64,000 nucleotides of DNA from Streptacidiphilus jiangxiensis (GTDB lineage: Bacteria > Actinomycetota > Actinomycetes > Streptomycetales > Streptomycetaceae), in the NCBI RefSeq assembly GCF_900109465.1, contig NZ_FOAZ01000001.1, forward strand, positions 447,926 through 511,925, given 5' to 3'. The first letter of the stretch is position 1; every line of letters starts with the position of its first letter. This document shows, one piece after another, positions 1 through 64,000 of the stretch. The position numbers were made by a program, and so were the translations under genes. The notes under the pieces are model-generated. The model searched no databases. It was not told where the DNA came from and saw nothing but the letters and a program-made list of their open reading frames with translations.

Positions 1-1884
1 GGCCGGGGCCGGGGTCTCGGTGACGGCCTTCTTGGTGGCGCGGGTGCGCTTGCGCGGGGCCGGCGCCTCCTCGGCGACCGGAGCCTCGATGACCGCGGCA
101 ACCTCGACGACCTCGGCCTCGACCGGGGCGGGGGCCTCGGCGACGGCCTTCTTGGTCGCGCGGGTGCGACGGCGCGGGGCCAAGGCCTCCTCGGCAACCG
201 GTGCCTCGACCACCGGAGCGACCGGAGCCTCGGCCACCGGCGCGGCAGCCTCGACCACCGGGGTCTCGACGACCGCGGCGGCCTCGCTCGCGCCCAGCGC
301 CTGCGCCTGCTCCCCGCCGCCGTTGCGCGAACGGCGACGGCGACGGCGGCCCGGGGCCTCCGACGAGTCGGTGGTGACCGCGGCCGTGGTGTCCTCAGAC
401 GGAGTCGCCGTGGTCGACTCGACCGTGACGCCCTCCGCGTCCTGCCCACTGCGCGTGCGACGACGCTTGCCGCGCTCGCGACGCGCCGCGGGACGCTCGC
501 TGTCGTGCGCGCCGTCGCGGTCCCGGCCGCCGCGCTCCTCGCCGCGCCCGCCGCGGTCATCACCGCGACTGGCGGGCTTCGTGCCACGGCGACGGCCGCC
601 GCCGGGCTCGCCCAGGTCCTCGATCTCCTCCGCGTCCAGACCGGCGCGGGTGCGCTCGGTACGCGGCAGGACACCCTTGGTCCCGGCCGGGATGTGCAGC
701 TGCTCGTAAAGGTGCGCGGAGGACGAGTACGTCTCCTCCGGGTCGTTGAACTTCAGGTCCAGCGCCTTGTTGATCAGCTGCCAGCGCGGGATGTCGTCCC
801 AGTCGACCAGGGTGACGGCGGTGCCCGACGCGCCCGCGCGGCCGGTCCGGCCGATGCGGTGCAGGTAGGTCTTCTCGTCCTCGGGGCACTGGTAGTTGAT
901 GACGTGGGTGACGCCCTCGACATCGATGCCGCGCGCGGCGACGTCGGTGCAGACGAGGATGTCGACCTTGCCGTTGCGGAACGCGCGCAGCGCCTGCTCG
1001 CGCGCGCCCTGGCCCAGGTCGCCGTGGACGGCGCCGGCCGCGAAGCCGCGCTTGGTCAGCTGCTCGGCGACATCGGCGGTGGTCCGCTTGGTCCGGCAGA
1101 AGATCATCGCCAGGTTGCGGCCCTCGGCCTGCAGGATCCGCGAGACCATCTCGACCTTGTCGAGCGAGTGCGCGCGGTAGATGTGCTGCGAGATGTTCGC
1201 GACCGTGGCGCCCTGGTCATCCGGCGCGGTGGCGCGGATGTGCGTCGGGCGGTTCATGTAGCGGCGGGCCAGGCTGATGACCGCGCCCGGCATGGTCGCC
1301 GAGAACAGCATGGTCTGGCGCTGCGCGGGCAGCAGGTCGATGATCCGCTCGACGTCGGGCAGGAAGCCCAGGTCGAGCATCTCGTCCGCCTCGTCGAGCA
1401 CGAGCGTGCGCACGGCGGAGAGGTCGAGCTTCTTCTGGCGGGCCAGGTCCAGCAGGCGGCCGGGGGTGCCGACGATGACGTCGACGCCGCGCTCCAGCGC
1501 CTCGATCTGGGTCTCGTAGCCGCGACCGCCGTAGATCGAGAGGACCCGGACGTTGCGGACCTTGCCGGCGACCAGCAGGTCGTTGGTGACCTGGGTGCAC
1601 AGCTCGCGCGTCGGGACGACGACCAGCGCCTGCGGCGCGGTCGGCAGCTCGGCGGCGGTGAGGCGGCCGGCGTCCACGTCGGCGGCGACGCGGACGGAGT
1701 CGATGATGGGGAGCCCGAAGCCCAGGGTCTTGCCAGTGCCTGTCTTGGCCTGGCCGATGACGTCGTGGCCGGTCATGGCGACCGGGAGGGTCATCTCCTG
1801 GATCGGGAACGGAGTGATGATGCCGACGGCCTCGAGGGCCTCTGCGGTCTCGGGAAGGATCCCGAGTTCACGGAACGTAGTCAG
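1..1884 (-). CDS. DEAD-box ATP-dependent RNA helicase (C-terminus beyond window)
   Basis: RNA helicase of the RhlE/CshA kind that unwinds RNA duplexes with ATP, probably in ribosome assembly, mRNA turnover and cold adaptation. The minus-strand frame is open for 628 codons up to the left edge. Visible are the Walker A segment AKTGTGKT near residue 50, VLDEADEM near 160, TDVAARGIDVEG near 310 and HRIGRTGRAG near 340. After about residue 420 comes a basic, RGG-like, low-complexity tail with acidic/alanine stretches and two copies of a P-R-(R/K)-RTRATKKAV block near the edge, likely for RNA or ribosome contact. The best start is a CTG at 1884 with GGAAGAGG seven bases upstream, followed by LTTFRELGILPE. 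No downstream ATG or GTG would keep the conserved N-terminus. Family certain, start moderately sure. Confidence 0.93.
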   Translation of the reverse strand, partial: MTTFRELGILPETAEALEAVGIITPFPIQEMTLPVAMTGHDVIGQAKTGTGKTLGFGLPIIDSVRVAADVDAGRLTAAELPTAPQALVVVPTRELCTQVTNDLLVAGKVRNVRVLSIYGGRGYETQIEALERGVDVIVGTPGRLLDLARQKKLDLSAVRTLVLDEADEMLDLGFLPDVERIIDLLPAQRQTMLFSATMPGAVISLARRYMNRPTHIRATAPDDQGATVANISQHIYRAHSLDKVEMVSRILQAEGRNLAMIFCRTKRTTADVAEQLTKRGFAAGAVHGDLGQGAREQALRAFRNGKVDILVCTDVAARGIDVEGVTHVINYQCPEDEKTYLHRIGRTGRAGASGTAVTLVDWDDIPRWQLINKALDLKFNDPEETYSSSAHLYEQLHIPAGTKGVLPRTERTRAGLDAEEIEDLGEPGGGRRRGTKPASRGDDRGGRGEERGGRDRDGAHDSERPAARRERGKRRRTRSGQDAEGVTVESTTATPSEDTTAAVTTDSSEAPGRRRRRRSRNGGGEQAQALGASEAAAVVETPVVEAAAPVAEAPVAPVVEAPVAEEALAPRRRTRATKKAVAEAPAPVEAEVVEVAAVIEAPVAEEAPAPRKRTRATKKAVTETPAPA

Positions 1885-2344
1885 GGCGGTGCCTCTTCCG
1901 GATGTGGTGCGGCCGATCGCGGGGACGGCCGGGCACCCGCCGTGGGACGGGCGCACGGACCGCTACCGGTTGCCTCGCGGCGGCTCACGCGCCGGCGCGT
2001 CGTGGAAACGTCCGCGGACGTGTTCGTCCGGGACGCGTCCGCGGGGAGCGGACTCGACGGGGTGCGGTGAGCGGCACTGCATGGAGAGGCCCGGCGCGGG
2101 ACCGCGATGGCGCGGTCTGCGGCGGCCCTCGCTCGGCCACTGCGGGGTCGGTCGGAGCCGATCGTGCAACCGACCGGGCATCCGCGTGCGTGAGGCGCGG
2201 TGCTCATTCACGTCCATCCAGGTCGTGAAACACATCGGGCCTCGCTACCAGCATACCGTCAAGTCGAAGATCGAACATGTGACGCGGACGACATCGGGCC
2301 CGTTCCCGACCACTTATCGGCGCCTGGCGTCCTCCGAAGGCCAC
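1885..2344. other. Intergenic region, divergent promoters of helicase and ferritin-like gene
   Basis: About 460 bp between divergently transcribed genes. The short frames here show no RBS, conserved motif or consistent third-position GC, so I see no gene. The helicase side is long enough to hold a structured 5' leader, as cold-shock helicases often have, but I found no recognisable RNA motif. The motif catcgggcc occurs twice near 2233 and 2293. Confidence 0.5.
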
Positions 2345-2357
2345 TAAGGTGCGGCGT
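2345..2357 (+). promoter_or_regulatory. -10 box of predicted leaderless promoter
   Basis: TAAGGT at 2345-2350 matches the actinobacterial -10 pattern and ends seven bases before the ATG at 2358. No Shine-Dalgarno lies in front of that ATG, so transcription probably starts at or next to the start codon. Confidence 0.5.
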
Positions 2358-3101
2358 ATGGAGACCCCTGAAGCACCGAAGCAGGACGAGACGGACACCG
2401 ACGCGTACCCGTCGATCGGGGACTGGGCGCAGTGCTCGGCGGATCCGCAGTACCGCGCGGCCGTGGTCGACCTGCTCGGAGCCCTGGCCTACGGCGAGCT
2501 CAGCGCCTTCGAGCGACTGGCCGAGGACGCGAAGCTGGCCCCGACCCTCGACGACAAGGCGGCGCTCGCAGGCATGGCCGCGGCCGAGTTCGGTCACTAC
2601 CGCGTGCTGAGCGACCGCCTCGCCGGGATCGGCGAGAACCCCGCCGAGGCCATGCAGCCCTTCGCCGAGGCCCTGGAGTCCTTCCACCGCATGACCGCCC
2701 CGGCGGACTGGGAGGAAGGCCTGGTCAAGGCGTACGTCGGCGACTCCATCGCGGCCGACTTCTACCGCGAGGTGGCGGTCCGGCTCGACGACGACACCCG
2801 CGAGCTGGTCCTCGGCGTCATGGCGGACACCGGCCACGCCGAGTTCGCCGTCGGCAAGGTCCGTGAGGCCATCGCCGCCGACCCGCGCATCGGTGGGCGG
2901 CTGGCGCTGTGGGGACGCCGGCTCATGGGTGAGGCGCTCAGTCAGGCCCAGCGGGTCGTCGCGGAGCGCGACGCCCTGTCCAACCTGCTGATCGGTGGCA
3001 CCGAGGTGCGCGGGTTCGACCTGGTCGAGGTCGGCAAGATGTTCAACCGGATCACCGAGGCGCACACCCGCCGCATGGCGGCGCTGGGCCTGGCCTCCTG
3101 A
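2358..3101 (+). CDS. Ferritin-like fold protein (MiaE-like family)
   Basis: Protein of 247 residues in the ferritin-like/tRNA hydroxylase-like superfamily that neighbours the RNA helicase in many actinobacteria. The helical segments carry candidate di-iron ligands: AYGELSAFERLAED near residue 50, AAAEFGHYRVL near 78 and DTGHAEFAVGKV near 160. The Glu and ExxH spacing fits a four-helix diiron bundle. The substrate is unknown; MiaE itself hydroxylates a modified adenosine in tRNA, and this relation is structural inference only. An upstream in-frame GTG at 2349 exists, but the ATG at 2358 sits at leaderless distance from a -10 box and gives the usual METP-type start. It converges with the next gene, with 32 bp between their stops. 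Confidence 0.78.
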   Translation: METPEAPKQDETDTDAYPSIGDWAQCSADPQYRAAVVDLLGALAYGELSAFERLAEDAKLAPTLDDKAALAGMAAAEFGHYRVLSDRLAGIGENPAEAMQPFAEALESFHRMTAPADWEEGLVKAYVGDSIAADFYREVAVRLDDDTRELVLGVMADTGHAEFAVGKVREAIAADPRIGGRLALWGRRLMGEALSQAQRVVAERDALSNLLIGGTEVRGFDLVEVGKMFNRITEAHTRRMAALGLAS

Positions 3102-3133
3102 TCAGCGTCTGCGCAGCAGTCGCGGAGCGGCGG

Positions 3134-3406
3134 TCAGGCGTGCCGGGGACGGTGGCCTGACCGCTGGTCCGGGCGGGCCAGCAGCGACACCATCGCCGCG
3201 GAGCCGAGCAGGGCGCAGACGACCGTCTCGACCGGGTGGCCGCCGCCGAAGGCGGCGTGGGCGATCCCGCCGAGCAGCAACGCCGAACAGAGGCCGGTCA
3301 GCACGGTCACCAGGCGCGGGGCCGGGAACAGGTCGCTCAGCAGCAGCGACGCGCCCAGCCCGACGGCCAGGCCGACGATGGCGAAAGCGATCAGCTCGAC
3401 GGTCAT
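3134..3406 (-). CDS. Small integral membrane protein
   Basis: Predicted 90-residue protein with about three hydrophobic segments (AFAIVGLAVGLGASLLLSDL, LVTVLTGLCSALLLGGIAHAA and ETVVCALLGSAAMVSLLA) and a basic C-terminal tail. No catalytic motif is visible and I do not recognise a named family. The ATG at 3406 was chosen over the GTG at 3412 because GGGGAGG lies eight bases before the ATG but only two before the GTG. It sits downstream of the DUF3107 gene on the same strand, separated from it by a strong hairpin, so it is probably transcribed alone. Confidence 0.7.
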   Translation of the reverse strand: MTVELIAFAIVGLAVGLGASLLLSDLFPAPRLVTVLTGLCSALLLGGIAHAAFGGGHPVETVVCALLGSAAMVSLLARPDQRSGHRPRHA

Positions 3407-3502
3407 GGTCACGGCCTCCCCGGCGGTCGGTCTGTCCGTTTGCTGTGGATTGCGGTCGAGAGAGCCCTACCCACAAGCGGCACGGGACATACCGGAACAC
3501 GC

Positions 3503-3548
3503 GGAACGCCCCGCATTCCCCCACGAGCGGGGGAAAACGGGGCGTTCC
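3503..3548 (-). terminator. Strong two-stage hairpin, terminator downstream of DUF3107 gene
   Basis: GGAACGCCCCG (3503-3513) pairs perfectly with CGGGGCGTTCC (3538-3548). Inside, after a two-base internal loop, TTCCCCC (3516-3522) pairs with GGGGGAA (3529-3535) around ACGAGC. It lies 75 bp past the stop of the minus-strand DUF3107 gene. There is no long T-run, as is common in high-GC actinobacteria. Confidence 0.65.
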
Positions 3549-3622
3549 ACGTTTCGGCTGTTGAGCTGGTGAGGCTCAGCAGCGTGCCTCGGAGCGCAGC
3601 TCGGAGCACACCTCAGCGCACC

Positions 3623-3847
3623 TCAGAGCGTGCCGAAGCCGACCTTGGCACGCGTCGGCTCGCCGATCTCCACATAGGCCAGGCGGTCGGCCGGGACCAG
3701 GATCTTGCGGCCGTGCTCGTCCGTCAGCTTCAGCAGCTTGCCGCCGTCCACCGCAGCGGCGACAGCGCTCTCGACCTCGTCGGCAGTCTGCGCGCTCTCG
3801 AGAACGATCTCCCGAGCCGCGTTCTGCACGCCGATCTTGACCTCCAC
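3623..3847 (-). CDS. DUF3107 family protein
   Basis: Small 74-residue protein of the DUF3107 family, found almost only in actinobacteria. The sequence MEVKIGVQNAAREIVLES, the central GGKLLKLTDEHGRKILVP and the C-terminal VGFGTL are the family pattern. It is predicted to be soluble and its function is unknown. From memory the M. tuberculosis counterpart is Rv3208A, beside a TetR gene as here. GGAGGG precedes the ATG at 3847. The TetR gene lies upstream in the same orientation with a gap of about 125 bp. Confidence 0.88.
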   Translation of the reverse strand: MEVKIGVQNAAREIVLESAQTADEVESAVAAAVDGGKLLKLTDEHGRKILVPADRLAYVEIGEPTRAKVGFGTL

Positions 3848-3972
3848 GGCTTTCGTCCCTCCGGGCCCATCACAGGCATTCGTCGTTCACACGGGGCCGA
3901 TGCGACCACATGCCGTACGGCCCCACCATACGGCTCAAGTGCCGCGAAGCGGGCCCGGTCCGGGCACCGTGA

Positions 3973-4614
3973 TCAGTGCGCGGCGTCCCCGCCGTGCAGC
4001 GGGAACCCCTTCAGGCCACGCCAGGAAAGGCTGGAGACCATGCGGACCGCCTCGTCCTGCGGGATGGTCGCGCCCTGGGAGAGCCAGAAACGGGCGGTGA
4101 TCTGGCACAGCCCGCAGACGCCGACCGCCAGCAGCATGGACTCCTCCTCGGGGAGGTCGGTGTCCTCGGCGATCACTCGGCTGACCAGGGTGGCCGTGTC
4201 CCGCGTGACGCGCTCGACGCGCTCGCGGACGGCCTCCTCGTTGGTCAGGTCCGACTCGAAGACCAGGCGGAAGGCGCCGGACTCCGAGGAGACGTACTCG
4301 AAGTAGGCCTCGGTGGTCGCCAGCACGCGGCTCTTGTTGTCGTTGGTCGACTCCAGCGCGGCGCTGATCGCGTCGACCAGGGCCTCGCAGTGCTTGTCCA
4401 GCAGCGCGAGATACAGCTCGAGCTTGCCCGGGAAGTGCTGGTAGAGCACCGGCTTGCTGACGCCGGCACGCTCGGCGATGTCGTCCATCGCGGCCGCGTG
4501 GTAGCCCTGCGCGACGAAGACCTCCTGGGCGGCGCCCAGCAGCTGGTTCCGGCGGGCACTGCGCGGCAGGCGAGTGCCCCGGGGGCGCTCCGCCGTGTCC
4601 TGGATTGCCGTCAC
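3973..4614 (-). CDS. TetR family transcriptional regulator
   Basis: Predicted 213-residue one-component repressor. The N-terminal TetR helix-turn-helix is clear: RNQLLGAAQEVFVAQGYHAA, then MDDIAERAGVSKPVLYQHFP at about residues 35-55. The rest is an all-helical ligand-binding domain that includes GVCGLCQITARFWLSQG near residue 175. The ligand is unknown. The GTG at 4614 with GAGGAG five bases upstream is preferred over the GTG at 4626. The neighbour order (DUF3107, TetR, helicase, ferritin-like) is conserved in actinobacteria, so this is a resident core regulator and not an acquired one. Confidence 0.85.
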   Translation of the reverse strand: MTAIQDTAERPRGTRLPRSARRNQLLGAAQEVFVAQGYHAAAMDDIAERAGVSKPVLYQHFPGKLELYLALLDKHCEALVDAISAALESTNDNKSRVLATTEAYFEYVSSESGAFRLVFESDLTNEEAVRERVERVTRDTATLVSRVIAEDTDLPEEESMLLAVGVCGLCQITARFWLSQGATIPQDEAVRMVSSLSWRGLKGFPLHGGDAAH

Positions 4615-4759
4615 GGTGCTCCTCACTCAGCGACTGGACCCACAGGGCGCCGTCCGGGCGACACCTGCGGCCCATCCTACTTTCGGGTAATGGCCGATGG
4701 CGCAGGTCCGGACCCGAAAGTTCTGACCTCGGCTTGTGAGGATTCCACAAGCACCCCCG

Positions 4760-4975
4760 TCACCGGTACTCGTCTTCGTCGATTCGGACCTCGACCTTCT
4801 GCTCCACGGTGTCCGCCTCCGGCGATTCCAGGGAGAGCTCCTCCTGGGTGAGGCTCTTCAACTCCTCGCCGCCTGCCGGGCCTGCGCCCTCGTCGACGTC
4901 CGGCTCGACCTCGGGGCGTTCGTCGGCTTCCGCGACGTCCAGGGAGTCGAGTGCGGCGTCGTTGACCTGGGACAT
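4760..4975 (-). CDS. Small acidic protein, unknown function
   Basis: Predicted 71-residue very acidic protein without cysteine or tryptophan, rich in Glu and Asp (for example EADERPEVEPDVDEG and QKVEVRIDEDEYR). It is probably disordered in its first half. A perfect GGGAGG six bases before the ATG at 4975 supports translation. I do not recognise a family. It lies alone between the TetR gene and the divergent alpha/beta hydrolase gene. The central SLTQEELSLESPEADT could be mistaken for a peptide leader, but there is no core peptide or modification gene nearby. Confidence 0.6.
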   Translation of the reverse strand: MSQVNDAALDSLDVAEADERPEVEPDVDEGAGPAGGEELKSLTQEELSLESPEADTVEQKVEVRIDEDEYR

Positions 4976-5061
4976 GGTGGCCTCCCTGGAGTGGTGCGGG
5001 GTGAGGAAGCGGAGTGAGGAAGGGGTGCGAGCCTGGCGCTGCCGTCACGGCACCGCACTCT

Positions 5062-5074
5062 TAGCATCGTCCCC
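5062..5074 (+). promoter_or_regulatory. -10 box of predicted leaderless promoter
   Basis: TAGCAT at 5062-5067 ends seven bases before the ATG of the hydrolase gene, and no Shine-Dalgarno is present between them. Confidence 0.5.
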
Positions 5075-6019
5075 ATGAGTGGACTGCGCGAGACATTCGA
5101 GGTCGAGACCACCACCGGCCCAGGCGGCCTGCGCGAGGTGCGGGTGCCGGGCAGCAGGCTGTTCGCGGAGGCGCAGCCACCGCGCCGCGCCGGCCTGCCG
5201 GCCGCGCTCTTCGTCCACGGCCTCGGCGGGTCCACCCGCAACTGGGAACTGCTGATGGCCGAGCTCGCCGACACGGTCGACGGCCAGGCCGTCGACCTCC
5301 CCGGTTTCGGGCAGTCCCCGCCGCCGGACGACGCGGACCTCTCCCTCGACGCGCACGTGCGCGCCGTCGTCGACCACCTCGACCGCGGCGGCCGCGGCCC
5401 GGTCCACCTCTTCGGGAACTCGCTCGGCGGCGCCGTCACCACCCGCATCGCGGCGCTCCGCCCCGACCTGGTCCGCAGCCTCACCCTGATCTCACCGGCC
5501 CTGCCCGAACTGCCCCCGCAGACCATGGCCTGGCCCACCGGCCTGCTCGCCCTCCCCGGTGCGGCCGGCGTGATCCGTCGCGCCTCCCGCGGTACCACGT
5601 TCGAGTCCCAGACCCAGTCGCTTCTCGAGCTCTGCTACGGCGATCCCGGGCGCATCCCGCCGGAGCGGCGGGCGGTCATGGTGGCGGAGTACCGTCGCCG
5701 CGCGGAGTTGCCGTACTCCCTCGACGTCCTGTCCCGCAGCGCCCGTGGCATCATCCGCGCCTACACGGAGCGCGGTGCCCACTCGCTGTGGCGCCAGGCG
5801 GAGCGCGTCACGGCCCCGACGCTCCTCGTGTACGGCCTGAAGGACCGTCTCGTGGGCTACCGCATGGCGCGCCGGGCGTCCCAGGCCTTCGCCGACTCCC
5901 GCCTGTTGGTCCTGCCGGAGGCGGGGCACGTGGCGATGATGGAGTTCCCGGAACTGGTCGCCGCGCGGGTCGAGGACTTCCTCGCGGAGGTGGCCGCCAA
6001 GGGCGCGGAGCCCTGCTGA
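5075..6019 (+). CDS. Alpha/beta hydrolase
   Basis: Predicted 314-residue cytosolic hydrolase of the alpha/beta fold. The oxyanion segment FVHGLGGSTRNW is near residue 47, the nucleophile elbow GNSLGG near 117 with catalytic Ser, LLVYGLKDRLV with the likely acid Asp near 253, and the His in PEAGHVAMMEFPE near 288. The substrate cannot be named from sequence. The first 30 residues (FEVETTTGPGGLREVRV) look like an N-terminal beta strand pair. The start is set by a leaderless -10 box. A cap region between residues 140 and 230 is typical for esterases and lactonases of this size. Confidence 0.85.
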   Translation: MSGLRETFEVETTTGPGGLREVRVPGSRLFAEAQPPRRAGLPAALFVHGLGGSTRNWELLMAELADTVDGQAVDLPGFGQSPPPDDADLSLDAHVRAVVDHLDRGGRGPVHLFGNSLGGAVTTRIAALRPDLVRSLTLISPALPELPPQTMAWPTGLLALPGAAGVIRRASRGTTFESQTQSLLELCYGDPGRIPPERRAVMVAEYRRRAELPYSLDVLSRSARGIIRAYTERGAHSLWRQAERVTAPTLLVYGLKDRLVGYRMARRASQAFADSRLLVLPEAGHVAMMEFPELVAARVEDFLAEVAAKGAEPC

Positions 6020-6406
6020 GGTGCGGCCTCCCTCAGCCTTCGGCCGGGAGGTGCCCCTGCGCGGGTGCGACCGGCTCCTGAGGAGCGGATGGCTCTCGAC
6101 GCGCGGGGCCGTCCACCCGGGGTGGGTTCCCCGCGCGGTCCTTCGTGCCCCTGAGGTGGTGCAACCGGAGCGAGTGCAACAGAAGGGGCTTCACTCCTTC
6201 GGGTGGTAGGGGGCCGGATGGCCGACTGGGTGTCGGTGGTGGGACGTAGTTTCGTGCCGTCGGCCGAACACGCGTCCCCGCGCAAGGGGTGACCGCGGTC
6301 GGCGTGTGCGTGGTGGGGGAGTCCGCGGCCGTGAGGCCGCTGCGCGGCCGTGCGTGCCCGTGTCGTCCTCCGCCTCATTCGTCGTCATCTTCCGGACGGA
6401 GGTCCC
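6020..6406. other. Intergenic region with Streptomyces-type repeat-like sequence
   Basis: About 390 bp without a gene. The first 35 bp can fold into a CCTCCC/GGGAGG hairpin with a tcagccttcggcc loop, a plausible terminator for the hydrolase. The region 6050-6160 contains GTGCCCCTG at both ends and GC-rich inverted pieces resembling the CAGGGGC-type dispersed intergenic repeats common in Streptomyces. The rest is leader of the glycosyltransferase operon. Confidence 0.4.
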
Positions 6407-7900
6407 ATGCGCATCGCACTGGTCACCGAGAGTGTTGCCTCCGTCGCGTGGAGCGACCGACTGGTCGCCTCCCTGCCCGAGCACGAGTTCGTGCGAGTCT
6501 CGCCCGGCGCCGCCGAGCGGCCGCGATCCGCGCCGCCCGTCGCGGCCCGTAGACGCCGTGCCCTCGCGGCCTACGGCGATCTGGTGCGGGCACTGGTCGA
6601 CCCGCGCGCCGCGGCCGGTTTCGGGTCGGCGCTGAACGCCCTCACGGACGAGGCGCGCGGCGGAGGCCTGCCCGCCCTGCTCCGGTCCGGCGCCGCCGTC
6701 CGCGCGCTGGAGTCCGCCTGGTTCGGCTCCGCGGCGGCCGCCGTCGCCGCGGGGCCGGGGGATGCCGGTGTGCCCCTGGTGCAGGACGCGCTCGTCGCGA
6801 CCGACCTGCTGGAACGCGCACTGCGACCGCTCTCCCTGCCCTGGTTCGGCTCGCGCGGGTCGCTCGCCGGGACGGACGTCTGCCATGTCGTCGACGGGCC
6901 GTCCGCCGTGCTCGCGGGCCTGGTCGCCAAGCGGCGCCTGGGCCTGCCGCTGCTGCTCACCGAGCACAACCTGCACCTGCGCGAGCGCTACCGCGGCTAC
7001 CGCGCCTCCCGCTACCGCTGGCCGGTGCGGTCCCTGCTGCTGGCCTTCCACCGGCTGCTGGCCCAGGAGAGCTACGCCCAGGCAGGCGTGATCACCCCCG
7101 GCAGCGCCTTCGACCAGCGCTGGCAGGAGTACTGCGGGGCGCCGCGCGAGCGGATCCGGGTGGTCTACGAGGCCACCCCGCTGGCCGAGGAGCCGCCGGT
7201 CGGCGCGGAGCCGGACCGGCCGACGCTGGCCTGGATCGGGCCGATAGAGCCGGCCGGGGGCCTGGAGGCGATGCTCAGGGCCTTCGCCCTGGTGCGCGAG
7301 GAGCTGCCGGCCGCGGTGCTCCGGGTCCACGGCGAGGCCCCGGCCGGGGCGGCCGCGTACGAGGAGCACTGTCGTGCCCTCGCCCGGCGCCTCTTCGGCG
7401 AGCCGGCCGACGCGTACGCCGCCTCCGCGGACACGGCCTCCCCTGGCGCCGTCTCCTTCGACGGGCACCCACTCCGACTGCGCTCGGTCTACGAGCACGC
7501 CTCGGTGCTGGTCTTCTCCGGCACCGCCGGGGTCAGGCCGCAGCTGCTGGCCCAGGCCCAGCTCAGCGGCCGCCCCGTGGTCGCTGCCGACGCGGGCGCG
7601 GCCCGGGAGGTGCTGGGGCGGACGGGGCTGCTCGTCCCCGTCGGCGAGCCCGCACCGCTCGCCGCGGCCTGTGCGGCCCTGCTGCGCGACGAGGAGCGCC
7701 GCGAGCGCCTTGGGCACGCGGGTCGGCTTCGCGCCCAGGAGCTGTACGCCGTCGAGCCCGCCGTCGACGCCTTCCGCACGCTCTACCTGGAGCTGGCGGC
7801 CGAGCTTCCCGCGCCCGCGCCGGAACGCACGGATCAGCCCTTTGCCCGCCCGGCGGAGTACTGGGTCGGCGCCTTCCCGAAGGGGGTGCCGGCTCGATGA
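6407..7900 (+). CDS. PelF-like family 4 glycosyltransferase (DUF3492 type)
   Basis: Predicted 497-residue cytosolic glycosyltransferase of the GT4/PelF kind. MRIALVTESVASVAWSDRLV is the N-terminal Rossmann start. The LLTEHNLHLRERYRGY motif near residue 180 is characteristic of PelF-like enzymes, and LLVPVGEPAPLAAACAALLR is a GT-B C-terminal segment. Compared with standard family members the first residues have lost the usual GG(Y/V) sugar-donor loop. GGAGG precedes ATG 6407 by six bases. The stop overlaps the start of the membrane protein gene (ATGA), so the two are translationally coupled. With the downstream epimerase this suggests extracellular polysaccharide or surface-glycan synthesis; the product is not deducible. 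Confidence 0.8.
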   Translation: MRIALVTESVASVAWSDRLVASLPEHEFVRVSPGAAERPRSAPPVAARRRRALAAYGDLVRALVDPRAAAGFGSALNALTDEARGGGLPALLRSGAAVRALESAWFGSAAAAVAAGPGDAGVPLVQDALVATDLLERALRPLSLPWFGSRGSLAGTDVCHVVDGPSAVLAGLVAKRRLGLPLLLTEHNLHLRERYRGYRASRYRWPVRSLLLAFHRLLAQESYAQAGVITPGSAFDQRWQEYCGAPRERIRVVYEATPLAEEPPVGAEPDRPTLAWIGPIEPAGGLEAMLRAFALVREELPAAVLRVHGEAPAGAAAYEEHCRALARRLFGEPADAYAASADTASPGAVSFDGHPLRLRSVYEHASVLVFSGTAGVRPQLLAQAQLSGRPVVAADAGAAREVLGRTGLLVPVGEPAPLAAACAALLRDEERRERLGHAGRLRAQELYAVEPAVDAFRTLYLELAAELPAPAPERTDQPFARPAEYWVGAFPKGVPAR

Positions 7901-9087
7901 CGCCTCGTCATGCCTCGCGCGGCGGTCCCGCCCCCCGCCACGGCGGTGGGTCCGGTTGGTCCGGTGGCGCGGGTTGGTCCGGCGGATCGGGGCAGCACGC
8001 TGCCGCCCGGTCCGTTCCCGGCCCCGGTCGGCACGCGGGCCCGTCCCGTCCGAGCCGTTCCGTGCCGCCCTCCCGTCCGCACGCCGCCGCCGATCCGGTG
8101 CAGGCCCTGCTGGAGCGCCACCAGGAGCTGTACGCCGACGCGGTCGACCCACTGGACATCGCCGCCGTGTTGGAGCGTTCGGGCATCGGCCCGGAGACGG
8201 CCGGCCGCTTCCGGCACGCCGACGTCTTCTCGCTGGCCGAGGAGCTCCACGCCCGGGTGCCACGTCGGGCGGCCGCGCCGCCGCCCGACGCGGGGGCCTG
8301 GCGGCGGCGGGCCCGGCCCGCCCTGGCGGCGGGAGCGGTGTTCGTCGCGGTCGGCCTGCTGCTCTGGAGCCTGCGCACGCTGGGGCTGCCGGTTCCGCCG
8401 GCGGCCCAGGTGGCGGCCTTCGCGGCGGCTGCCGCCGGCACGCTCGGGCGGGGGCTGCGGCTGTCGGAGCGGGCGTCGTTGGCGCTGGGCGTCGGCGCCC
8501 TGCTGGGCCTCGCCCAGGACGTCGGGCCGGCTCAGCTGGCGCTGGCAGCCGGCGTCGGTGTGGCCGAGTGGTCGGCCCGCTGGTTCCGCCATCTCGGCTG
8601 GGGGCACATCCGCGCCCGCTCGTACCGTGAGTTCCGCTCCCGGATGCGGCCCGTGCTGCCCTCGGTGGCGCTGGGGTACCTGACCGTCCTCGCGGGCCTC
8701 ACGGCTGTGGCGCTCGCCCTGCAGCCCGGCGGTCGTGGTGGCCCCGGCGGCCAAGGCGGGGTGGCGCTGCTCTGGGCGAGCTCCGGGGTGGTCTGGGTCG
8801 TCCAGCTCAGTGCCGGCGCGGCTGTGCTGGTCGCGCTGTTGCTGCGGCACGGGGAGCGTGTCCCGTCCGCCCTCGCCGTCCTCGCCGCCTCGTGCGCCTG
8901 CGTCGCCCTGGCACGGACCGCGGCGGCCTCCGGCGCCGGTGGTTGGGGGGCGACCCACTCCGGCCTCGTGATCTGGGCCTGCGCCCTGACGGCCGGCGTG
9001 GGCCTGCCGTACGCCTGGGCCTCCTCGCTGAACCCCGCCACCCACCGCCCCCCGGCGGAGGCGGAGGAGGCGTCGCCGGGGCCGTGA
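7897..9087 (+). CDS. Multi-span membrane protein of glycan operon
   Basis: Predicted 396-residue protein. Residues 1-65 are Gly/Ser/Pro-rich and likely disordered. Residues 68-130 form a soluble helical domain (QALLERHQELYADAVDPLDIAAVLERSGIG). The rest has around eight hydrophobic segments, for example ALAAGAVFVAVGLLLWSLRT and ALLWASSGVVWVVQLSAGAA. It could be a transport or assembly partner of the PelF-like glycosyltransferase (by analogy PelG, although it is shorter), but no diagnostic motif proves this. Its ATG overlaps the preceding stop by four bases. Confidence 0.7.
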   Translation: MTPRHASRGGPAPRHGGGSGWSGGAGWSGGSGQHAAARSVPGPGRHAGPSRPSRSVPPSRPHAAADPVQALLERHQELYADAVDPLDIAAVLERSGIGPETAGRFRHADVFSLAEELHARVPRRAAAPPPDAGAWRRRARPALAAGAVFVAVGLLLWSLRTLGLPVPPAAQVAAFAAAAAGTLGRGLRLSERASLALGVGALLGLAQDVGPAQLALAAGVGVAEWSARWFRHLGWGHIRARSYREFRSRMRPVLPSVALGYLTVLAGLTAVALALQPGGRGGPGGQGGVALLWASSGVVWVVQLSAGAAVLVALLLRHGERVPSALAVLAASCACVALARTAAASGAGGWGATHSGLVIWACALTAGVGLPYAWASSLNPATHRPPAEAEEASPGP

Positions 9088-9176
9088 CCCGGAGCGGCGC
9101 CGCCATCACCCTCGGGCGTCCCGGCGCCACCACCCACCGAGCAACGAACCGCACTTACGTAGGGAAGGACCACCTG

Positions 9177-10088
9177 ATGAGGGTGCTGCTGCTGGGCGCC
9201 GACGGTTTCATCGGCCGTCGCGTCGCCGATCGACTCTTCGCCGACCCGGAGCTCCAGGTCACCGTGCTCGGCCGGCGTGATTCGGCGGACATCCGCTTCG
9301 ACCTCGCCGCCGGCAGCCCCGGGGCGCTGGCGCGCTTCCTCGACGCGGTGATGCCCCGGGTGGTGGTCAACTGCGCCGGTGCCACCTACGGCAGCCCGCG
9401 TGACCTGGTTCGGGCCAACACCCAGGCCGTCGCCACCGTCTGCGAGGCGATCCGGCGCAGCCACGACCCGGCCCGGCTGGTCCACGTCGGCTCGGCCGCC
9501 GAGTACGGGCCGGTGCCGATCGGCACGGCCACCGCCGAGACGGCGGAGCCGCGTCCGCTCGGGCCCTACGGGGTGACCAAGCTGGCGGGCACGGAGCTCG
9601 CGCTCTCGTCCGGGCTGGACGCCGTCGTGCTGCGTATCTTCGACGTGGTCGGCCCCGGCGTACCGGCGGGCTCGCTCTTCGGGCGCCTCTCGGAGGGCCT
9701 GCGGCGGGCGCTGGAACGGGGGGAGTCTCACGTCCGTACCGCTGATCTGTCCGCATTCCGAGACTTCGTCGACGTGCGGGACGTGGCGCGGGCCGTCCAG
9801 TCGGCCGCCGTCTCCGCGGCCACGGGCGTGATCAACATCGGTGGTGGTGCCGGGGTCCGGATGCGCGACGCCGCGGGGTTGCTGGTCCGGGCCTCCGGTT
9901 TCGAGGGTCGGCTGATGGAGGAGTCCCGCAGCCCGATCTCCGGTGCGGACGCGGCCGACCGGCCCATGGAGGTGCTGTGGCGGCAGGCGGACATCCGTAC
10001 CGCCCGCGAGCGCCTCGGCTGGCGGCCCCGGGTGCCCCTGGAGGAGTCGCTGGCCGACATCTGGATGGAGACGGCCTGCCGCGTCTGA
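9177..10088 (+). CDS. NAD(P)-dependent epimerase/dehydratase
   Basis: Extended short-chain dehydrogenase, 303 residues, probably acting on a nucleotide sugar. The N-terminus has the Rossmann motif GADGFIGRR. VHVGSAAEYG carries the active-site Ser region and GPYGVTKLAG gives the YxxxK pair (near residues 136-140). DFVDVRDVARAV near residue 195 is the family substrate-side motif. AGGGAAGG lies eight bases before ATG 9177. It is third in the operon with the glycosyltransferase and membrane protein, in line with precursor supply for a surface polysaccharide. The C-terminus ends with the ADIWMETACRV helix. Confidence 0.85.
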   Translation: MRVLLLGADGFIGRRVADRLFADPELQVTVLGRRDSADIRFDLAAGSPGALARFLDAVMPRVVVNCAGATYGSPRDLVRANTQAVATVCEAIRRSHDPARLVHVGSAAEYGPVPIGTATAETAEPRPLGPYGVTKLAGTELALSSGLDAVVLRIFDVVGPGVPAGSLFGRLSEGLRRALERGESHVRTADLSAFRDFVDVRDVARAVQSAAVSAATGVINIGGGAGVRMRDAAGLLVRASGFEGRLMEESRSPISGADAADRPMEVLWRQADIRTARERLGWRPRVPLEESLADIWMETACRV

Positions 10089-10172
10089 GTCCTGCCCGGG
10101 GCCGGCTGCGGGCAGGGCGGCCTGTCTCACCGTCGTCTCATCGGATGTCTCGCACATTGGACCAGGGGCTTC

Positions 10173-10199
10173 GGAATAGCCTCGCGCGTGGCACTGTTG
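10173..10199 (+). promoter_or_regulatory. SigR-type promoter of moeZ
   Basis: GGAAT (10173-10177), an 18-base spacer and GTTG (10196-10199) match the SigR/SigH consensus. Transcription would begin near 10206, about 34 bases before the moeZ GTG. From memory the S. coelicolor moeB/moeZ gene is a reported SigR target, which agrees. Confidence 0.8.
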
Positions 10200-10239
10200 G
10201 CCAGGGAAACACATCGCCTGACCACCACCGGAGTCCCCC

Positions 10240-11418
10240 GTGTCGCTGCCACCCCTGGTCGAGCCCGCTGCCGAGCTCACCGTGGACGAGGTCCGCAGGT
10301 ACTCCCGCCACCTGATCATCCCGGATGTCGGGATGGACGGGCAGAAGCGGTTGAAGAACGCAAAGGTGCTCTGTGTGGGCGCCGGTGGCTTGGGCTCGCC
10401 CGCACTGATGTACCTGGCCGCGGCCGGTGTCGGCACCCTCGGCATCGTCGAGTTCGACACCGTCGACGAGTCGAACCTGCAGCGTCAGATCATCCACGGC
10501 CAGTCCGACATCGGTCGCTCCAAGGCCGAGTCCGCGCGCGACTCGGTCAAGGAGATCAACCCCTACGTCAACGTGATCCTGCACGAGACGCGCCTCGACG
10601 TCGACAACGTCAAGGAGATCTTCGCCCAGTACGACCTGATCGTCGACGGCACGGACAACTTCGCCACCCGCTACCTGGTCAACGACGCGGCCGTGCTGCT
10701 CGGCAAGCCGTACGTGTGGGGTTCGATCTACCGCTTCGACGGCCAGGCCTCGGTCTTCTGGGCCGAGCACGGCCCCTGCTACCGCTGCCTCTACCCGGAG
10801 GCCCCGCCGCCGGGCATGGTCCCCTCCTGCGCCGAGGGCGGCGTGCTGGGTGTGCTGTGCGCGTCCATCGGCTCGATCCAGGTCACCGAGGCGATCAAGC
10901 TGCTGGCCGGCGTCGGCGAGCCGCTGGTCGGCCGTCTGATGATCTACGACGCCCTGGAGATGCAGTACCGCCAGGTCAAGGTCCGCAAGGACCCGAACTG
11001 CGCGCTCTGCGGCGAGAACCCGACGGTCACCGACCTGATCGACTACGAGGCCTTCTGCGGCGTCGTCTCCGAGGAGGCCCAGGCGGCCGCCGCGGGTAAC
11101 ACGATCACGCCGAAGCAGCTCAAGGAGTGGCAGGACAACGACGAGGACATCTTCCTCATCGACGTCCGTGAGCCGGGCGAGTACGAGATCGTCAGCATCC
11201 CGGGTGCCACGCTGATCCCGAAGAACGAGTTCCTGCTCGGCAACGCGCTCGAGAAGATGCCGCAGGACAAGAAGATCGTCCTGCACTGCAAGACCGGTGT
11301 CCGCTCCGCCGAGGTTCTGGCGGTCCTGCACTCCGCCGGCTTCGCCGACGCGGTCCACGTCGGCGGCGGCGTCATCGGCTGGGTCAACCAGATCGAGCCG
11401 GAGAAGCCCGTCTACTAA
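10240..11418 (+). CDS. moeZ: Adenylyltransferase/sulfurtransferase MoeZ
   Basis: Two-domain sulfur-transfer enzyme, 392 residues. The N-terminal E1-like domain adenylates the C-terminal glycine of ubiquitin-like sulfur carriers: VLCVGAGGLGSPALMYL near residue 45, the DNLQRQ-type helix as ESNLQRQIIH, and zinc cysteines CYRCLYP and CALC. The C-terminal rhodanese domain has the persulfide loop CKTGVRS near residue 350. In actinobacteria it feeds molybdopterin, cysteine, thiamine and some thio-sugar pathways (established for the MoeZ family). GGAG precedes the GTG at 10240. A SigR-type promoter upstream links it to thiol stress. A moaE gene lies 33 kb downstream. Confidence 0.96.
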   Translation: MSLPPLVEPAAELTVDEVRRYSRHLIIPDVGMDGQKRLKNAKVLCVGAGGLGSPALMYLAAAGVGTLGIVEFDTVDESNLQRQIIHGQSDIGRSKAESARDSVKEINPYVNVILHETRLDVDNVKEIFAQYDLIVDGTDNFATRYLVNDAAVLLGKPYVWGSIYRFDGQASVFWAEHGPCYRCLYPEAPPPGMVPSCAEGGVLGVLCASIGSIQVTEAIKLLAGVGEPLVGRLMIYDALEMQYRQVKVRKDPNCALCGENPTVTDLIDYEAFCGVVSEEAQAAAAGNTITPKQLKEWQDNDEDIFLIDVREPGEYEIVSIPGATLIPKNEFLLGNALEKMPQDKKIVLHCKTGVRSAEVLAVLHSAGFADAVHVGGGVIGWVNQIEPEKPVY

Positions 11419-11444
11419 ACGGCCGGCCTCCCGGCCAGCGAGCG

Positions 11445-11489
11445 AATCGCCGACCACGTCCCTGACCTGCGGGGGAGTGGTCGGCGATT
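11445..11489 (+). terminator. Inverted repeat downstream of moeZ
   Basis: AATCGCCGACCAC (11445-11457) pairs perfectly with GTGGTCGGCGATT (11477-11489) across a 19-base loop. It lies 27 bp after the moeZ stop and is the likely terminator, with only a weak T-rich tail. Confidence 0.6.
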
Positions 11490-11846
11490 GTCATTGGTGT
11501 GTGCCTTTGATTTCCGTCGCACGGCCCCAAGACGGCCCGGTAGCCTGGCGTTGCCCTGCGTCGGTCGAGGACTGCGGCCCCACAGCCTCGGCCCGTTGTG
11601 GAGGGGGCCAGCCGGGTTCGAGCCGGGCCAGGATGGGGTGTCATGCCGTGTCAGGAGAGCACGGCTTCAGGAGGCTCCGTGTAGGTAACCTAGGCCGACC
11701 TGGGCTTCGGTGGCCTGCGCAAATCGCTGCCCTTTGACCGTGGCTCCCCCGTGTTCCCCGTGCGATCCCATCCGGTCTGGCGCGATTGTGGCGCGGCCCT
11801 CAAAGTCCTCTACCCCGTGATCCAGCAACCGATCAAACGGGCGTCC
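11490..11846. other. Gene-poor intergenic stretch
   Basis: Short frames on both strands lack RBS and conserved features. A small hairpin GCCGTG/CACGGC lies near 11645-11665 and taggtaacctagg near 11682 is partly palindromic. I see no RNA gene or known riboswitch. GC content looks lower than in the flanking genes. Confidence 0.4.
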
Positions 11847-11975
11847 CTACCAGGGGAGTCCGCGCAGTCCTCCCGCCAGGCCAGTGATGAGCCAGATCAT
11901 GAAAGCTGCCACGACCACGACGCACGTGGCCACCATGATGGTCCCAGTGACGGCATGACGTGACGGTCGATGCAC
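11847..11975 (-). CDS. 42-residue single-span membrane protein
   Basis: A very short gene. The translation has a basic N-terminus (MHRPSRHAVTG), one hydrophobic helix (TIMVATCVVVVAAFMIWLIT) and a glycine/arginine tail ending GLPW. AGGAG lies six bases before the GTG at 11975. A 16-bp perfect palindrome lies about 95 bp upstream (12068-12083). The topology would be inside-to-outside with Arg/His at the cytosolic end. Function is unknown; small membrane proteins of this kind often modulate transporters or sensor kinases, but nothing here shows a partner. Confidence 0.55.
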   Translation of the reverse strand: MHRPSRHAVTGTIMVATCVVVVAAFMIWLITGLAGGLRGLPW

Positions 11976-12067
11976 GGGTGTCTCCTAGCGGCCAGTGACG
12001 CCGGGGCGAGATTCGGTGGGCGGGTTGGCCACGGCCACACCCTGCCGGGACTGACGCGGCATGCGCA

Positions 12068-12083
12068 TGAGTACGCGTACTCA
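12068..12083. promoter_or_regulatory. 16-bp perfect palindrome, candidate operator
   Basis: TGAGTACGCGTACTCA is its own reverse complement. It lies upstream of the 42-residue membrane protein gene on the minus strand. The symmetry fits a dimeric repressor site; the regulator is unknown. Confidence 0.5.
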
Positions 12084-12179
12084 GTCCGCCTGGCCTCGCT
12101 CGTCGAGGACGATCGAGACAGTGTCGCCGCCGCCGCCAGCCGGCCACCGGCAGGTCGGGCCTGAGTGGGGTGGTCCCGT

Positions 12180-12245
12180 CCGCTCCAGCCTGGAAAGACC
12201 GCAGCTCGATCAGCTGATCGTGTTGCGATCCAGGGGCTGGAGCGG
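12180..12245. repeat. Nested inverted repeats
   Basis: CCGCTCCAGCC at 12180-12190 is the exact reverse complement of 12235-12245, and the loop contains the perfect 14-bp palindrome CGATCAGCTGATCG (12207-12220). It could be a terminator structure for the minus-strand gene ending at 12454, an operator or the scar of a small element. Confidence 0.5.
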
Positions 12246-12453
12246 CTTTGCAGTCGGCTCGGCAACCTACATGTCACCACTCTTGACCTGCTACGAAGCC
12301 CGACGGAGGCACGCACCTGACCCACTCGGTCCGTAGCTGGTCCGGATCTTGCAGGGGCACCACTGCGCAGGGGTGAAACGCGCCCGCACGTTGGCGGCTG
12401 CACCCTGTTGCGTCAGGGGCAGCCGTCCTCGTTGGTGTCCGGCCGTCGCCCGG

Positions 12454-15453
12454 CTACAGCGCGCCGCGCCGCTGGAGGAAGCTGAAGCAGCCCCAGCCCG
12501 GCAGCACCGGCAGCCAGAAGGTCAGCAGGCGGAACATCAGCACCGCCGGGCCCGCGATCGCGCCCGGTACGCCCGCCGCCGAACTCAGCAGCAGGATCAG
12601 CGCCGCGTCGATCGTGCCGATGCCGCCCGGCACCGGCACCGCCGAGCCGGCCGCGTTGCCCGCCAGATAGACCACGGCGATCGCCGCGAACCCGGCCGAG
12701 CCGCCGAAGGCCAGCACACAGGTGTAGAGGCAGGCGATGAAGGCCAGCGACACCAGGATGATCCCGCCGAAACCCGTGGCCAGCTTGGACGGAGTGCGCA
12801 GCAGGTCCAGCATCCGCGGGATGACGCCGATGAAGAGCGTCCGCAGCTGCTGGAAGACCCAGCGCCGCAGCGGCGGGATCGCCGTCACGATCAGCACCAC
12901 GACCGCCGCGACCAGCAGCACGGTGATCACCGTGCGCGCCGACGGCACGTCCGAGCTGTTGGCCGTCCCGGCGATGAAGCCGAAGCCGAGCAGCAGCAGG
13001 ATGTGCATCGCCAGGCCGACCAGTTGCGAGGCACCCACGCTGGCGACGGCCTGGCCGGGCCGGACCCCGCAGCGCTGCAGGAACCGGGCGTTCAGGGCGA
13101 CGCCACCGACCGCGGCCGGGGCGACCAGCTTCACGAAGGAGCCGGCCACCTGTGCGGCGAAGGTCCGCCAGAAGGGCAGCTGCTCGGGCACGAAGCCCGC
13201 CAGGCTCATCGCCGCGCCCACGTAACTGGCCACGGAGGCACCCACGGCGATCATGATCCAGCCCCACTGCGCGTGGGCGAGCTTGGTCAGCGGGTTGTTG
13301 GTGAGCTGGCCTACGAGCAGGTACGCCGCGAACGCGCCCGCGACGAGGCTGATCAGGGTCTTCGGCTTGAGCCGCTCCAGCTTGGCGGGCTCGACCGGGG
13401 CCTGCGGCACCAGCTCCAGGATCTGTTCGCGGATCAGCGAGAGCAGGTCCGTCGGGTCGGGGTGGGCCTCCAGGGCCTCCTCGACCTTCACCCCGGTGGC
13501 GATCTTCGCGTCGCGCTCCGCCTGCACCTCCGCCTTGGCCGCCCGGTGGTAGGCCTTCAGGTCCTGGCGCGTCGACCGGCTCAGACCCACCGGCTGCAGC
13601 ATCGGCAGCGAGGCCGCGGTGCGCGAGGTGCCCAGCACCTTCGTCGCGGAGGCCACCGCGCGTTCCGGGCCGACCCGCAGCGCGAGGGTGGTGAGCAGCT
13701 GGGCGACGTCCATGCGCAGCGCCAGGTCGCCCGCGGCGATGTCGCCGCCCGCGAGGTTGACCAGGCAGGTGTCACCGTCCTCGGTGACCAGCAGGGCGCT
13801 GGAGGTGAGCTGCCGGTGTGCGATGCGACGGTCGTGCAGGACACGGACGGAGGTCCAGGCGTCGATGAGGACCTTGTCGCCCCACTTCTCGTCGGCCAGC
13901 TCCTCGTCCGCCAGGTCCGCGAAGCCGCGTCCCTCGATCCGCTCGTAGACGAGGATCACCGCGTCGGGGCCGAGCTCGGAGGTGGCGATCAGGAGCGGGG
14001 AGCGGGCACCGGCGGCGTTCGCGGCGTAGGCGATCAGCGCCTCCTGCTCCAGCGCCTGGCGCAGGGACTGCGGGCTGGAACGGGTGGCCACGGCGCGCAG
14101 CCGCAGCCGTCGCCAGAGCCGGTAGAAGAAGCCGGAGGCCTGGTGCTCCCGGTCGATCACGTGGACGTCCAGCGGCGGACCGACCTGCTGCACGACGAGG
14201 TAGCGGCGGGTGCCCTCGGGGCCGTCCGGCGAGCGGTGCGCGGTGATCGGGTCGAAGCCGACCTTCCGCAGCCCGGCGAGCAGGTGCTCACCGGTCGGGC
14301 GCACGTTGGGGCTGCCGACGGCGTAGAGGGTGCCGTAGGCGACGGTGAGGCCCAGCAGGATCGTGATCGCGATCGAGAGCGGTGTCGTGTTGCCGCCGAC
14401 CAGCTCGGAGAGGCTGTCCAGCAGCACGACCACCCACAGGGCGATGCGCCAGCGTGGGCGGCTCGCCATCCCGACGGCGGTCATGTAGGCGATGACCGGC
14501 GTGAGATAGCCGTGCACGGGGTCCGACGCCGTGCCGTTGTGGGTGACCACCAGCGCACCGTAGACGGGCGCCGGGGCGGCCTTGAGCACCCACAGGTCCA
14601 CGCCGAGCGAGATGCCGTGGGCCAGCACCGCGGCAAGCACGCCGTCGGCCACCCGCAGTCCGTCGCGTTTGATCAGGCGTTCGACCGCGAAGGCGACCGG
14701 CACGATCAGGACCGCGGCGGTGGAGAAGAAGCTGGTCAGCGTGACCAGGAAGCTCGGCAGCCGGTTGGCGCCGGAGTTGATGTCGGTGGTCAGCCCGTTC
14801 GTCGTCGACTGCGCGATGCCGGCGAGCACCAGGACGGCGGCGATGCCGAGCAGGCCGAGCAGGAAGCGCAGCAGGTCCGAGGGACGGTGGGCGCGGGCGG
14901 GCAGCAGCGGCTCGTTGACCGCGACGCTCTGCTGGTCCGGGCCCGGTCCGTCGAACCCCTCGCCCTGGTGTCCGAGGTCGGCGGTGGTGGTCCGGGTGTC
15001 GCCGTTGGCGTCCGTCGCGGCGTCGTGGGTGACCGACTCCTCCTGCGGTGCCGCGAGCGGCCCGGTCGGGCCGTCGCCTGCGTCCGTGGTGGCTTCCTGG
15101 GCCGTTCCCTCAGCCTGCTCCTGGGCCTGCTTCGTGGCCTGCTCCTCGGCCGGTTCGGAGCGGGTCGCGGCGGTGGCCGGTACGGAGGTGGCGCCGATCG
15201 GAGCGGGGGAGGTGCCGTCCACGGCGGTTGAGGTGCCGCCGTCCACGGCGGAGGAGGAACGCTTCACCAGGTCGACCGGCCGACGGGAGTTCGCCGTGGG
15301 CGTCCCCGCCTCGGCCTCGGTCCCGGCCTCGGTCCCGGGCGCCGCGCTCGGCGGCTGCTCGGCGGGCTCCGGGGCCGCGCTCGGCCCGGAAACGGGCATG
15401 CTCCGGGGCGCGTCGGCAGAGTCCGCCGCGCTCGTGGCCCTCGGTCCGGTCAT
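12454..15453 (-). CDS. Lipid flippase-domain protein fused to degenerate kinase-like domain
   Basis: Large 999-residue membrane protein. Residues 1-195 are a low-complexity Pro/Ala/Glu/Thr-rich cytosolic tail. A first group of hydrophobic helices follows (about 195-370), then a soluble region (about 375-640) that resembles aminoglycoside-phosphotransferase-type kinases, then an eight-helix UPF0104/MprF-type flippase domain (about 670-990: GPAVLMFRLLTFWLPVLPGW). In the kinase-like part the catalytic loop reads HRQLTSSALLV where active enzymes have H-x-D-x4-N, and the following DxD/DFG position reads VNLAGGD, so activity is doubtful. Probable role: membrane lipid translocation. ATG 15453 is preceded by GGGGAG at short spacing. 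It is divergent from the ATL gene. Confidence 0.8.
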   Translation of the reverse strand: MTGPRATSAADSADAPRSMPVSGPSAAPEPAEQPPSAAPGTEAGTEAEAGTPTANSRRPVDLVKRSSSAVDGGTSTAVDGTSPAPIGATSVPATAATRSEPAEEQATKQAQEQAEGTAQEATTDAGDGPTGPLAAPQEESVTHDAATDANGDTRTTTADLGHQGEGFDGPGPDQQSVAVNEPLLPARAHRPSDLLRFLLGLLGIAAVLVLAGIAQSTTNGLTTDINSGANRLPSFLVTLTSFFSTAAVLIVPVAFAVERLIKRDGLRVADGVLAAVLAHGISLGVDLWVLKAAPAPVYGALVVTHNGTASDPVHGYLTPVIAYMTAVGMASRPRWRIALWVVVLLDSLSELVGGNTTPLSIAITILLGLTVAYGTLYAVGSPNVRPTGEHLLAGLRKVGFDPITAHRSPDGPEGTRRYLVVQQVGPPLDVHVIDREHQASGFFYRLWRRLRLRAVATRSSPQSLRQALEQEALIAYAANAAGARSPLLIATSELGPDAVILVYERIEGRGFADLADEELADEKWGDKVLIDAWTSVRVLHDRRIAHRQLTSSALLVTEDGDTCLVNLAGGDIAAGDLALRMDVAQLLTTLALRVGPERAVASATKVLGTSRTAASLPMLQPVGLSRSTRQDLKAYHRAAKAEVQAERDAKIATGVKVEEALEAHPDPTDLLSLIREQILELVPQAPVEPAKLERLKPKTLISLVAGAFAAYLLVGQLTNNPLTKLAHAQWGWIMIAVGASVASYVGAAMSLAGFVPEQLPFWRTFAAQVAGSFVKLVAPAAVGGVALNARFLQRCGVRPGQAVASVGASQLVGLAMHILLLLGFGFIAGTANSSDVPSARTVITVLLVAAVVVLIVTAIPPLRRWVFQQLRTLFIGVIPRMLDLLRTPSKLATGFGGIILVSLAFIACLYTCVLAFGGSAGFAAIAVVYLAGNAAGSAVPVPGGIGTIDAALILLLSSAAGVPGAIAGPAVLMFRLLTFWLPVLPGWGCFSFLQRRGAL

Positions 15454-15681
15454 CGCTCCCCGTGTGCCTTCTGTCCGTCCGCCCGCCGTCGTCCCCTCAT
15501 CAGGGCCCCTTCAGGTCATTCAAGGGTGGCATGGTCGGATCGTGCGCGCGGCGGTGAGGTGTCCCCGTGCCGACCCTCGGCGGATGCTACATTCCCCCGG
15601 CTGGGTGAGCGAGGAGGTTGCTCGGCACGGTCCCCCCTGGGAGTGGCGCTTCCGCACGCGTTGTCGTAGGCGTGCGACAGA

Positions 15682-16035
15682 ATGCCGGATGTGAACGAAG
15701 GGGCGGCTGAGTCGGAGCTCCCGCCGTACGCCGAGCGTGTTCTCGACGTCGCGGAGGGCATTCCGGCTGGACGGGTGATGACCTACGGCGATGTCGCCGA
15801 GTACCTGGGTGAGGGCGGCCCGCGTCAGGTCGGGCGGGTGATGGCCCTGTACGGCGGCGCCGTGCCCTGGTGGCGGGTGATCCGCGCGGACGGGCGGCTG
15901 CTGCCGGGCCACGAGCTGCGCGCACTGGAGCAGTACCGGGTCGAGGGAACGCCGCTGCGTGACGTGACCGGGCAGCACATGCCCCGGGTCGACCTGCGCC
16001 GCGCCCGCTGGGACGGCCGCCCGCACGGATCGTGA
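15682..16035 (+). CDS. MGMT-family alkyltransferase-like protein (ATL)
   Basis: DNA-binding protein of the O6-alkylguanine-DNA alkyltransferase fold, 117 residues, consisting only of the C-terminal domain. The helix-turn-helix region AGRVMTYGDVAEYLG and GPRQVGRVMA are clear. The active-site PCHRV of true methyltransferases is PWWRV here (near residue 58), so the acceptor cysteine is replaced by Trp and the protein cannot demethylate. Family knowledge: such ATL proteins bind bulky O6-alkylguanine lesions and recruit nucleotide excision repair. Its place beside the AdnAB helicase-nuclease genes fits DNA repair. A TAGGCGT element eight bases upstream may give a leaderless mRNA. Confidence 0.88.
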   Translation: MPDVNEGAAESELPPYAERVLDVAEGIPAGRVMTYGDVAEYLGEGGPRQVGRVMALYGGAVPWWRVIRADGRLLPGHELRALEQYRVEGTPLRDVTGQHMPRVDLRRARWDGRPHGS

Positions 16036-16110
16036 GGCGATCCTGCGGTGATCGCGAGGCGATCGTGAGGCGGACGGTGAAGTGAATGAGGCGGACGGTG
16101 AGGCGTGGCG
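16031..16110 (+). repeat. Degenerate GTGAGGCG-type tandem repeat
   Basis: Short imperfect repeats built on (g/a)tgaggcg(a/g) occur about six times between the ATL gene and adnA, including two copies of gaggcggacggtga. It looks like local slippage; no function is evident. Confidence 0.45.
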
Positions 16111-16242
16111 AATCCCACGGATCCGCTGATTCGGGAGACAGAGGCGGGGCTGTCGGGGCAGGATCGTAGGCTCGCTATCGGACGGAGTGCGTGAGACGCA
16201 CCCCGTCCCCGTGTGCCGCCTGCTTCGTTCTTGGATCCGCCG

Positions 16243-19200
16243 ATGACCACCTCCCTGCCCGCCGGCGCCTACCGCCTGGTGCGTGAGCCGGTCGCGCCTG
16301 CGGTTCCGCCTGCGCTGGACAGCCATCAGCAGGCGGTGGTGGACCACCGCGGCGGTCCGCTGCTGGTCCTGGCCGGGCCCGGCACGGGCAAGACCACGAC
16401 GCTGGTGGAGGCGGTCGCCGCGCGGATCGCCGAGGGCGTGCCGCCGGAGGAGATCCTCGTTCTCACCTTCAGCCGCAAGGCCGCCGTGGAGCTACGGGAC
16501 CGGATCACGGCCAGGGTCGGCGCCTTCGGCGGGCTGGGCGGGCCAGGCGCGGGCACGGCTGCCGCACCGCAGGCGACGACGTTCCACTCCTTCTGTTACG
16601 CGCTGCTGCGCGCCCACCAGGAGCCCGACCTCTACGCGGAGCCGCTGCGCCTGCTCTCGGGCCCGGAGCAGGACGTTCTCGTGCGCGAGCTGCTGACCGG
16701 TGGCGCGGAGGACGCCCGCGCGGGTCTCGCGGCCGGCCCGGGCTGGCCCGCCGAGCTGCGGGCGGCGCTCACCACCCGCGGCTTCGCCGACGAGGTCCGC
16801 GCGGTGCTCGCCCGCGCCCGTGAGCTCGGCCTCGGGGAGATGCAGCTGGCCCGCTTCGCCGAGCGGGTCGGCCGCCCGGACTGGGCGGCGGCGGCCCACT
16901 TCCTGGCCGAGTACCTCGACGTCCTCGACGGCCAGGACCTGCTCGACTACGCCGAGCTGGTGCACCGCGCGGTGCTGCTGGCCGAGCGGCCGGAGGTCGG
17001 CGAGCAGCTGCGTCGCACCTTCACCGTCGTCTTCGTCGACGAGTACCAGGACACCGACCCGTCCCAGACCCGCCTGCTGCGCGCGCTGGCCGGCAGCGGC
17101 CGCGAGCTCGTCGCCGTCGGCGACCCGGACCAGTCGATCTACGCCTTCCGGGGCGCGGACGTCAACGGCATCCTCGACTTCCCTCACGACTTCCCGCAGG
17201 CGGACGGCCGTCCGGCCCCGATCCGGGTGCTCCGCGTCTCGCGCCGGGCCGGGCGTCGACTGCTGGCCTCCAGCCGCGTCCTCGCCGGACGCCTCCCGGC
17301 CGGCCGTCTGCCGGCGGCGGCGCTGGCGGCCCACCGCGACCTGGTTCCCGCGCGCGAGGGCGGCTCCGTCGAGGTGCTGACCTTCCCGACGCCCGGCGCG
17401 GAGCTGGACAACATCGCGGACCTGCTCCGCCGTGCGCACCTTGAGCAGCAGGTCCCCTGGTCCGAGATGGCCGTCCTGGTCCGCGCCGGCGCCCGCTCCC
17501 TCCCGGGCCTGCGCCGCGTCCTCACCTCGGCGGGCGTTCCGGTCGAGATCGACGGCGACGACCTGCCGCTCCATGCCGAACCAGCGGTCGCCCCGCTCCT
17601 GGTGGCTCTCCGCCTCTGCGCCCTCTCCGCCACCCGCGCCCGCCGCCTCTCCGCGGGCGCGGCCGATGCCATTCCGTCCCAGCCCGGCCCGGGGGACGAC
17701 GCGGCGGCCGTGTCCGGCGCGGAGACGGACACGGCGCCCGCCGTCTCGTGGGGCGACCAGGTGGACGATGTCGAGGCGCCTGCGGCCGGGGCCCCGGGCA
17801 CGGTCGAGGGCCCCGACGACGCCGCCCGGCCCGTGAGCGCCGTGGCGAGTGGCGCGGTGGGCGACATCGTGGGCGACGTGGCGAGCGCCGAGCACGTCGG
17901 TGACCTGCGGTTCCGGTCCGCCGTGCTCGATCCGGAGGACCCGTTGACCGTCGAGGTGGCGGAGCAGCTGCTGACCGGCCCGCTGGCCGCGCTGGACGGC
18001 GCGGACCTGCGGCAGCTCGGGCGGGCCCTGCGGGAGGGGGAGCGAAGCGCGCTGCGGGAGGTGCCGGCGGAGGAGCGGCGCGCCGTGCGGCCCGCCGGGG
18101 AGCTGATCCGGGAGGCCCTCGCCGAGCCCGAGCGGCTCGTGCTGCTCGCCGGGCCCGCGGCCCGCCGCGCCCGGGAGCTGGGCCTGCTGCTGCGCAAGGT
18201 GCGGGACCTGCTGCTCGGAGGCGCCACCGCGGAGGATGCGCTGTGGGCGCTGTGGGAGTCGAGCAGCCCGTGGCGCGAGCGCCTGGAGCGTGCCGCCCTG
18301 CGCGGCGGCGCCGCCGGCCGGAACGCCGACCGGGACCTGGACGCGCTCTGCGCGCTCTTCGAGGCCGCCGCCCGCGCCGAACTGCGGGCCGGCGGTCCCC
18401 GAGGTGCGCTGAACTTCCTCGCCGAACTGGAGCAGCAGGACATCGCCGCCGACACCCTCTCCGGACGCGCCGTCCGGACGGACGCCGTCCGTCTGATGAC
18501 GGCGCACCGCTCCAAGGGGTTGGAATGGCGGCTGGTCGTGGTCGCCGGGGTGCAGGAGGGTCTCTGGCCCGACCTGCGGCGTCGTGGCTCCCTGCTGGAG
18601 GCCGACCGGATCGGCCGCGAGGGCCTCGCCGAGCCGATGCCGCAGAGCGCGCTGCTCGCGGAGGAGCGGCGCCTTTTCTACGTCGCCTGCACCCGGGCGA
18701 AGGAGCGCCTCGTGGTCACCGCGGTGCAGGCCGCGGCCGAGGACGGCGACGAGCCGTCCCGCTTCCTGCGCGAGCTCTACCGCGAGCGCCCGGACGGGAC
18801 GCGCGAGCCCGAGGTCCGCGTGGAGGACGTGACGCACCGACCGCGCCGTGCGCTGTCCGTCGCCGCGCTGGTCGCGGAGCTGCGGGCGACCAGCGTCGAC
18901 CCCGCCGCCTCGCCGCAGCTGCGCGAGGCGGCGGCCGAGCGGTTGGCCCGCCTGGCCGAGCTGACGGACGAGGACGGCCTGCCGCTGGTCCCGGCGGCCG
19001 ACCCGCACCGCTGGTGGGGGATGGCCGATCTGACGGAGAACGAGGTGCCGGTGCGTGACCCGGCCGGTCCGGTCGAGCTGTCGGGCAGCGCGCTGGAGTC
19101 CGTGAACGCCTGCTCGCTGCAGTGGTTCCTGGGGCGGGAGGTGCGCGCCCAGGAGGTGTCGAGCGGGGCGCAGGGTTTCGGCAACGTGGTCCACGTGCTG

Positions 19201-19878
19201 GCCGAGGAGGTCGGTTCCGGGCGCACCCCGGCCGATCTGGACGTGCTGATGGCCCGGCTGGACCGGGTGTGGGACGCGGTGGCCTTCGACGCGCCGTGGA
19301 AGTCGGAGCAGGAGAAGGGAGAGGCGCGGGCTGCTCTGGAACGCTTCCTGACCTGGCACTCCGCCGAGCGCGGGCGCGTGCCCGTCGCCGTCGAGCAGCC
19401 CTTCGACGTCGAGCTCAAGGCCGGCCCCTACGCGGTGCGGATCCGCGGCACCATGGACCGCGTCGAGCGCGAGAACGCCACCGGCGCGGCCTACGTCGTG
19501 GACTTCAAGACTGGCCGGAACACTCCCACCAGGGCCCAGGTCGAGGAGCATCCGCAGCTCGGCGTCTACCAGCTCGCCGTCCGCGAGGGCGCAGTGGACG
19601 AGGCCTTCGACGGGGTGCACCCGGAGCCGGGCGGCGCGGAGCTGGTGCAGCTGCGGCAGCCGGCCTCGCGGACGGCGGACGAGGTGCCCAAGGTGCAGCA
19701 CCAGGCCGGTCTGGAGGAGCACCCGTCGGGCGGGGAGTGGATCGAGGGCCTGCTCGCGGAGGCGGCGGACCGGGTGCTGCGGGAGCGCTTCCTACCGACC
19801 ACGGGCGACCAGTGCGGTCACTGCTCCTTCCACGGCAGCTGCTCGGCGCGTCCGGAGGGACGTCAGGTGGTGGAGTAG
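16243..19878 (+). CDS. adnA: AdnA-type helicase-nuclease subunit (UvrD/RecB family)
   Basis: Predicted 1211-residue subunit of the actinobacterial AdnAB complex, which unwinds and resects double-strand breaks. Helicase motifs: Walker A LAGPGTGKTTT near residue 45, FVDEYQDTDPSQTRLL near 265, GDPDQSIYAFRGAD near 292, and AHRSKGLEWRLVVVAG near 755. A C-terminal RecB-type nuclease has VVDFKTG near 1088. Cysteines in NACSLQWF (near 957) and CGHCSFHGSC (near 1192) form the four-Cys pattern of iron-sulfur-bearing AddB-like nucleases. A Gly/Ala/Asp-rich linker of about 90 residues (about 470-560) interrupts the second helicase domain. ATG 16243 preferred; GTG 16213 is possible, neither has a strong RBS. 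Assignment as AdnA rests on order before AdnB. Confidence 0.85.
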   Translation: MTTSLPAGAYRLVREPVAPAVPPALDSHQQAVVDHRGGPLLVLAGPGTGKTTTLVEAVAARIAEGVPPEEILVLTFSRKAAVELRDRITARVGAFGGLGGPGAGTAAAPQATTFHSFCYALLRAHQEPDLYAEPLRLLSGPEQDVLVRELLTGGAEDARAGLAAGPGWPAELRAALTTRGFADEVRAVLARARELGLGEMQLARFAERVGRPDWAAAAHFLAEYLDVLDGQDLLDYAELVHRAVLLAERPEVGEQLRRTFTVVFVDEYQDTDPSQTRLLRALAGSGRELVAVGDPDQSIYAFRGADVNGILDFPHDFPQADGRPAPIRVLRVSRRAGRRLLASSRVLAGRLPAGRLPAAALAAHRDLVPAREGGSVEVLTFPTPGAELDNIADLLRRAHLEQQVPWSEMAVLVRAGARSLPGLRRVLTSAGVPVEIDGDDLPLHAEPAVAPLLVALRLCALSATRARRLSAGAADAIPSQPGPGDDAAAVSGAETDTAPAVSWGDQVDDVEAPAAGAPGTVEGPDDAARPVSAVASGAVGDIVGDVASAEHVGDLRFRSAVLDPEDPLTVEVAEQLLTGPLAALDGADLRQLGRALREGERSALREVPAEERRAVRPAGELIREALAEPERLVLLAGPAARRARELGLLLRKVRDLLLGGATAEDALWALWESSSPWRERLERAALRGGAAGRNADRDLDALCALFEAAARAELRAGGPRGALNFLAELEQQDIAADTLSGRAVRTDAVRLMTAHRSKGLEWRLVVVAGVQEGLWPDLRRRGSLLEADRIGREGLAEPMPQSALLAEERRLFYVACTRAKERLVVTAVQAAAEDGDEPSRFLRELYRERPDGTREPEVRVEDVTHRPRRALSVAALVAELRATSVDPAASPQLREAAAERLARLAELTDEDGLPLVPAADPHRWWGMADLTENEVPVRDPAGPVELSGSALESVNACSLQWFLGREVRAQEVSSGAQGFGNVVHVLAEEVGSGRTPADLDVLMARLDRVWDAVAFDAPWKSEQEKGEARAALERFLTWHSAERGRVPVAVEQPFDVELKAGPYAVRIRGTMDRVERENATGAAYVVDFKTGRNTPTRAQVEEHPQLGVYQLAVREGAVDEAFDGVHPEPGGAELVQLRQPASRTADEVPKVQHQAGLEEHPSGGEWIEGLLAEAADRVLRERFLPTTGDQCGHCSFHGSCSARPEGRQVVE

Positions 19879-19988
19879 CGAGCGCGGGGCGGTGGGCGTG
19901 GAGCAGTGAGCACGGCGAGCGTTGCGTGTGCCAACATGTGCGCTTTCTCATTGCTCGCCCACAGCTCGATCCAAGGGAATTCCCGCAG

Positions 19989-20738
19989 ATGAACAGATGT
20001 CAGCGCATATCGGGCGCTCTCGTGCTCGCCGCGGCGTTCGCGCTCTCCGCCACCGCCTGCTCGCCCTTCGGCGGCTCGTCCTCGCCGAGCTCCGCCGGGA
20101 CGCCCAGCACCTCTCCGAGCCCGACGGCCCTCAGCGCGGACGCACTTGCCAACCAGGCCGTGGCGGACCTGGGACAGGCGTCGGCCTACCGGATGAAGGG
20201 CCGGATCGACCAGGCCGGCAAGATCATCGGCGTCGACCTCTCCGTGGTGACGGGCAAGGGCTGCGTGGGATCCATCAGCCAGGCCGGAAAGGGGACGATC
20301 CGGCTGGTCCTGCTCGGCCAGAAGCTGTGGATCAGGCCGAACGTGTCCTTCTGGGAGTCCGTCGGCGCCCCCTCGAGCACGGCCCGGGCGTTGGCGGCCA
20401 AGTACGTCGCCACCAGCGCCACCAGCGCGAAGTTCGGCGCCTTCGGCAAGCTCTGCGACGCGCAGGCGCTCACCAAGGGCTTCGGCACCGCCACCGGCCT
20501 GGCCCGCGGCGCGACGACGACCGTCGACGGCGTCTCCGCGGTGACCCTCAAGGAGGCCGACGGCGTGCTGGACTACGTCACCGAGTCCGGCCGACCGGAG
20601 CTGGTCCGCCTGCTCAAGCCGGCCAAGGGCAGCGCCAAGGTCGCCAGCCAGATCGACTTCCTCGACTTCGGCAAGCCGGCCACGATCACCGCGCCGCCTG
20701 CGTCGCAGACCATCCCGGGGGCGAAGCTCGGGGCCTGA
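19989..20738 (+). CDS. Secreted lipoprotein between adnA and adnB
   Basis: Predicted 249-residue lipoprotein. The N-terminus MNRCQRISGALVLAAAFAL leads to the lipobox LSATAC, with lipidated Cys at residue 24, followed by a Ser/Thr/Pro-rich linker (SSSPSSAGTPSTSPSP). The remaining part (AYRMKGRID..., GTIRLVLLGQKLWIRPNVSFW, TTTVDGVSAVTLKE) resembles the LppX/LprG-like fold of actinobacterial lipoproteins, which bind lipids, but this is fold-level inference. AGGGA precedes ATG 19989. It is wedged between two helicase-nuclease genes that are usually adjacent: 110 bp after adnA and 25 bp before adnB. Nothing suggests a role in recombination. Confidence 0.82.
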   Translation: MNRCQRISGALVLAAAFALSATACSPFGGSSSPSSAGTPSTSPSPTALSADALANQAVADLGQASAYRMKGRIDQAGKIIGVDLSVVTGKGCVGSISQAGKGTIRLVLLGQKLWIRPNVSFWESVGAPSSTARALAAKYVATSATSAKFGAFGKLCDAQALTKGFGTATGLARGATTTVDGVSAVTLKEADGVLDYVTESGRPELVRLLKPAKGSAKVASQIDFLDFGKPATITAPPASQTIPGAKLGA

Positions 20739-20751
20739 CAGACCCCCGCGC

Positions 20752-20763
20752 TAGCGTTGGGGT
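20752..20763 (+). promoter_or_regulatory. -10 box of predicted leaderless adnB promoter
   Basis: TAGCGT (20752-20757) ends six bases before the adnB ATG, in the short gap after the lipoprotein gene. The sequence between (tggggt) is not a good Shine-Dalgarno. Confidence 0.45.
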
Positions 20764-23700
20764 ATGCCCGGCCGTCTGACCAGTCCCGAGGAGCTCAGGG
20801 AGCTCCTCGGGATCCCGTTCACCGCGGAGCAGCTGCGCGCGATCACCGCGCCGCTCGCCCCCGCGGTCATCGTCGCGGGCGCGGGCTCGGGCAAGACCAC
20901 GGTGATGGCCGCGCGCGTGGTCTGGCTCGTCGGCACCGGCCAGGTCCGGCCGGAGCAGGTGCTCGGGCTGACGTTCACCAACAAGGCCGCCGCCGAGCTC
21001 GCCGAACGCGTGCGCAAGGCGCTGCTGCACGCCGGCGTCGTCGAGACCGAGCGTGTCGAGCCGTCCGCGCAGGCGGGGGGTGACGAGTTCGGCGAGCCGG
21101 AGATCTCCACCTACCACGCCTTCGCGGGTCGGCTGCTGACCGACCACGGCCTGCGCATCGGCCTGGAGCCCGACGTCCGGCTGCTCGCCGACGCCACCCG
21201 CTTCCAGCTCGCCGCACGGGTGCTGCGCCAGGCGCCGGGCCCCTACCCGGGGCTCAAGGACGGCGTGTCCTCGCTCATCGCCAAGCTGGTCAAGCTGGAC
21301 GGCGAGCTGGCCGAGCACCTGGTTCCGCCGGAGCGCCTGATCACGCACGACACCGAACTGTTGGCCTCGCTGGCAGGCGTCAAGCTCGGCAACGAGTCAT
21401 TGCGGGCGGTCCCTGTGGCGGCCGAGGCACGCCGGGAGCTGGCCGAGCTCGTCGTCCGCTACCGCGCCCGCAAGCGCGAGGCCCAGCTGATGGACTTCGG
21501 CGACCAGATCGCGGCGTGCGCGCGCCTCGCGCTGACCCGCCCCGAGGTCGGCGGGCTGCTGCGCGAGCAGTTCGCCGTCGTGCTGCTGGACGAGTACCAG
21601 GACACCTCCGTCGCCCAGCGCCTGATGCTCGCGAGCCTCTTCGGCGACGGCACCGGCCACCCGGTCACCGCCGTCGGCGACCCCTGCCAGGCCATCTACG
21701 GCTGGCGGGGCGCCTCCGTCGCCAACCTGGACGAGTTCCCGCACCACTTCCGCGAAGCGGACAGTGATCGCAGTCGCGAAGCGGATCGTGATCGCAGCCG
21801 CGAGGCGGACAGAGATCGCAGCCGCGAGGCGGATCCGACGTACCGCCGCGAAGCGGACGCCGCGCGCAGCCTCGGCGCGGAGCCGCCGGTCGCCGCCCAC
21901 GACGTCGGGGTCGCCGACGCAGACGCCCGCGCCGACGACGCCGCGCCGCGCGGTGTGCAGGGCGCTCCTGCCGCGCGGTACTCGCTCAGCGAGAACCGCC
22001 GGTCCGGCGGGCGGCTGCTCGCCTTCGCCAACGACCTCGCCGCGCCGCTGCGCGCCATGCACGAGGGCGTCGCCGCGTTGCGGCCCGCGCCGGGGGAGGA
22101 GCAGGCGGGCGGGTTGCGCTGCGCGTTGCTGGAGACGCACGAGGCCGAGGTGGCCTGGGTCGCGGACAGCATCGCCCACCTGGTCCGCACGGGCACCGCG
22201 CCCGGCCGGATCGCCGTGCTCTGCCGTGCCGGCCGCGAGCTCTTCCCGGACGTGCACGCCGCGCTGGTCGCGCGGGACGTGCCGGTCGAGGTGGTCGGCC
22301 TGTCGGGGCTGCTTCACCTGCCGGAGATCGCGGATCTCGTCGCCACCTGCGAGGTGCTGCAGGATCCGACGGCCAACGCCGCCCTGGTCCGGCTGCTGAG
22401 CGGCCCGCGCTGGCGGATCGGGCCGCGCGACCTCGCCCTGCTCGGCCGCCGGGCCCGGGACCTGGTCCGCGTCGCCGGGGACGACGGACGCCAGGACAAG
22501 CTGGAGCAGGCCGTTGCCGAGGCCGATCCGACGGAGATCGTGTCGCTGGCGGACGCCCTGGAGTCCTTCCTCTATCCCGGGCAGGCCGGCGAGCCGGAGC
22601 TGCCGTTCTCTGCGGATGCCGCCGCCCGCTTCCAGCGGCTGGCCGTCGAGATACGCGAGCTGCGCCGTGCCCTCGCCGAGCCGCTGATGGACGTGCTGCA
22701 CCGGGTGCTCACGGTCACGGGCCTGGAGGTGGAGCTCGCCGCCTCGCCGCACGCCCTCGCCGCGCGCCGTCGGGAGACCCTGTCGGCCTTCCTCGACGTT
22801 GCCGCAGGCTTTGCGGACCTGGACGGCGATCCGTCGCTGGGGGCGTTCCTGGCGTTCCTGCGTACGGCCCAGGAGTACGACCGCGGGCTCGACAACAACC
22901 TGCCCAGCGGCGAGGACACGGTGAAGGTGCTCACCGCGCACAAGTCCAAGGGCCTGGAGTGGGACGTCGTCTTCGTCCCGGGCCTGGTCAAGGGCGCCTT
23001 CCCCAGCGGAACAGGGCGTGAGCGGTGGACCTCGCGCCCCGAGGTGCTTCCGCACACCCTGCGCGGAGACGCGGCCTCGCTGCCCGCCGATCCGGCGTGG
23101 ACCTCGGCGGGCCTCAAGGAGTTCGAGGCCGAGATGAAGACACACGCCGCCACCGAGGAGCTGCGCCTCGGCTACGTGGCCTTCACCCGTCCCCGCGCCC
23201 TGCTCTACGCCTCCGGCCACTGGTGGGGGCCGTCGCAGAAGCGCCCGCGCGGGCCGTCCCCGTTCCTGGACGCGCTGCGGATCTTCGGCGAGGAGCAGCC
23301 CGGCAGCGGTGTGGAGATCGAGCACTGGGCCGAGCCACCGGCCGAGGACGCGCAGAACCCGGCGCTGGATCAGACCGTCGAGCACGCCTGGCCGCTGCCC
23401 TTGGACGCGGCCGCCCAGGCCGCGCGCCGCGCCGCCGGCACGCGCGTGCTGGCCGGTTCCCGCGGCGAGGCCTCCCCGGAGCCGGAGCCGGAGGCGGCGG
23501 AGGAGCGCAGGCTGGTCGCCTCCTGGGACCGTGACCTGGAGCTCCTCTCCGCCGAGCTGCGCCGCTCCCGCTCCCGGGTGCGGGAGGTGGCGTTGCCGGC
23601 GTCGCTCTCCGCCTCGCAGCTGCTGCGCGTCGCGGCGGATCCGGACGGTTTCGCGCGCGAGCTGGCCCGGCCGGTGCCGCGTCCGCCGCAGCCCGCCGCC

Positions 23701-24213
23701 CGCCGCGGCACCCGGTTCCACGCGTGGGTCGAGTCCCGGCTCGCGGTCGAGCCGCTGCTGTTGCTCGGCGAGGAGGAGCTGCCGGGCCTCGACGACTCGG
23801 GCATCGAGGACGAACGGGACCTGGCCCGGCTCAAGGAGGCATTCCTCCGAACGGAGTACGCCGCGCGCACCCCGTACCGGATCGAGGAGCCGTTCCAACT
23901 GGTCCTCGGCGGCCGCGTGGTCCGTGGCCGGATCGACGCGGTCTACCGCACGCCGCAGGGCTTCGAGGTGGTCGACTGGAAGACCAACCATCGGGAGACG
24001 GCCGACCCGCTGCAGCTCGCCGTCTACCGTCTGGCCTGGGCGGAACGCGAGGGTCTGGATCCGGCCCTGGTGTCCGCCGCGTTTCTGTATGTTCGTAGCG
24101 GAACGGTCGTGAGACCGCAGGCGCTGCCGGGCCGGGAGGGGCTGGAGGCGCTGCTCGACGCGGTTGCTCCGAACGGGGAACGCATCGGTGAAGCAGCCAC
24201 GGAGGCTTTGTGA
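20764..24213 (+). CDS. adnB: AdnB-type helicase-nuclease subunit (UvrD/RecB family)
   Basis: Partner motor-nuclease of AdnA, 1149 residues. Walker A VAGAGSGKTTV near residue 38, LLDEYQDTSVAQ near 276, GDPCQAIYGWRGASV near 308, SENRRSGG near 408, AHKSKGLEWDVVFVPGL near 726. The RecB-type nuclease is shown by GTRFHAWVES near 982 and VVDWKTNHRETADPLQLAVY near 1071. The cysteine set seen in AdnA is absent. Between motifs III and IV sits an odd insert (about 330-395) made of four eight-residue repeats (ADRDRSRE type) and an Ala/Asp-rich stretch. The gene may be expressed from its own leaderless promoter as well as from the upstream operon. Confidence 0.86.
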   Translation: MPGRLTSPEELRELLGIPFTAEQLRAITAPLAPAVIVAGAGSGKTTVMAARVVWLVGTGQVRPEQVLGLTFTNKAAAELAERVRKALLHAGVVETERVEPSAQAGGDEFGEPEISTYHAFAGRLLTDHGLRIGLEPDVRLLADATRFQLAARVLRQAPGPYPGLKDGVSSLIAKLVKLDGELAEHLVPPERLITHDTELLASLAGVKLGNESLRAVPVAAEARRELAELVVRYRARKREAQLMDFGDQIAACARLALTRPEVGGLLREQFAVVLLDEYQDTSVAQRLMLASLFGDGTGHPVTAVGDPCQAIYGWRGASVANLDEFPHHFREADSDRSREADRDRSREADRDRSREADPTYRREADAARSLGAEPPVAAHDVGVADADARADDAAPRGVQGAPAARYSLSENRRSGGRLLAFANDLAAPLRAMHEGVAALRPAPGEEQAGGLRCALLETHEAEVAWVADSIAHLVRTGTAPGRIAVLCRAGRELFPDVHAALVARDVPVEVVGLSGLLHLPEIADLVATCEVLQDPTANAALVRLLSGPRWRIGPRDLALLGRRARDLVRVAGDDGRQDKLEQAVAEADPTEIVSLADALESFLYPGQAGEPELPFSADAAARFQRLAVEIRELRRALAEPLMDVLHRVLTVTGLEVELAASPHALAARRRETLSAFLDVAAGFADLDGDPSLGAFLAFLRTAQEYDRGLDNNLPSGEDTVKVLTAHKSKGLEWDVVFVPGLVKGAFPSGTGRERWTSRPEVLPHTLRGDAASLPADPAWTSAGLKEFEAEMKTHAATEELRLGYVAFTRPRALLYASGHWWGPSQKRPRGPSPFLDALRIFGEEQPGSGVEIEHWAEPPAEDAQNPALDQTVEHAWPLPLDAAAQAARRAAGTRVLAGSRGEASPEPEPEAAEERRLVASWDRDLELLSAELRRSRSRVREVALPASLSASQLLRVAADPDGFARELARPVPRPPQPAARRGTRFHAWVESRLAVEPLLLLGEEELPGLDDSGIEDERDLARLKEAFLRTEYAARTPYRIEEPFQLVLGGRVVRGRIDAVYRTPQGFEVVDWKTNHRETADPLQLAVYRLAWAEREGLDPALVSAAFLYVRSGTVVRPQALPGREGLEALLDAVAPNGERIGEAATEAL
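21757..21852 (+). repeat. Four 24-bp tandem repeats inside adnB
   Basis: Units start at 21757, 21781, 21805 and 21829 and encode ADSDRSRE, ADRDRSRE, ADRDRSRE and ADPTYRRE. The first three are nearly identical in DNA and the fourth is diverged. The period is a multiple of three, so copy-number changes keep the frame. Confidence 0.9.
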
Positions 24214-24413
24214 AAGGACTGTGCAGCCTGTCCAATTCGCGCCTAATGTGGGGACGCTAACCAGTCAACTTCGATCCGACGTCGAACGAAAGACGTTGGA
24301 CCAAAACCGGCCGCGGTCGGGGCCGCAGTTGGGACGCGCCCGCTCGCACACACCGCCCACGTTCATGCACCCTCGTTGCACCTCGATGCACAGTGCCCGC
24401 AGGAGAGACGACG

Positions 24414-25628
24414 TTGACTGCCGCCGGAAGGTTCCGCCAGCTCAGCCACAGGGGCAGGGGGGTGCTCCTGCTGCCCTTCCTCGGCGTGGCCCTGGTCTTC
24501 GTACTCGACCGGGCCAGCAACAACCCCGACGTCACCTTCGAACCGGCGCTCTCGGCCGGGCCCGCGCTCGCCGCCGTCGTCAGCAACAGCCTGTGGTTCC
24601 CGCTCCTGGTCGGCGGGGTCACCATCGGTGAGGCCTTCGGCATCGCCGCCGAGGACCGGACCATGTCCGCCTCGGTGCACACCGCCAGCGTCCTCGCCAT
24701 CGTGCTGATCACGGCGATCGGTGCGGCCAGTGTCATCCTGCGCAACCGGCAGGAGCGCGCCCTGGCCGACGCCCGCCTGGTCTCCGAGGTCGCCCAGCGC
24801 ATCCTGCTGCGTTCCATCCCGGAGCGCATCGGTCCGGTCCGCGCCGCCGTCCACTACGCGGCCGCCGCCGCCCACGCCCGCATCGGGGGCGACCTCTACG
24901 AGGTGGTGCAGACCCGTTACGGGGTCCGCGCCGTCATCGGGGACGTACGCGGCAAGGGCCTCGCGGCGGTGGAGACGGCCGCCGCGATCCTCGGCGCGTT
25001 CCGGGAGGCCGCGCACCAGGAGCAGTCCCTGGACAAGGTCGCCACCTGGCTCGCCGACAGCCTCGGCCGCGCCCTGCACGAGAACGACGGCGAGCACGAG
25101 GGCAGCGACGAGGAGTTCGTGACGCTGGTGCTGGTGGGCGTCGGCCCCGACGCCGTGGTCGAGATCGTCAACTGCGGCCACCCTGCTCCGCTGCTGCTGC
25201 GGCGCGGCACCCCGGTCCGCTTCCTGGACCCGCCGTCCAACGTCCCGCCGCTCGGGGTCCTGGAGCCGGAGGACGTCCGTCCCCCGATCCTGCGCCTGCC
25301 GCTCCAGGAGGACGACCGCCTGCTGCTGTACACCGACGGCGTGATCGAGGCTCGCAACAGCTGGGGTGTCTTCTACCCCCTGGCCGAGCGGGTGCCGGAC
25401 TGCGCGACGGCCGAGACGCCTGCCCTCGTGCTGGACCGCCTCCACGAGGACGTCCGGCGCCACGTCGGACACCAGCTGGGCGACGACGCGGCGATGCTGC
25501 TCCTGCAGTACGCCCCGCTCCCCGCGAGCGCGGCGCCGGCCCCGCACCGCTCCGTCGTCCACCCCCGCGTCTCGACCACCCAGGCCGACCAGCTGCCCCT
25601 GCTCGATCGCGGCGACCCGCGCGAGTAG
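24414..25628 (+). CDS. Membrane-anchored SpoIIE-type PP2C phosphatase
   Basis: Predicted 404-residue Ser/Thr phosphatase of the SpoIIE/RsbU class. Three hydrophobic segments occupy residues 12-110 (VLLLPFLGVALVFVLD, NSLWFPLLVGGVTIG, SVLAIVLITAIGAASVIL). The catalytic domain follows with ARIGGDLYEV near 155, VIGDVRGKGLAAVETAA near 175, NCGHPAPLLLR near 257 and LLLYTDGVIEARN near 303, carrying the metal-binding Asp residues. Family role: dephosphorylates anti-anti-sigma proteins to release sigma factors. An anti-sigma-type ATPase gene lies 5 kb away. The TTG at 24414 with AGGAGAG six bases upstream is chosen; the in-frame GTG at 24393 lacks an RBS. Confidence 0.88.
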   Translation: MTAAGRFRQLSHRGRGVLLLPFLGVALVFVLDRASNNPDVTFEPALSAGPALAAVVSNSLWFPLLVGGVTIGEAFGIAAEDRTMSASVHTASVLAIVLITAIGAASVILRNRQERALADARLVSEVAQRILLRSIPERIGPVRAAVHYAAAAAHARIGGDLYEVVQTRYGVRAVIGDVRGKGLAAVETAAAILGAFREAAHQEQSLDKVATWLADSLGRALHENDGEHEGSDEEFVTLVLVGVGPDAVVEIVNCGHPAPLLLRRGTPVRFLDPPSNVPPLGVLEPEDVRPPILRLPLQEDDRLLLYTDGVIEARNSWGVFYPLAERVPDCATAETPALVLDRLHEDVRRHVGHQLGDDAAMLLLQYAPLPASAAPAPHRSVVHPRVSTTQADQLPLLDRGDPRE

Positions 25629-25682
25629 CGGCGCCGCACCGCGCCGCACTGCACCGCGCTACCCAGCGTGGTGCCGCGCCGC
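25628..25682. terminator. Inverted repeat between convergent genes
   Basis: GCGGCGCCGCACC (25628-25640) faces GGTGCCGCGCCGC (25670-25682) with one mismatch. It fills the space between the stops of the phosphatase and the minus-strand nuclease-family gene and could end transcription from both sides. Confidence 0.5.
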
Positions 25683-25685
25683 GCG

Positions 25686-26714
25686 TCAGCGTGGGAGGGC
25701 GATCTCGACGAGGAGCGGTCGGTGGTCGGAGACGCCCGACGTCGGCGTCTCGACCCGCTGGACGGCGGTGCGGGGCACGCCGACCGCGAGCACGTGGTCG
25801 AACTGCACGGTAGGGCGGTGCGCCGGGTAGGTGGGGGTGCGGGCCAGGTCGTGCCAGCCCTGGAGGCGTCCGCGCGGCGACGCGGCGCGCCGAGGGCGGC
25901 GTGCCCGCGGTCGCAGCGGGAGCCGGCCGCTGTCCATGACGGAGGCGCCGCCGAGCACCGTGCGCGGCACGGGGCCGATCAGGTTGAAGTCGCCCAGCAG
26001 CAGGTAGGGCATCGGCAGGTCGGCGATCCACCGACGCATGCCGGCGAGCTGGCCCATGTTCCAGCCCGGCACGAACGACAGATGGGCTGCGACAACGGTG
26101 AACGGACCGGCAGGCCCGTCCAGCACCGCCGCCAGCGCAGCCCGCGGTTCGTCCGGGACGGGTGTGAGGCCGCGGCGACCGGCCACCCGCAGCGGCAGCC
26201 CGAAGGGCGCCGCCGGGAACCGTCGGGCCCGCCAGTGCAGCACCGGGAGCCGGGTCAGCAGCGCTGTCCCGTAGGCGGGCTGGTCGGCGTCGCGGCCGGC
26301 GTCGTCGGGGCCGTAGACGCGCAGCGCGGTGGCGTCCGGTGCGTGAACCCAGCCCGCGACGGGGGCCGGTCGCCCGACGACGGCCGCAGCGAAGCGGTAG
26401 TCCCGGGCGCCGAGGGCCTTGGCTCCGACGGCGGCCTGGTCGACGAGGCCTGAGCGCTCCTGGAAGCGGTCGACCTCCTGGAGGGCGAGGACGTCCGCGT
26501 CCAGCGCGGCGATCGCGTCGGCGAGCGGTCCTGTCGCGTCCGCTGCGGGACGGGGACCGCCTTCGCCGGGGCGGCCTTCCTCTGGGCGGCCTTCCTCCGG
26601 GTGGCCCTCCTCGGGGTGGCGTTCGTCGGGGCGGGTGATCGGCATCGGACGGCCGGCGCGGTCCATCGGCTGGCCGTGCAGGAGGTTGAAGGTCGCGACG
26701 CGCAGCTGGCTCAC
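25686..26714 (-). CDS. Endonuclease/exonuclease/phosphatase family protein
   Basis: Predicted 342-residue metal-dependent phosphoesterase of the EEP (DNase I-like) fold. Motifs in order: RVATFNLLHGQ at the N-terminus (Asn), LALQEVDRFQ near residue 80 (Glu), LLGDFNLIGP near 240 (Asp, Asn) and SGVSDHRPLLVEI at the C-terminus (Asp-His). The substrate might be DNA, a phospholipid or a sugar-phosphate ester; sequence does not decide. A Pro/Glu/Gly-rich insert of repeated EEGHPEEGRPEEG type lies near residue 25-50. The GTG at 26714 has the -10-like TAGGTT seven bases upstream and no Shine-Dalgarno, so a leaderless transcript is likely. It is divergent from the padR gene. Confidence 0.83.
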   Translation of the reverse strand: MSQLRVATFNLLHGQPMDRAGRPMPITRPDERHPEEGHPEEGRPEEGRPGEGGPRPAADATGPLADAIAALDADVLALQEVDRFQERSGLVDQAAVGAKALGARDYRFAAAVVGRPAPVAGWVHAPDATALRVYGPDDAGRDADQPAYGTALLTRLPVLHWRARRFPAAPFGLPLRVAGRRGLTPVPDEPRAALAAVLDGPAGPFTVVAAHLSFVPGWNMGQLAGMRRWIADLPMPYLLLGDFNLIGPVPRTVLGGASVMDSGRLPLRPRARRPRRAASPRGRLQGWHDLARTPTYPAHRPTVQFDHVLAVGVPRTAVQRVETPTSGVSDHRPLLVEIALPR

Positions 26715-26754
26715 GGTGTCGAACCTACGCCAGCGGACCCTTGCCGCAAGCATG

Positions 26755-26780
26755 CATACCCGGTATACATACCGAGTATG
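26755..26780 (+). promoter_or_regulatory. PadR-type operator overlapping promoter and start codon
   Basis: CATACCCGGTAT (26755-26766), two bases, then ATACCGAGTATG (26769-26780) form an inverted repeat with one mismatch. It contains the -10-like TATACAT (26764-26770) and its last three bases are the ATG of the PadR gene, so binding would block a leaderless transcript. It sits between divergent genes and may also affect the EEP gene. Confidence 0.7.
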
Positions 26781-27434
26781 TCGATCCGCCACGGCCTGCT
26801 CGCCCTCCTCGACGAGGGCCCGCGCTACGGCTACCAACTGCGTGTCGAGTTCGAGGCCCGCACCGGTGCCACCTGGCCGCTCAACGTCGGGCAGGTGTAC
26901 ACGACGCTCGGTCGCCTGGAGCGGGACGGTCTGGTCGAGCCCTCCGGCGAGGACGCCGAGGGTCACGTCTTCTACGCGATCACCGACGACGGGCGGGGGG
27001 AGCTGCGCTCCTGGTTCGACACGCCCGTACGCCGGGACAACCCGCCCCGTGACGAGCTGGCGATCAAGCTCGCCATGGCGGTGACCGTCCCCGGCGTGGA
27101 CGTCGCCTCGATGGTGCAGGCCCAGCGAGGCCACACGATGCGCGCGCTCCAGGACTACACGCGGCTCAAGGCACGGGCGCTCGGCGCGGTGACAGACGCG
27201 GAAGGGAACGAGCAGGCGCACGGGCGGGACCTCGCCTGGCTGCTGGTGCTCGACCAGCTGATCTTCCAGGCCGAGGCCGAGGTGCGCTGGCTGGACCACT
27301 GCGAGACACGCCTGTTGCGCGCCGCCTCCCAGCGACCCGCCGCCGGTTCGGTGGACGTCGGAGCCGGCGGAGTTGCTGTTGACCGAGTGTCCACGGGCAA
27401 GGGCGAGAGGTGTGTTCACAACGGGGGCGGGTGA
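26778..27434 (+). CDS. PadR family transcriptional regulator
   Basis: Predicted 218-residue repressor. The winged-helix PadR domain is plain: SIRHGLLALLDEGPRYGYQL, VGQVYTTLGRLERDGLVE and YAITDDGRGELRSWFDTP within the first 90 residues. The C-terminal part (ELAIKLAMAVTV... LAWLLVLDQLIFQAEAEVRWL) is the Vir_act_alpha_C-type dimerisation helix bundle. The tail beyond residue 190 is Gly/Val-rich and unlike the family. An inverted repeat covers its promoter and start codon, indicating autorepression. The usual ABC transporter partner gene is not next to it; downstream lies the M20 peptidase gene 200 bp away. Confidence 0.88.
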   Translation: MSIRHGLLALLDEGPRYGYQLRVEFEARTGATWPLNVGQVYTTLGRLERDGLVEPSGEDAEGHVFYAITDDGRGELRSWFDTPVRRDNPPRDELAIKLAMAVTVPGVDVASMVQAQRGHTMRALQDYTRLKARALGAVTDAEGNEQAHGRDLAWLLVLDQLIFQAEAEVRWLDHCETRLLRAASQRPAAGSVDVGAGGVAVDRVSTGKGERCVHNGGG

Positions 27435-27622
27435 CGCGGCGGTCCTGCGACTGCGCGCCGTGTCACGCGTTCACGCTCAGGGCGCGATCGACGTCCATGC
27501 GCTGCGTGAGGTCGGCCTGATCCCCTGACCGGAGGCCCCCGGGAGGATCGACCCGGCCGGACGGGGTGTTCAGCGGGTGCGATGTGATCAAACGCGGTTG
27601 CCGGGCAGGCGCGGCTTCGAAC

Positions 27623-27634
27623 TAGAGTCGTGCC
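27623..27634 (+). promoter_or_regulatory. -10 box of predicted leaderless promoter
   Basis: TAGAGT (27623-27628) ends six bases before the ATG of the dipeptidase gene; no Shine-Dalgarno is present. Confidence 0.5.
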
Positions 27635-29089
27635 ATGAGCTCCGAAGCCCCGGACAGCGTCGTCCGTGCCTACATCGACCAGCACCGCTCCGCCTTCCTC
27701 GACGATCTCGCCGAATGGCTGCGCATCCCGTCCGTCTCCGCCGATCCGGCCCGCGCCGGCGAGGTGCGCCGCTCCGCGGAGTGGCTGGCCGCAAAGCTCC
27801 GCGAGACGGGCTTCCCGGTGGCGGAGGTGTGGGAGACCGAGAACGGCGGCCTCCCTGCCGTCTTCGCGGAGTGGCCCTCGGGAGACGCGGCCGCGCCGAC
27901 GGTCCTCGTCTACGGCCACCACGACGTGCAGCCGGCGGCCCGCGAGGACGGCTGGGCGACCGAGCCCTTCGAGCCGACGGTCGTCGACGGTCGCCTCTTT
28001 GCACGGGGCGCGGCCGACGACAAGGGCCAGGTCTTCTTCCACACCCTCGGCGTGCGCGCCCACCTCGCCGCGACCGGCCGTACTGCCCCCGCCGTCAACC
28101 TCAAGCTGCTGATCGAGGGCGAGGAGGAGTCGGGGTCGGCGAACTTCGTCGATCTGGTGCGCCGCCAGGAGCAGCGGCTCGCCGCCGACATCGTGATCGT
28201 CTCCGACACCGGCATGTGGGCCGAGACCACGCCGACCGTCTGCACGGGCATGCGCGGCGTCGCGGACGCCGAGATCAACTTCTACGGCCCGGACACCGAC
28301 ATCCACTCCGGCTCCTTCGGCGGCGCCGTGCCGAACCCGGCCGACGAGGCGGCACGCCTCATCGCGGCCCTGCACGACGCCGACCGGCGGGTGGCGATCC
28401 CCGGCTTCTACGACGGGGTGCTGGAGCTGACCGAGCGGGAGCGGGAGCTGTTCGCCGCGTTGCCCTTCGACGAGGAGGCGTGGCTCAAGGTCGCCAAGTC
28501 CCGGGGCACCCAGGGCGAGGCGGGCTTCACCACCCTGGAGCGGGTCTGGGCCCGTCCCACGGCGGAGGTCAACGGCATCTGGGGCGGTTACACCGGCCCC
28601 GGCGGCAAGACCATCGTGCCCGCCTCGGCGCACGTGAAGCTCTCCTTCCGGCTGGTGGCCGGCCAGGACGCGGACAAGGTGCAGCAGTCGCTGGCCGACT
28701 GGGTCGCCCAGCAGGTGACCCCGGGCATCCGGTACGAGGTCGAGTTCCGCGGTGCGACGCGGCCGTGCCTGACGCCGCTCGACCACCCGGCGCTGCAGTC
28801 GCTGGTCCGGTCGATGGGCCGGGCGTTCGAGCAGCGGATCCTCTTCACCCGCGAAGGCGGCTCCGGTCCTGCTGCGGACCTGCAGGACGTGCTCGGTGCG
28901 CCGGTGCTCTTCCTGGGCATCTCGGTGCCCTCGGACGGCTGGCACTCCATCAACGAGAAGGTCGAGCTCGACCTGCTGGTGAAGGGCGTGGAGACCGCGG
29001 CCTACCTGTGGTCCGACCTCGCCGCCACCTGGGCCGGAGGGCCGGTCAGGCCCGCCGCCGGGTCCGCTGCCGCGGCAGCGGACAACTGA
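27635..29089 (+). CDS. M20 family dipeptidase
   Basis: Zinc-dependent peptidase of the M20 family, 484 residues, a typical length for the dipeptidase subgroup. Metal and catalytic motifs: VLVYGHHDVQP near residue 90 (His, Asp), RGAADDKGQ near 125 (Asp), LIEGEEESGS near 160 (Glu-Glu), a further His in TDIHSGSFGG near 225 and the C-terminal metal-site region near 430 (GWHSINEKVE). The dimerisation lid domain lies between. The likely role is hydrolysis of dipeptides or N-acyl amino acids in the cytosol. A leaderless promoter precedes it. The nudC gene follows after 17 bp, so the two probably share transcripts. Confidence 0.9.
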   Translation: MSSEAPDSVVRAYIDQHRSAFLDDLAEWLRIPSVSADPARAGEVRRSAEWLAAKLRETGFPVAEVWETENGGLPAVFAEWPSGDAAAPTVLVYGHHDVQPAAREDGWATEPFEPTVVDGRLFARGAADDKGQVFFHTLGVRAHLAATGRTAPAVNLKLLIEGEEESGSANFVDLVRRQEQRLAADIVIVSDTGMWAETTPTVCTGMRGVADAEINFYGPDTDIHSGSFGGAVPNPADEAARLIAALHDADRRVAIPGFYDGVLELTERERELFAALPFDEEAWLKVAKSRGTQGEAGFTTLERVWARPTAEVNGIWGGYTGPGGKTIVPASAHVKLSFRLVAGQDADKVQQSLADWVAQQVTPGIRYEVEFRGATRPCLTPLDHPALQSLVRSMGRAFEQRILFTREGGSGPAADLQDVLGAPVLFLGISVPSDGWHSINEKVELDLLVKGVETAAYLWSDLAATWAGGPVRPAAGSAAAAADN

Positions 29090-29106
29090 TCAAGGGGGAG
29101 GGAACC

Positions 29107-30051
29107 GTGACGGTTCAGGAGCACTTCGACCGTACGTTGCCGCTTGCGCGCGCCGGTGTCGACCGCGCCGCGGAGCGCCGCTTGGACGAGCCGTGGCTCG
29201 CCGCGGCCTGGAGCCACCCGAGCACCAGGGTGCTGGCGGTCGCCGAGGGCAAGGCCTTCGTGGCGGACACCGAGGCCGGCACCGAGCTGGTGCTGCTCAG
29301 CGCCTTCGATGCGCCCGCGGAGGGCGAACGGATCTTCCTCGGCTGCGACGAGGACGCCACGGCGTACTTCGCGGTCCTCTGTGCCCAGCTGCCGGGCCGC
29401 CTGGACGGCCCGGAGCGCCCGGCCGGCCTGCGGGAGGTCGGCGGCCTGCTCGGAGCCCGCGACGCCGGCCTGCTGGTGCACGCCACGGCCCTGGAGAACT
29501 GGCACAGCGCGAACCGCTTCTGCCCCGGCTGCGGCCACGAGACGGCCGTCGCTGCGGCCGGCCACGTGCGCCGCTGCACCTCCTGTGCCCGGGAGCACTA
29601 CCCCCGCACCGACGGCGCCGTGATCATGCTCGTCACCGACGAGCAGGACCGGGCGCTCCTCGGCCGCCAGGCGCTGTGGCCGGAGGGCCGCTATTCGACC
29701 CTGGCCGGCTTCGTCGAGCCGGGGGAGTCGCTGGAGCAGGCGGTGGCCCGAGAGGTCTCCGAGGAGACGGGCGTCCGCGTCGACCTGGACTCGGTCCGCT
29801 ACGTGGCCTCGCAGCCCTGGCCCTTCCCGGCCAGCCTGATGCTCGGCTTCACGGCCAGGATCGATTCTCGTCCGGGCGCGGCCGACATCCGTGTGGACGG
29901 CGAGGAGCTGGACGAGGCCCGCTGGTTCAGCCGCGAGGACCTCGCCGCGGGTATGGCGGCGGGAACCACCCTGCCGCCGTCGGGCATCTCCATCGCCCGC
30001 CGCCTGATCGAGCTCTGGTACGGGCAGCCGCTGCCCGAGGTGAGCTGGTAG
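29107..30051 (+). CDS. nudC: NAD(+)/NADH diphosphatase NudC
   Basis: Nudix hydrolase that splits NADH or NAD to NMN and AMP and, in the family, can remove NAD caps from RNA; 314 residues. A zinc ribbon CPGCGHET...CTSCAREHYPR at residues 139-165 precedes the Nudix domain. The Nudix box GFVEPGESLEQAVAREVSEE (near 203) is complete, and the SQPWPFPASLM motif near 238 is the NudC-specific signature. GGGAGG precedes GTG 29107 by five bases. From memory nudC lies close to uvrD2 and mycoredoxin in mycobacteria too, so its position is ancestral. Confidence 0.95.
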   Translation: MTVQEHFDRTLPLARAGVDRAAERRLDEPWLAAAWSHPSTRVLAVAEGKAFVADTEAGTELVLLSAFDAPAEGERIFLGCDEDATAYFAVLCAQLPGRLDGPERPAGLREVGGLLGARDAGLLVHATALENWHSANRFCPGCGHETAVAAAGHVRRCTSCAREHYPRTDGAVIMLVTDEQDRALLGRQALWPEGRYSTLAGFVEPGESLEQAVAREVSEETGVRVDLDSVRYVASQPWPFPASLMLGFTARIDSRPGAADIRVDGEELDEARWFSREDLAAGMAAGTTLPPSGISIARRLIELWYGQPLPEVSW

Positions 30052-30052
30052 C

Positions 30053-30084
30053 CGGCGCGTCCGCCCAGCGGGGCGGACGCGCCG
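30053..30084 (+). terminator. Intrinsic-type terminator after nudC
   Basis: CGGCGCGTCCGCCC (30053-30066), loop AGCG, GGGCGGACGCGCCG (30071-30084): a perfect 14-bp stem starting right after the nudC stop codon, followed by only two T residues. Confidence 0.75.
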
Positions 30085-30209
30085 TTCCGGGGCTCCGAAG
30101 CCGTGCGGCTCAGCCGCGCCGACGGAGCCCCTTGCCATGGGCGGCGCGCCAGGTCGGCTACGCGCCCCCGAGTCGGTGTGCGGCGCTCATCGTGCGCCCG
30201 GAGCCGCCC

Positions 30210-30683
30210 TCACGCGCCCGCTTCGCCCGAAAGCGTGACGGCGGTGAGGCCGGTGAGATCCGCCGCGGTCCCCGGCGCGGCGTCGTCCGCCCGCTTGGGG
30301 TCCAGGGCGAGGACGCAGGTCACCGTCTTACCGGTGAGCCGGACCACGACGTCCCAGCTCTCGGCGAGGAGTCGGACGATCTGCAGGCCGCGTCCGCCGA
30401 GCGCGTCCGCCCCTGCCTCCCTGGCCGTGGGCAGCGTCGTGCCCTCGTCGGTCACGGAGACCCGCAGGCCCGTCTCGCTGAGGGCGAGGGTGAGGTCGAC
30501 CGGGCCGCTCCCGTACCGCATCGCGTTGGTGACCAGCTCGGAGACGACCATCTCGGCACTGTCGACGAGCTCGGTGGCACCCCACGCGGCGAGCGCGGTC
30601 CTGGTGATCCGGCGGGCGTGCCGGACATTGCGCGGGTGGGGCGGGAAGGAGGCGACAGCCGCCCAGGCTCTCCGGTCGTTCAT
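30210..30683 (-). CDS. Anti-sigma-factor-type ATP-binding protein (HATPase_c)
   Basis: Small histidine-kinase-like ATPase of the RsbW/SpoIIAB superfamily, 157 residues. N box ELVTNAMRYGSGP near residue 50, VSVTDEGTTLP near 77 and GRGLQIVRLLAESWDV near 97 show the nucleotide pocket. The N-terminal SFPPHPRNVRHARRITR is typical for the many streptomycete paralogues. Such proteins bind sigma or anti-anti-sigma partners; the target here is unknown. The SpoIIE-type phosphatase 5 kb upstream may act in the same pathway (inference). GGAGG precedes ATG 30683 by eight bases. It is divergent from the GntR gene. Confidence 0.85.
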   Translation of the reverse strand: MNDRRAWAAVASFPPHPRNVRHARRITRTALAAWGATELVDSAEMVVSELVTNAMRYGSGPVDLTLALSETGLRVSVTDEGTTLPTAREAGADALGGRGLQIVRLLAESWDVVVRLTGKTVTCVLALDPKRADDAAPGTAADLTGLTAVTLSGEAGA

Positions 30684-30798
30684 CGTTCATGCCTCCAGGG
30701 CAGGATCGTGAGGGCGCGCAAGTAGTTGGGATAATCCGGATTGAGCCAGCCTTGACCGATGTTGGCTCGTTTCCCTGAGGCCGCGCAAGCGCAATGGC

Positions 30799-30810
30799 TA
30801 CATTCTCCGG
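30799..30810 (+). promoter_or_regulatory. -10 box of predicted leaderless promoter
   Basis: TACATT (30799-30804) ends six bases before the GTG of the GntR gene, without a Shine-Dalgarno. Confidence 0.45.
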
Positions 30811-31626
30811 GTGAACATTTCCCGAGGGGCGGGCCAGGCCCCGAAATATCAGCGGCTGGCCGCGGATCTGCGGCGCCGGATCATGGACGGGGAGTGGCAG
30901 GGCGGCGTGCCGCTGCCGGTGGAAGGCGAGTTGGAAAGTCAGTACGGCGTTGCTCGTAATACTGTCCGACTTGCTGTTGATGTTCTCGTCAATGAAGGGC
31001 TTCTGGTCCGCATCCAGGGAAAAGGGACCTATCTGAAGGACCACAGCGTCGTCGATCACCACGTCTATCGTGCACCGAACGGCGCCGCTCCAGGAACCCC
31101 TCTGGGTGCGGCCACATCCGTATATGTGGAAGAGGCGCAGGCAGCGGGGCGGAAATTGACGTCGGACTTCCAGATGCTGATCGTAAGAGCGACCACTGAC
31201 ATCACCGAACGCCTCCGGCTCGCCCCCGGGGAGGCGGTCGTGCTGCGGAGGGTGCTGCGCTATCTCGACGGCGAACCCTGGTCGGTCGAGGAGAGCCACT
31301 ACCCGGTCCGGCTGGCCGCCGCCACGGCGCTGATGGACCCGGACCCGGTACCCGGCGGGGACGAGGCGGCGCTCGCGGAGGCGGGGCACGTCGAGACGGC
31401 GTGCGTCGACGAACTGTGCGCCAGGATGCCGAACCCGGAGGAGGCCCGCTGGTTCCAGGCCGGTCCCGGCGTCCCGCTGCTGGTCCAACTGCGCACGGGG
31501 GTGGCCCAGGCGGGCCCGGTCCGGGTCACCGAGACCCGCTACTGCGCGGACCGCAACCGGCTCGTCTACTCGCTCGGGGGCCTGGAGTCCACCGCGTCCG
31601 TGGGGCGGGTCCCGGCACAACGATGA
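30811..31626 (+). CDS. GntR family regulator with UTRA-type effector domain
   Basis: Predicted 271-residue one-component regulator. The N-terminal winged helix reads YQRLAADLRRRIMDGEWQ, then LPVEGELESQYGVARNTVRLAVDVLVNEGLLV and IQGKGTYL within residues 12-75, the classical GntR pattern. The C-terminal part (LAPGEAVVLRRVLRYLDGEPWSVEESHYPV) resembles the UTRA ligand domain of the HutC subfamily. The effector is unknown. Codons in the first 100 residues are less GC-biased than in the neighbours (for example aat, aaa, tta-poor but ttg-rich stretches). It is monocistronic, ended by a strong hairpin that starts within its stop codon. Confidence 0.85.
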   Translation: MNISRGAGQAPKYQRLAADLRRRIMDGEWQGGVPLPVEGELESQYGVARNTVRLAVDVLVNEGLLVRIQGKGTYLKDHSVVDHHVYRAPNGAAPGTPLGAATSVYVEEAQAAGRKLTSDFQMLIVRATTDITERLRLAPGEAVVLRRVLRYLDGEPWSVEESHYPVRLAAATALMDPDPVPGGDEAALAEAGHVETACVDELCARMPNPEEARWFQAGPGVPLLVQLRTGVAQAGPVRVTETRYCADRNRLVYSLGGLESTASVGRVPAQR

Positions 31627-31657
31627 CCGGCCCCGGGCGGGGTGCCCGGGGCCGGTC
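31625..31657. terminator. Bidirectional terminator between GntR gene and mycoredoxin gene
   Basis: GACCGGCCCCGGGC (31625-31638), loop GGGGT, GCCCGGGGCCGGTC (31644-31657): perfect 14-bp stem that begins inside the GntR stop codon and lies 28 bp past the mycoredoxin stop on the other strand. Confidence 0.75.
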
Positions 31658-31684
31658 GGCTGCCGCGAGGTCGGCGGCGCGAGA

Positions 31685-31936
31685 TCAGGCGATGGCGGCC
31701 TTGACCTGCGCCAGCGACGGGTTGGTCATCACCGTCTCGGCGCCGGCGGAGGAGACCGCGATCACCGTCGGGACCGTCTGGTTGCCGTTGTTGACCTTCT
31801 CGACGAAGGCGGCCGACTCCGGGTCCTGCTCGATGTTGATCTCGGTGTACTCGATGCCCTCGCGGGTCAGCTGCGACTTCAGCCGCTGGCAGTACCCGCA
31901 CCAGGTCGTGCTGTACATCGTGACTTTGGCGGACAT
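31685..31936 (-). CDS. mrx1: Mycoredoxin (glutaredoxin-like protein)
   Basis: Thiol-disulfide oxidoreductase of 83 residues that uses mycothiol and reduces S-mycothiolated proteins in the cytosol (established for Mrx1). The sequence VTMYSTTWCGYCQRLKSQL holds the CGYC active site; QTVPTVIA is the cis-proline loop. From memory the M. tuberculosis orthologue Rv3198A also lies next to uvrD2. GAGGAGCG precedes the ATG at 31936. A perfect SigR-type promoter lies upstream (32001-32028 on this strand), which fits a role in recovery from disulfide stress. It is divergent from uvrD2. Confidence 0.93.
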   Translation of the reverse strand: MSAKVTMYSTTWCGYCQRLKSQLTREGIEYTEINIEQDPESAAFVEKVNNGNQTVPTVIAVSSAGAETVMTNPSLAQVKAAIA

Positions 31937-32000
31937 CGGTATCGCTCCTCTTGGGTCTGTCCCGGCTGGTCTGTCCCGGCGCTCTCGTCGCCGGTAGACG

Positions 32001-32028
32001 CAACGCGGCCGCCTTGGGCGGCATTCCC
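32001..32028 (-). promoter_or_regulatory. SigR-type promoter of mycoredoxin gene
   Basis: On the minus strand GGGAAT (32028-32023), an 18-base spacer and GTTG (32004-32001): a perfect match to the SigR/SigH promoter consensus, 65 bp upstream of the start codon. Confidence 0.85.
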
Positions 32029-32074
32029 CGGGCCGATCGGGCCGGGTCGGTCCGTCGTATCAGCTGACCGGCCC

Positions 32075-32083
32075 TGTGGACAA
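32075..32083 (-). promoter_or_regulatory. DnaA-box-like nonamer
   Basis: TGTGGACAA here is TTGTCCACA on the minus strand, the preferred streptomycete DnaA box. A single box between mycoredoxin and uvrD2 genes; its occupancy is unknown. Confidence 0.4.
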
Positions 32084-32124
32084 CGTGACCCGGGTTGTCG
32101 CTGCGGCTTGAGAGGATGGGCGGC

Positions 32125-34470
32125 ATGCAGGTAGAGCTCCCAGGCACGCTGTCGTCCTTTCCCGGTCCCCACGCGAGCGGCCCCGGCGGCCACCGCGACG
32201 CCGACGCCGTGCTTGCCGGGCTCGACCCGGAGCAGCGCGCGGTCGCCACGGCGCTGCACGGCCCCGTCTGCGTCCTCGCGGGCGCCGGGACGGGCAAGAC
32301 CCGCGCCATCACCCACCGGATCGCCTACGGGGTCCGCAGCGGCGTGATGCAGCCCCAGCGGGTCCTCGCGGTCACGTTCACCGCCCGCGCGGCCGGGGAG
32401 ATGCGCGGCCGCCTGCGCCAGCTCGGCGTCGAGGGCGTCCAGGCCCGCACCTTCCACGCCGCCGCCCTGCGCCAGCTCCAGTACTTCTGGCCCCGGGTGG
32501 TCGGCGGCGAGGTGCCGCGTCTGCTCGAACGCAAGGTGCAGCTGGTGGCCGAGGCCGCGGGACGCTGCCGGATCCGTCTGGAGCGCACCGAGCTGCGCGA
32601 CCTGACGGCCGAGATCGAGTGGGCCAAGGTCACCCAGACCGTTCCCGAGGACTACCCCGCGGCCGCCGTGAAGGCGGGTCGGGAGACGCCGCGTGATCCC
32701 GCCGAGATCCGCCAGGTCTACAAGGTCTACGAGGAGCTCAAGCGCGACCGCGGCGTGATCGACTTCGAGGACGTGCTGCTCCTCGCCGTCGGCGTGCTGG
32801 ACGAGAGGCCGGAGGTCGCCGAACAGGTCCGCGCCCAGTACCAGCACTTCGTCGTCGACGAGTACCAGGACGTCTCCCCGCTGCAGCAGCGTCTGCTGGA
32901 CCTGTGGCTCGGCCCCCGTTCCAGCCTCTGCGTGGTCGGCGACGCCAGCCAGACGATCTACTCCTTCACCGGCGCCACGCCCGCGTACCTGCTGGGCTTC
33001 CGGACTCGTCACCCCGACGCGGCGGTGATCAAGCTGGTCCGCGACTACCGCTCCTCCCCGCAGGTCGTCCACCTCGCCAACGGCCTGCTCGCCCAGGCGC
33101 GCGGCCAGGCCGCGCAGCACCGCCTGGAGCTGGTCTCCCAGCGCGACGCCGGCCCCGAGCCGGTCTACCTGGAGTACCCGGACGAGCCCGCCGAGGCCGA
33201 GGGCACGGCCAAGCGCATCCGCGCCCTGCTGGACTCGGGCGTCCGGGCCAGCGAGATCGCGGTGCTGTTCCGGGTCAACGCCCAGTCCGAGGTCTACGAG
33301 CAGGCCCTCGCGGACCAGGGCATCCCGTACCAGCTGCGCGGCGCGGAGCGCTTCTTCGAGCGTCCCGAGGTGCGCGAGGCCGGCCTGTTGCTGCGCGGTG
33401 CCGCGCGCGCCGGCGGCGGCGCGGTCGACCCGCTGCTGGAGGACGCGCCCGAGCGGCTCGCCGACCAGGTCCGCGCGGTGCTGTCGACGCGAGGCTTCAC
33501 CACCCAGCCCCCGGCCGGATCGGGTGCGGTGCGTGAGCGCTGGGAGTCGCTCGCGGCGCTGGTCCGCCTCGCCGAGGACTTCGAGACGGCGCAGCAAGCC
33601 GCGCAGCAGCCGGCCAACCTCGCGGCCTACGTGGCCGAGCTCGACGCGCGCGCCGCCGCACAGCACGCACCGGCCGTCGAGGGCGTCACCCTCGCCTCGC
33701 TGCACTCGGCCAAGGGCCTGGAGTGGGACGCGGTGTTCCTGGTGGGCCTGACCGAGGGCATGATGCCGATCACCTACGCCAAGACGGACGAGCAGGTCGA
33801 GGAGGAACGACGACTGCTCTATGTCGGCGTCACCCGCGCGCGGGAGCACCTGGGCCTGTCCTGGGCGCTGGCCCGGTCCCCGGGCGGACGCGCCTCCCGC
33901 AGCCCGTCCCGGTTCCTGGACGGCCTGCGCCCCGGCTCCGCCCAGCGAGGCGGGGCGGGTCGCAGCGGTGCGGCCTCGGCCGCTTCCCGCGACGGCGGCC
34001 GGGCCGCCCGCAGCCGGTCGCCGATCAAGTGCCGGGTGTGCGGTCGGGTGCTGACCGAGGCGGTGGAGCGCAAGCTGCGCCGCTGCGAGGACTGCCCCTC
34101 CACGCTGGACGAGGGCCTGTACGAGCGCCTGCGCGACTGGCGGGGACGCACGGCCCGCGAGCAGAGCCTGCCGGGCTACTGCGTTTTCACGGACGCCACG
34201 CTGATCGCGATCGCCGAGCAGCAGCCGGGGGATCTGCCGGAGCTCGGCCAGATTTCCGGCGTCGGCCGGGCCAAGTTGGAGAAGTACGGCGAGGCCGTGC
34301 TCTCGCTGGTGTCCGGCGCCGATCCGTCCGGCGTCGACTCGCAGCTCGAGTTGAACCCGTCCCCGGGCGCGGATCCCGCGTCCGAGCAGGGCGAACAGGC
34401 GGACATCTCGGACCAGTGGGGCGAGCCGGCACCCTCGGCGGACGAGTCTGAAGACTCGCCGGAAAAATAG
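32125..34470 (+). CDS. uvrD2: ATP-dependent DNA helicase UvrD2
   Basis: Superfamily 1 3'-5' helicase, 781 residues, of the actinobacterial UvrD2 type. Walker A LAGAGTGKTRA near 52, VDEYQDVSPLQQ near 245, GDASQTIYSFTGA near 272, LHSAKGLEWDAVFLVGL near 527. C-terminal extras define UvrD2: a tetracysteine element CRVCGRVL...CEDC at about 636-657 and an HRDC domain at about 665-730 (TDATLIAIAEQQPGDLPELG). In M. smegmatis the tetracysteine part is needed for activity. ATG 32125 has GAGAGG nine bases upstream. The stop codon lies inside the promoter region of wblC. Confidence 0.93.
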   Translation: MQVELPGTLSSFPGPHASGPGGHRDADAVLAGLDPEQRAVATALHGPVCVLAGAGTGKTRAITHRIAYGVRSGVMQPQRVLAVTFTARAAGEMRGRLRQLGVEGVQARTFHAAALRQLQYFWPRVVGGEVPRLLERKVQLVAEAAGRCRIRLERTELRDLTAEIEWAKVTQTVPEDYPAAAVKAGRETPRDPAEIRQVYKVYEELKRDRGVIDFEDVLLLAVGVLDERPEVAEQVRAQYQHFVVDEYQDVSPLQQRLLDLWLGPRSSLCVVGDASQTIYSFTGATPAYLLGFRTRHPDAAVIKLVRDYRSSPQVVHLANGLLAQARGQAAQHRLELVSQRDAGPEPVYLEYPDEPAEAEGTAKRIRALLDSGVRASEIAVLFRVNAQSEVYEQALADQGIPYQLRGAERFFERPEVREAGLLLRGAARAGGGAVDPLLEDAPERLADQVRAVLSTRGFTTQPPAGSGAVRERWESLAALVRLAEDFETAQQAAQQPANLAAYVAELDARAAAQHAPAVEGVTLASLHSAKGLEWDAVFLVGLTEGMMPITYAKTDEQVEEERRLLYVGVTRAREHLGLSWALARSPGGRASRSPSRFLDGLRPGSAQRGGAGRSGAASAASRDGGRAARSRSPIKCRVCGRVLTEAVERKLRRCEDCPSTLDEGLYERLRDWRGRTAREQSLPGYCVFTDATLIAIAEQQPGDLPELGQISGVGRAKLEKYGEAVLSLVSGADPSGVDSQLELNPSPGADPASEQGEQADISDQWGEPAPSADESEDSPEK

Positions 34471-34501
34471 TTTGCGCCCGCAGTGCGGACCCTACTAGCG
34501 T
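34463..34501 (+). promoter_or_regulatory. wblC promoter with AT-rich WhiB7-type element
   Basis: AAAAAT (34463-34468) lies directly upstream of a -35 element TTGCGC (34472-34477), with -10 candidates TACTAG (34493-34498, 15-base spacer) or TAGCGT (34496-34501, 18-base spacer). WhiB7/WblC proteins are known to recognise an AT-rich patch next to the -35 with their AT-hook, and they activate their own gene. The patch overlaps the uvrD2 stop codon. Confidence 0.65.
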
Positions 34502-34676
34502 GCCGAGCACGGTCGAGGAAACGAGACCGAGCCCACTCAGGCACCCCCTGCAGCGGGCGTTACTGCTGCGTGCTGTACAGCTCCCGAGCTGTCCTGCAAG
34601 CTTGAAGGAAGTGACCACCTACGGGTCCGCCGAACCAGCGGACCCCGAGCGCGCCGAAGGGAGGCGGACATTGTGA
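34500..34676 (+). other. Open frame in wblC leader before the 137-residue leader ORF
   Basis: A GTG at 34500 opens a 58-codon frame whose TGA (34674-34676) overlaps the GTG at 34673 of the next frame. An inner GTG at 34611 would give 21 residues. Neither has a well-spaced RBS. The region also holds two hairpins: ACAGCTC/GAGCTGT (34577-34592) and GGGTCCGC/GCGGACCC (34623-34645), the latter just upstream of the RBS of the leader ORF. Translation is unproven. Confidence 0.3.
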
Positions 34677-34681
34677 TCAGC

Positions 34682-35095
34682 ATGACGAAACTGGCTGGCC
34701 GGACGGTGACCGTCGCGGACTTCGGCATGCGTGGCTTCGGCATGCGTGGCTTCGGCCTGCCCTGTGGCAAGGCCAGTGGTCTGTCCTTCGCAGGCACCGG
34801 TGTCGAGGCCACCCGTGTGCGCGTCGCCGCCGAAGCGACCGTCGCGAGTGACGCCTTTGCCGCCCTGGCTGGTAACGGCCTCGGCGCCTGGGATGCCCGT
34901 CGTCTCGAGCGACCGCTGTCGGCGTCCGTAGTGAAGCTGTCCGCCCTGGCCGGCGGTTATGGCGACGCGACGGGTGCCGGAACCCAGACGAAGCAGCAGC
35001 CCCAGCAGCACCAGCTCCACATGCAGAAGATCGCCGCAGCGGCGATGACGATTCAGGCCCTCCGCGGACCTGACCCCTGGATAGATCGAACCTGA
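34682..35095 (+). CDS. Leader ORF upstream of wblC (putative regulatory uORF)
   Basis: Predicted 137-residue protein of no recognised family: MTKLAGRTVTVADF, a duplicated FGMRG (15-bp direct repeat at 34721-34750), FGLPCGKASGLSF, an Ala-rich middle and a Gln-rich end (TKQQPQQHQLHMQK). Codon third positions are strongly GC, which supports translation. GGGAGG lies upstream, suiting GTG 34673 or ATG 34682. The stop is 25 bases before a strong intrinsic terminator, and its last codons contain TCCGCGGA (35061-35068), which can pair with either arm of that terminator. The layout fits a translated leader whose ribosome traffic controls readthrough into wblC. It is longer than uORFs I know for WhiB7 genes, so it might also be a separate gene. 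Confidence 0.6.
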   Translation: MTKLAGRTVTVADFGMRGFGMRGFGLPCGKASGLSFAGTGVEATRVRVAAEATVASDAFAALAGNGLGAWDARRLERPLSASVVKLSALAGGYGDATGAGTQTKQQPQQHQLHMQKIAAAAMTIQALRGPDPWIDRT

Positions 35096-35120
35096 GCCTG
35101 CATCAGGTCGGCACCTTCCA

Positions 35121-35161
35121 GGGCCGCGGAACCCGAATCGGGATCCGCGGCCCTTCTGTTT
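35121..35161 (+). terminator. Intrinsic terminator in wblC leader (attenuator)
   Basis: GGGCCGCGGA (35121-35130) pairs with TCCGCGGCCC (35144-35153). After an A-A mismatch the stem continues CCCG/CGGG with loop AAT, and TTCTGTTT follows. It ends 148 bp before the wblC ATG. TCCGCGGA at 35061-35068 and the hairpin GACCTGA/TCAGGTC (35067-35073 with 35103-35109) offer alternative pairings. Confidence 0.85.
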
Positions 35162-35308
35162 GCCCACAGGCGCACAACAGAACCCAATCGAGAACACCGA
35201 CTCACGAAGGAAGACGACGCGACCGTGTCACCCGTGACCACCTCACTCGCCCCGTCAGCCGCAAACGCCGACCACTTCGACGACTCCCACCCCCCGGAGG
35301 TATCCCTG

Positions 35309-35584
35309 ATGCAGCTCACCGCGTTCGAGGAGGCCGAGACGCTCGGCGCCCCGATCCCCTGCCGCGCCCTCGACCCCGAGGTCTTCTTCGCCGAGTCCCC
35401 GGCGGACGTGGAGTACGCCAAGTCCCTCTGCGGCACCTGCCCGGTGAAGGACGCCTGCCTGACCGGTGCCCTCGAGCGCCGCGAGCCGTGGGGCGTCTGG
35501 GGTGGCGAGCTCTTCGTCCAGGGTGTCGTCGTGGCCCGCAAGCGGCCGCGTGGCCGCCCGCGCAAGACCGAGGTCATGGCGTGA
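35309..35584 (+). CDS. wblC: WhiB-family regulator WblC/WhiB7
   Basis: Iron-sulfur transcription factor that induces intrinsic resistance to ribosome-targeting antibiotics in actinobacteria; 91 residues. Four cluster cysteines are visible: PCRALDP, then SLCGTCPVKDAC (CxxC and x5C). The GVWGGE turn binds the primary sigma factor and the C-terminal KRPRGRPRK is the AT-hook that is unique to the WblC/WhiB7 subgroup. ATG 35309 has GGAGG (35296-35300) at ideal spacing and gives the usual MQL start; an upstream GTG at 35225 is also open. Expression is probably controlled by the leader terminator and by autoactivation. A small coiled-coil protein gene overlaps its stop. Confidence 0.95.
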   Translation: MQLTAFEEAETLGAPIPCRALDPEVFFAESPADVEYAKSLCGTCPVKDACLTGALERREPWGVWGGELFVQGVVVARKRPRGRPRKTEVMA

Positions 35585-35901
35585 CCCCCGCAGGCGCACT
35601 GCGTACTTCCATCCGTGAGATCGCCGATCCGGTGATCGATTCGAACCCCCTCGACGACAAGCAGGTCCCTCCGATGAACCGTCCCGCCAACGCCCGCCCC
35701 CGCTCCGCGTTCCACACCGAGACCTCCCAGAACAGGACCCTCACGATGCAACTCATGCCCGAAGCCCTGGCCCGTGTCCACATGCAAGAGCGTCTGCAGG
35801 AGGCCGAGCGCGAACGATTGCTGCGTGCGCTCCAGCTGAGGCGCCGTGCCGAGCGCGCCTCGCTGCGCGCCCGGCGCGCGCTCGCCGCCGTCGTCCTCTG
35901 A
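35581..35901 (+). CDS. Small basic coiled-coil protein co-translated with wblC
   Basis: Predicted 106-residue protein if it starts at the GTG overlapping the wblC stop (GTGA), or 51 residues from the ATG at 35746 (MQLMPEALARVHMQERLQEA), which has AGGA upstream. The conserved part looks like the C-terminal helix, rich in Arg, Glu, Leu and Ala (ERERLLRALQLRRRAERASL). It is likely a helical, possibly RNA- or ribosome-associated protein, but no function is known. Position after wblC is also seen in streptomycetes from memory. The shared transcript suggests induction together with wblC. Confidence 0.65.
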   Translation: MTPAGALRTSIREIADPVIDSNPLDDKQVPPMNRPANARPRSAFHTETSQNRTLTMQLMPEALARVHMQERLQEAERERLLRALQLRRRAERASLRARRALAAVVL

Positions 35902-35975
35902 TCCGACTCCGGAGCGACTCCGGAGCGACGCTGATCCGACGACAGGTCGGCACAGCAGAACCGAAAAGACACTGA

Positions 35976-36009
35976 TCGGGCCCGCCTCCCTTCGGGGAGG
36001 CGGGCCCGA
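35976..36009. terminator. Terminator with UUCG tetraloop between convergent genes
   Basis: TCGGGCCCGCCTCCC (35976-35990), loop TTCG, GGGAGGCGGGCCCGA (35995-36009): a perfect 15-bp stem closed by the very stable cUUCGg tetraloop. It separates the wblC unit from the minus-strand ABC1 kinase gene. Confidence 0.85.
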
Positions 36010-36046
36010 GGGCTTTCCGGGGCGGCCACGCGACCCCGGAACTGCC

Positions 36047-37390
36047 TCAGGCGAGAGCCTCCTCGTCCGCGAAGCCCGGCAGCCAGGCGAGCAGCTCGTC
36101 GCGGAACGGAGCGGTGGCGTCGAGCTGGCACAGCACACCGATGGTGCTGAGCGTCACCCGGTGGATCAGCAGGTAGGAGGGCGGCAGGTTCAACTGGCGC
36201 CCCAGCGCGTAGGCGGGGGAGCGGGGATCGCCGACCCGGGCGGCCTGGGCCCGCATCCAGCTCCGGGTGAACCGGAACTCGTCGACGGCGGCCGGCTCGA
36301 TGATCGGGAGCACGTAGTCCAGCACCGCGTCAGGATCGAGGGCGATGGTGGGTTTGACGAAGCCCTCCTGCCGGAGCATCTCCAGCACCCCGGCTGCGTC
36401 CCCCTGGAGCGCCAGCCGCAAGGCGGTCCCTATCGGCACCGGCAGCCCCTCGGGCAGACGGTCGACCGTGCCGAAGTCGAGGACGCCCAGCTGCCAGCCC
36501 TCCGCCGGGCCCTCGTCGACCAGCAGCCGGAAGTTGCCCGGGTGTGGATCCGCGTGCAGCAGCCCGGTGCGGGCGGGACCGGCGAAGAGGAACCGGGCCA
36601 GCAGCCGGCCCGCCCGGTCCCGCTGCTCCTGCGTGCCCGACGCGATGATCTCGGAGAGCGGCACTCCTTCCAGCCACTCCGTGACCAGGACCTGGTCGGC
36701 GTAGTGCACCACGGCGGGGACCCGGATCTCCGGGTCGCCGGCGAACTCCTCGGCGTGGACGGCCTGGGACTCGGCCTCCAGGGCGTAGTCGAGCTCCTCG
36801 GTGACGCGGTTGCGCAGCTCCGCGATCAGCGGCTTCACGTCCAGGCCCGGGATCAGTGGCCCGATGAGTCTGGCCACCCGGCTCAGCTGGGTGAGGTCCG
36901 AGAGGAGGGCGTCACCGGCGCCCGGGTACTGGACCTTGACCGCGACCTCGCGGCCGTCGTGCCAGACGGCCCGGTGCACCTGACCGATGGAGGCCGCCGC
37001 GGACGGCTTGTCCTCGAAGGAGCTGAACAGATCCCGCCAGTCCGGCCCGAGCCGTTCCGCCAGGGCGCTGTGGACGGAGGCGGCGGGCATCGGCGGCGCG
37101 GCCTCCTGGAGCTTGGTGAGCGCCGCCCGGTAGGGGCCGGCCACCTCCTCCGGGAGGGCGGCCTCGAAGACGGACAGCGCCTGGCCGAACTTCATCGCGC
37201 CCCCCTTCAGCTCGCCGAGGACCTTGAACAACTGGTCCGCGGTGCGCTGCTGGAGCTCCGCCGCGACCTCCTCCGCAGGACGACCACCGATGCGCTTGCC
37301 CAGCCCGAGGGTGGCGCGTCCGGCTATCCCCAACGGCAGGGCAGCGAGTTTCGCCGTGCGGGTCACTGCCTTGCGTGGAAGATCGCTCAC
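36047..37390 (-). CDS. ABC1/AarF (UbiB) family atypical kinase
   Basis: Predicted 447-residue protein of the ABC1 family. The full signature is present: KGGAMKFGQALS (KxGQ motif) near residue 65, AAASIGQVHRA near 140, VAVKVQYPG (ATP Lys) near 157, LLHADPHPGNFRLL (catalytic loop) near 285 and LGVLDFGTVDRLP near 305. Family members act as ATPases or kinases in quinone biology and lipid homeostasis; the substrate here is unknown. GTG 37390 with GGGAGG five bases upstream is chosen; longer frames are GC shadow. From memory its M. tuberculosis counterpart (Rv3197) also lies beside whiB7 and belongs to the WhiB7 regulon, so co-regulation is possible. Confidence 0.9.
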   Translation of the reverse strand: MSDLPRKAVTRTAKLAALPLGIAGRATLGLGKRIGGRPAEEVAAELQQRTADQLFKVLGELKGGAMKFGQALSVFEAALPEEVAGPYRAALTKLQEAAPPMPAASVHSALAERLGPDWRDLFSSFEDKPSAAASIGQVHRAVWHDGREVAVKVQYPGAGDALLSDLTQLSRVARLIGPLIPGLDVKPLIAELRNRVTEELDYALEAESQAVHAEEFAGDPEIRVPAVVHYADQVLVTEWLEGVPLSEIIASGTQEQRDRAGRLLARFLFAGPARTGLLHADPHPGNFRLLVDEGPAEGWQLGVLDFGTVDRLPEGLPVPIGTALRLALQGDAAGVLEMLRQEGFVKPTIALDPDAVLDYVLPIIEPAAVDEFRFTRSWMRAQAARVGDPRSPAYALGRQLNLPPSYLLIHRVTLSTIGVLCQLDATAPFRDELLAWLPGFADEEALA

Positions 37391-37476
37391 GGATGCCTCC
37401 CTGCTGGTCGGGCCCGCCCCGGGCGGTCGGGCCCGGACGGTTGCTCGGCCAGTACGTGGTGTGCGTGCGGCTGAGG

Positions 37477-38529
37477 TCATTCTGCCCCTGGCTGCCAGCA
37501 GCAGCCGCAGTCGGGGTGCGGATCGAGCGGGCGGCGGCGCATCGAGCCGTCGACCATCGAGATGTCGACCCACCCGCCAAGGCTAGGCGGTGTCCCGCCG
37601 TCCAGGTAGATCAGCGCGTGCAGGGCCGCCGTGGCCGCGACCGTGGCGGCGAGGGTGGCGTCGCAGGCGCCGGGAGCGGACCGGCCACTGCAGTGCTGGG
37701 CCAGCAGCAGCGGCCAGCTCGGGTCGGCGTCGGCGCGGTGGCAGGAGAGGCAGCGCCCACAGGGGCTGGTGCCCGGCAGCACCAGCGGCCCCACCGAGCC
37801 GGTCGTCTCCACCACACCCGCGTACAGGTGGGGGAGCCCGGCCTGCACCAGCGCCTGCCCGAGCTCCGGATCGGGCAGGCCGCGCGGGGCCACCACCACG
37901 AGATCGGGCAGACCCTGTGCGGCCGCTGTCTCGTCCGGCAGCCCTGGTGCGGCGCGGCGGACGGCTGCCCGGGCCGCGTCGGTGCGCAACCGACCGGCGT
38001 CGTCCGGGCGAAGCCCGGCGGGCGAGGCGTCCTCCGGCGCGACCCGGCCGGCGTCCCGGACCCGGACCCGGCCGACCCCGGCCGCGGCGAGCAGTGAGGC
38101 GACCGCAGCCCCTACCCGGCCCGCCCCGCGCACCTCGACCCGTGCCTCGCGGCGGGCGAGCAGGGCGGCGGGAGCCGCGCCCGGACCGGGCCGGGCGAGC
38201 GAGAGTGCGGCGAGATCCGGTGCCAGCCGGGCCCGCTCCTCGGGCGGCAGGGCCAGCAACGGGCGATGGGCGACGCTGTCGTCGAGGGCGCCGCAGGCGA
38301 GCAGCTCCTCCAGCAGCTCGCCGGCGCGCTCGGGGCCGATACCGAGCCGGGCGGCCTCGCCCGGCAGCGCGGACAGCTCCCTGGTGCCGTCCAGCAGGTC
38401 GAGGAAGCGGGCCTCGGCCGGCGCTGCTGTCACCACTCCTCCGTGCCCGGGGCCGAGGCCGAGGCCGAACTGCAGCGTCTCCCGGTCGCGCCAGGCGGGG
38501 CGAAGGGCGGGCTTGAGACAGGGGCGCAT
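37477..38529 (-). CDS. Orphan ThiF/E1-like protein
   Basis: Predicted 350-residue protein. The first 110 residues form a small helical domain (RFLDLLDGTRELSALPGEAA). A degraded Rossmann segment follows (VEVRGAGRVGAAVASLLAAAGV, near 135) where true E1 enzymes have GxGGxG. The C-terminal half keeps E1-like features: LPHLYAGVVETTGSVGPLVLPG, two zinc-type cysteine pairs (PCGRCLSCH and CGCC at the extreme C-terminus) and CDATLAATVAATAALHALI. It resembles the ThiF-like partners of peptide-modifying and sulfur-carrier systems, yet no cyclodehydratase, precursor or carrier gene is near. It is probably co-transcribed with the ABC1 kinase gene (86 bp apart). Confidence 0.72.
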   Translation of the reverse strand: MRPCLKPALRPAWRDRETLQFGLGLGPGHGGVVTAAPAEARFLDLLDGTRELSALPGEAARLGIGPERAGELLEELLACGALDDSVAHRPLLALPPEERARLAPDLAALSLARPGPGAAPAALLARREARVEVRGAGRVGAAVASLLAAAGVGRVRVRDAGRVAPEDASPAGLRPDDAGRLRTDAARAAVRRAAPGLPDETAAAQGLPDLVVVAPRGLPDPELGQALVQAGLPHLYAGVVETTGSVGPLVLPGTSPCGRCLSCHRADADPSWPLLLAQHCSGRSAPGACDATLAATVAATAALHALIYLDGGTPPSLGGWVDISMVDGSMRRRPLDPHPDCGCCWQPGAE

Positions 38530-38609
38530 CGACGTCTCCGTTCCGAGCGGTGGGTCCTGCCGGATCTGACGGCGTCAGCATGCACCCGGGGCGAAAAACG
38601 TGCGCAAAG

Positions 38610-38685
38610 TTATCCACAGGGCTGTGGATACAGTCTGATGATCGCTCATATGGCCTGCGGGTTGGTCCGGTTTTGCTGTGGATTA
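38610..38685. promoter_or_regulatory. Cluster of three DnaA-box-like sites
   Basis: TTATCCACA (38610-38618) and TGTGGATAC (38623-38631) form a back-to-back pair whose cores are a perfect 9-bp inverted repeat TATCCACAG-GG-CTGTGGATA. A third site, TGTGGATTA, lies at 38677-38685. The cluster is between the divergent ThiF-like and metallopeptidase genes. Confidence 0.6.
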
Positions 38686-38765
38686 GCGCTATTCCCGCTG
38701 TGGCGATGACCACCCGAAGGGAGAAATTCAGCCATCAGGTCGGGACTTTTGTCGGTGTCGGAAGG

Positions 38766-38778
38766 TAGCGTCTGCGCC
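38766..38778 (+). promoter_or_regulatory. -10 box of predicted leaderless promoter
   Basis: TAGCGT (38766-38771) ends seven bases before the GTG at 38779, without a Shine-Dalgarno, which supports that start. Confidence 0.45.
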
Positions 38779-39366
38779 GTGGCTGCCGGACCGGAGCACC
38801 GTCCTGCTGCGCCGCGCAGGCCTGTTCTGGCAGCAGCCCAGAGCCGGTCCTCGGCGCAGGATGTCGAGGTGCGCCGAAGCGCCCGACGCAGCCGCACGGT
38901 GTCCGCCTATCGCGAGGACGGACGCACGATCGTGCTCATCCCCGCCCGCATGTCCGCGGCCGAGGAGAAGCGCTGGGTGGCACGGATGCTGGATCGGCTC
39001 GAAGCCCGGGAGAGCCGACAGATCCTCGGTGCCGACGAACTCGTGGCGCGGGCCCGTGAGCTGTCCAGGAAGTACCTGGGTGGCCGGGCCGAGCCCCGCA
39101 GTGTCCGTTGGGTCACCAACCAGAACACCCGCTGGGGCTCCTGCACCCCGTCGGAGGGCACCATACGGCTCTCCCACCGGCTGCAGGGCATGCCCGAATA
39201 CGTGGTCGACTACGTGTTGCTGCACGAGCTCGCCCACCTCCTGGAGCCGGACCACGGGAGCCGGTTCTGGGCCCTGCTGGAGTCCTACCCGCGAACCGAG
39301 CGGGCGCGGGGCTACCTCGAGGGCGTGGTGGCCGCGCGGCTGCCCGCCCAGCGCGAGAGCCACTGA
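38779..39366 (+). CDS. YgjP-like zinc metallopeptidase
   Basis: Predicted 195-residue cytosolic metalloprotein of the YgjP/SprT-like gluzincin group (often labelled M48). VEVRRSARRSRTVSAYR near residue 35 and NTRWGSCTPSEGTIRLSHRL near 115 are family hallmarks, and YVLLHELAHLLEPDHGSRFW near 145 holds HExxH plus the third ligand His in the following DHG. Target unknown. The start is uncertain: TTG 38749 and GTG 38755 are in frame, but the leaderless box favours GTG 38779 and homologues begin near there. Divergent from the ThiF-like gene. Confidence 0.85.
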   Translation: MAAGPEHRPAAPRRPVLAAAQSRSSAQDVEVRRSARRSRTVSAYREDGRTIVLIPARMSAAEEKRWVARMLDRLEARESRQILGADELVARARELSRKYLGGRAEPRSVRWVTNQNTRWGSCTPSEGTIRLSHRLQGMPEYVVDYVLLHELAHLLEPDHGSRFWALLESYPRTERARGYLEGVVAARLPAQRESH

Positions 39367-39470
39367 GGCCGCGCATCCGAGGCGGCATCGCCGCGAACGG
39401 GCGCACACCACGACGAACGCACGACCGTGCGGGTACCCATGGAACCGACCCCCGGTATTCCGGCGATCCG

Positions 39471-40055
39471 TCAGCGCTGCAGGGCTGCCCTGGCCATGTC
39501 GGCCAGCCGCCGCACCGAGACGTCGGTGTCGGCGGGCAGGGCGTCCCACGGGAACCAGCGCAGGTCCAAGGACTCCTCGCTGATCGTGGCCACCGCGTCG
39601 GCGGGTGCCACGACCAGGTACTGGACGTCCAGATGGGTGTTCTCCGGCTGGTCCTTGCCGGCACAGCGCACCGCGTGGCGGTCCAGCTTGACGGGCCCCT
39701 CACCGAAGAGGGTCAGGCCTTCGGCGATACCGGACTCTTCCCGGGCCTCGCGCAGCGCAGCCCCGGCCAGGGTCGTGTCCTCGGGCTCGCAGTGACCGCC
39801 CAACTGCAGCCACAGGCCCACCTTGGGGTGAAGGGTGAGCAGCACCCGACCGGCCTCCGCGTCCACAACCAGGGCGCTGGCGGTGATGTGGGCCGGCCGG
39901 CAGCTGCGCCAGACCCCATCGCCGCGGGCGTCGAGGTGGTCGAGGTAGTCGAGGCGCAGCCGGTCCTGCTCGTCGTCGGGTGCCTGCCAGTCGCGCAGCA
40001 CCCGGACGGCGTCGGTGTGCAGGACCGAGTCGGTCGTCACGGCGGAGGAGATCAC
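39471..40055 (-). CDS. NUDIX hydrolase
   Basis: Predicted 194-residue pyrophosphohydrolase. The Nudix box appears as GGHCEPEDTTLAGAALREAREESG (near residue 85), with metal-binding REAREE intact. ITASALVVDAEAGRVLLTLHPKVGLWLQLGG leads into it, a form common to actinobacterial Nudix proteins with an N-terminal helical extension of 45 residues. Substrate not deducible. The GTG at 40055 overlaps the stop of the zinc-metalloprotease gene (GTGA), so translation is coupled. The C-terminal ESLDLRWFPWDALP is the usual Nudix ending. Confidence 0.88.
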   Translation of the reverse strand: MISSAVTTDSVLHTDAVRVLRDWQAPDDEQDRLRLDYLDHLDARGDGVWRSCRPAHITASALVVDAEAGRVLLTLHPKVGLWLQLGGHCEPEDTTLAGAALREAREESGIAEGLTLFGEGPVKLDRHAVRCAGKDQPENTHLDVQYLVVAPADAVATISEESLDLRWFPWDALPADTDVSVRRLADMARAALQR

Positions 40056-41668
40056 TGGTCGCCACCCGGCTTCCGCTCGTCCCCGTCCTCGGGCTTGCCG
40101 TGCTCCGGCTCGCCGTCCTTGGTCTGCGCAGCGTCCGGGGTGTCCGAAGCCCCGTCGGCGGGGGCGCCGTCACCCTTCTTGTCGCTGCCGGGGGCGCCGG
40201 GGCGTCGCTCGGCGGCCTCGTTGAGCAGCTCGTCCAGCTTGGAGAAGTCGATCCCGCCCTCGGCGAGCTCCGCCAGGTCCGGGGTGCCGGAGCCGTGCAC
40301 GAAGCCGTCCGGGTCGTCCAGATCGGCCGCCGTCGGCAGCATGTCCGGGTGGCCCCAGAGGGCGTCCCGGCCGTCGGTGCCGCGGGCGTCGGCCAGCGAG
40401 GCCCACAGACGCGAGGCGTCGCGCAGCCGACGCGGGCGCAGCTCCAGGCCGACCAGGGTGGCGAAGGTCTGCTCGGCCGGGCCACCGGAGGCCCGACGGC
40501 GCCGCAGCGTCTCCCGCAGGGCGGCGGCGTGCGGCAGGTGCGGGGAGGCGGCGGCGTGAACGACCGCGTCCACCCAGCCCTCGACGAGGGCGAGTGCCGT
40601 CTCCAGACGGGCCAGGGCGGCCTTCTGCTCCGGGGTGTCCTCGGGCTGGAAGAGGCCACCGCTCATGGCCTCCTGGAGCGACTCGGGGTTCATCGGGTCG
40701 ACCTGGCCGACCAGGTCCTCCAGGCGGGCGGTGTCGACCTTGATGCCGCGCGCGTAGGCCTCGACGGCGCCGAAGAGGTGCTGGCGAAGCCACGGCACGT
40801 GGGCGAAGAGACGCTGGTGTGCCGCCTCGCGCAGGGCGAGGTAGAGGCGGACCTCGTCGGCGGGGACGGAGAGCCCCTCGCCGAACAGCTCGATGTTCTG
40901 CGGCAGCAGGGCGGCCTTTCCGGCCGGGCCCAGCGGCAGGCCGACGTCGGTGGAGCCGAGCACCTCGGCCGCCAGGGCGCCGAGAGCCTGGCCGATCTGG
41001 GTGCCGAACATGGCACCGCCCATGCTGCGCATGACGCCGAGCAGCGGGCCGGCCATGGCCTGCATCTCCTCGGGCACCACGCTGCCCATGGCCGCGCCGA
41101 CACGCTCGGCCACCGGGTCCACGAGCTGCTGCCAGGTCGGCAGGGTGGCCTCGATCCACTCGGCGCGGCTCCAGGCGACCGCCCCGGCGGCGCCTGCGGG
41201 CAGCGCCGTGGCGGAGTCCAGCCACAGCTCGGCGAGCCGCATCGCCTCGGAGACGGCGGAGCGCTCCGAGTCGGCGACCGAGCGGTCCTTGGACCCCTCC
41301 TCGCCGGTGCCCTGCACGACGGCCTGGCGCGCGATGTTTTTGGCGAGCTCCCAGTTGACCGGGCCGCCGTCGAAGGAGAGCATCTGGCCGAGCTGCTGGA
41401 AGGCCGCGCCGATGTCGTTGGGGTTCATGCCGCCGAAGATGGCGGCGAAGGGGTTGTCACCGGCGTTGCCGGAGCCGCCCGGGCCACCGGGCAGACCAGG
41501 GAAGCCGGGGAAGCCGAAACCGAACGGGTTGTTGCCCTGGTTCCCGGAGCCGCCCTGGCCACTGCTGCCGCCACTGCCGCCCTGGTCTCCGGAGCCGCCC
41601 TGCTTCCCCTCCTTGCCCTCCTCGGGCTCCTCGGGGGGAAGGCCGAAGCCGAAGGGGATGTCGCTCAC
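40052..41668 (-). CDS. Zinc-dependent metalloprotease-like protein (DUF2342)
   Basis: Predicted 538-residue protein of the DUF2342 family, an actinobacterial group with a zincin-like fold. After a Gly/Ser/Glu-rich N-terminus with GGSG repeats (residues 8-60), the core contains WSRAEWIEATLPTWQQLVDP near 160 and LYLALREAAHQRLFAHVPWL near 280, the family metal-site helix. The C-terminal 60 residues are hydrophilic and low complexity (PEHGKPEDGDERKPGG). Protease activity is a family prediction only. GTG 41668 has GAGGCG upstream. From memory it corresponds to Rv3195 and is near the PDZ-Lon protease gene in other actinobacteria as well. Confidence 0.85.
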   Translation of the reverse strand: MSDIPFGFGLPPEEPEEGKEGKQGGSGDQGGSGGSSGQGGSGNQGNNPFGFGFPGFPGLPGGPGGSGNAGDNPFAAIFGGMNPNDIGAAFQQLGQMLSFDGGPVNWELAKNIARQAVVQGTGEEGSKDRSVADSERSAVSEAMRLAELWLDSATALPAGAAGAVAWSRAEWIEATLPTWQQLVDPVAERVGAAMGSVVPEEMQAMAGPLLGVMRSMGGAMFGTQIGQALGALAAEVLGSTDVGLPLGPAGKAALLPQNIELFGEGLSVPADEVRLYLALREAAHQRLFAHVPWLRQHLFGAVEAYARGIKVDTARLEDLVGQVDPMNPESLQEAMSGGLFQPEDTPEQKAALARLETALALVEGWVDAVVHAAASPHLPHAAALRETLRRRRASGGPAEQTFATLVGLELRPRRLRDASRLWASLADARGTDGRDALWGHPDMLPTAADLDDPDGFVHGSGTPDLAELAEGGIDFSKLDELLNEAAERRPGAPGSDKKGDGAPADGASDTPDAAQTKDGEPEHGKPEDGDERKPGGDQ

Positions 41669-41754
41669 GAGTCGCCTCGATCTGATAGGCCGGCGCCGGA
41701 ACACGGCGGGTGCCGGGTGCACCGCCATGCCCTGGCCTCGGGCAGGATGGACCG

Positions 41755-41773
41755 GTACGTGACACTTACGTAC
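41755..41773. promoter_or_regulatory. Inverted repeat, candidate operator between divergent genes
   Basis: GTACGT (41755-41760), gacactt, ACGTAC (41768-41773). It lies in the 134-bp gap between the DUF2342 and SDR genes. Arm length and spacing suit a dimeric repressor of the TetR or MarR type; regulator unknown. Confidence 0.45.
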
Positions 41774-41802
41774 GCATCAAAACTAACCGTGGAGGATAGC
41801 CG

Positions 41803-42960
41803 GTGAGTTCCCCGCCTTCGGACGTTCGCTCTGGGCTGACCGGTGACCACGTGGAGCCGGCGGGTGACGAGGAGGCCGAGGTGGACCGTCCCGAGTACTC
41901 CGGTCCGCCGCTGGTCGTGGCCGTCACCGGTGCCGCGTCGGGCATGGGCGAGCGTCTGGTCCGGCGTCTCGCCGAAGCCCAGGGTGTGCGCCGGGTGCTC
42001 GCGATCGACGAGCGCCGCGGTGAGGCCAAGGGCGTCCAGTGGCGTGTCCTCGACGTCCGGGACCCGGCGGTGGCGGAGCGGCTGGCCGGTGTGGACGTGG
42101 TGGTCCACCTGGCTCTCGACCTCGGCATGGAGTCGGACCCGAAGGCGCGGTCGGCCTACAACGTGCGGGGCACCCAGACGGTCATCACGGCCGCGGCCGC
42201 GGCCGGGGTGCACCGGGTCGTGCTGTGCACCTCCGCGATGGTCTACGGCGCACTGCCGGACAACGAGGTCCCCCTGGCGGAGGACGCGCCGTTGCGGGCG
42301 ACCGAGGAGGCCACCCTGGTGGGTGACCTGCTGGAGATCGAGCGCCTCGCCCGGCGGGCGCCCCATGTCCACCCCGGGCTCTCCGTGACGGTGCTGCGTC
42401 CGGCCGTGCTCGTGGGGCCGGGCGTGGACACCGTGCTGACCCGGCACTTCGAGGCGCCCCGGCTGCTGGTCGTGGCGGGCTCCCGGCCGTGCTGGCAGTT
42501 CTGCCACGTCGACGACCTGACGACCGCGCTCGAGTACGCGGCGCTGGGCATCGTCGAGGGAGAGGTCACCGTCGGTTGCGACGGTTGGCTGGAGCAGGAG
42601 GAGGTCGAACAGATCACCGGCATCCGCCGGATGGAGCTGCCCGCCTCGCTGGCCCTGGGTACGGCCGCGCGCCTGCACCGGCTCGGGCTGACGCCTGCGC
42701 CGGCGGGCGATCTGGCCTACACGATGTACCCGTGGGTGGTCTCCGGCAGTCGGCTGCACGAGGCGGGCTGGCGCCCCCGGTACAGCAACGAGGACGTGCT
42801 GGCGGAGTTGCTGGCGCAGGTCTCGGGGAACCACGCGGTGGCCGGCCGACGCCTGAGCGGCAAGGACGCCGCGACCAGCCTCGGTGCGGCGGGTGCGACG
42901 GTGGCCCTGGTCGGTACGGCGGCGCTGGTGCGCAGGGCGCGCAAGCGCCGGCGCCTCTGA
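41803..42960 (+). CDS. Atypical SDR family NAD(P)-binding protein
   Basis: Predicted 385-residue epimerase-like protein. Residues 1-35 are acidic and disordered. VVAVTGAASGMGERLVRRL is the Rossmann motif, VVHLALDLGMESDP near 105 and VVLCTSAMVYGALPDNE near 140 match extended SDRs. However, the stretch where YxxxK should occur (ATEEATLVGDLLEIERLARR) has no tyrosine, so the canonical catalytic pair is missing. A C-terminal hydrophobic stretch (ATSLGAAGATVALVGTAALV) followed by RRARKRRRL suggests membrane association. GGAGG lies at good distance before GTG 41803. It might bind a cofactor without redox chemistry. Confidence 0.78.
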   Translation: MSSPPSDVRSGLTGDHVEPAGDEEAEVDRPEYSGPPLVVAVTGAASGMGERLVRRLAEAQGVRRVLAIDERRGEAKGVQWRVLDVRDPAVAERLAGVDVVVHLALDLGMESDPKARSAYNVRGTQTVITAAAAAGVHRVVLCTSAMVYGALPDNEVPLAEDAPLRATEEATLVGDLLEIERLARRAPHVHPGLSVTVLRPAVLVGPGVDTVLTRHFEAPRLLVVAGSRPCWQFCHVDDLTTALEYAALGIVEGEVTVGCDGWLEQEEVEQITGIRRMELPASLALGTAARLHRLGLTPAPAGDLAYTMYPWVVSGSRLHEAGWRPRYSNEDVLAELLAQVSGNHAVAGRRLSGKDAATSLGAAGATVALVGTAALVRRARKRRRL

Positions 42961-43139
42961 TCGGTGCGCAGCAGTCCAGTGCCCGCAGCGTTGCGCGGTA
43001 CGGACCGGCTGCGGAGCCGTCCACGGCGCGCAGCGGTTCGGTGCCCGTAGCGGCACAGGGTACAGGCAGTATGGAAATCGGATGTCACGATGCGGAATCG
43101 GCTCTTGAGTCACGTGCCCGATCCGTCATCATGGATGCC

Positions 43140-43583
43140 ATGAGCTCCATCACGACGGCCGACGACCCGATCCGCCTGCTCGCGCTCCGCGACACCGCGC
43201 TGTCGCTCGAGGAGGTCTACGCCGCGGTCCAGCACGACGCCGCCGGCGGGACCGACGTCTTCATCGGGACCGTACGCGATCACGACGGAGGCAAGGGCGT
43301 CACCGCTCTGGAGTACAGCGCGCACCCGACGGCGGAGGCGGAACTGCGCCGTGTGGCCGAGAAGGTCTGCGCGGACTACCCCGTCCTCGCGCTGGCGGCC
43401 GTGCACCGGGTCGGACTGTTGGAGATCAACGACGTCGCCGTGATCGTGGCGGTGTCCTGCGCCCACCGTGGGGAGGCCTTCGAGGCCTGCCGCCGTCTGA
43501 TCGACACCCTCAAGCACGAGGTTCCGGTGTGGAAGCACCAGCGCTTCGCCGACGGCACCGACGAGTGGGTCGCCGCCTGCTGA
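43140..43583 (+). CDS. moaE: Molybdopterin synthase catalytic subunit MoaE
   Basis: Large subunit of molybdopterin synthase, 147 residues. It transfers sulfur from thiocarboxylated MoaD to precursor Z. Family segments: GGTDVFIGTVRDHDGGKGV near residue 33, LEYSAHPTAEAELRRVAE, VHRVGLLEINDVAVIVAVS and the C-terminal LKHEVPVWKHQRFADGTDEW with the catalytic lysines. ATG 43140 is seven bases after a CATCAT element, so it may be leaderless; ATG 43131 is also in frame. MoaD and the other Mo-cofactor genes are not in this window; MoeZ, which charges MoaD-like carriers, is encoded at 10.2 kb. Confidence 0.93.
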   Translation: MSSITTADDPIRLLALRDTALSLEEVYAAVQHDAAGGTDVFIGTVRDHDGGKGVTALEYSAHPTAEAELRRVAEKVCADYPVLALAAVHRVGLLEINDVAVIVAVSCAHRGEAFEACRRLIDTLKHEVPVWKHQRFADGTDEWVAAC

Positions 43584-43645
43584 CGCTCCCAGTGGTGCGG
43601 CGCGGAACTGATGCGTGACCGGCACGCCCCGGTGATCGTTGTCCG

Positions 43646-43668
43646 TATCAGCGACTAGTCTGCTGATA
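43646..43668. promoter_or_regulatory. Inverted repeat upstream of small membrane protein and PDZ protease genes
   Basis: TATCAGC (43646-43652) and GCTGATA (43662-43668) flank the palindrome GACTAGTC (43653-43660). It ends 23 bases before the ATG at 43692 and probably overlaps its promoter; candidate operator. Confidence 0.45.
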
Positions 43669-43691
43669 TCACGATGAGCTGGGAGAACGAG

Positions 43692-43859
43692 ATGACTGTG
43701 CTCGCCTGGTGGATCATTCCGGTGGCGGGCGGTGTGCTCGCCGCGCTCTGGGTGGCCTTTTCCTCCCGAACCCGTTCCACCGGCGACCGGGACTCGGTGC
43801 AGGGATACGAGCGGTTCCGTGCCGCGATGGAGCGCAAGCCCGAGCGCCCGGAAGCGTAG
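43692..43859 (+). CDS. Small single-span membrane protein
   Basis: Predicted 55-residue protein: MTVLAWWIIPVAGGVLAALWVAF is one membrane helix, followed by a hydrophilic tail (SSRTRSTGDRDSVQGYERFRAAMERK). GGGAG precedes ATG 43692 at seven bases, so this start is preferred over ATG 43674. It lies 42 bp before the PDZ-Lon protease gene and may be its operon partner. No known domain; the C-terminal ERFRAAM-type segment recurs in similar small streptomycete membrane proteins from memory. Confidence 0.7.
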   Translation: MTVLAWWIIPVAGGVLAALWVAFSSRTRSTGDRDSVQGYERFRAAMERKPERPEA

Positions 43860-43889
43860 TCCGCCGGGCGGGACTGCGAGCGCGTCCCG

Positions 43890-43901
43890 TACTGTCGTGC
43901 C
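43890..43901 (+). promoter_or_regulatory. -10 box of predicted leaderless promoter
   Basis: TACTGT (43890-43895) ends six bases before the ATG of the PDZ-Lon protease gene; no Shine-Dalgarno in between. Confidence 0.45.
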
Positions 43902-44993
43902 ATGCCACGCCGCTCCGCGACGATGCTCGCTGCCACCCTGATGCTGATAGCGCTGTTCTGCGCCGCCCTCGTGGTGCCCGCGCCCTATGCCGAGATGAGC
44001 CCCGGGCCGACCTACAACACGCTGGGCGACCAGAACGGCAAGCCCGTGATCGTGATCACCGGGCACCACACCTACCCGACCACCGGGAACCTCAACATGA
44101 CCACGGTCGAGGTCAGCAGCGCGGACTACCGGCCGAACCTGGTGTCCGCGTTGATCGGTTGGATCAACAGCGACATGGCGATCGTGCCCCACAGCACGCT
44201 CTACCCGGACAACCAGACGGAGCAGCAGGCACAGCAGCAGAACGCCGAGGAGTTCTCCGCCTCGCAGGACAGCGCGAAGGCGGCCGCGCTCAGCACCCTC
44301 GGCTTCCCCGTGAAGGCCGAGGTGATCGTCGCTGCCGTCGTCGAGAACAGTCCCTCGGTCGGCAAGCTGCACGCGGGTGACGTGATCGTCGCCGTGGACG
44401 GCACGCCCGTGACCGACCCGCAGCAGGTCTCCACCCTGGTCACCAAGCACCAGCCCGGCCAGGACGTGGTCTTCACGGTGGTGCCCAAGGACAAGACCAC
44501 GGACATCACCCGGACGCCGGCGCAGCAGGCCGCCGTCGAGCAGAAGGTCACCATCACCACGGCGAAGAACCCGGACACCGGAAAGGCCATGGTCGGCATC
44601 CAGCCGGACGTCGAGCACACCTTCCCGTTCGACGTGCAGATCAACCTGGGTGACGTCGGCGGGCCCAGCGCGGGTCTGATGTTCTCGCTCGGCATCGTGG
44701 ACAAGCTCAACGGCACCAACCTGACGGGCGGGAAGTTCATCGCCGGCACCGGGACGATCGACGCCGACGGGAACGTCGGGCCGATCGGCGGCATCACCAT
44801 GAAGCTGATCGCCGCGCGCAACGCCGGGGCGCAGTACTTCTTCACCCCCGCCGACAACTGCGCCGAGGCCGCCTCCGCCACGCCCTCCGGGCTGACGCTG
44901 GTGAAGGAGACGAGCCTGAAGGGGGCGCTCGACGCACTGAGCGACATCCGGTCGGGCAACACGGCCGCGCTGCCGTCCTGCAGCACGAAGTAG
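43902..44993 (+). CDS. Membrane-anchored PDZ and Lon-type (S16) serine protease
   Basis: Predicted 363-residue protease of the YlbL/PDZ-S16 family. One N-terminal membrane helix (MLAATLMLIALFCAALVVPAP) leaves the rest outside the cell. A PDZ domain lies at about 140-215 (LHAGDVIVAVDGTPVTDP). The Lon proteolytic domain follows: VGGPSAGLMFSLGIVDKL with the catalytic Ser near 262 and GGITMKLIAARNAGAQYFFTP with the catalytic Lys near 305. It probably degrades or processes extracytoplasmic proteins. From memory Rv3194c is the mycobacterial relative and keeps the neighbourhood with DUF2342 and UPF0182 genes. Confidence 0.93.
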   Translation: MPRRSATMLAATLMLIALFCAALVVPAPYAEMSPGPTYNTLGDQNGKPVIVITGHHTYPTTGNLNMTTVEVSSADYRPNLVSALIGWINSDMAIVPHSTLYPDNQTEQQAQQQNAEEFSASQDSAKAAALSTLGFPVKAEVIVAAVVENSPSVGKLHAGDVIVAVDGTPVTDPQQVSTLVTKHQPGQDVVFTVVPKDKTTDITRTPAQQAAVEQKVTITTAKNPDTGKAMVGIQPDVEHTFPFDVQINLGDVGGPSAGLMFSLGIVDKLNGTNLTGGKFIAGTGTIDADGNVGPIGGITMKLIAARNAGAQYFFTPADNCAEAASATPSGLTLVKETSLKGALDALSDIRSGNTAALPSCSTK

Positions 44994-45040
44994 GTCGGGC
45001 CAGGGGTCGGCCCCACGGGGTCGGCCCGCTCGGCTCGGCC

Positions 45041-45071
45041 GACCGCTCGGCCCGACCGCTCGGACCGACCG
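45041..45071. repeat. 13-bp direct repeat in convergent intergenic space
   Basis: gaccgctcggccc (45041-45053) and gaccgctcggacc (45054-45066) followed by gaccg. With flanking ggtcggcc pieces the region can fold into GC-rich stems between the convergent PDZ protease and PPA1309 genes and may serve as terminator. Confidence 0.5.
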
Positions 45072-45147
45072 GGGCCGGTCGGACTGTGCCGGGTCGCGAC
45101 AGGCCGCGTCGGCCCGGCGCGCCCGGGTGACCGAACCGGAGAGACCG

Positions 45148-45687
45148 TCAGCTGAAGGTGGTCAGCAGCGCGTCGGCGAGGCCGGGGACCAGGTCGGGGC
45201 CGGTGAGGACCTCACGTGAGGAGTCCTTCTCGCGCAGGCGCAGGGCCGTCTCGCGGCTGCCGTCGCGCAGCACCGCCACCGTCATCCGGACCTCCTGGCG
45301 GTTCGGGTGCTTGGCCACGAAGGCGGCCAGCTCGCGCTCGCCCTTGCCCTTCGGCAGGTCCGACTCGGCCGAGGGCGGCAGGATCAGGCGCTCCACGACC
45401 AGGGCGCAGCCGGCGACGGCGTCCGGCCAGGCGATGGTGCCGAGGAACTCGTCGAGCTGGGCGCCGCGCGGCAGCTCCTCCTGCTCGATCGGGGTGAGCT
45501 CGCCCGCGGCGCCCGGCTCGAGGCCCAGCTGGCGCGCAAGCGCCGGCTCGTTGGCCAACAGGGCGCCCGTGTCCACCAGGGCGAAGAGGCGGGCGGGCTG
45601 GTCCCAGCCGAGGCCGGCGATGTACTCGTCGATCTCGAGTGCGGCGCGGGTCAGCGGACGGGCGGCAGGGGGCGTGGCGTCGGACAT
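45148..45687 (-). CDS. PPA1309 family protein
   Basis: Actinobacteria-specific protein of 179 residues, predicted soluble and of unknown function. Segments typical for the family are RAALEIDEYIAGLGWDQPARLFALVDT, QEELPRGAQLDEFLGTIAWP, AGCALVVERLILPP and DGSRETALRLREKDSS. The ATG at 45687 has AGGA close upstream and a GAGGAT element at leaderless distance, so either mode of initiation is possible. It is convergent with the PDZ protease gene and divergent from the UPF0182-like gene, the conserved context of this family. Confidence 0.85.
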   Translation of the reverse strand: MSDATPPAARPLTRAALEIDEYIAGLGWDQPARLFALVDTGALLANEPALARQLGLEPGAAGELTPIEQEELPRGAQLDEFLGTIAWPDAVAGCALVVERLILPPSAESDLPKGKGERELAAFVAKHPNRQEVRMTVAVLRDGSRETALRLREKDSSREVLTGPDLVPGLADALLTTFS

Positions 45688-45841
45688 GGTTCCTATCCTC
45701 ACATGTCGCCGGGAACTCAAATAATCGTCGTCGGAGTTGGACTAAACGGCCCCTCGGCCCCGGTCGGGGTCGGGCCGACCAGCGCCGCCCTGCTCTGCCG
45801 ACCGCAGACGACGAGCCCGAGGACCCGCCTTGGTTTTCCAG

Positions 45842-46693
45842 ATGCCGACGCCCGGCCCGACGCGGCGCCGTCCGCGCGTGCTGCCGTTGGCATCGGCGAT
45901 CTCGGCCGGCCTGGTGCTGGGCGCGCTGACGGTGCTGGTCGCGCCGACATGGGCGGAGCTGACGCTCTTCGCGGTGTTCGGCTCGGTGATGGCGCTGCTG
46001 GTCGGTGGCAACTGCTGGCTCGCGCACCGGCTGCGTCAGCCGCTCAGTGTCATGTCGCCCGAACAGGTGAGTCTGGATCCGTGCCGTCAGCTGGTCGCGG
46101 GGCGCAAGCCACTGCTGCTGGCGACCGTGGCGGGCGTGCCCGGGGTGCTGGCCGGGGTGGCTGCGGCGACCCATGCGGACCTGTGGCAGGAGACGGTGCA
46201 CGGGGCGCGGTGGGGTGTGCGCGATCCGATCCTGCACCGGCCCTCCGGCTTCTACCTGACGACCGTCCCCTGGTACCGGTTCCTGGTCGACTTCGGCTTC
46301 GCTGCGCTGGTGGCCTCGCTGGCGGCGGCCGGGGCGGTGCACTACCTCTATGGCGGTCTGCAGCTGCAGGACCGGCGAAGACGCAGCACAGCCGCCGCGC
46401 GGGCGCAGCTCTCGGTGCTGTGCGCGGCGCTGCTGGCGCTCAAGGCGGCGGCGTACTGGCTGGACCGGTTCGAGATCGTCGGCCGCGCCGAGGAGTTGGG
46501 CCCGCGCGAGCTGAGCGCGTGGCTCCAGGCGAAGTCGCTGATGTGCTGGGTCGCGCTGATCTGCGCGGTGCTCTTCCTGACCGTTCCGCTGCGTCACCGC
46601 TGGCTGCCGGCCCTGACCGGCCTGGTGCTGCTGCTGCTCTGCTCGGGCCTGGTCGGCGAGGTCTACCCGGTGCTGGTGGCGTATCTCGGTTGA
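45842..46693 (+). CDS. Shortened UPF0182-like membrane protein (N-terminal domain only)
   Basis: Predicted 283-residue membrane protein with about seven helices. It lines up with the N-terminal membrane part of UPF0182 proteins: ANCWLAHRLRQPL-type segment near 65, ARWGVRDPILHRPSGFYLTTVPWYRF near 130, AVHYLYGGLQLQ near 170, LKAAAYWLDRFE near 205 and GLVGEVYPVLVAYLG at the end. UPF0182 members are usually about 900-1000 residues; here the frame stops right after the GGVYP-like motif and the large extracytoplasmic domain is missing. The frame is intact and GC-rich in third positions, so the short form seems to be kept rather than decaying. The initiator tRNA genes follow 40 bp later. Confidence 0.7.
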   Translation: MPTPGPTRRRPRVLPLASAISAGLVLGALTVLVAPTWAELTLFAVFGSVMALLVGGNCWLAHRLRQPLSVMSPEQVSLDPCRQLVAGRKPLLLATVAGVPGVLAGVAAATHADLWQETVHGARWGVRDPILHRPSGFYLTTVPWYRFLVDFGFAALVASLAAAGAVHYLYGGLQLQDRRRRSTAAARAQLSVLCAALLALKAAAYWLDRFEIVGRAEELGPRELSAWLQAKSLMCWVALICAVLFLTVPLRHRWLPALTGLVLLLLCSGLVGEVYPVLVAYLG

Positions 46694-46733
46694 TGGCCTG
46701 GTTCGCCTCCGTGCTATGGTTGGGACACAACGA

Positions 46734-46807
46734 CGCGGGGTGGAGCAGCTCGGTAGCTCGCTGGGCTCATAACCCAGAGGTCGCAGGTTCAAATCCTGTC
46801 CCCGCTA
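46734..46807 (+). tRNA. Initiator tRNA-fMet (CAU), copy 1
   Basis: Cloverleaf: acceptor CGCGGGG with CCCCGCT, D arm with GAGC...GCTC, anticodon stem CTGGG/CCCAG around CTCATAA (anticodon CAT), T arm GCAGG-TTCAAAT-CCTGT, discriminator A. The unpaired 1:72 position (C with T) and three stacked G-C pairs in the anticodon stem mark it as initiator. CCA is not encoded. A TATGGT -10 box lies just upstream and a hairpin terminator follows. Confidence 0.96.
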
Positions 46808-46812
46808 CTGAA

Positions 46813-46848
46813 ACGAAGGGCCCGGTGCAGACGCACCGGGCCCTTCGT
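46813..46848 (+). terminator. Terminator after initiator tRNA copy 1
   Basis: ACGAAGGGCCCGGTGC (46813-46828), loop AGAC, then the exact reverse complement (46833-46848): perfect 16-bp stem six bases after the tRNA. Confidence 0.85.
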
Positions 46849-46951
46849 CTGTCGTATGCGTGCGTGCGTCGTCCGTCGTGCGTGCGTCGGGGCCCCGGTT
46901 ATATCGATTTGCTCTGATCGGTGGAGACGTCGTAGACTGAGGACACAACGA

Positions 46952-47025
46952 CGCGGGGTGGAGCAGCTCGGTAGCTCGCTGGGCTCATAACCCAGAGGTC
47001 GCAGGTTCAAATCCTGTCCCCGCTA
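46952..47025 (+). tRNA. Initiator tRNA-fMet (CAU), copy 2
   Basis: Identical in all 74 bases to copy 1 at 46734, and the identity continues for about eleven bases upstream (ggacacaacga) and six bases downstream (ctgaa). It has its own TAGACT -10 box at 46933-46938 and its own terminator. A tandem duplication that includes the leader is the simplest explanation; each copy is a separate transcription unit. Confidence 0.96.
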
Positions 47026-47030
47026 CTGAA

Positions 47031-47062
47031 GACAGGCCCGGTGCACAAGCACCGGGCCTGTC
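47031..47062 (+). terminator. Terminator after initiator tRNA copy 2
   Basis: GACAGGCCCGGTGC (47031-47044), loop ACAA, GCACCGGGCCTGTC (47049-47062): perfect 14-bp stem. Confidence 0.85.
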
Positions 47063-47391
47063 GCATTGTCTGGGAACGATCCGCCAGGGGTGGTCTGTCC
47101 GCGGTCGACGCCGCGCCGACGGCCGGGGGTCCTCTGCCGAATGGGTACGGAATCTGACGGACGGTCTTATGACGTTTCGGCAGGGGAAGATGGGGCTTGC
47201 GGGAGGTCAGCGGCAAGCACTCGCACAGGTGTTGCACGGTAGATGTGTCGCGATATCGACAAAGCGCTGAAGTACCCTCACAAGCTGCGGTATACCAGGT
47301 GTACGCGGGTTGCGGATGGTGCGACGATGAGCTCGACGGGGGAGATTGCGTACCAGGGGCACCCGCAGCCCCGGCGGACGCGGGAGTCGAC
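47063..47391. other. Upstream region of Sel1-repeat gene
   Basis: About 330 bp between tRNA terminator and the chosen start. The frame of the next gene is open further upstream (to 47197), including a GTG at 47299, but the encoded stretch is Cys-rich and unlike the conserved N-terminus. gcggtataccaggtgtacgc near 47286 is partly symmetrical and may contain a promoter. No RNA gene seen. Confidence 0.4.
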
Positions 47392-49299
47392 ATGTCGGTA
47401 ATGGCTGGAGGCCCGGCAGGGGCCGAGCAGGCGGGGCGGCTGCCGTTGCAGCGCGTCCAGGACGCCCAGCTGAACGTCGCGCTGCCCACCCGGACGACCG
47501 GCGACGCGGATCTCACCCGGGACCTCGACGGAGACCTCGGCGAGGACCTCGCCCCGGTCGTTGCCGCGGAGGTGCCGACGGGCCTGGAGAGCGCAACCGG
47601 CGTGGAGAGCTTCGAGGCCGTGCTCGAGGCCCGCGAGCGCGACGCCCTGGAGCACCGCTACCGTGAGGCCGCCGAGTGCGGAGACGCCGCCGCCGCGAGC
47701 CTGCTCGGTGCGCTGCTCCTGCGCCGCGGCGATCTCGACACGGCCGAGCCCTACCTGCGCCGTGCCGCCGCGGCCGGGCTGCGGGCCGGTGCCAACAACC
47801 TCGGTGTCCTGCTCCACCAACGCGGACACCGGGACGAGGCCGCGCAGTGGTGGCGTGAGGCGGCCGTGGCCGGCAGCGCGCCCGCGGCGCACGCCCTGGG
47901 CCTGCACCTGCGGGACCACGGGGACGAGGGCGGCTCGGAGTACTGGCTGTTGCAGGCGGCCGAGCAGGGCCACACCGGAGGTGCCTACGCCTTGGCCGAC
48001 CTGCTGGAGCACCGCAGGGACACGGTCCGCGCCGAGCGGTGGTTCCGCGTGGCCGCGGAGGTGGGGCACCGCGAGGCGGCGTTCCGGCTCGGCCGACTGC
48101 GCGAGGGCGCCAAGGACCCCGCCGGTGCGGAGCCCTGGTACCGGCAGGCGGCGGCCCGCAGCCATGCCGCGGCCTCACTGCGCCTCGGTCATCTGCTGGA
48201 GGCGCGGGGCGACCGGGAGGAGGCCGCCCGCTGGTACCGGCAGGCGGCTCAGGCCGGCGAGACGCGCGCGGCCTGCGCGCTGGGTTTCCTGCTGCGTGAC
48301 GAGGGGGACGCGCTCGGTGCGGCCGACTGGTGGCGCGAGGCGGCCGAGGCCGGGGACGGTACCGCCGCCAACGCGCTCGGTGCGCTCCACGACGAGTGGG
48401 GCGAGACCGAGATGGCCCAGCAGTGGTACCGCACCGCGCTGGACGCGGGCGATCACAACGGCGCCTTCAACCTCGGGTTGATGGCCGCGGCCCGCGGCCA
48501 GGAGGCGATGGCGGAGCAGTGGTACCGGCGCGCGGCCTACGCGGGGCACCGGGAGGCGAGCAACGCGCTGGCGGTGATGCTGCTGCAGCGCGGTGACACC
48601 CCTGGCGCGGAGCCGTGGTTCTGCAAGGCGGCCGAGGCCGGTTCGGTCGACGCCGCCTACAACCTGGGCATCCTGCACGCGGACCGGGGCGAGCAGCACC
48701 ATGCCCAGGAGTGGTACGCGCGAGCGGCGGCCGAGGGGCATGCGGACGCGGCGTTGCAGCTGGGCGTGGCCAAGGAGCGGCGCGGTGATCTGGCCACGGC
48801 TGTGGCGCGCTACCGGCAGGCGGCGGACGGTGGCTCGGTCGAGGGCGCGTTCCGCCTGGCGGTGCTGCTGGAGCGCTGCGAGGACGAGAGCGGCGGCCGC
48901 GGGGAGGACCCGGAGCGGTGGTACCGCAAGGCGGCCGAGGCGGGGCACGGACGCGCCCAGGTGCGGATCGGTGTGCGGGCCGCGGAGCGCGGCGAGACGC
49001 GCGAGGCGGAGCGGTGGTACCGCGCGGCGGCGGAGGGTGGCAGCCGCAGCGGCGCGTTCAACCTCGGTCTGCTGCTGGCCCGTGAGGGCGGCGAGTCGGA
49101 GGCGCTGCGCTGGTACGCGGCCGCAGCGGAGGCCGGGCACGGACGCGCGGCGCTGCGGCTGGCGCTGATCGCCGCACGGCGTGGTGAGCTGCGTGAGGCG
49201 CGCGGGTGGTGCATCCGCGCGGCGGAGCTGGGGCCTGCCGGGGTGACCGAGCGTGCCGAGCGCCTGCTGGAGGCGCTGAGCGCCGAGCTGTCCGCCTGA
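47392..49299 (+). CDS. Sel1-like repeat protein
   Basis: Predicted 635-residue soluble solenoid. After about 85 residues of variable N-terminus (LPLQRVQDAQLNVALPTRT) come roughly fifteen Sel1/TPR-type units of about 35 residues, each with the pattern AxxLGxLxxxRGDxxxAxxWYRxAAEAGH (seen for example near 48040, 48220, 48500 and 48900). Sel1 repeats build scaffolds for protein-protein contacts; partner unknown. Repeats are diverged in DNA, so recent expansion is unlikely. Start uncertain: ATG 47392, ATG 47401 or the GTG at 47299. Convergent with the fur-type gene, 24 bp apart. Confidence 0.85.
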   Translation: MSVMAGGPAGAEQAGRLPLQRVQDAQLNVALPTRTTGDADLTRDLDGDLGEDLAPVVAAEVPTGLESATGVESFEAVLEARERDALEHRYREAAECGDAAAASLLGALLLRRGDLDTAEPYLRRAAAAGLRAGANNLGVLLHQRGHRDEAAQWWREAAVAGSAPAAHALGLHLRDHGDEGGSEYWLLQAAEQGHTGGAYALADLLEHRRDTVRAERWFRVAAEVGHREAAFRLGRLREGAKDPAGAEPWYRQAAARSHAAASLRLGHLLEARGDREEAARWYRQAAQAGETRAACALGFLLRDEGDALGAADWWREAAEAGDGTAANALGALHDEWGETEMAQQWYRTALDAGDHNGAFNLGLMAAARGQEAMAEQWYRRAAYAGHREASNALAVMLLQRGDTPGAEPWFCKAAEAGSVDAAYNLGILHADRGEQHHAQEWYARAAAEGHADAALQLGVAKERRGDLATAVARYRQAADGGSVEGAFRLAVLLERCEDESGGRGEDPERWYRKAAEAGHGRAQVRIGVRAAERGETREAERWYRAAAEGGSRSGAFNLGLLLAREGGESEALRWYAAAAEAGHGRAALRLALIAARRGELREARGWCIRAAELGPAGVTERAERLLEALSAELSA

Positions 49300-49323
49300 C
49301 GCTCGCGCGCGGCCGCTTCTTCG

Positions 49324-49740
49324 CTACGCCTTGGCGCAGTCGGGGCAGAGGCCGCGATAGGTGACCTCGACACCGGAGATGGTGAAGCCGAAGCGCTCCG
49401 CGGCCGGGAGGGCGTTCAGGGGGTCGCCCGCGGGGTGGACGTCGCGGATCGTGCCGCAGGCCTCGCAGATGAGGTGCTGGTGGGCGTGGTGTGCGTTCGG
49501 GTCGTACCGCTTGGCGCGCCCGTCCGTGGAGACCTCCAGGATCTCGCCGAGGGAGACGAGTTCGCCGAGGGTGTTGTAGACGGTCGCACGGCTGATCTCC
49601 GGCAGCACCTCCACGGCGCGCGCGTGGATCTCGTCGGCGGTGAAGTGGACGTGGTCGCCGTCCAGGACCTGGGCGACGACGCGCCGCTGCGCGGTGAGGC
49701 GCCAGCCGCGATTTCGAAGCCGTTCCAGCAGGTCACTCAT
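49324..49740 (-). CDS. Fur family metalloregulator
   Basis: Predicted 138-residue repressor. The N-terminal winged helix holds RNRGWRLTAQRRVVAQVL and ISRATVYNTLGELVSLGEI. The regulatory metal site is in DPNAHHAHQHLICEACG (near residue 82), with CEAC and C-terminal CPDC forming the structural zinc site. Whether it senses iron, peroxide, zinc or nickel cannot be decided from sequence; the HHAHQH string is shared by PerR/Fur types. The ATG at 49740 has AGGG-type sequence upstream (GGGAAGGGTAGC region on the other strand). No catalase or metal-uptake gene is adjacent. Confidence 0.9.
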   Translation of the reverse strand: MSDLLERLRNRGWRLTAQRRVVAQVLDGDHVHFTADEIHARAVEVLPEISRATVYNTLGELVSLGEILEVSTDGRAKRYDPNAHHAHQHLICEACGTIRDVHPAGDPLNALPAAERFGFTISGVEVTYRGLCPDCAKA

Positions 49741-49893
49741 GCGGGGAAGGGTAGCAGGGGGCCGGCGAGAGCCCGGAATGCCGTGCTCCGGACGCCCGGC
49801 GCCTTCGCCGGAGGCTCGCCGAGCGCCGTGATCCCGAACGCCGTGACCGCGAGCGCCATGCGCCCGAGCGCCATGACCCCGGACGTCGGTGCC

Positions 49894-50559
49894 TCAGACG
49901 CTGGTGCTCTCGGTCGAGGCGGTCGCCTCGGACTCCTCCAACCAGGCCTCGGCCTTCTTCTCCGCGCGGCGCTTGAGGAGCACCAGGCCGACCACGCCGA
50001 CGGCGGCCACGCCGACGGCGATCCAGCTGGCGACGGAGGCGTAGTGCTCGACCTGGTGCCAGCCGGCGCCGGCGAAGTAGCCGAGGAGGACGAAGACCGT
50101 CGCCCAGACGGCCCCGCCGAGGAGGTTCCATCGGGCGAAGGTGCGGTAGGGCATCTCGGAGACGCCGCACAGGCCGGGGACGAGGGCGCGCAGCGCGGCG
50201 GCGAAGCGGCCGGCGAAGACGGCCTTGCCGCCGAGGCGGCGGATGAGCTCCTTGCTCTGACGCACGCTGGCGGGCTTGATCAGCCGCTCGGGCAGGCGGG
50301 AGAGCAGGGTGTCGCCCCAGCGCTTGCCGACGGCGTAGCCGATGCCGTCACCGATCACCGCGCCGAGGATCGCCACCAGCAGCACGGCCCACAGCTGGGT
50401 GTGGCCGTTGAAGGCGGTGACGCCGCCGATGACCACGGCCGTCTCGCCCGGGATGAGGAAGCCCAGGAAGACCGAGGACTCCAGGGCAGGCAGCAGGAAG
50501 ACGGCGACCAGCACCAGCGTGCCGTTGAGCGCGAGCAGGTGGTCGCTGATCCAGGACAC
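49894..50559 (-). CDS. DedA family membrane protein
   Basis: Predicted 221-residue inner-membrane protein of the DedA/VTT superfamily, which includes undecaprenyl-phosphate and phospholipid flippases. Family motifs: PALESSVFLGFLIPGETAVV near residue 25, GDGIGYAVGKRWG near 65 and FAGRFAAALRALVPGLCGVSEMPYRTF near 110, where the Arg residues are essential in characterised members. The C-terminus is a charged cytosolic tail (RRAEKKAEAWLEESEA). GTG 50559 has GAGGA six bases upstream. It is followed on the same strand by no close gene; hisN lies upstream (96 bp). Confidence 0.9.
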   Translation of the reverse strand: MSWISDHLLALNGTLVLVAVFLLPALESSVFLGFLIPGETAVVIGGVTAFNGHTQLWAVLLVAILGAVIGDGIGYAVGKRWGDTLLSRLPERLIKPASVRQSKELIRRLGGKAVFAGRFAAALRALVPGLCGVSEMPYRTFARWNLLGGAVWATVFVLLGYFAGAGWHQVEHYASVASWIAVGVAAVGVVGLVLLKRRAEKKAEAWLEESEATASTESTSV

Positions 50560-50655
50560 GGGCAGTCCTCGCGGCAGAAGGGGACAGGACGGGACGAACA
50601 CACGGTACCGTCCGGCTGCGTAAGCGCGTGGTCAGCAGTCCGGTTTCACCGGGGC

Positions 50656-51450
50656 TCAGCCCAGGCGCCGCAGGGCCTCACCGTGGAGGAGGCCGTTGCT
50701 GGCGACGGCGTTGCCGCTGCGGACGCCGGGGATGCAGTCCAGCCCGGTGAACCGGCCGCCCGCCTCCTCGACGATGACGCAGTTGGCAGCCATGTCCCAC
50801 AGGCTCAGCTCGGGCTCGGCGGCGATGTCGACGGCGCCCTCGGCGACCATCATGTAGGACCAGAAGTCGCCGTAGGCGCGGGTGCGCCAGCAGGCGCGGG
50901 TGAGGTCGAGGAAGGAGTCGAGCTTGCCGCGCTCCTCCCAGCCGCCGAGCGAGGAGTAGGAGAACGAGGCGTCCTCCAGGCGGGAGACCTCCGAGACCTT
51001 GATCCGCGAGGCGCGGGTCAGACTGCGGCCGGTGAACGCCCCGGTACCGCGGGCGGCCCACCAGCGGCGGCCCAGCGCCGGAGCGGAGACGAGGCCGACG
51101 ACGGGCTGCTCACCGCCGGGGCCGACCTCCATCAGGGAGATCAGCGTGGCCCAGACGGGGACGCCGCGGATGAAGTTCTTGGTGCCGTCGATCGGGTCGA
51201 TGACCCAGCGGCGCGAGCTCAGGCCGGTGGTGGTGCCGTACTCCTCACCGAGGACGGTGTCGCGGGGCCGGGCCCGGGCGAGGTCTCCGCGGATCAGGTC
51301 CTCGACCGCCTTGTCCGCGTCGCTGACCGGGGTGAGGTCCGGCTTGGTCTCGACGGCGAGGTCGAGCGCGCGGAAGCGGTCGAGCGTGACCGAGTCGGCG
51401 TGGTCCGCGAGGACGTGGGCAAGGCGCAGATCGTCGGAGTAGTCGGCCAT
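50656..51450 (-). CDS. hisN: Histidinol-phosphatase of inositol-monophosphatase type
   Basis: Mg-dependent phosphatase, 264 residues, dephosphorylating histidinol phosphate in histidine synthesis. Metal motifs: GEEYG near residue 68, WVIDPIDGTKNFIRGVPVWATLI near 80 (DxxD) and LSLWDMAANCVIVEEAGG near 215. From memory S. coelicolor HisN (SCO5208), the experimentally supported enzyme, lies in the same neighbourhood beside a DedA-like gene, which guides the name over a generic inositol phosphatase. ATG 51450 is preceded by a weak RBS. The other his genes are elsewhere. Confidence 0.88.
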   Translation of the reverse strand: MADYSDDLRLAHVLADHADSVTLDRFRALDLAVETKPDLTPVSDADKAVEDLIRGDLARARPRDTVLGEEYGTTTGLSSRRWVIDPIDGTKNFIRGVPVWATLISLMEVGPGGEQPVVGLVSAPALGRRWWAARGTGAFTGRSLTRASRIKVSEVSRLEDASFSYSSLGGWEERGKLDSFLDLTRACWRTRAYGDFWSYMMVAEGAVDIAAEPELSLWDMAANCVIVEEAGGRFTGLDCIPGVRSGNAVASNGLLHGEALRRLG

Positions 51451-51572
51451 GCCCCGAACAGTAACGATCTCGACGGGCGTGGGCCAGCGCTGTCCACGCC
51501 GCGCCGTGCACCTCCGGAGTGAGCCGGGCGCCGGGGGATTGACTTCACCGGGGGGCGCCCCGACGCTGGGCA

Positions 51573-51591
51573 AGCTGACGTGACGTCAGCT
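51573..51591. promoter_or_regulatory. Inverted repeat AGCTGACGT-G-ACGTCAGCT upstream of beta-helix gene
   Basis: Perfect nine-base arms (51573-51581 and 51583-51591) around a single G, 25 bases before the start codon and between hisN and the beta-helix gene. Candidate operator or short RNA stem at the RBS. Confidence 0.55.
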
Positions 51592-51616
51592 CATGTTTGC
51601 TGGGGGAGGAATGCTC

Positions 51617-53197
51617 GTGAGACCTGTGAGGATCGCGTCCGTGGCGCGGAGGGGCCGCAGGCTCCTGTTCACCCTGATCGGGGTGGCCGGCCTGGCCATG
51701 GGCGGGCTGGTGCCCGTCGGGGCGAGCGCGGCGTCCGCGCACGACCGGGACGACGCGCGGGCGCTGCTGGTGTGCAACGGCAGCACCACGCCCTGTCCGC
51801 GCACGGGTGACCGCACCCACGTGTACCGGACCGTCCAGGCCGCCGTCGACGCCGCGCACCGCGGCGACTGGGTGCTGATCTGGCCCGGCGTCTACCACGA
51901 GAAGGCCACCGCCGACGCGGGCGTGCTGATCACCACACCCGGCATCCACCTGCGGGGGCTGGACCGGAACCGGGTGGTCGTCGACGGCAGCAACGGCACA
52001 GCCGCCCATCCGTGCCCGTCCGAGCCGGCGCTCCAGGACCGGACCGGGCGCAGCGGGATCGTCGTGTCGAAGGCCGACGACGTGTCCATCGAGAACCTGA
52101 CCGTCTGCAACTACCTCTCGGCCGACGGCTACGGCGGCGGCAACGAGATCTGGTGGAACGGTGGTGACGGCAGTGGCGCCATCGGCCTGCACCGCTACCA
52201 CGGCGCCTATCTGACCGCGACGTCCGGTTACGGCTCGGCCGACGCGAGCGCACCGATGGCGCAGTACGGGATCTTCGCCTCCAACGCCACCGGTCCGGCG
52301 GTCATCGCGCACACCTATGCGTCGAACATGGGCGACTCGGACTACTACGTCGGCGCCTGCCGCGACATCTGCGGCGTGACGCTGACCGACGCGCACGGCC
52401 AGAACTCCGCGCTGGGCTTCTCCGGTACGAACTCCGGCGGCTACACGATCCGCAACTCCGAGTTCGACCACAACCGCACCGGCATCGCGCCGAACTCGCT
52501 GAACAACGACGACGCGCCGCCCCCGCAGGACGGCAGCTGCGTCAACGCTCCGCAGAGCTCCTGCACCTTCATCGAGCACAACTTCATCCACGACAACAAC
52601 AACCCGAACGCGCCCGTCTCCGGGCTGGCGCCGGTGATCGGGGTCGGTGTCGAGATCTCGGGCGGGCACAGTGACACCGTCCGGGACAACCGTATCGAGC
52701 GGCAGGGCAGCTGGGGTGTGGTCGTGCACGACTTCCCCGACAGTGAGACGCCGCCCTCCACCAGCCACTGCCAGGGCGGTGTGCAGCAGCCCGGCGTCTG
52801 CGTCTTCCTCGCCTACGGGAACGTCGTCACCGGCAACGCCTTCAGTCACGTCGGGTTCTTCGGCAACCCGACCAACGCGGACGTGGCGAACGAGTCGCAG
52901 ACGGCGCCGCACAACTGCTTCACGGGGAACCGCGTCATCGGCGGCGGGGTGCTGACCAGCGACCCGGCGCGGATCCAGAACACGGCGGTGGACGGCACGC
53001 CGTGCGGGGCGGGTGCGGGCGTCGGCGACAGCGGGTTGCTCTTCGGCGAGCTGGTCTGCGCGGCCGGCTTCGGGCAGTGCCCCGTGCCGGGCGCCACCTA
53101 TCCGCAGCGGACCGGGCTCGACCTGGCGCCGATCCTGCCCCAGGCGACCATGCCGCACCCCTGCGCGGGCCTGCCGGAGAACCGCTTCTGCCGGTGA
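51617..53197 (+). CDS. Secreted right-handed beta-helix protein
   Basis: Predicted 526-residue extracellular protein. The signal sequence has a twin-basic start (VRIASVARRGRR), a hydrophobic core LLFTLIGVAGLAMGGLVPVG and likely cleavage after ASA near residue 38. The mature part begins with YRTVQAAVDAAHRGDWVLIWPGVYHEK, the usual entry into pectate-lyase-like parallel beta-helix proteins, followed by repeated rungs (GIVVSKADDVSIENLTV, YTIRNSEFDHNRTGI, NVVTGNAFSHVGFFG). Many paired cysteines suggest extracellular disulfides. It could be a polysaccharide lyase or carbohydrate binder; no catalytic triad is evident. GTG 51617 is eight bases after GGAGG. Confidence 0.82.
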   Translation: MRPVRIASVARRGRRLLFTLIGVAGLAMGGLVPVGASAASAHDRDDARALLVCNGSTTPCPRTGDRTHVYRTVQAAVDAAHRGDWVLIWPGVYHEKATADAGVLITTPGIHLRGLDRNRVVVDGSNGTAAHPCPSEPALQDRTGRSGIVVSKADDVSIENLTVCNYLSADGYGGGNEIWWNGGDGSGAIGLHRYHGAYLTATSGYGSADASAPMAQYGIFASNATGPAVIAHTYASNMGDSDYYVGACRDICGVTLTDAHGQNSALGFSGTNSGGYTIRNSEFDHNRTGIAPNSLNNDDAPPPQDGSCVNAPQSSCTFIEHNFIHDNNNPNAPVSGLAPVIGVGVEISGGHSDTVRDNRIERQGSWGVVVHDFPDSETPPSTSHCQGGVQQPGVCVFLAYGNVVTGNAFSHVGFFGNPTNADVANESQTAPHNCFTGNRVIGGGVLTSDPARIQNTAVDGTPCGAGAGVGDSGLLFGELVCAAGFGQCPVPGATYPQRTGLDLAPILPQATMPHPCAGLPENRFCR

Positions 53198-53211
53198 GTG
53201 CCGGCTCGCCC

Positions 53212-53239
53212 CGGCGCCGGGCGTCAGTGCCCGGCGCCG
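53212..53239. terminator. Bidirectional terminator between beta-helix and SugE genes
   Basis: CGGCGCCGGGC (53212-53222), loop GTCAGT, GCCCGGCGCCG (53229-53239). The SugE stop codon lies in the loop. It separates two convergent genes. Confidence 0.7.
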
Positions 53240-53547
53240 CTGAGCTGGAGGCCGATGACGCCGATCAGGACGAGGGAGATCGACACCAGCTTGAGCACGG
53301 AGACGGACTCTCCGAGCCAGATCATTCCCACGATCGCGGTCCCGGCGGCGCCGATCCCCGTCCAGACCGCGTAGGCCGGGCCGACCTCCAGGGTCTTCAG
53401 TGAGAGGGTCAGCAGACCGAAGCTGCCGAGGGCGAACGAGGCGAAGCCGACGGTGGGCCAGATCTTGGAGAAACCGTCGCTGAGCTTGAGGCAGACCGCG
53501 AAGCCCGTCTCCAGGATTCCCGCGATGATCACCAGCAGCCAGGCCAC
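53224..53547 (-). CDS. SugE/Gdx-type small multidrug resistance exporter
   Basis: Four-helix SMR transporter of 107 residues. VAWLLVIIAGILETGFAVCLKLS has the essential Glu of helix 1 (residue 13), GPAYAVWTGIGAAGTAIVGMIWLGE is helix 3, and the sequence lacks EmrE-type Tyr-Trp features, matching the Gdx/SugE branch that exports guanidinium in exchange for protons. GTG 53547 with GGAGG five bases upstream gives the normal SMR length; longer frames add unrelated residues. The 5' region can fold into a long stem (53563-53608) and may be regulatory. Confidence 0.88.
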   Translation of the reverse strand: MAWLLVIIAGILETGFAVCLKLSDGFSKIWPTVGFASFALGSFGLLTLSLKTLEVGPAYAVWTGIGAAGTAIVGMIWLGESVSVLKLVSISLVLIGVIGLQLSGAGH

Positions 53548-53641
53548 AGCACCCTCCGCGAAGCCGACAGTCAGTCCCACCATGATCGATGCGGGGACTG
53601 CCATCGGCATCTCGGGAGGAGCCGGGCCCGGGCGGCCCGGC

Positions 53642-54673
53642 TCAGTCGCCCTCGCGGGCCTCGCGGGTGGAGAGCAGGCGCCGCAGCGAGTAGAGGCGGG
53701 CCTGGTCGGCGTGGCCGGCCTCGACCCAGGCGTCGAGGGCGCAGTCGGGTTCGTCGTGGGAGCAGGCGCGTGGACAGTTCGCCGTGCCCGGTTCGAGATC
53801 CGGGAAGGCATGGATCACCCGGGAGGGCTCGATGTGGGAGAGGCCGAAGCTGCGGAAGCCCGGGGTGTCGATGACCCAGCCGGACTCCTGGCCCTTCGCG
53901 GCCGGCAGGCGCAGCGCCAGCGCGGAGGTGGTGGTGTGGCGGCCGCGGCCGGTGACCGCGTTGACCTGCCCGGTCTGCCGCTGCCGGTCCGGGACGAGGG
54001 CGTTCACCAGGGTGGTCTTGCCGACGCCGCTGTGGCCGATGAACACGGTGGACAGGCCGCGCAGCAGCTCACGCACGGCTTCCGCGTCCTCGGTCGCCAG
54101 GGTGTCGCGGCTGGTGACGACGGAGCGCACGCCCAGCGGCGCGTAGGTCTCCAGCAGCGACTCGGGCCCGGCGAGGTCGGACTTGGTGAGCACCAGCAGC
54201 GGTTCCATGCCGGCGTCGTACGCGGCGACCAGACAGCGGTCGATCAGGCGCGGGCGCGGCTCGGGGTCGGCCAGGGCGGTGACGATGGCGAGCTGGTCCG
54301 CGTTGGCGACGACGATGCGCTCGTAGGGGTCGTCGTCGTCCGCCGTGCGACGCAGCACCGAGTCGCGTTCCTCGACGCGGACGATGCGGGCCAGCGAGCC
54401 GTCCTCGCCGGAGAGATCGCCGACCAGGGCGACCCGGTCGCCGACGACGACGCCCTTGCGCCCCAGCTCGCGGGCCTTCATCGCGGCGATCTCGCGCTCG
54501 CGCCGGGAGCCCTCCTCGACCAGGCAGGTGAACCTGCCCCGGTCCACGGTCAGGACCATGCCCTCGGCCGCGTCCTCGTGGGCGGGCCGGATCCGCGTGC
54601 GCGGTCGGGACCCGCGCCGGGAGGGGCGGTTGCGGATGTCGTCCTCGTCGGCGTCCTTGCCGTAGCGGCGCAT
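53642..54673 (-). CDS. rsgA: Ribosome small subunit-dependent GTPase RsgA
   Basis: Assembly GTPase of the 30S subunit, 343 residues, with circularly permuted motifs. The N-terminus is basic (RRYGKDADEDDIRNRPSRRG) and an OB-fold follows (GMVLTVDRGRFTC). G4 VLTKSDL near residue 160 precedes G1 GHSGVGKTTLVNAL near 213 and G3 IDTPGFRSFG near 270. The zinc site is CPRACSHDEPDC near 300. ATG 54673 is 10 bases after the aroA stop on the same strand, so aroA-rsgA form an operon, as is common in actinobacteria (Rv3227-Rv3228 from memory). Confidence 0.95.
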   Translation of the reverse strand: MRRYGKDADEDDIRNRPSRRGSRPRTRIRPAHEDAAEGMVLTVDRGRFTCLVEEGSRREREIAAMKARELGRKGVVVGDRVALVGDLSGEDGSLARIVRVEERDSVLRRTADDDDPYERIVVANADQLAIVTALADPEPRPRLIDRCLVAAYDAGMEPLLVLTKSDLAGPESLLETYAPLGVRSVVTSRDTLATEDAEAVRELLRGLSTVFIGHSGVGKTTLVNALVPDRQRQTGQVNAVTGRGRHTTTSALALRLPAAKGQESGWVIDTPGFRSFGLSHIEPSRVIHAFPDLEPGTANCPRACSHDEPDCALDAWVEAGHADQARLYSLRRLLSTREAREGD

Positions 54674-54683
54674 GGCGGTGCCC

Positions 54684-56039
54684 CTAGCCCTTCCCGCTCG
54701 TGGGGGCGGCGGTGGGCGGCCCTTCCTTCGCACCCAGCAGTTCCGCCCACAGGTCGGGGAAGTCGGGCAGGGTCTTGGCGGTGGTCGCGATGTTCTCCAC
54801 CTCGACGCCCGGGACGACCAGGCCGATGACGGCGGCGGCCGTGGCCAGGCGGTGGTCCTCGTAGGTGTGGAAGACGCCGCCGTGCAGCGGACGCGGCGTG
54901 ATCCGCAGGCCGTCCTCGGTCTCGCTGACGTCGCCGCCGAGCGCGTTGAACTCGCGGGCGAGCGCGGCGAGGCGGTCAGTCTCGTGCATCCGCAGGTGGG
55001 CGATGCCGCTCAGGATGGACGGCGAGTCGGCGAGCAGGGCGACGGCGGCGACGACCGGGGTCAGCTCGCCGACGGCGTGCAGGTCGGCGTCGATGCCGTG
55101 GACCTTGCCGGTGCCGGTGAAGCGCAGGCCGTCCGCTGTGAACTCGGCCGAGCCGCCCATCCGTGTGAACAGGTCGCGCAGCTCGTCACCCGGCTGGCTG
55201 GTGCGCTCGGGCCAGTCCCGGACGGTCACGGTGCCGCCGGTGAGCAGGGCGGCCGCCAGGAACGGCGCAGCGTTGGACAGGTCCGGCTCGACGACGACGT
55301 CCCGGCCGAGCAGCGCGCCGGGGGCGACCCGCCACACGTCCGGCTCGCCGCCGTCCTCCGGCGCGTCGACCTGGGCGCCGGCGGCGCGCAGCATCTCGAC
55401 GGTCATCCGGATGTGCGGGAGCGAGGGGACCGGCGCGCCGACGTGGCGTACCTCGACCCCGTGCTGGAAGCGCGCGCCGGAGAGCAGCAACGCGCTGACG
55501 AACTGCGAGGAGCTGGAGGCGTCGACGGTGACGGTGCCGCCGACCAGGCCGCCGGTGCCGTGGACGGTCATCGGCAGGGCACCGCGGCCGCCGTCCTCGA
55601 TGCGGGCGCCGAGGGCACGCAGCGCCTCGATGACACCGCCGAGCGGGCGCTCGTGCGAGCGCGGGTCGCCGTCGAAGTGGACCGGACCGTCGGCCAGAGC
55701 GGCCACGGGCGGCAGGAACCGCATCACCGTGCCGGCGTTGCCGACGTCGATCCCGGCCGGGCCGCCGAGCGGGGCCGGCAGCACCCGCCAGGCCTCGCCG
55801 CCGCCGGCGACGCCGCTGCTGGAGTTGAGGGTGTCCTCGACGCCGATACCGAGCGCGCGCAGGCCCTCGGCCATCAGCAGGCTGTCGCGGCTGCGCAGTG
55901 GGCGCCGCACGTAGCCCGGCTGGGAGGCCAGGGCGGCCAGCACCAGCGCGCGGTTGGTCGCGGACTTGGAACCGGGCACGGTGACCACCGCGTCCACGGG
56001 GTCGGTCGCGGTCGGGGCGGGCCAGTGCAGCTCGGTCAT
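54684..56039 (-). CDS. aroA: 3-phosphoshikimate 1-carboxyvinyltransferase (EPSP synthase)
   Basis: Sixth enzyme of the shikimate pathway, joining phosphoenolpyruvate to shikimate 3-phosphate; 451 residues. VPGSKSATNRALVLAALA near residue 22, VGNAGTVMRFLPPVAAL near 100, the substrate Arg in GDPRSHERPLGG near 122, SSSSQFVSALLLSGA near 170, MHETDRLAALAREFNALGG near 350 and YEDHRLATAAAVIGL near 400. The GNAGT motif has the usual glycine of glyphosate-sensitive class I type. ATG 56039 preferred over GTG 56045. The start region lies 80 bp from the M50 peptidase gene, which is also on the minus strand. Confidence 0.96.
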   Translation of the reverse strand: MTELHWPAPTATDPVDAVVTVPGSKSATNRALVLAALASQPGYVRRPLRSRDSLLMAEGLRALGIGVEDTLNSSSGVAGGGEAWRVLPAPLGGPAGIDVGNAGTVMRFLPPVAALADGPVHFDGDPRSHERPLGGVIEALRALGARIEDGGRGALPMTVHGTGGLVGGTVTVDASSSSQFVSALLLSGARFQHGVEVRHVGAPVPSLPHIRMTVEMLRAAGAQVDAPEDGGEPDVWRVAPGALLGRDVVVEPDLSNAAPFLAAALLTGGTVTVRDWPERTSQPGDELRDLFTRMGGSAEFTADGLRFTGTGKVHGIDADLHAVGELTPVVAAVALLADSPSILSGIAHLRMHETDRLAALAREFNALGGDVSETEDGLRITPRPLHGGVFHTYEDHRLATAAAVIGLVVPGVEVENIATTAKTLPDFPDLWAELLGAKEGPPTAAPTSGKG

Positions 56040-56120
56040 GAGCACAAAGCTTAGGCCCCGAACGGGTCGGTGTTCGGAACGGCGCCGGGCGGGCGGGGGT
56101 CACCGCGCCGGTCAGAGGGG

Positions 56121-56831
56121 CTAGGGAAGCAGCCAGCGGGCGCCGAGGGCGAGGGAGCCGAGGGAGACCGCGAGGAAGAGGACGATCCAGAGCAGGCCGG
56201 GCAGCCGGGTGAGCCGGGCCAGCTGGTCCGCGTCGGAGTCGCGGGCCTGGCCGCGGGCGCGCTTGGTCTGCAGCTCGACGACCGGCCGGACGCCGCCGAG
56301 GAGCAGGAAGAAGACGCTGAGGTAGGCGAAGGCGCCCTGCAGTTCCGCGCCGCCGAACCAGGAGACGGCGAAACAGAGCGCGCCGGTTGTGAGCACGGTC
56401 AACACACCGAAGGCGTTGCGCACCTCGATCAGCACGCCGAGCAGCAGCGCGACCACCGCCCACAGCAGCGCGGTGGTGTGTCCGGCCGAGAGCAGCCAGG
56501 CGCCGCCGAGACCGAGCAGGGAGGGGGCCGTGTAGCCGGCGGCGGCCGTGAACACCATGCCGGGGCCGTAGGGCTTGCCGGAGGAGACGGTCAGGCCGCT
56601 GGTGTCGGAGTGGAGCCGGATGCCGTGCAGGCGTCGCCGCATCAGCAGGGCGACCAGCGCGTGCCCGCCCTCGTGCGCGATGGTCACCACGTTCCGGCTC
56701 AGGTGCCACACCGCGCGCCAGCCGACGGCGACGAGCGCGACCGCGGCCATGGCCCAGACCACGGTGGAGCCCGGCGCGGCCTGGGTGCCGGTGACCTGGT
56801 CCCAGACCTGGCTGATGCTGTGCGGCTGCAT
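56121..56831 (-). CDS. M50B-type membrane metallopeptidase
   Basis: Predicted 236-residue membrane protein of the site-2-protease-like M50B group. HEGGHALVALLMRRRL near residue 52 contains HExxH in a membrane helix, and further helices include GMVFTAAAGYTAPSLLGLGGAWLL and ALLWAVVALLLGVLIEVRNAFG, in which N or D could be the third zinc ligand. Streptomycete members of this type are unstudied; intramembrane cleavage of an anti-sigma factor or signal peptide is possible but unproven. GGAAG precedes ATG 56831 at six bases. It lies upstream of aroA-rsgA. Confidence 0.85.
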   Translation of the reverse strand: MQPHSISQVWDQVTGTQAAPGSTVVWAMAAVALVAVGWRAVWHLSRNVVTIAHEGGHALVALLMRRRLHGIRLHSDTSGLTVSSGKPYGPGMVFTAAAGYTAPSLLGLGGAWLLSAGHTTALLWAVVALLLGVLIEVRNAFGVLTVLTTGALCFAVSWFGGAELQGAFAYLSVFFLLLGGVRPVVELQTKRARGQARDSDADQLARLTRLPGLLWIVLFLAVSLGSLALGARWLLP

Positions 56832-56947
56832 GGGCCTCTTCCCGGACGGCGGGGTGCGGACGAGGCGTGCAGCCTCGCACACGTGGACGCCGCGGAGCCA
56901 GGCCGTGGTTCTGGCAGTGGTTCCGGCAGCGTTCCCGGCCGTGGTCC

Positions 56948-56988
56948 CGCCCGCAGTCCTGGCCGTGGTCCGGCCAGGACTGCGGGCG
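56948..56988. repeat. Perfect 17-bp inverted repeat between divergent genes
   Basis: CGCCCGCAGTCCTGGCC (56948-56964), loop GTGGTCC, GGCCAGGACTGCGGGCG (56972-56988). The flanks (56903-56950) contain three imperfect copies of a ccgtggtYcYggc-type unit. It lies between the M50 peptidase and SRAP genes, which point away from each other, so it is not a terminator for either. Confidence 0.8.
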
Positions 56989-57049
56989 ATGGCCTCGGCC
57001 CGAGGGGTTCCGGCGCCGGGCCTGGCGGGGACCTGGCAAGGTGGAACGC

Positions 57050-57814
57050 ATGTGCGGACGGTATGCGTCGAGTCGGAAGCCCGAGGACCTGGTCGAGCTC
57101 TTCGAAGTGAAGAGCTGGGGCACCCAGGAGACCCTCGACGTCGACTACAACGTGGCGCCGACCAAGGGTGTGTACGCGGTGCTGGAGCGCCCCGTGCGCG
57201 AGCTCGGGCCCGATCCCGTGCGACAGCTGAAGGTGCTGCGCTGGGGTCTCGTCCCGTCCTGGGCGAAGGATCCGTCCGTCGGCGTGAAGATGTTCAACGC
57301 GCGGGCCGAGACGGTGCACGAGAAGCCGGCCTACCGTCGGGCGTTCACGACCCGCCGCTGCCTGCTGCCGGCCGACGGCTACTTCGAGTGGCACACGCCC
57401 GAGAAGGAGCCGGGCATGAAGAAGGCGCCGAAGAAGCAGCCGTACTTCGTGACGCCGAAGGACGGGTCCGAGGTCGCCTTCGCCGGGCTGTACGAGTTCT
57501 GGCGGGACCGGCACCTCCCCGAGGACGACCCGGCGGCCTGGCTGACCACGTGCACGATCATCACGGTGGCCGCCGAGCCGGAGCTTGAGCAGGTGCACCC
57601 GAGGATGCCGTTGATCCTGCCGCGCGACCGCTGGGACGACTGGCTGGACCGCTCCTCGACGGATCCGGACGAGCTGCAGGCGCTGCTGGCGCCGCCGACG
57701 CCGGGGCTGATGGAGCTGCGGCCGGTGGGCGCGGCGGTCGGCAACTTCCGCAACAACGGGCCGGAGCTGCTGGAGCGGGTCGAACCGGAGGAACTGGTGG
57801 AGACGCTGTTCTAG
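57050..57814 (+). CDS. SOS response-associated peptidase-fold protein (SRAP/YedK)
   Basis: Protein of the YedK/HMCES family, 254 residues, that crosslinks to abasic sites in single-stranded DNA. MCGRYASS provides the catalytic Cys2 after Met removal. DYNVAPTKG near residue 35, LRWGLVPSWAKD near 65, MFNARAETV near 82 (Asn, Arg, Glu), CLLPADGYFEWH near 105 and HPRMPLIL near 185 (His) complete the active site. The start is fixed by Cys2 and by the -10-like CAAGGT seven bases before ATG 57050, so leaderless translation is likely. Encoded just upstream of sigR. From memory Rv3226c holds the same position near sigH and aroA in M. tuberculosis. Confidence 0.93.
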   Translation: MCGRYASSRKPEDLVELFEVKSWGTQETLDVDYNVAPTKGVYAVLERPVRELGPDPVRQLKVLRWGLVPSWAKDPSVGVKMFNARAETVHEKPAYRRAFTTRRCLLPADGYFEWHTPEKEPGMKKAPKKQPYFVTPKDGSEVAFAGLYEFWRDRHLPEDDPAAWLTTCTIITVAAEPELEQVHPRMPLILPRDRWDDWLDRSSTDPDELQALLAPPTPGLMELRPVGAAVGNFRNNGPELLERVEPEELVETLF

Positions 57815-57817
57815 GGT

Positions 57818-57845
57818 GGGAATGAACGAGCGGGTCCACTGGTTG
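57818..57845 (+). promoter_or_regulatory. SigR-dependent promoter of sigR (p2-like)
   Basis: GGGAAT (57818-57823), exactly 18 bases, GTTG (57842-57845). It begins four bases after the SRAP stop codon and matches the autoregulatory sigR promoter of S. coelicolor in design. Transcription would begin near 57852, ahead of the long-form ATG at 57914. Confidence 0.88.
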
Positions 57846-57913
57846 AGCCGACTGACAGGATCGAGTCGGAGCGCACGCGTCGCACGCGTCGGCGCGTCAG
57901 TGGAAGGCAGCTC

Positions 57914-58696
57914 ATGGTCGCAGCAGCATGCCCGGCCCGCCCGGAGGAGACCGCGCAGGCGTTGCTCGCCTGGGCCGAGTGGCCTGTCGCGGGCGGATCC
58001 GCGCCGAGCCCGATAGTCTCCTTGCCGAGCACGGACGGTACGCACGGCACTGCTGAGGAGGTGGGTCCGGTCGCCGAGAAGGAAACCGAGGAGACCGAGG
58101 CGGAGCGTTCACAGCGCTTCGAGCGGGACGCTCTGGGCTACCTGGACCAGCTGTACTCCGCGGCGCTGCGGATGACCCGCAACCCGGCCGACGCCGAGGA
58201 CCTGCTCCAGGAGACGTTCGTCAAGGCGTTCGCCTCCTTCCACCAGTTCCGTGAGGGCACCAACCTCAAGGCCTGGCTCTACCGCATCCTGACCAACACG
58301 TTCATCAACTCCTACCGGAAGAAGCAGCGCGAGCCGCAGCGCACCGGTGCGGACGAGATCGAGGACTGGCAGCTGGCCCGGGCCGAGTCGCACATGTCGA
58401 CGGGTCTGCGGTCGGCGGAGGCGCAGGCGCTCGACCACCTCCCGGACAGTGACGTCAAGGAGGCCCTGCAGGCTATTCCGGAGGAGTTCCGGATCGCGGT
58501 GTATCTCGCGGACGTCGAGGGCTTCGCGTACAAGGAGATTGCCGACATCATGGGGACACCCATCGGTACGGTGATGTCCCGTCTCCACCGCGGACGGCGC
58601 CAGCTGCGGTCCCTGCTGGAGGACTACGCCCGTGACCGCGGGTTGGTCCCGGCCGGAACTGGCACGGGGGATGACCGGAAAGGCGCGGACTCATGA
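57914..58696 (+). CDS. sigR: ECF sigma factor SigR (SigH orthologue), with long and short starts
   Basis: Thiol-stress sigma factor. From ATG 57914 it has 260 residues; from the GTG at 58061 (GAGGAG directly upstream) it has 211. The N-terminal extension of 49 residues matches the known unstable SigR' isoform of S. coelicolor, whereas the shorter product is the stable SigR. Region 2 is [37 protein letters not shown] with [22 protein letters not shown]; region 4 is [48 protein letters not shown]. It directs genes for mycothiol, thioredoxin and protein quality control. The stop overlaps the rsrA start (ATGA). Confidence 0.96.
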
Positions 58697-58995
58697 GCTG
58701 TGGCAACCACCACGACACTCCGTGCGAGGACGTACTCGACCACTTGTACGAGTACCTCGACAACGAGATGGGCGCAGCGGAGTGCGCGAAGCTGCGTGAG
58801 CACCTCGACGAGTGCAGCCCGTGCCTGGAGAAGTACGGGCTGGAGCAGGCGATCAAGGCGCTGGTGAAGCGCAGCTGCGGCTGCGACGCCGCGCCGGCGG
58901 ACCTGCGCGGCAAGGTGCTGGCGCGCATCGAGCGCATCCGTGCCGGGCTGCCCGTCGAGGGCGACGTGCTGGCGGAGCCTGCCGCACAGGAGTAG
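58693..58995 (+). CDS. rsrA: Zinc-binding anti-sigma factor RsrA
   Basis: Redox-sensing anti-sigma factor of 100 residues that holds SigR inactive until disulfides form. The ZAS signature is present: Cys11 region [18 protein letters not shown], then [13 protein letters not shown] with HxxxCxxC (His37, Cys41, Cys44 by my count). A C-terminal CGC pair lies near residue 62. The ATG overlaps the sigR stop by four bases, giving coupled translation and balanced amounts. The terminator-like hairpin at 59022-59067 follows. Confidence 0.96.
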
Positions 58996-59021
58996 AGCCG
59001 TACAGGGGTAGAGCCGTACCA

Positions 59022-59067
59022 CTCAGGGGCGCGGGGCTGCGCGACAAGCCGCCCACGTGCCCCTGAG
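59022..59067 (+). terminator. Hairpin after rsrA, related to dispersed Streptomyces repeats
   Basis: CTCAGGGGC (59022-59030) pairs with GCCCCTGAG (59059-59067), and the sequence between (gcggggctgcgcgac...) resembles the widespread CAGGGGCGCGGGG intergenic element of streptomycetes. Two copies of gagccgtac (58996-59020) precede it. Probable terminator of sigR-rsrA. Confidence 0.6.
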
Positions 59068-59235
59068 GCGTTTCCGTGTGAAGAAATCGTGCTGCTCGTG
59101 CCGCTTCAAGGCGGTGGGCCTGGGTAATCAGTCACCCGATCGTGGAGTTTTTCGTGGAACGTCCGCTGCCGTGCGGTCGCTGTGCGATGAACTGAGGCTG
59201 GGCCTGGGGACCATGGCGAAAGCGGAGCGGAGTCG

Positions 59236-60615
59236 GTGGCGGAGGCGGGCGGACAGCTCCTGGGGTGCGGGGGGCGGGTCTACGCGGCGGTGGTGATCGC
59301 GCTTGCCGTGGTGTGCGTCGCGGTCTGCGGGGTCGGTGCGGGCCCCTGGAGTCCGATCGTGGTGCTGGCGGTGCTGCACGGGGCGTGCGAATGGCTGGTG
59401 CGGCGTCAGGCCAGGGTCGGTGCCACGGCTTCGGTCGGCGCCGCGGGTGGTGCCGCAGTCACGCGGTGGGCCGCGTTCTTCCCGGTGCTGCTCGCGGCGG
59501 CGCTGCTGCTGCGGCCGGGCGCGGCCGCGCTGGTACCGGTGGCGGGCGCGGTGCTCGCCACCGCCGCGCCGCCGCGGGCGCTGCGGCGGGCCTGGAACGC
59601 GGCGCAGCTCGCACTGGCGACGTGTGCGGCGTCCGCCGTCTTCCGCGCGGCCGACGGTCCGGCGCAGCTGGCGCGGCATCAGTTCCCGGACGTGCTGGGG
59701 CCGACGATGCTGGCGGCGCTCGCGTTCTGCGCGGTGTCCGGGGTGCTCGCGGCCGGGATCAGGATCACCGCCGAGGGGGCCGACCCGCGGACGGTGTGGG
59801 GTGGCGTGCTGCTGCGGTCGCTGGTGCCGTGCCTCGGCTACGGGCTGATCGGGTTGATGATGGCGGTGCTGTGGCAGGGCCGGTACGGCGTGCTGTCGGC
59901 CGTGCTGGTGCTGCTGCCGCTCACCGTGTCCTCGTGGGTCTTCGCGCAGTTCCAGCGGGAGGAGGCCGCGCACCAGGCGACGGTCAGTGCGTTGGTGCAG
60001 GCGGTGGAGATCAAGGACGAGTACACCCGTGGTCACAGCGAGCGGGTCAGCCGGGCCTCGGTGCTGATCGCCAGGGAGCTGCGGATGACCGAGGAACGCG
60101 TCGCGTCGCTGCGGATCGCGGGCGTGCTGCACGACATCGGCAAGCTCGGCGTGCCGACGCGCGTGCTGCGGAAGAGCGGTCCGCTGACGGACGACGAGCA
60201 CGAGGCGGTGCAGCTGCACCCCACGTTCGGGCACGAGATGGTGCGGGGGATCGGCTTCCTCGGGGAGGCGCGGGAGGGCATCCTGCACCACCACGAGCGG
60301 ATGGACGGGCGCGGCTACCCCTCCGGGCTGAGTGGTGCGCAGATCCCCGAGTTCGCCCGGGTGATCGCGGTCGCGGACGCCTTCGACTCGATGACCTCCA
60401 CCCGCTCCTACCGGCGCGGTCGGCCGGTGGACGAGGCGGTGACCGAGCTGGAGCGCTGCGCGGGCACCCAGTTCGACCCGATGATGGTCGCCGCGCTGAT
60501 CCGCGCGGTGCGGCGGCACGGCTGGCGGCCGGCCCAGCCGCGCCCCGGCGACGAGGCGGCCCCCGATCTCCCGCTCGGCATTCGCGAGCCGAGCCGCGCG
60601 GGCCTCGCCGGATGA
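59236..60615 (+). CDS. Membrane HD-GYP domain protein
   Basis: Predicted 459-residue protein. The N-terminal 240 residues hold about seven membrane helices (VYAAVVIALAVVCVAVCG, AAFFPVLLAAALLL and others). The cytosolic HD-GYP domain has TRGHSERVSRAS, LRIAGVLHDIGKLGVP (HD pair near 290) and ILHHHERMDGRGYPSGLSG (intact GYP near 350), followed by ADAFDSMTSTRSYR. HD-GYP enzymes hydrolyse cyclic di-GMP; from memory S. coelicolor has an HD-GYP pair at this locus. Activity in streptomycetes is not established here. GTG 59236 has GGAG upstream. Its stop overlaps the second HD gene (ATGA). Confidence 0.88.
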   Translation: MAEAGGQLLGCGGRVYAAVVIALAVVCVAVCGVGAGPWSPIVVLAVLHGACEWLVRRQARVGATASVGAAGGAAVTRWAAFFPVLLAAALLLRPGAAALVPVAGAVLATAAPPRALRRAWNAAQLALATCAASAVFRAADGPAQLARHQFPDVLGPTMLAALAFCAVSGVLAAGIRITAEGADPRTVWGGVLLRSLVPCLGYGLIGLMMAVLWQGRYGVLSAVLVLLPLTVSSWVFAQFQREEAAHQATVSALVQAVEIKDEYTRGHSERVSRASVLIARELRMTEERVASLRIAGVLHDIGKLGVPTRVLRKSGPLTDDEHEAVQLHPTFGHEMVRGIGFLGEAREGILHHHERMDGRGYPSGLSGAQIPEFARVIAVADAFDSMTSTRSYRRGRPVDEAVTELERCAGTQFDPMMVAALIRAVRRHGWRPAQPRPGDEAAPDLPLGIREPSRAGLAG

Positions 60616-62417
60616 CCCCCGGCGAGTCACCCACCCACCGCGACCCCGCGGAGCAGCCCCCGCCCGGCCCGACTACCCCGGGCCCCGAGCGGCCCGCTGC
60701 GGCGCGCCGGCAGGCCGTACCGCAACAGCACCCCCGCTCGGCACCCGCCGCGCCGGCCCCACCCGCTGGGCCCGACATCCCCGGCGCCGCCGACCCGGCC
60801 CCGGCAACCGGATCCGCCACGCCCGCCGGCCCGGACGCGCCTGCGGCGCCCGCTGGGCGGACCAGGGCGGCTGCGCCGGGCCCGGCCGCCGGCCCCGCCG
60901 CGCCCGCTGGGCCCGACATCCCCGGCGCGGCTGGCCCGGCCGCGGCAGCCGGATCAGCGCCGCCCGCTGGCCCGGCCGCGCCCGCCGTGCCCGCTGGTCG
61001 CGCCAGGGCGGCTGCGCCGAGCCCCGCCGCGTCCGCCGCGCCTGCCAAGGCGGCTGAGCCGCGCCTGCCCGCCGGCCCGGCCGCGATCGGTGTCGTGCCG
61101 GCTGCTGGTGGGCCGGGAGACACCCCTTCGGCCGTGCTCTCCTCGCCCGTTGTGGAGCCCGTGGGGCGGCGGGGGTGTGGGTGGTGGCGGCGGGGGGTGG
61201 TGCACGGGGCTGCCGTGGTGTTGGTGGTGGTCTCACTCGGGTGGGTCAGTGTCTTCGGGTTCGTCGAGCCGTGGATCGCCGTGGCCTTCGGGGTGCTGAT
61301 CGCGCTCGGGGAGGTGGCGCGTACCGCGCTGCCGGGGGAGCGGGACCAGGCGCCGCTGGGGGCGGCCGGGGCGCTGGCCTACGCGCTGCTGGGCAGTCTC
61401 GCCGGAGAGCGGACGCACCACGGCGTGGCGCAGGTCGTCCTGGTGTGGTCGATCGCGGCGCTCGTCGGAGCGGTGCCGTCGCTCGTTCGGGGGCGTCGGC
61501 CCAACGCGGATTCGGCGGCCCGGCGGGTGCTGGCCGTGGGGTTCGCCGCGTTGCTGTTCCAGCCGCTCTACAACCGGGGTGTGCTGCTGCGGCACGGGCT
61601 GGAGCACGGGCCCGGCTACGCGGCGTACATCGCCGCCTGCGCGGGCCTGTCGGCCGGGGTCGACGTCTGCCTCGCGGCGCTGCTCTCCGAGACGCCGCTG
61701 CGGCGGGCCCTGTGCGACGAGACGACGGCGCTGCTGCGGATCGGTTCGGCGGTCGCGGCCACCGGCGTGGTGATCTCGATCGCGGCGGGCGAGATCGGCC
61801 TGTGGGCACTGCCGCTGTTCTCCGTCCCGCTGCTGCTGACCCAGGCGGGCTTCCGCCGCTACGCGGCGATCCGGGCGACGCAGCGGCAGACCATCGCGAG
61901 CCTGGCCCGGGCCACCGAGGTGGCGGGGTACACCCTGCCGGGTCACGCGCAGCGCGTCGCCACGATCGCGCGCGGGGTGGGGCGTGAACTCGGGCTCAGC
62001 GACCAGGAGTTGCTGCTGCTCGAATACGCGGCGCTGATGCACGACATCGGTCAGCTCTCGCTGGTGGACCCGATCCCCGGCGGTGCGACGGCGCTGCTGT
62101 GCCCGGAGGAGCAGCGGCGGATCGGTCGGCTCGGCAGCGAGGTGATCCGCAGGACGGGCGTGCCGCCGGAGGTGGCCGAGATCGTGGCCCGCGCGGCGGA
62201 GCCGTACCGGGGTGCGGACGGCGCGTCGGACGGGGGGCCGCCGCTGGCCGCGCGGATCGTCCGGGTGGCGAACGCCTATGACGACCTCGCCTGCGACGAC
62301 CCGGGACCGGCCCGCCGCGAGGAGGTGTTGGCCCAGTTGCGGGCGGGGACGGAGCGCGAGTACGAGCCGCGAGTGGTGGAGGCCCTGGCTCGTGTCTGTC
62401 CACGGATCTCCGGGTAG
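60612..62417 (+). CDS. Membrane HD-domain protein with degenerate GYP region
   Basis: Predicted 601-residue protein that is the coupled partner of the preceding HD-GYP protein. Residues 1-180 are extremely Pro/Ala/Gly-rich with repeated PAGPDIPGAA and APAGP blocks. Several membrane helices follow (about 195-410). The HD domain has LPGHAQRVATIARGVGRELG, ALMHDIGQLSL (HD pair near 478) and ARIVRVANAYDDLACDDPG, but where HHE...GYP should occur it reads AAEPYRGADGASDGG, so a functional GYP motif is absent. It may be catalytically inactive and regulatory. ATG 60612 overlaps the upstream stop by four bases. Confidence 0.82.
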   Translation: MTPGESPTHRDPAEQPPPGPTTPGPERPAAARRQAVPQQHPRSAPAAPAPPAGPDIPGAADPAPATGSATPAGPDAPAAPAGRTRAAAPGPAAGPAAPAGPDIPGAAGPAAAAGSAPPAGPAAPAVPAGRARAAAPSPAASAAPAKAAEPRLPAGPAAIGVVPAAGGPGDTPSAVLSSPVVEPVGRRGCGWWRRGVVHGAAVVLVVVSLGWVSVFGFVEPWIAVAFGVLIALGEVARTALPGERDQAPLGAAGALAYALLGSLAGERTHHGVAQVVLVWSIAALVGAVPSLVRGRRPNADSAARRVLAVGFAALLFQPLYNRGVLLRHGLEHGPGYAAYIAACAGLSAGVDVCLAALLSETPLRRALCDETTALLRIGSAVAATGVVISIAAGEIGLWALPLFSVPLLLTQAGFRRYAAIRATQRQTIASLARATEVAGYTLPGHAQRVATIARGVGRELGLSDQELLLLEYAALMHDIGQLSLVDPIPGGATALLCPEEQRRIGRLGSEVIRRTGVPPEVAEIVARAAEPYRGADGASDGGPPLAARIVRVANAYDDLACDDPGPARREEVLAQLRAGTEREYEPRVVEALARVCPRISG

Positions 62418-62485
62418 GCAGCGGGCGAGGGGGTGCACGTGGTTGGATGCAGAGGCAGGGCCTTGCGGGTCCATGTGTCGACCTG

Positions 62486-62518
62486 TGGATGTGGCAACGC
62501 AACTGGATGTGGCAACGC
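62486..62518 (+). repeat. 15-bp direct repeat upstream of TPR-like gene
   Basis: TGGATGTGGCAACGC occurs at 62486-62500 and 62504-62518 (period 18), about 65 bp before the GTG of the next gene. Could be an activator site or promoter duplication. Confidence 0.5.
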
Positions 62519-62583
62519 GACGTGTGCACGCCCTCGGCGTAGCGGGTACGCCGGGTGCTGGGACCGACAAGCGGCAGGCTGAG

Positions 62584-63546
62584 GTGAAGATCTTCAATCG
62601 AGCACGGCAGAGGCCGTCCGCCAGCTGGCGGCAGACCACCGACCGCGCCTTCACGCTCATCGGGGACGGTCGCCTCGACGACGCCGGCGCATTGCTGGTG
62701 CGGGCGACGGACCTGGAGCCGTGGCTCTCGGACTCGTGGTTCAACCTGGCGTTGCTGCACAAGTTCCGCCGGGACTGGGACCAGGCGCGCGCGGCCGGGC
62801 TGCGCGCGGTCGCGCTGCTGGACCGCGGGAGCGGTGCGGGCGCGCCCGACTGGTGGAACCTCGGGATCGCGGCGACGGCGCTGCAGGACTGGGCGCTGGC
62901 CCGCCGCGCGTGGCAGGCCTACGGCCTGCGCGTTCCGGCCGGGGACGGCCCGGTGGCCCTGGACCTCGGCACCACGCCGGTCCGTCTCTCGCCGGAGGGC
63001 GAGTCCGAGGTGGTGTGGGGTCGAAGACTGGACCCGGCGAGAGTCGAGGTGCTGAGCATCCCGCTGCCGTCCTCCGGGCGGCGCTGGGGCGAGGTCGTGC
63101 TGCACGACGGTTCCGCGCACGGCGAGCGGGTCGCGGACGGGGTGCCGTATCCCGTCTTCGACGAGATCGAGCTGTGGGCGCCGTCACCCGTCCCGACGCA
63201 TGTCGTGCTGCTGCAGGCGGCGACGGAGGGTGACCGGGACGGGCTGGAGCGGCTGGTCTCCGAGGCCGGGTACGCGGCGGAGGACTGGACATCGTCGGTG
63301 CGGCTGCTGTGCCGGGCGTGCAGTGAGAGCCGCATGGCGGCGGACGACGGACACAGCGGGGCGCACGACCCGCACGACGACGGTCCGCTCGGCCATCTGA
63401 GCCACCACGCGCAGGGGGAACTGTGGGTTCCCGAACGCGAGTGCGGCCTGGCCGCACCGACCGGGCTGGTCGGGGAGCTGCTGGACCGGTGGGTGATGGC
63501 GGCGCCGGGGCGCCGGGCGTACCGGGATCTGGAGGAAGTCTGCTGA
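62584..63546 (+). CDS. Tetratricopeptide-like protein
   Basis: Predicted 320-residue soluble protein. After a basic start (MKIFNRARQRPSASW), residues 20-105 form TPR-like helix pairs (AFTLIGDGRLDDAGALLVRATDLEP, WFNLALLHKFRRDWDQARAAGLRAVAL, WWNLGIAATALQDWALARRAWQAYG). The C-terminal 200 residues contain strands such as SEVVWGRRLDPARVEVLSIPLPSS and a Cys/His-rich stretch (CRACSES...DDGHSGAHDPHDD) that could bind metal. No family name can be given with confidence. The GTG at 62584 is preferred from the typical VKIF start; RBS weak. Peptide deformylase follows 51 bp later. Confidence 0.72.
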   Translation: MKIFNRARQRPSASWRQTTDRAFTLIGDGRLDDAGALLVRATDLEPWLSDSWFNLALLHKFRRDWDQARAAGLRAVALLDRGSGAGAPDWWNLGIAATALQDWALARRAWQAYGLRVPAGDGPVALDLGTTPVRLSPEGESEVVWGRRLDPARVEVLSIPLPSSGRRWGEVVLHDGSAHGERVADGVPYPVFDEIELWAPSPVPTHVVLLQAATEGDRDGLERLVSEAGYAAEDWTSSVRLLCRACSESRMAADDGHSGAHDPHDDGPLGHLSHHAQGELWVPERECGLAAPTGLVGELLDRWVMAAPGRRAYRDLEEVC

Positions 63547-63597
63547 CGTGCCACGTACCCTTTGACGGAAGAGCTGAGCATCGTTGAAGGCGAGAGC

Positions 63598-64000
63598 ATG
63601 TCGGAAGAGCAGTTGGAAGCGCCGCAGCAGGTGATCGGTGAGGAGCCGGACACCTCCCGTGGCACTGCGCGGCCCATCACCGTGGTCGGGAACCCGGTCC
63701 TGCACCACCCGTGCGCCACGGTGACCGAGTTCGGGCCGGAGCTGCACGCGCTGATCGACGACATGTTCGTCAGCATGTACGCCGCCGAGGGCGTGGGTCT
63801 GGCTGCGAACCAGATCGGCGTCGCGCAGCGGGTCTTCGTCTACGACTGCCCGGACGACGACAACGTGCGTCACATCGGCGTCGTGGTGAACCCGGTCCTG
63901 GACGACCTGGAGCCCTCGCAGCGGGTGCTGGACGACGGCAACGAGGGCTGCCTGTCCGTGCCGGGCGCGTACGCCGAGCTGGCCCGGCCGGACTTCGCGA
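63598..64000 (+). CDS. def: Peptide deformylase (3' end beyond window)
   Basis: Metal-dependent enzyme that removes the N-formyl group from nascent proteins; 134 codons are visible. After a hydrophilic 25-residue N-terminus comes [19 protein letters not shown]. Motif I is [12 protein letters not shown] near residue 65 and motif [15 protein letters not shown] near 121, with the metal-binding Cys. Motif III (HEFDH type) would lie past the right edge. It has a hydrophilic extension compared with E. coli Def, as in other actinobacterial paralogues. RBS GAAGGCGAGAG precedes ATG 63598. Confidence 0.94.

Follow-up and report, generated by a model that had tools for sequence, protein, structure and literature searches.

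What does the long open reading frame that fills the leader of wblC do for Streptacidiphilus jiangxiensis? This frame (uORF) lies directly upstream of the WhiB7/WblC ortholog in the 64-kb stretch of DNA that we analyzed (the window), an arrangement that is repeated in relatives. Comparison of leaders across the family and modeling of their RNA indicate that the uORF is very probably the sensor of a ribosome-controlled transcription attenuator before wblC.

Anatomy of the wblC leader

The promoter, the frame and the gene that it precedes are laid out as follows.

34462..34477, + strand: WblC-type promoter box GAAAAATAGTTTGCGC, a sequence match only, with a -10-like TACTAG at 34493-34498
34660..34664, + strand: Shine-Dalgarno sequence (SD) of the uORF, GGAGG, 8 nt ahead of GTG 34673, the spacing being 8 or 9 nt in each of the 91 leaders
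34673..35095, + strand: uORF, GTG...TGA, 140 codons, placed alike with respect to the terminator in all 91 Streptomycetaceae leaders analyzed
35225..35584, + strand: wblC (whiB7 ortholog), 119 aa, Pfam Whib E 5.4e-16, with a C-terminal RGRPRK/AT-hook

Judged from sequence, the uORF most probably starts at GTG 34673 (140 codons) and not at ATG 34682, since GGAGG lies 8 nt upstream and a spacing of 8-9 nt holds across the 91 leaders. From the SD to ATG 34682 the distance is 17 nt, and methionine is mostly missing at this position in Streptomyces. The start codon is GTG in 82 of the 91 leaders and ATG in 9; because starts were picked by SD match, this count is in part a product of that selection, whereas the constancy of the spacing and of the following residues is not. 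The 137-codon frame described in an earlier note on this DNA is indeed open from ATG 34682 to TGA 35093-35095, but its real start likely lies at the upstream GTG. A small conserved hairpin at 34653-34667 (CGCC-GAAGGGA-GGCG; family consensus ACGCCGAgAGGAGGCG) holds the SD itself in its loop and possibly modulates uORF initiation.

Upstream, GAAAAATAGTTTGCGC supplies the AT-rich box before -35 that is expected of an autoregulated WhiB7-type promoter, as far as sequence can tell, and AAAAATAGTTTGC is found in 78/91 leaders; the WblC site has been described as GAAAWY, 3 nt upstream of -35 (PMC7157823). The TAG stop of the UvrD-like helicase gene that lies upstream falls within the box, so that gene end and promoter are fused. 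A moderately covarying hairpin (about 34508-34596; family consensus CACGGA/TCCGTG) lies between promoter and uORF. Downstream of wblC, we also noticed a small frame at 35677-35901 (MQLMPEALARVHMQERLQEAERERLL...), for which there was no Pfam or NCBIfam match.

The reading frame is conserved across the family

The length of the uORF alone proves nothing, because long frames arise commonly by chance in this GC-rich window (one on the minus strand runs to 192 codons). We therefore turned to relatives. With WblC as the anchor, we gathered leaders from 13 other Streptacidiphilus and from 79 further loci, mostly Streptomycetaceae, together with 42 loci that represent other families in the class. A conserved terminator core was present in 91 of the 93 family leaders (window counted), and all 91 carry a uORF of 88-163 codons; for L046 and L050 the frame was re-chosen, the automatic pick being the longest frame. 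SD, frame, stop and terminator follow one another in the same fixed order in all 91, and the uORF stop sits 21-27 nt ahead of the terminator in each. A uORF with its own SD that ends just before an intrinsic terminator is the arrangement of the whiB7/wblC attenuator.

Loss of the frame while terminator and promoter stay would have spoken against a functional uORF, yet the frame was kept in every one of the 91 family leaders. Between close pairs, uORF indels of length 0, 1 and 2 modulo 3 were counted at 102:34:18, as opposed to 22:63:27 in the 5'UTR. This kept frame, with indels mostly in multiples of three, supports the proposal that the leader frame of wblC is translated and regulatory, with translation as the sensor. 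That the frame is a chance opening in GC-rich DNA, as the other long frames here are, is barely conceivable given that start, SD and stop position are alike in 91 leaders, that indels stay in frame and that the distance to the terminator is fixed.

These comparisons also correct the impression that the uORF is unusually long, since this frame is about the 7th longest of 91. The premise that uORFs of WhiB7-type genes are short fails for Actinomycetes at large, where 35 of the loci gathered from other families share the uORF-terminator arrangement with 50-158 codons (median 78), a set that may hold a few wrong frame choices (e.g. L140). The leader uORF of wblC is thus long as a rule, both in the 91 family leaders and at these 35 loci.

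Selection appears to hold the RNA and let the peptide drift

If the frame is kept, is it kept for its peptide? Among 33 close pairs, residues changed at 15.3% in the uORF, 11.1% in the UvrD part and 2.5% in WblC, while four-fold third positions changed at 8.7%, 29.5% and 15.1%, respectively. We compared four-fold sites, taking uvrD and wblC as controls, because NG86 dN/dS alone is unsafe in GC-rich codons; the ratios of the N-terminal and Gln-rich parts are inflated by low dS. Read with this caution, NG86 dN/dS was 0.82 for the uORF overall, about 1.5 for its N-terminal part (inflated by low dS) and 0.73 for its spacer.

Codon choice follows the same trend, as is clearest at one triplet of codons.

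34907..34915, + strand: near-invariant GAGCGACCG (E-R-P) with the rare codon CGA; CGA 91/91, CCG 91/91

CGA makes up 2.1% of Arg codons in uvrD, yet it is found in 91/91 uORFs. Further rare codons are frozen as well, including GCA (83/91), AAA (87/91), AGT (60/91) and CCA (72/91). The idea that the frame carries native codon bias does not hold, with a GC3 of 0.78 for the uORF versus 0.94 for uvrD and 0.92 for wblC, and with conserved rare codons. Since residues drift faster than those of UvrD, four-fold sites are held and rare codons are frozen, selection appears to act on the RNA; by these sequence measures, the uORF is conserved as RNA and not as peptide.

These data bear directly on whether specific residues (e.g. 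KMTDR, GTGLS or the C-terminal end) form a nascent-chain arrest peptide that stalls the ribosome together with a drug. K6 does recur in 88/91 uORFs and GTG[LM] recurs also outside the family, but K6 is coded by the rare AAA in 87/91 and G43 by GGT in 78/90, which points to RNA. Amino acids that change faster than those of UvrD over held synonymous sites, with dN/dS of 0.82, are the reverse of the pattern expected for such a peptide. In addition, FGMRG is private to one species, and no specific arrest motif is needed to explain why, as the literature reports, drugs of many classes and starvation act as inducers. We consider an arrest peptide improbable, and the earlier suggestion of a nascent-chain sensor found no support: the one strongly conserved peptide end coincides with the antiterminator strand described below, and FGMRG falls in a variable spacer. 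The N-terminal K-M-T-D-R and GTGLS fall outside the known pairings, and for these some peptide role or further RNA role is possible. The GTG motif corresponds to GGCACCGGT[CTG] at 34793-34803, which codes GTG[LMV] and recurs in uORFs of several actinomycete families with GGT favored.

The same earlier note offered a real protein co-induced with WblC as the other option. A good SD, 140 codons and a kept frame are what a small co-expressed protein would show as well. Against this, AlphaFold predicted no fold for the uORF peptide (mean pLDDT 52.8, pTM 0.17), on which ground we rejected a folded-protein reading; there was no Pfam match and no NCBIfam match above its cut-off; residues change fast, at a dN/dS of about 0.8; length varies from 88 to 163 codons in relatives; and full induction requires that the frame be left uncompleted. 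A small protein is thus very improbable, and the suggestion is left without support.

The Gln-rich end and the FGMRG duplication

The Gln-rich end noted previously was confirmed as a Gln/His/Lys-rich stretch, KQQPQQHQLHMQK, at codons about 107-119. It raises the question of an amino-acid-specific attenuator, in which Gln/His/Lys-rich or Ala-rich stretches would answer one starved tRNA as in trp/ilv leaders. In most Streptomycetaceae, a stretch rich in Gln/His does come just ahead of the conserved C-terminal end, and whiB7/wblC is induced by starvation (PMC12421871). However, the stretch is not retained in other families that have the same attenuator, its residues differ at 18.7% of codons in close pairs, and many antibiotic classes induce. 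We regard this explanation as unlikely.

The other conspicuous element is a repeat in the spacer.

34720..34756, + strand: perfect tandem duplication, in frame, of a 15-nt unit encoding FGMRG; it lies in the variable spacer and is missing from the 90 relatives

As described before, TTCGGCATGCGTGGC occurs twice at 34721-34750, coding FGMRG-FGMRG (codons 17-26), and this pair is the sole perfect tandem repeat in the 64-kb window among the unit lengths tested (15, 18 and 21 nt). None of the 90 relatives examined has the duplication, which is private to this Streptacidiphilus species; at the same site, relatives carry either one FGMR or residues unrelated to it. We rejected the duplicated FGMRG as a functional motif, as no relative carries it and in silico deletion of one copy leaves the predicted antiterminator pairing unchanged. 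The duplication is best read as neutral slippage. Another long leader frame, in L154, has an in-frame repeat of its own, MNGAG x3, which suggests that uORF spacer length shifts through small tandem duplications.

A terminator follows the uORF, and a predicted competing antiterminator overlaps its end

Around the end of the uORF and within it, the RNA offers several helices.

35121..35161, + strand: intrinsic terminator GGGCCGCGGAACCCG-AAT-CGGGATCCGCGGCCC-TTCTGTTT, hairpin -30.8 kcal/mol, with a matching core in 91/93 family leaders
35061..35081, + strand: antiterminator strand A in the last uORF codons, 35061-35067 UCCGCGG and 35075-35081 CCCUGGA, pairing with 35117-35130
35117..35130, + strand: strand B, UCCAGGGCCGCGGA, whose partner is strand A or, from 35121, the terminator 3' arm
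35090..35108, + strand: hairpin P2 over the uORF stop codon (ACCTGA / TCAGGT), with compensatory changes at two pairs
34921..34978, + strand: mid-uORF hairpin P1, arms 34921-34928 and 34971-34978, the top covarying leader helix family-wide

Strand A corresponds to codons about 130-136, which read F/L-R-G..P-W. As long as the terminator lacks its 3' arm, the predicted probability of the A:B pairing, which encloses P2, is at least 0.91 in 43/43 species. In silico, the antiterminator excludes the terminator and overlaps the uORF end. Within the family, 98% of A/B cells are paired with no double changes, the arms barely varying, and there is no covariation there. Support comes from the class-wide set: at 33 non-family loci, cognate A/B combinations were more stable, with -28.6 kcal/mol versus -26.2 kcal/mol for swapped ones (permutation p 5e-5, kinship uncorrected).

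Covariation was found for both hairpins. P2 showed 15 double-changed cells versus 1.6 in shuffles, with GC/AU at one pair and CG/UA at another. In a scan of all leader helices, P1 gave 20 double-compensated cells versus 5.4 +/- 1.8 in shuffles, with far lower values for slid controls, and it was recovered by RNAalifold too. In S. jiangxiensis, P1 is weak, with two G-U pairs and a predicted probability of 0.10, which makes it a feature of the family more than of this genome. A switch between the P1 3' arm (GGTGCCGG) and the segment after the stop (TCGGCACC) was rejected: the complementarity is conserved, but covariation is near nil and the predicted probability does not exceed 0.07 for any position of the ribosome. 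Rfam returned nothing at gathering score over the uORF region, with sub-threshold matches only.

Ribosome position is predicted to set the outcome

We then folded the leader with a ribosome footprint, taken as the P-site plus an assumed 15 nt downstream, at equilibrium and not with cotranscriptional kinetics. Under this scheme, antiterminator pairing was 0.80-0.97 with the P-site at least 16 codons before the stop; nearer the stop, it fell to 0.65 at 14 codons, 0.46 at 12 and 0.04 at 10, with none from 8 on. In a scan of the window only, pairing held at 0.43-0.86 through codon 128, dropped to 0.16 at codon 130 and vanished from 132 onward. By this profile, wblC should be opened by a stall at nearly any point of the uORF.

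In the proposed mechanism, a free-running ribosome would reach the last codons and cover strand A, upon which the terminator would form and wblC would be off. If the ribosome stalls, slows or fails to start in roughly the first 125 codons, as under antibiotics or amino-acid starvation, strand A would remain free to pair with the terminator 5' arm around the stop-codon hairpin, and RNA polymerase would read through into wblC. Only a ribosome at the very end of the uORF would close wblC. Any stall along the uORF would then count, making it a generic sensor of translation speed for which a longer frame is a wider detector; the peptide would be a by-product, and its conserved "motifs" mostly RNA elements. 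This ribosome-position logic and the advantage of uORF length are what we infer from the folding model. In an extension that we put forward tentatively and hold to be rather doubtful, the uORF is a generic translation "odometer" whose length, selected via the frame and not the peptide, sets sensitivity, and P1 with the invariant rare CGA just upstream forms a second RNA checkpoint timing RNA polymerase or the ribosome, in a two-stage attenuator.

Relation to known leaders

The Erm leader peptides (ErmBL/ErmCL) are likewise encoded by a leader ORF that precedes a resistance gene and responds to drugs. They are short arrest peptides that work by translation attenuation at specific stall codons, whereas the wblC uORF is without such peptide conservation. 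In E. coli, the toiL uORF of topAI-yjhQ (PMC12121999) shares the property that stalls at many positions count and that several drug classes are sensed; it differs in exposing a ribosome-binding site and in its coupling to Rho, while the wblC leader switches an intrinsic terminator. In the M. tuberculosis ilvB1 leader attenuator (PMC13236596), a ribosome that has reached the stop codon hides the antiterminator strand, so that the terminator forms, as proposed here, but the uORF is short and has four regulatory BCAA codons.

Closest is whiB7/wblC attenuation itself (Lee, Lee and Roe 2022, Mol Microbiol, doi 10.1111/mmi.14834), whose uORF attenuation is known to us as cited in PMC11550727, PMC9618640, PMC12421871 and PMC13393426. 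As these accounts present it, that system has in common with ours the gene, leader uORF, intrinsic terminator, antiterminator and broad response to translation inhibition, and the leader described here is its Streptacidiphilus ortholog. According to the literature citing Lee 2022, inhibition of translation relieves the attenuation, and with this published behavior, so far as it is cited, our predicted stall logic agrees. The attenuator is therefore a known system, and the S. jiangxiensis leader is another member. What may be new are the RNA-over-peptide constraint, the covarying P1 and the class-wide survey of length, of which we found no trace in the citing literature and which may in part be contained in Lee 2022.

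In actinomycetes, intrinsic resistance to many drugs that target the ribosome is driven by WblC/WhiB7, and stalling inside the whiB7 uORF is described as yet to be tested (PMC12121999). If true, the generic-stall reading predicts that induction scales with uORF length independently of peptide sequence, and P1 is a testable element of the leader. Taken together, a long, peptide-indifferent uORF with conserved RNA suggests how one leader may sense many drug classes, namely that any stall counts.
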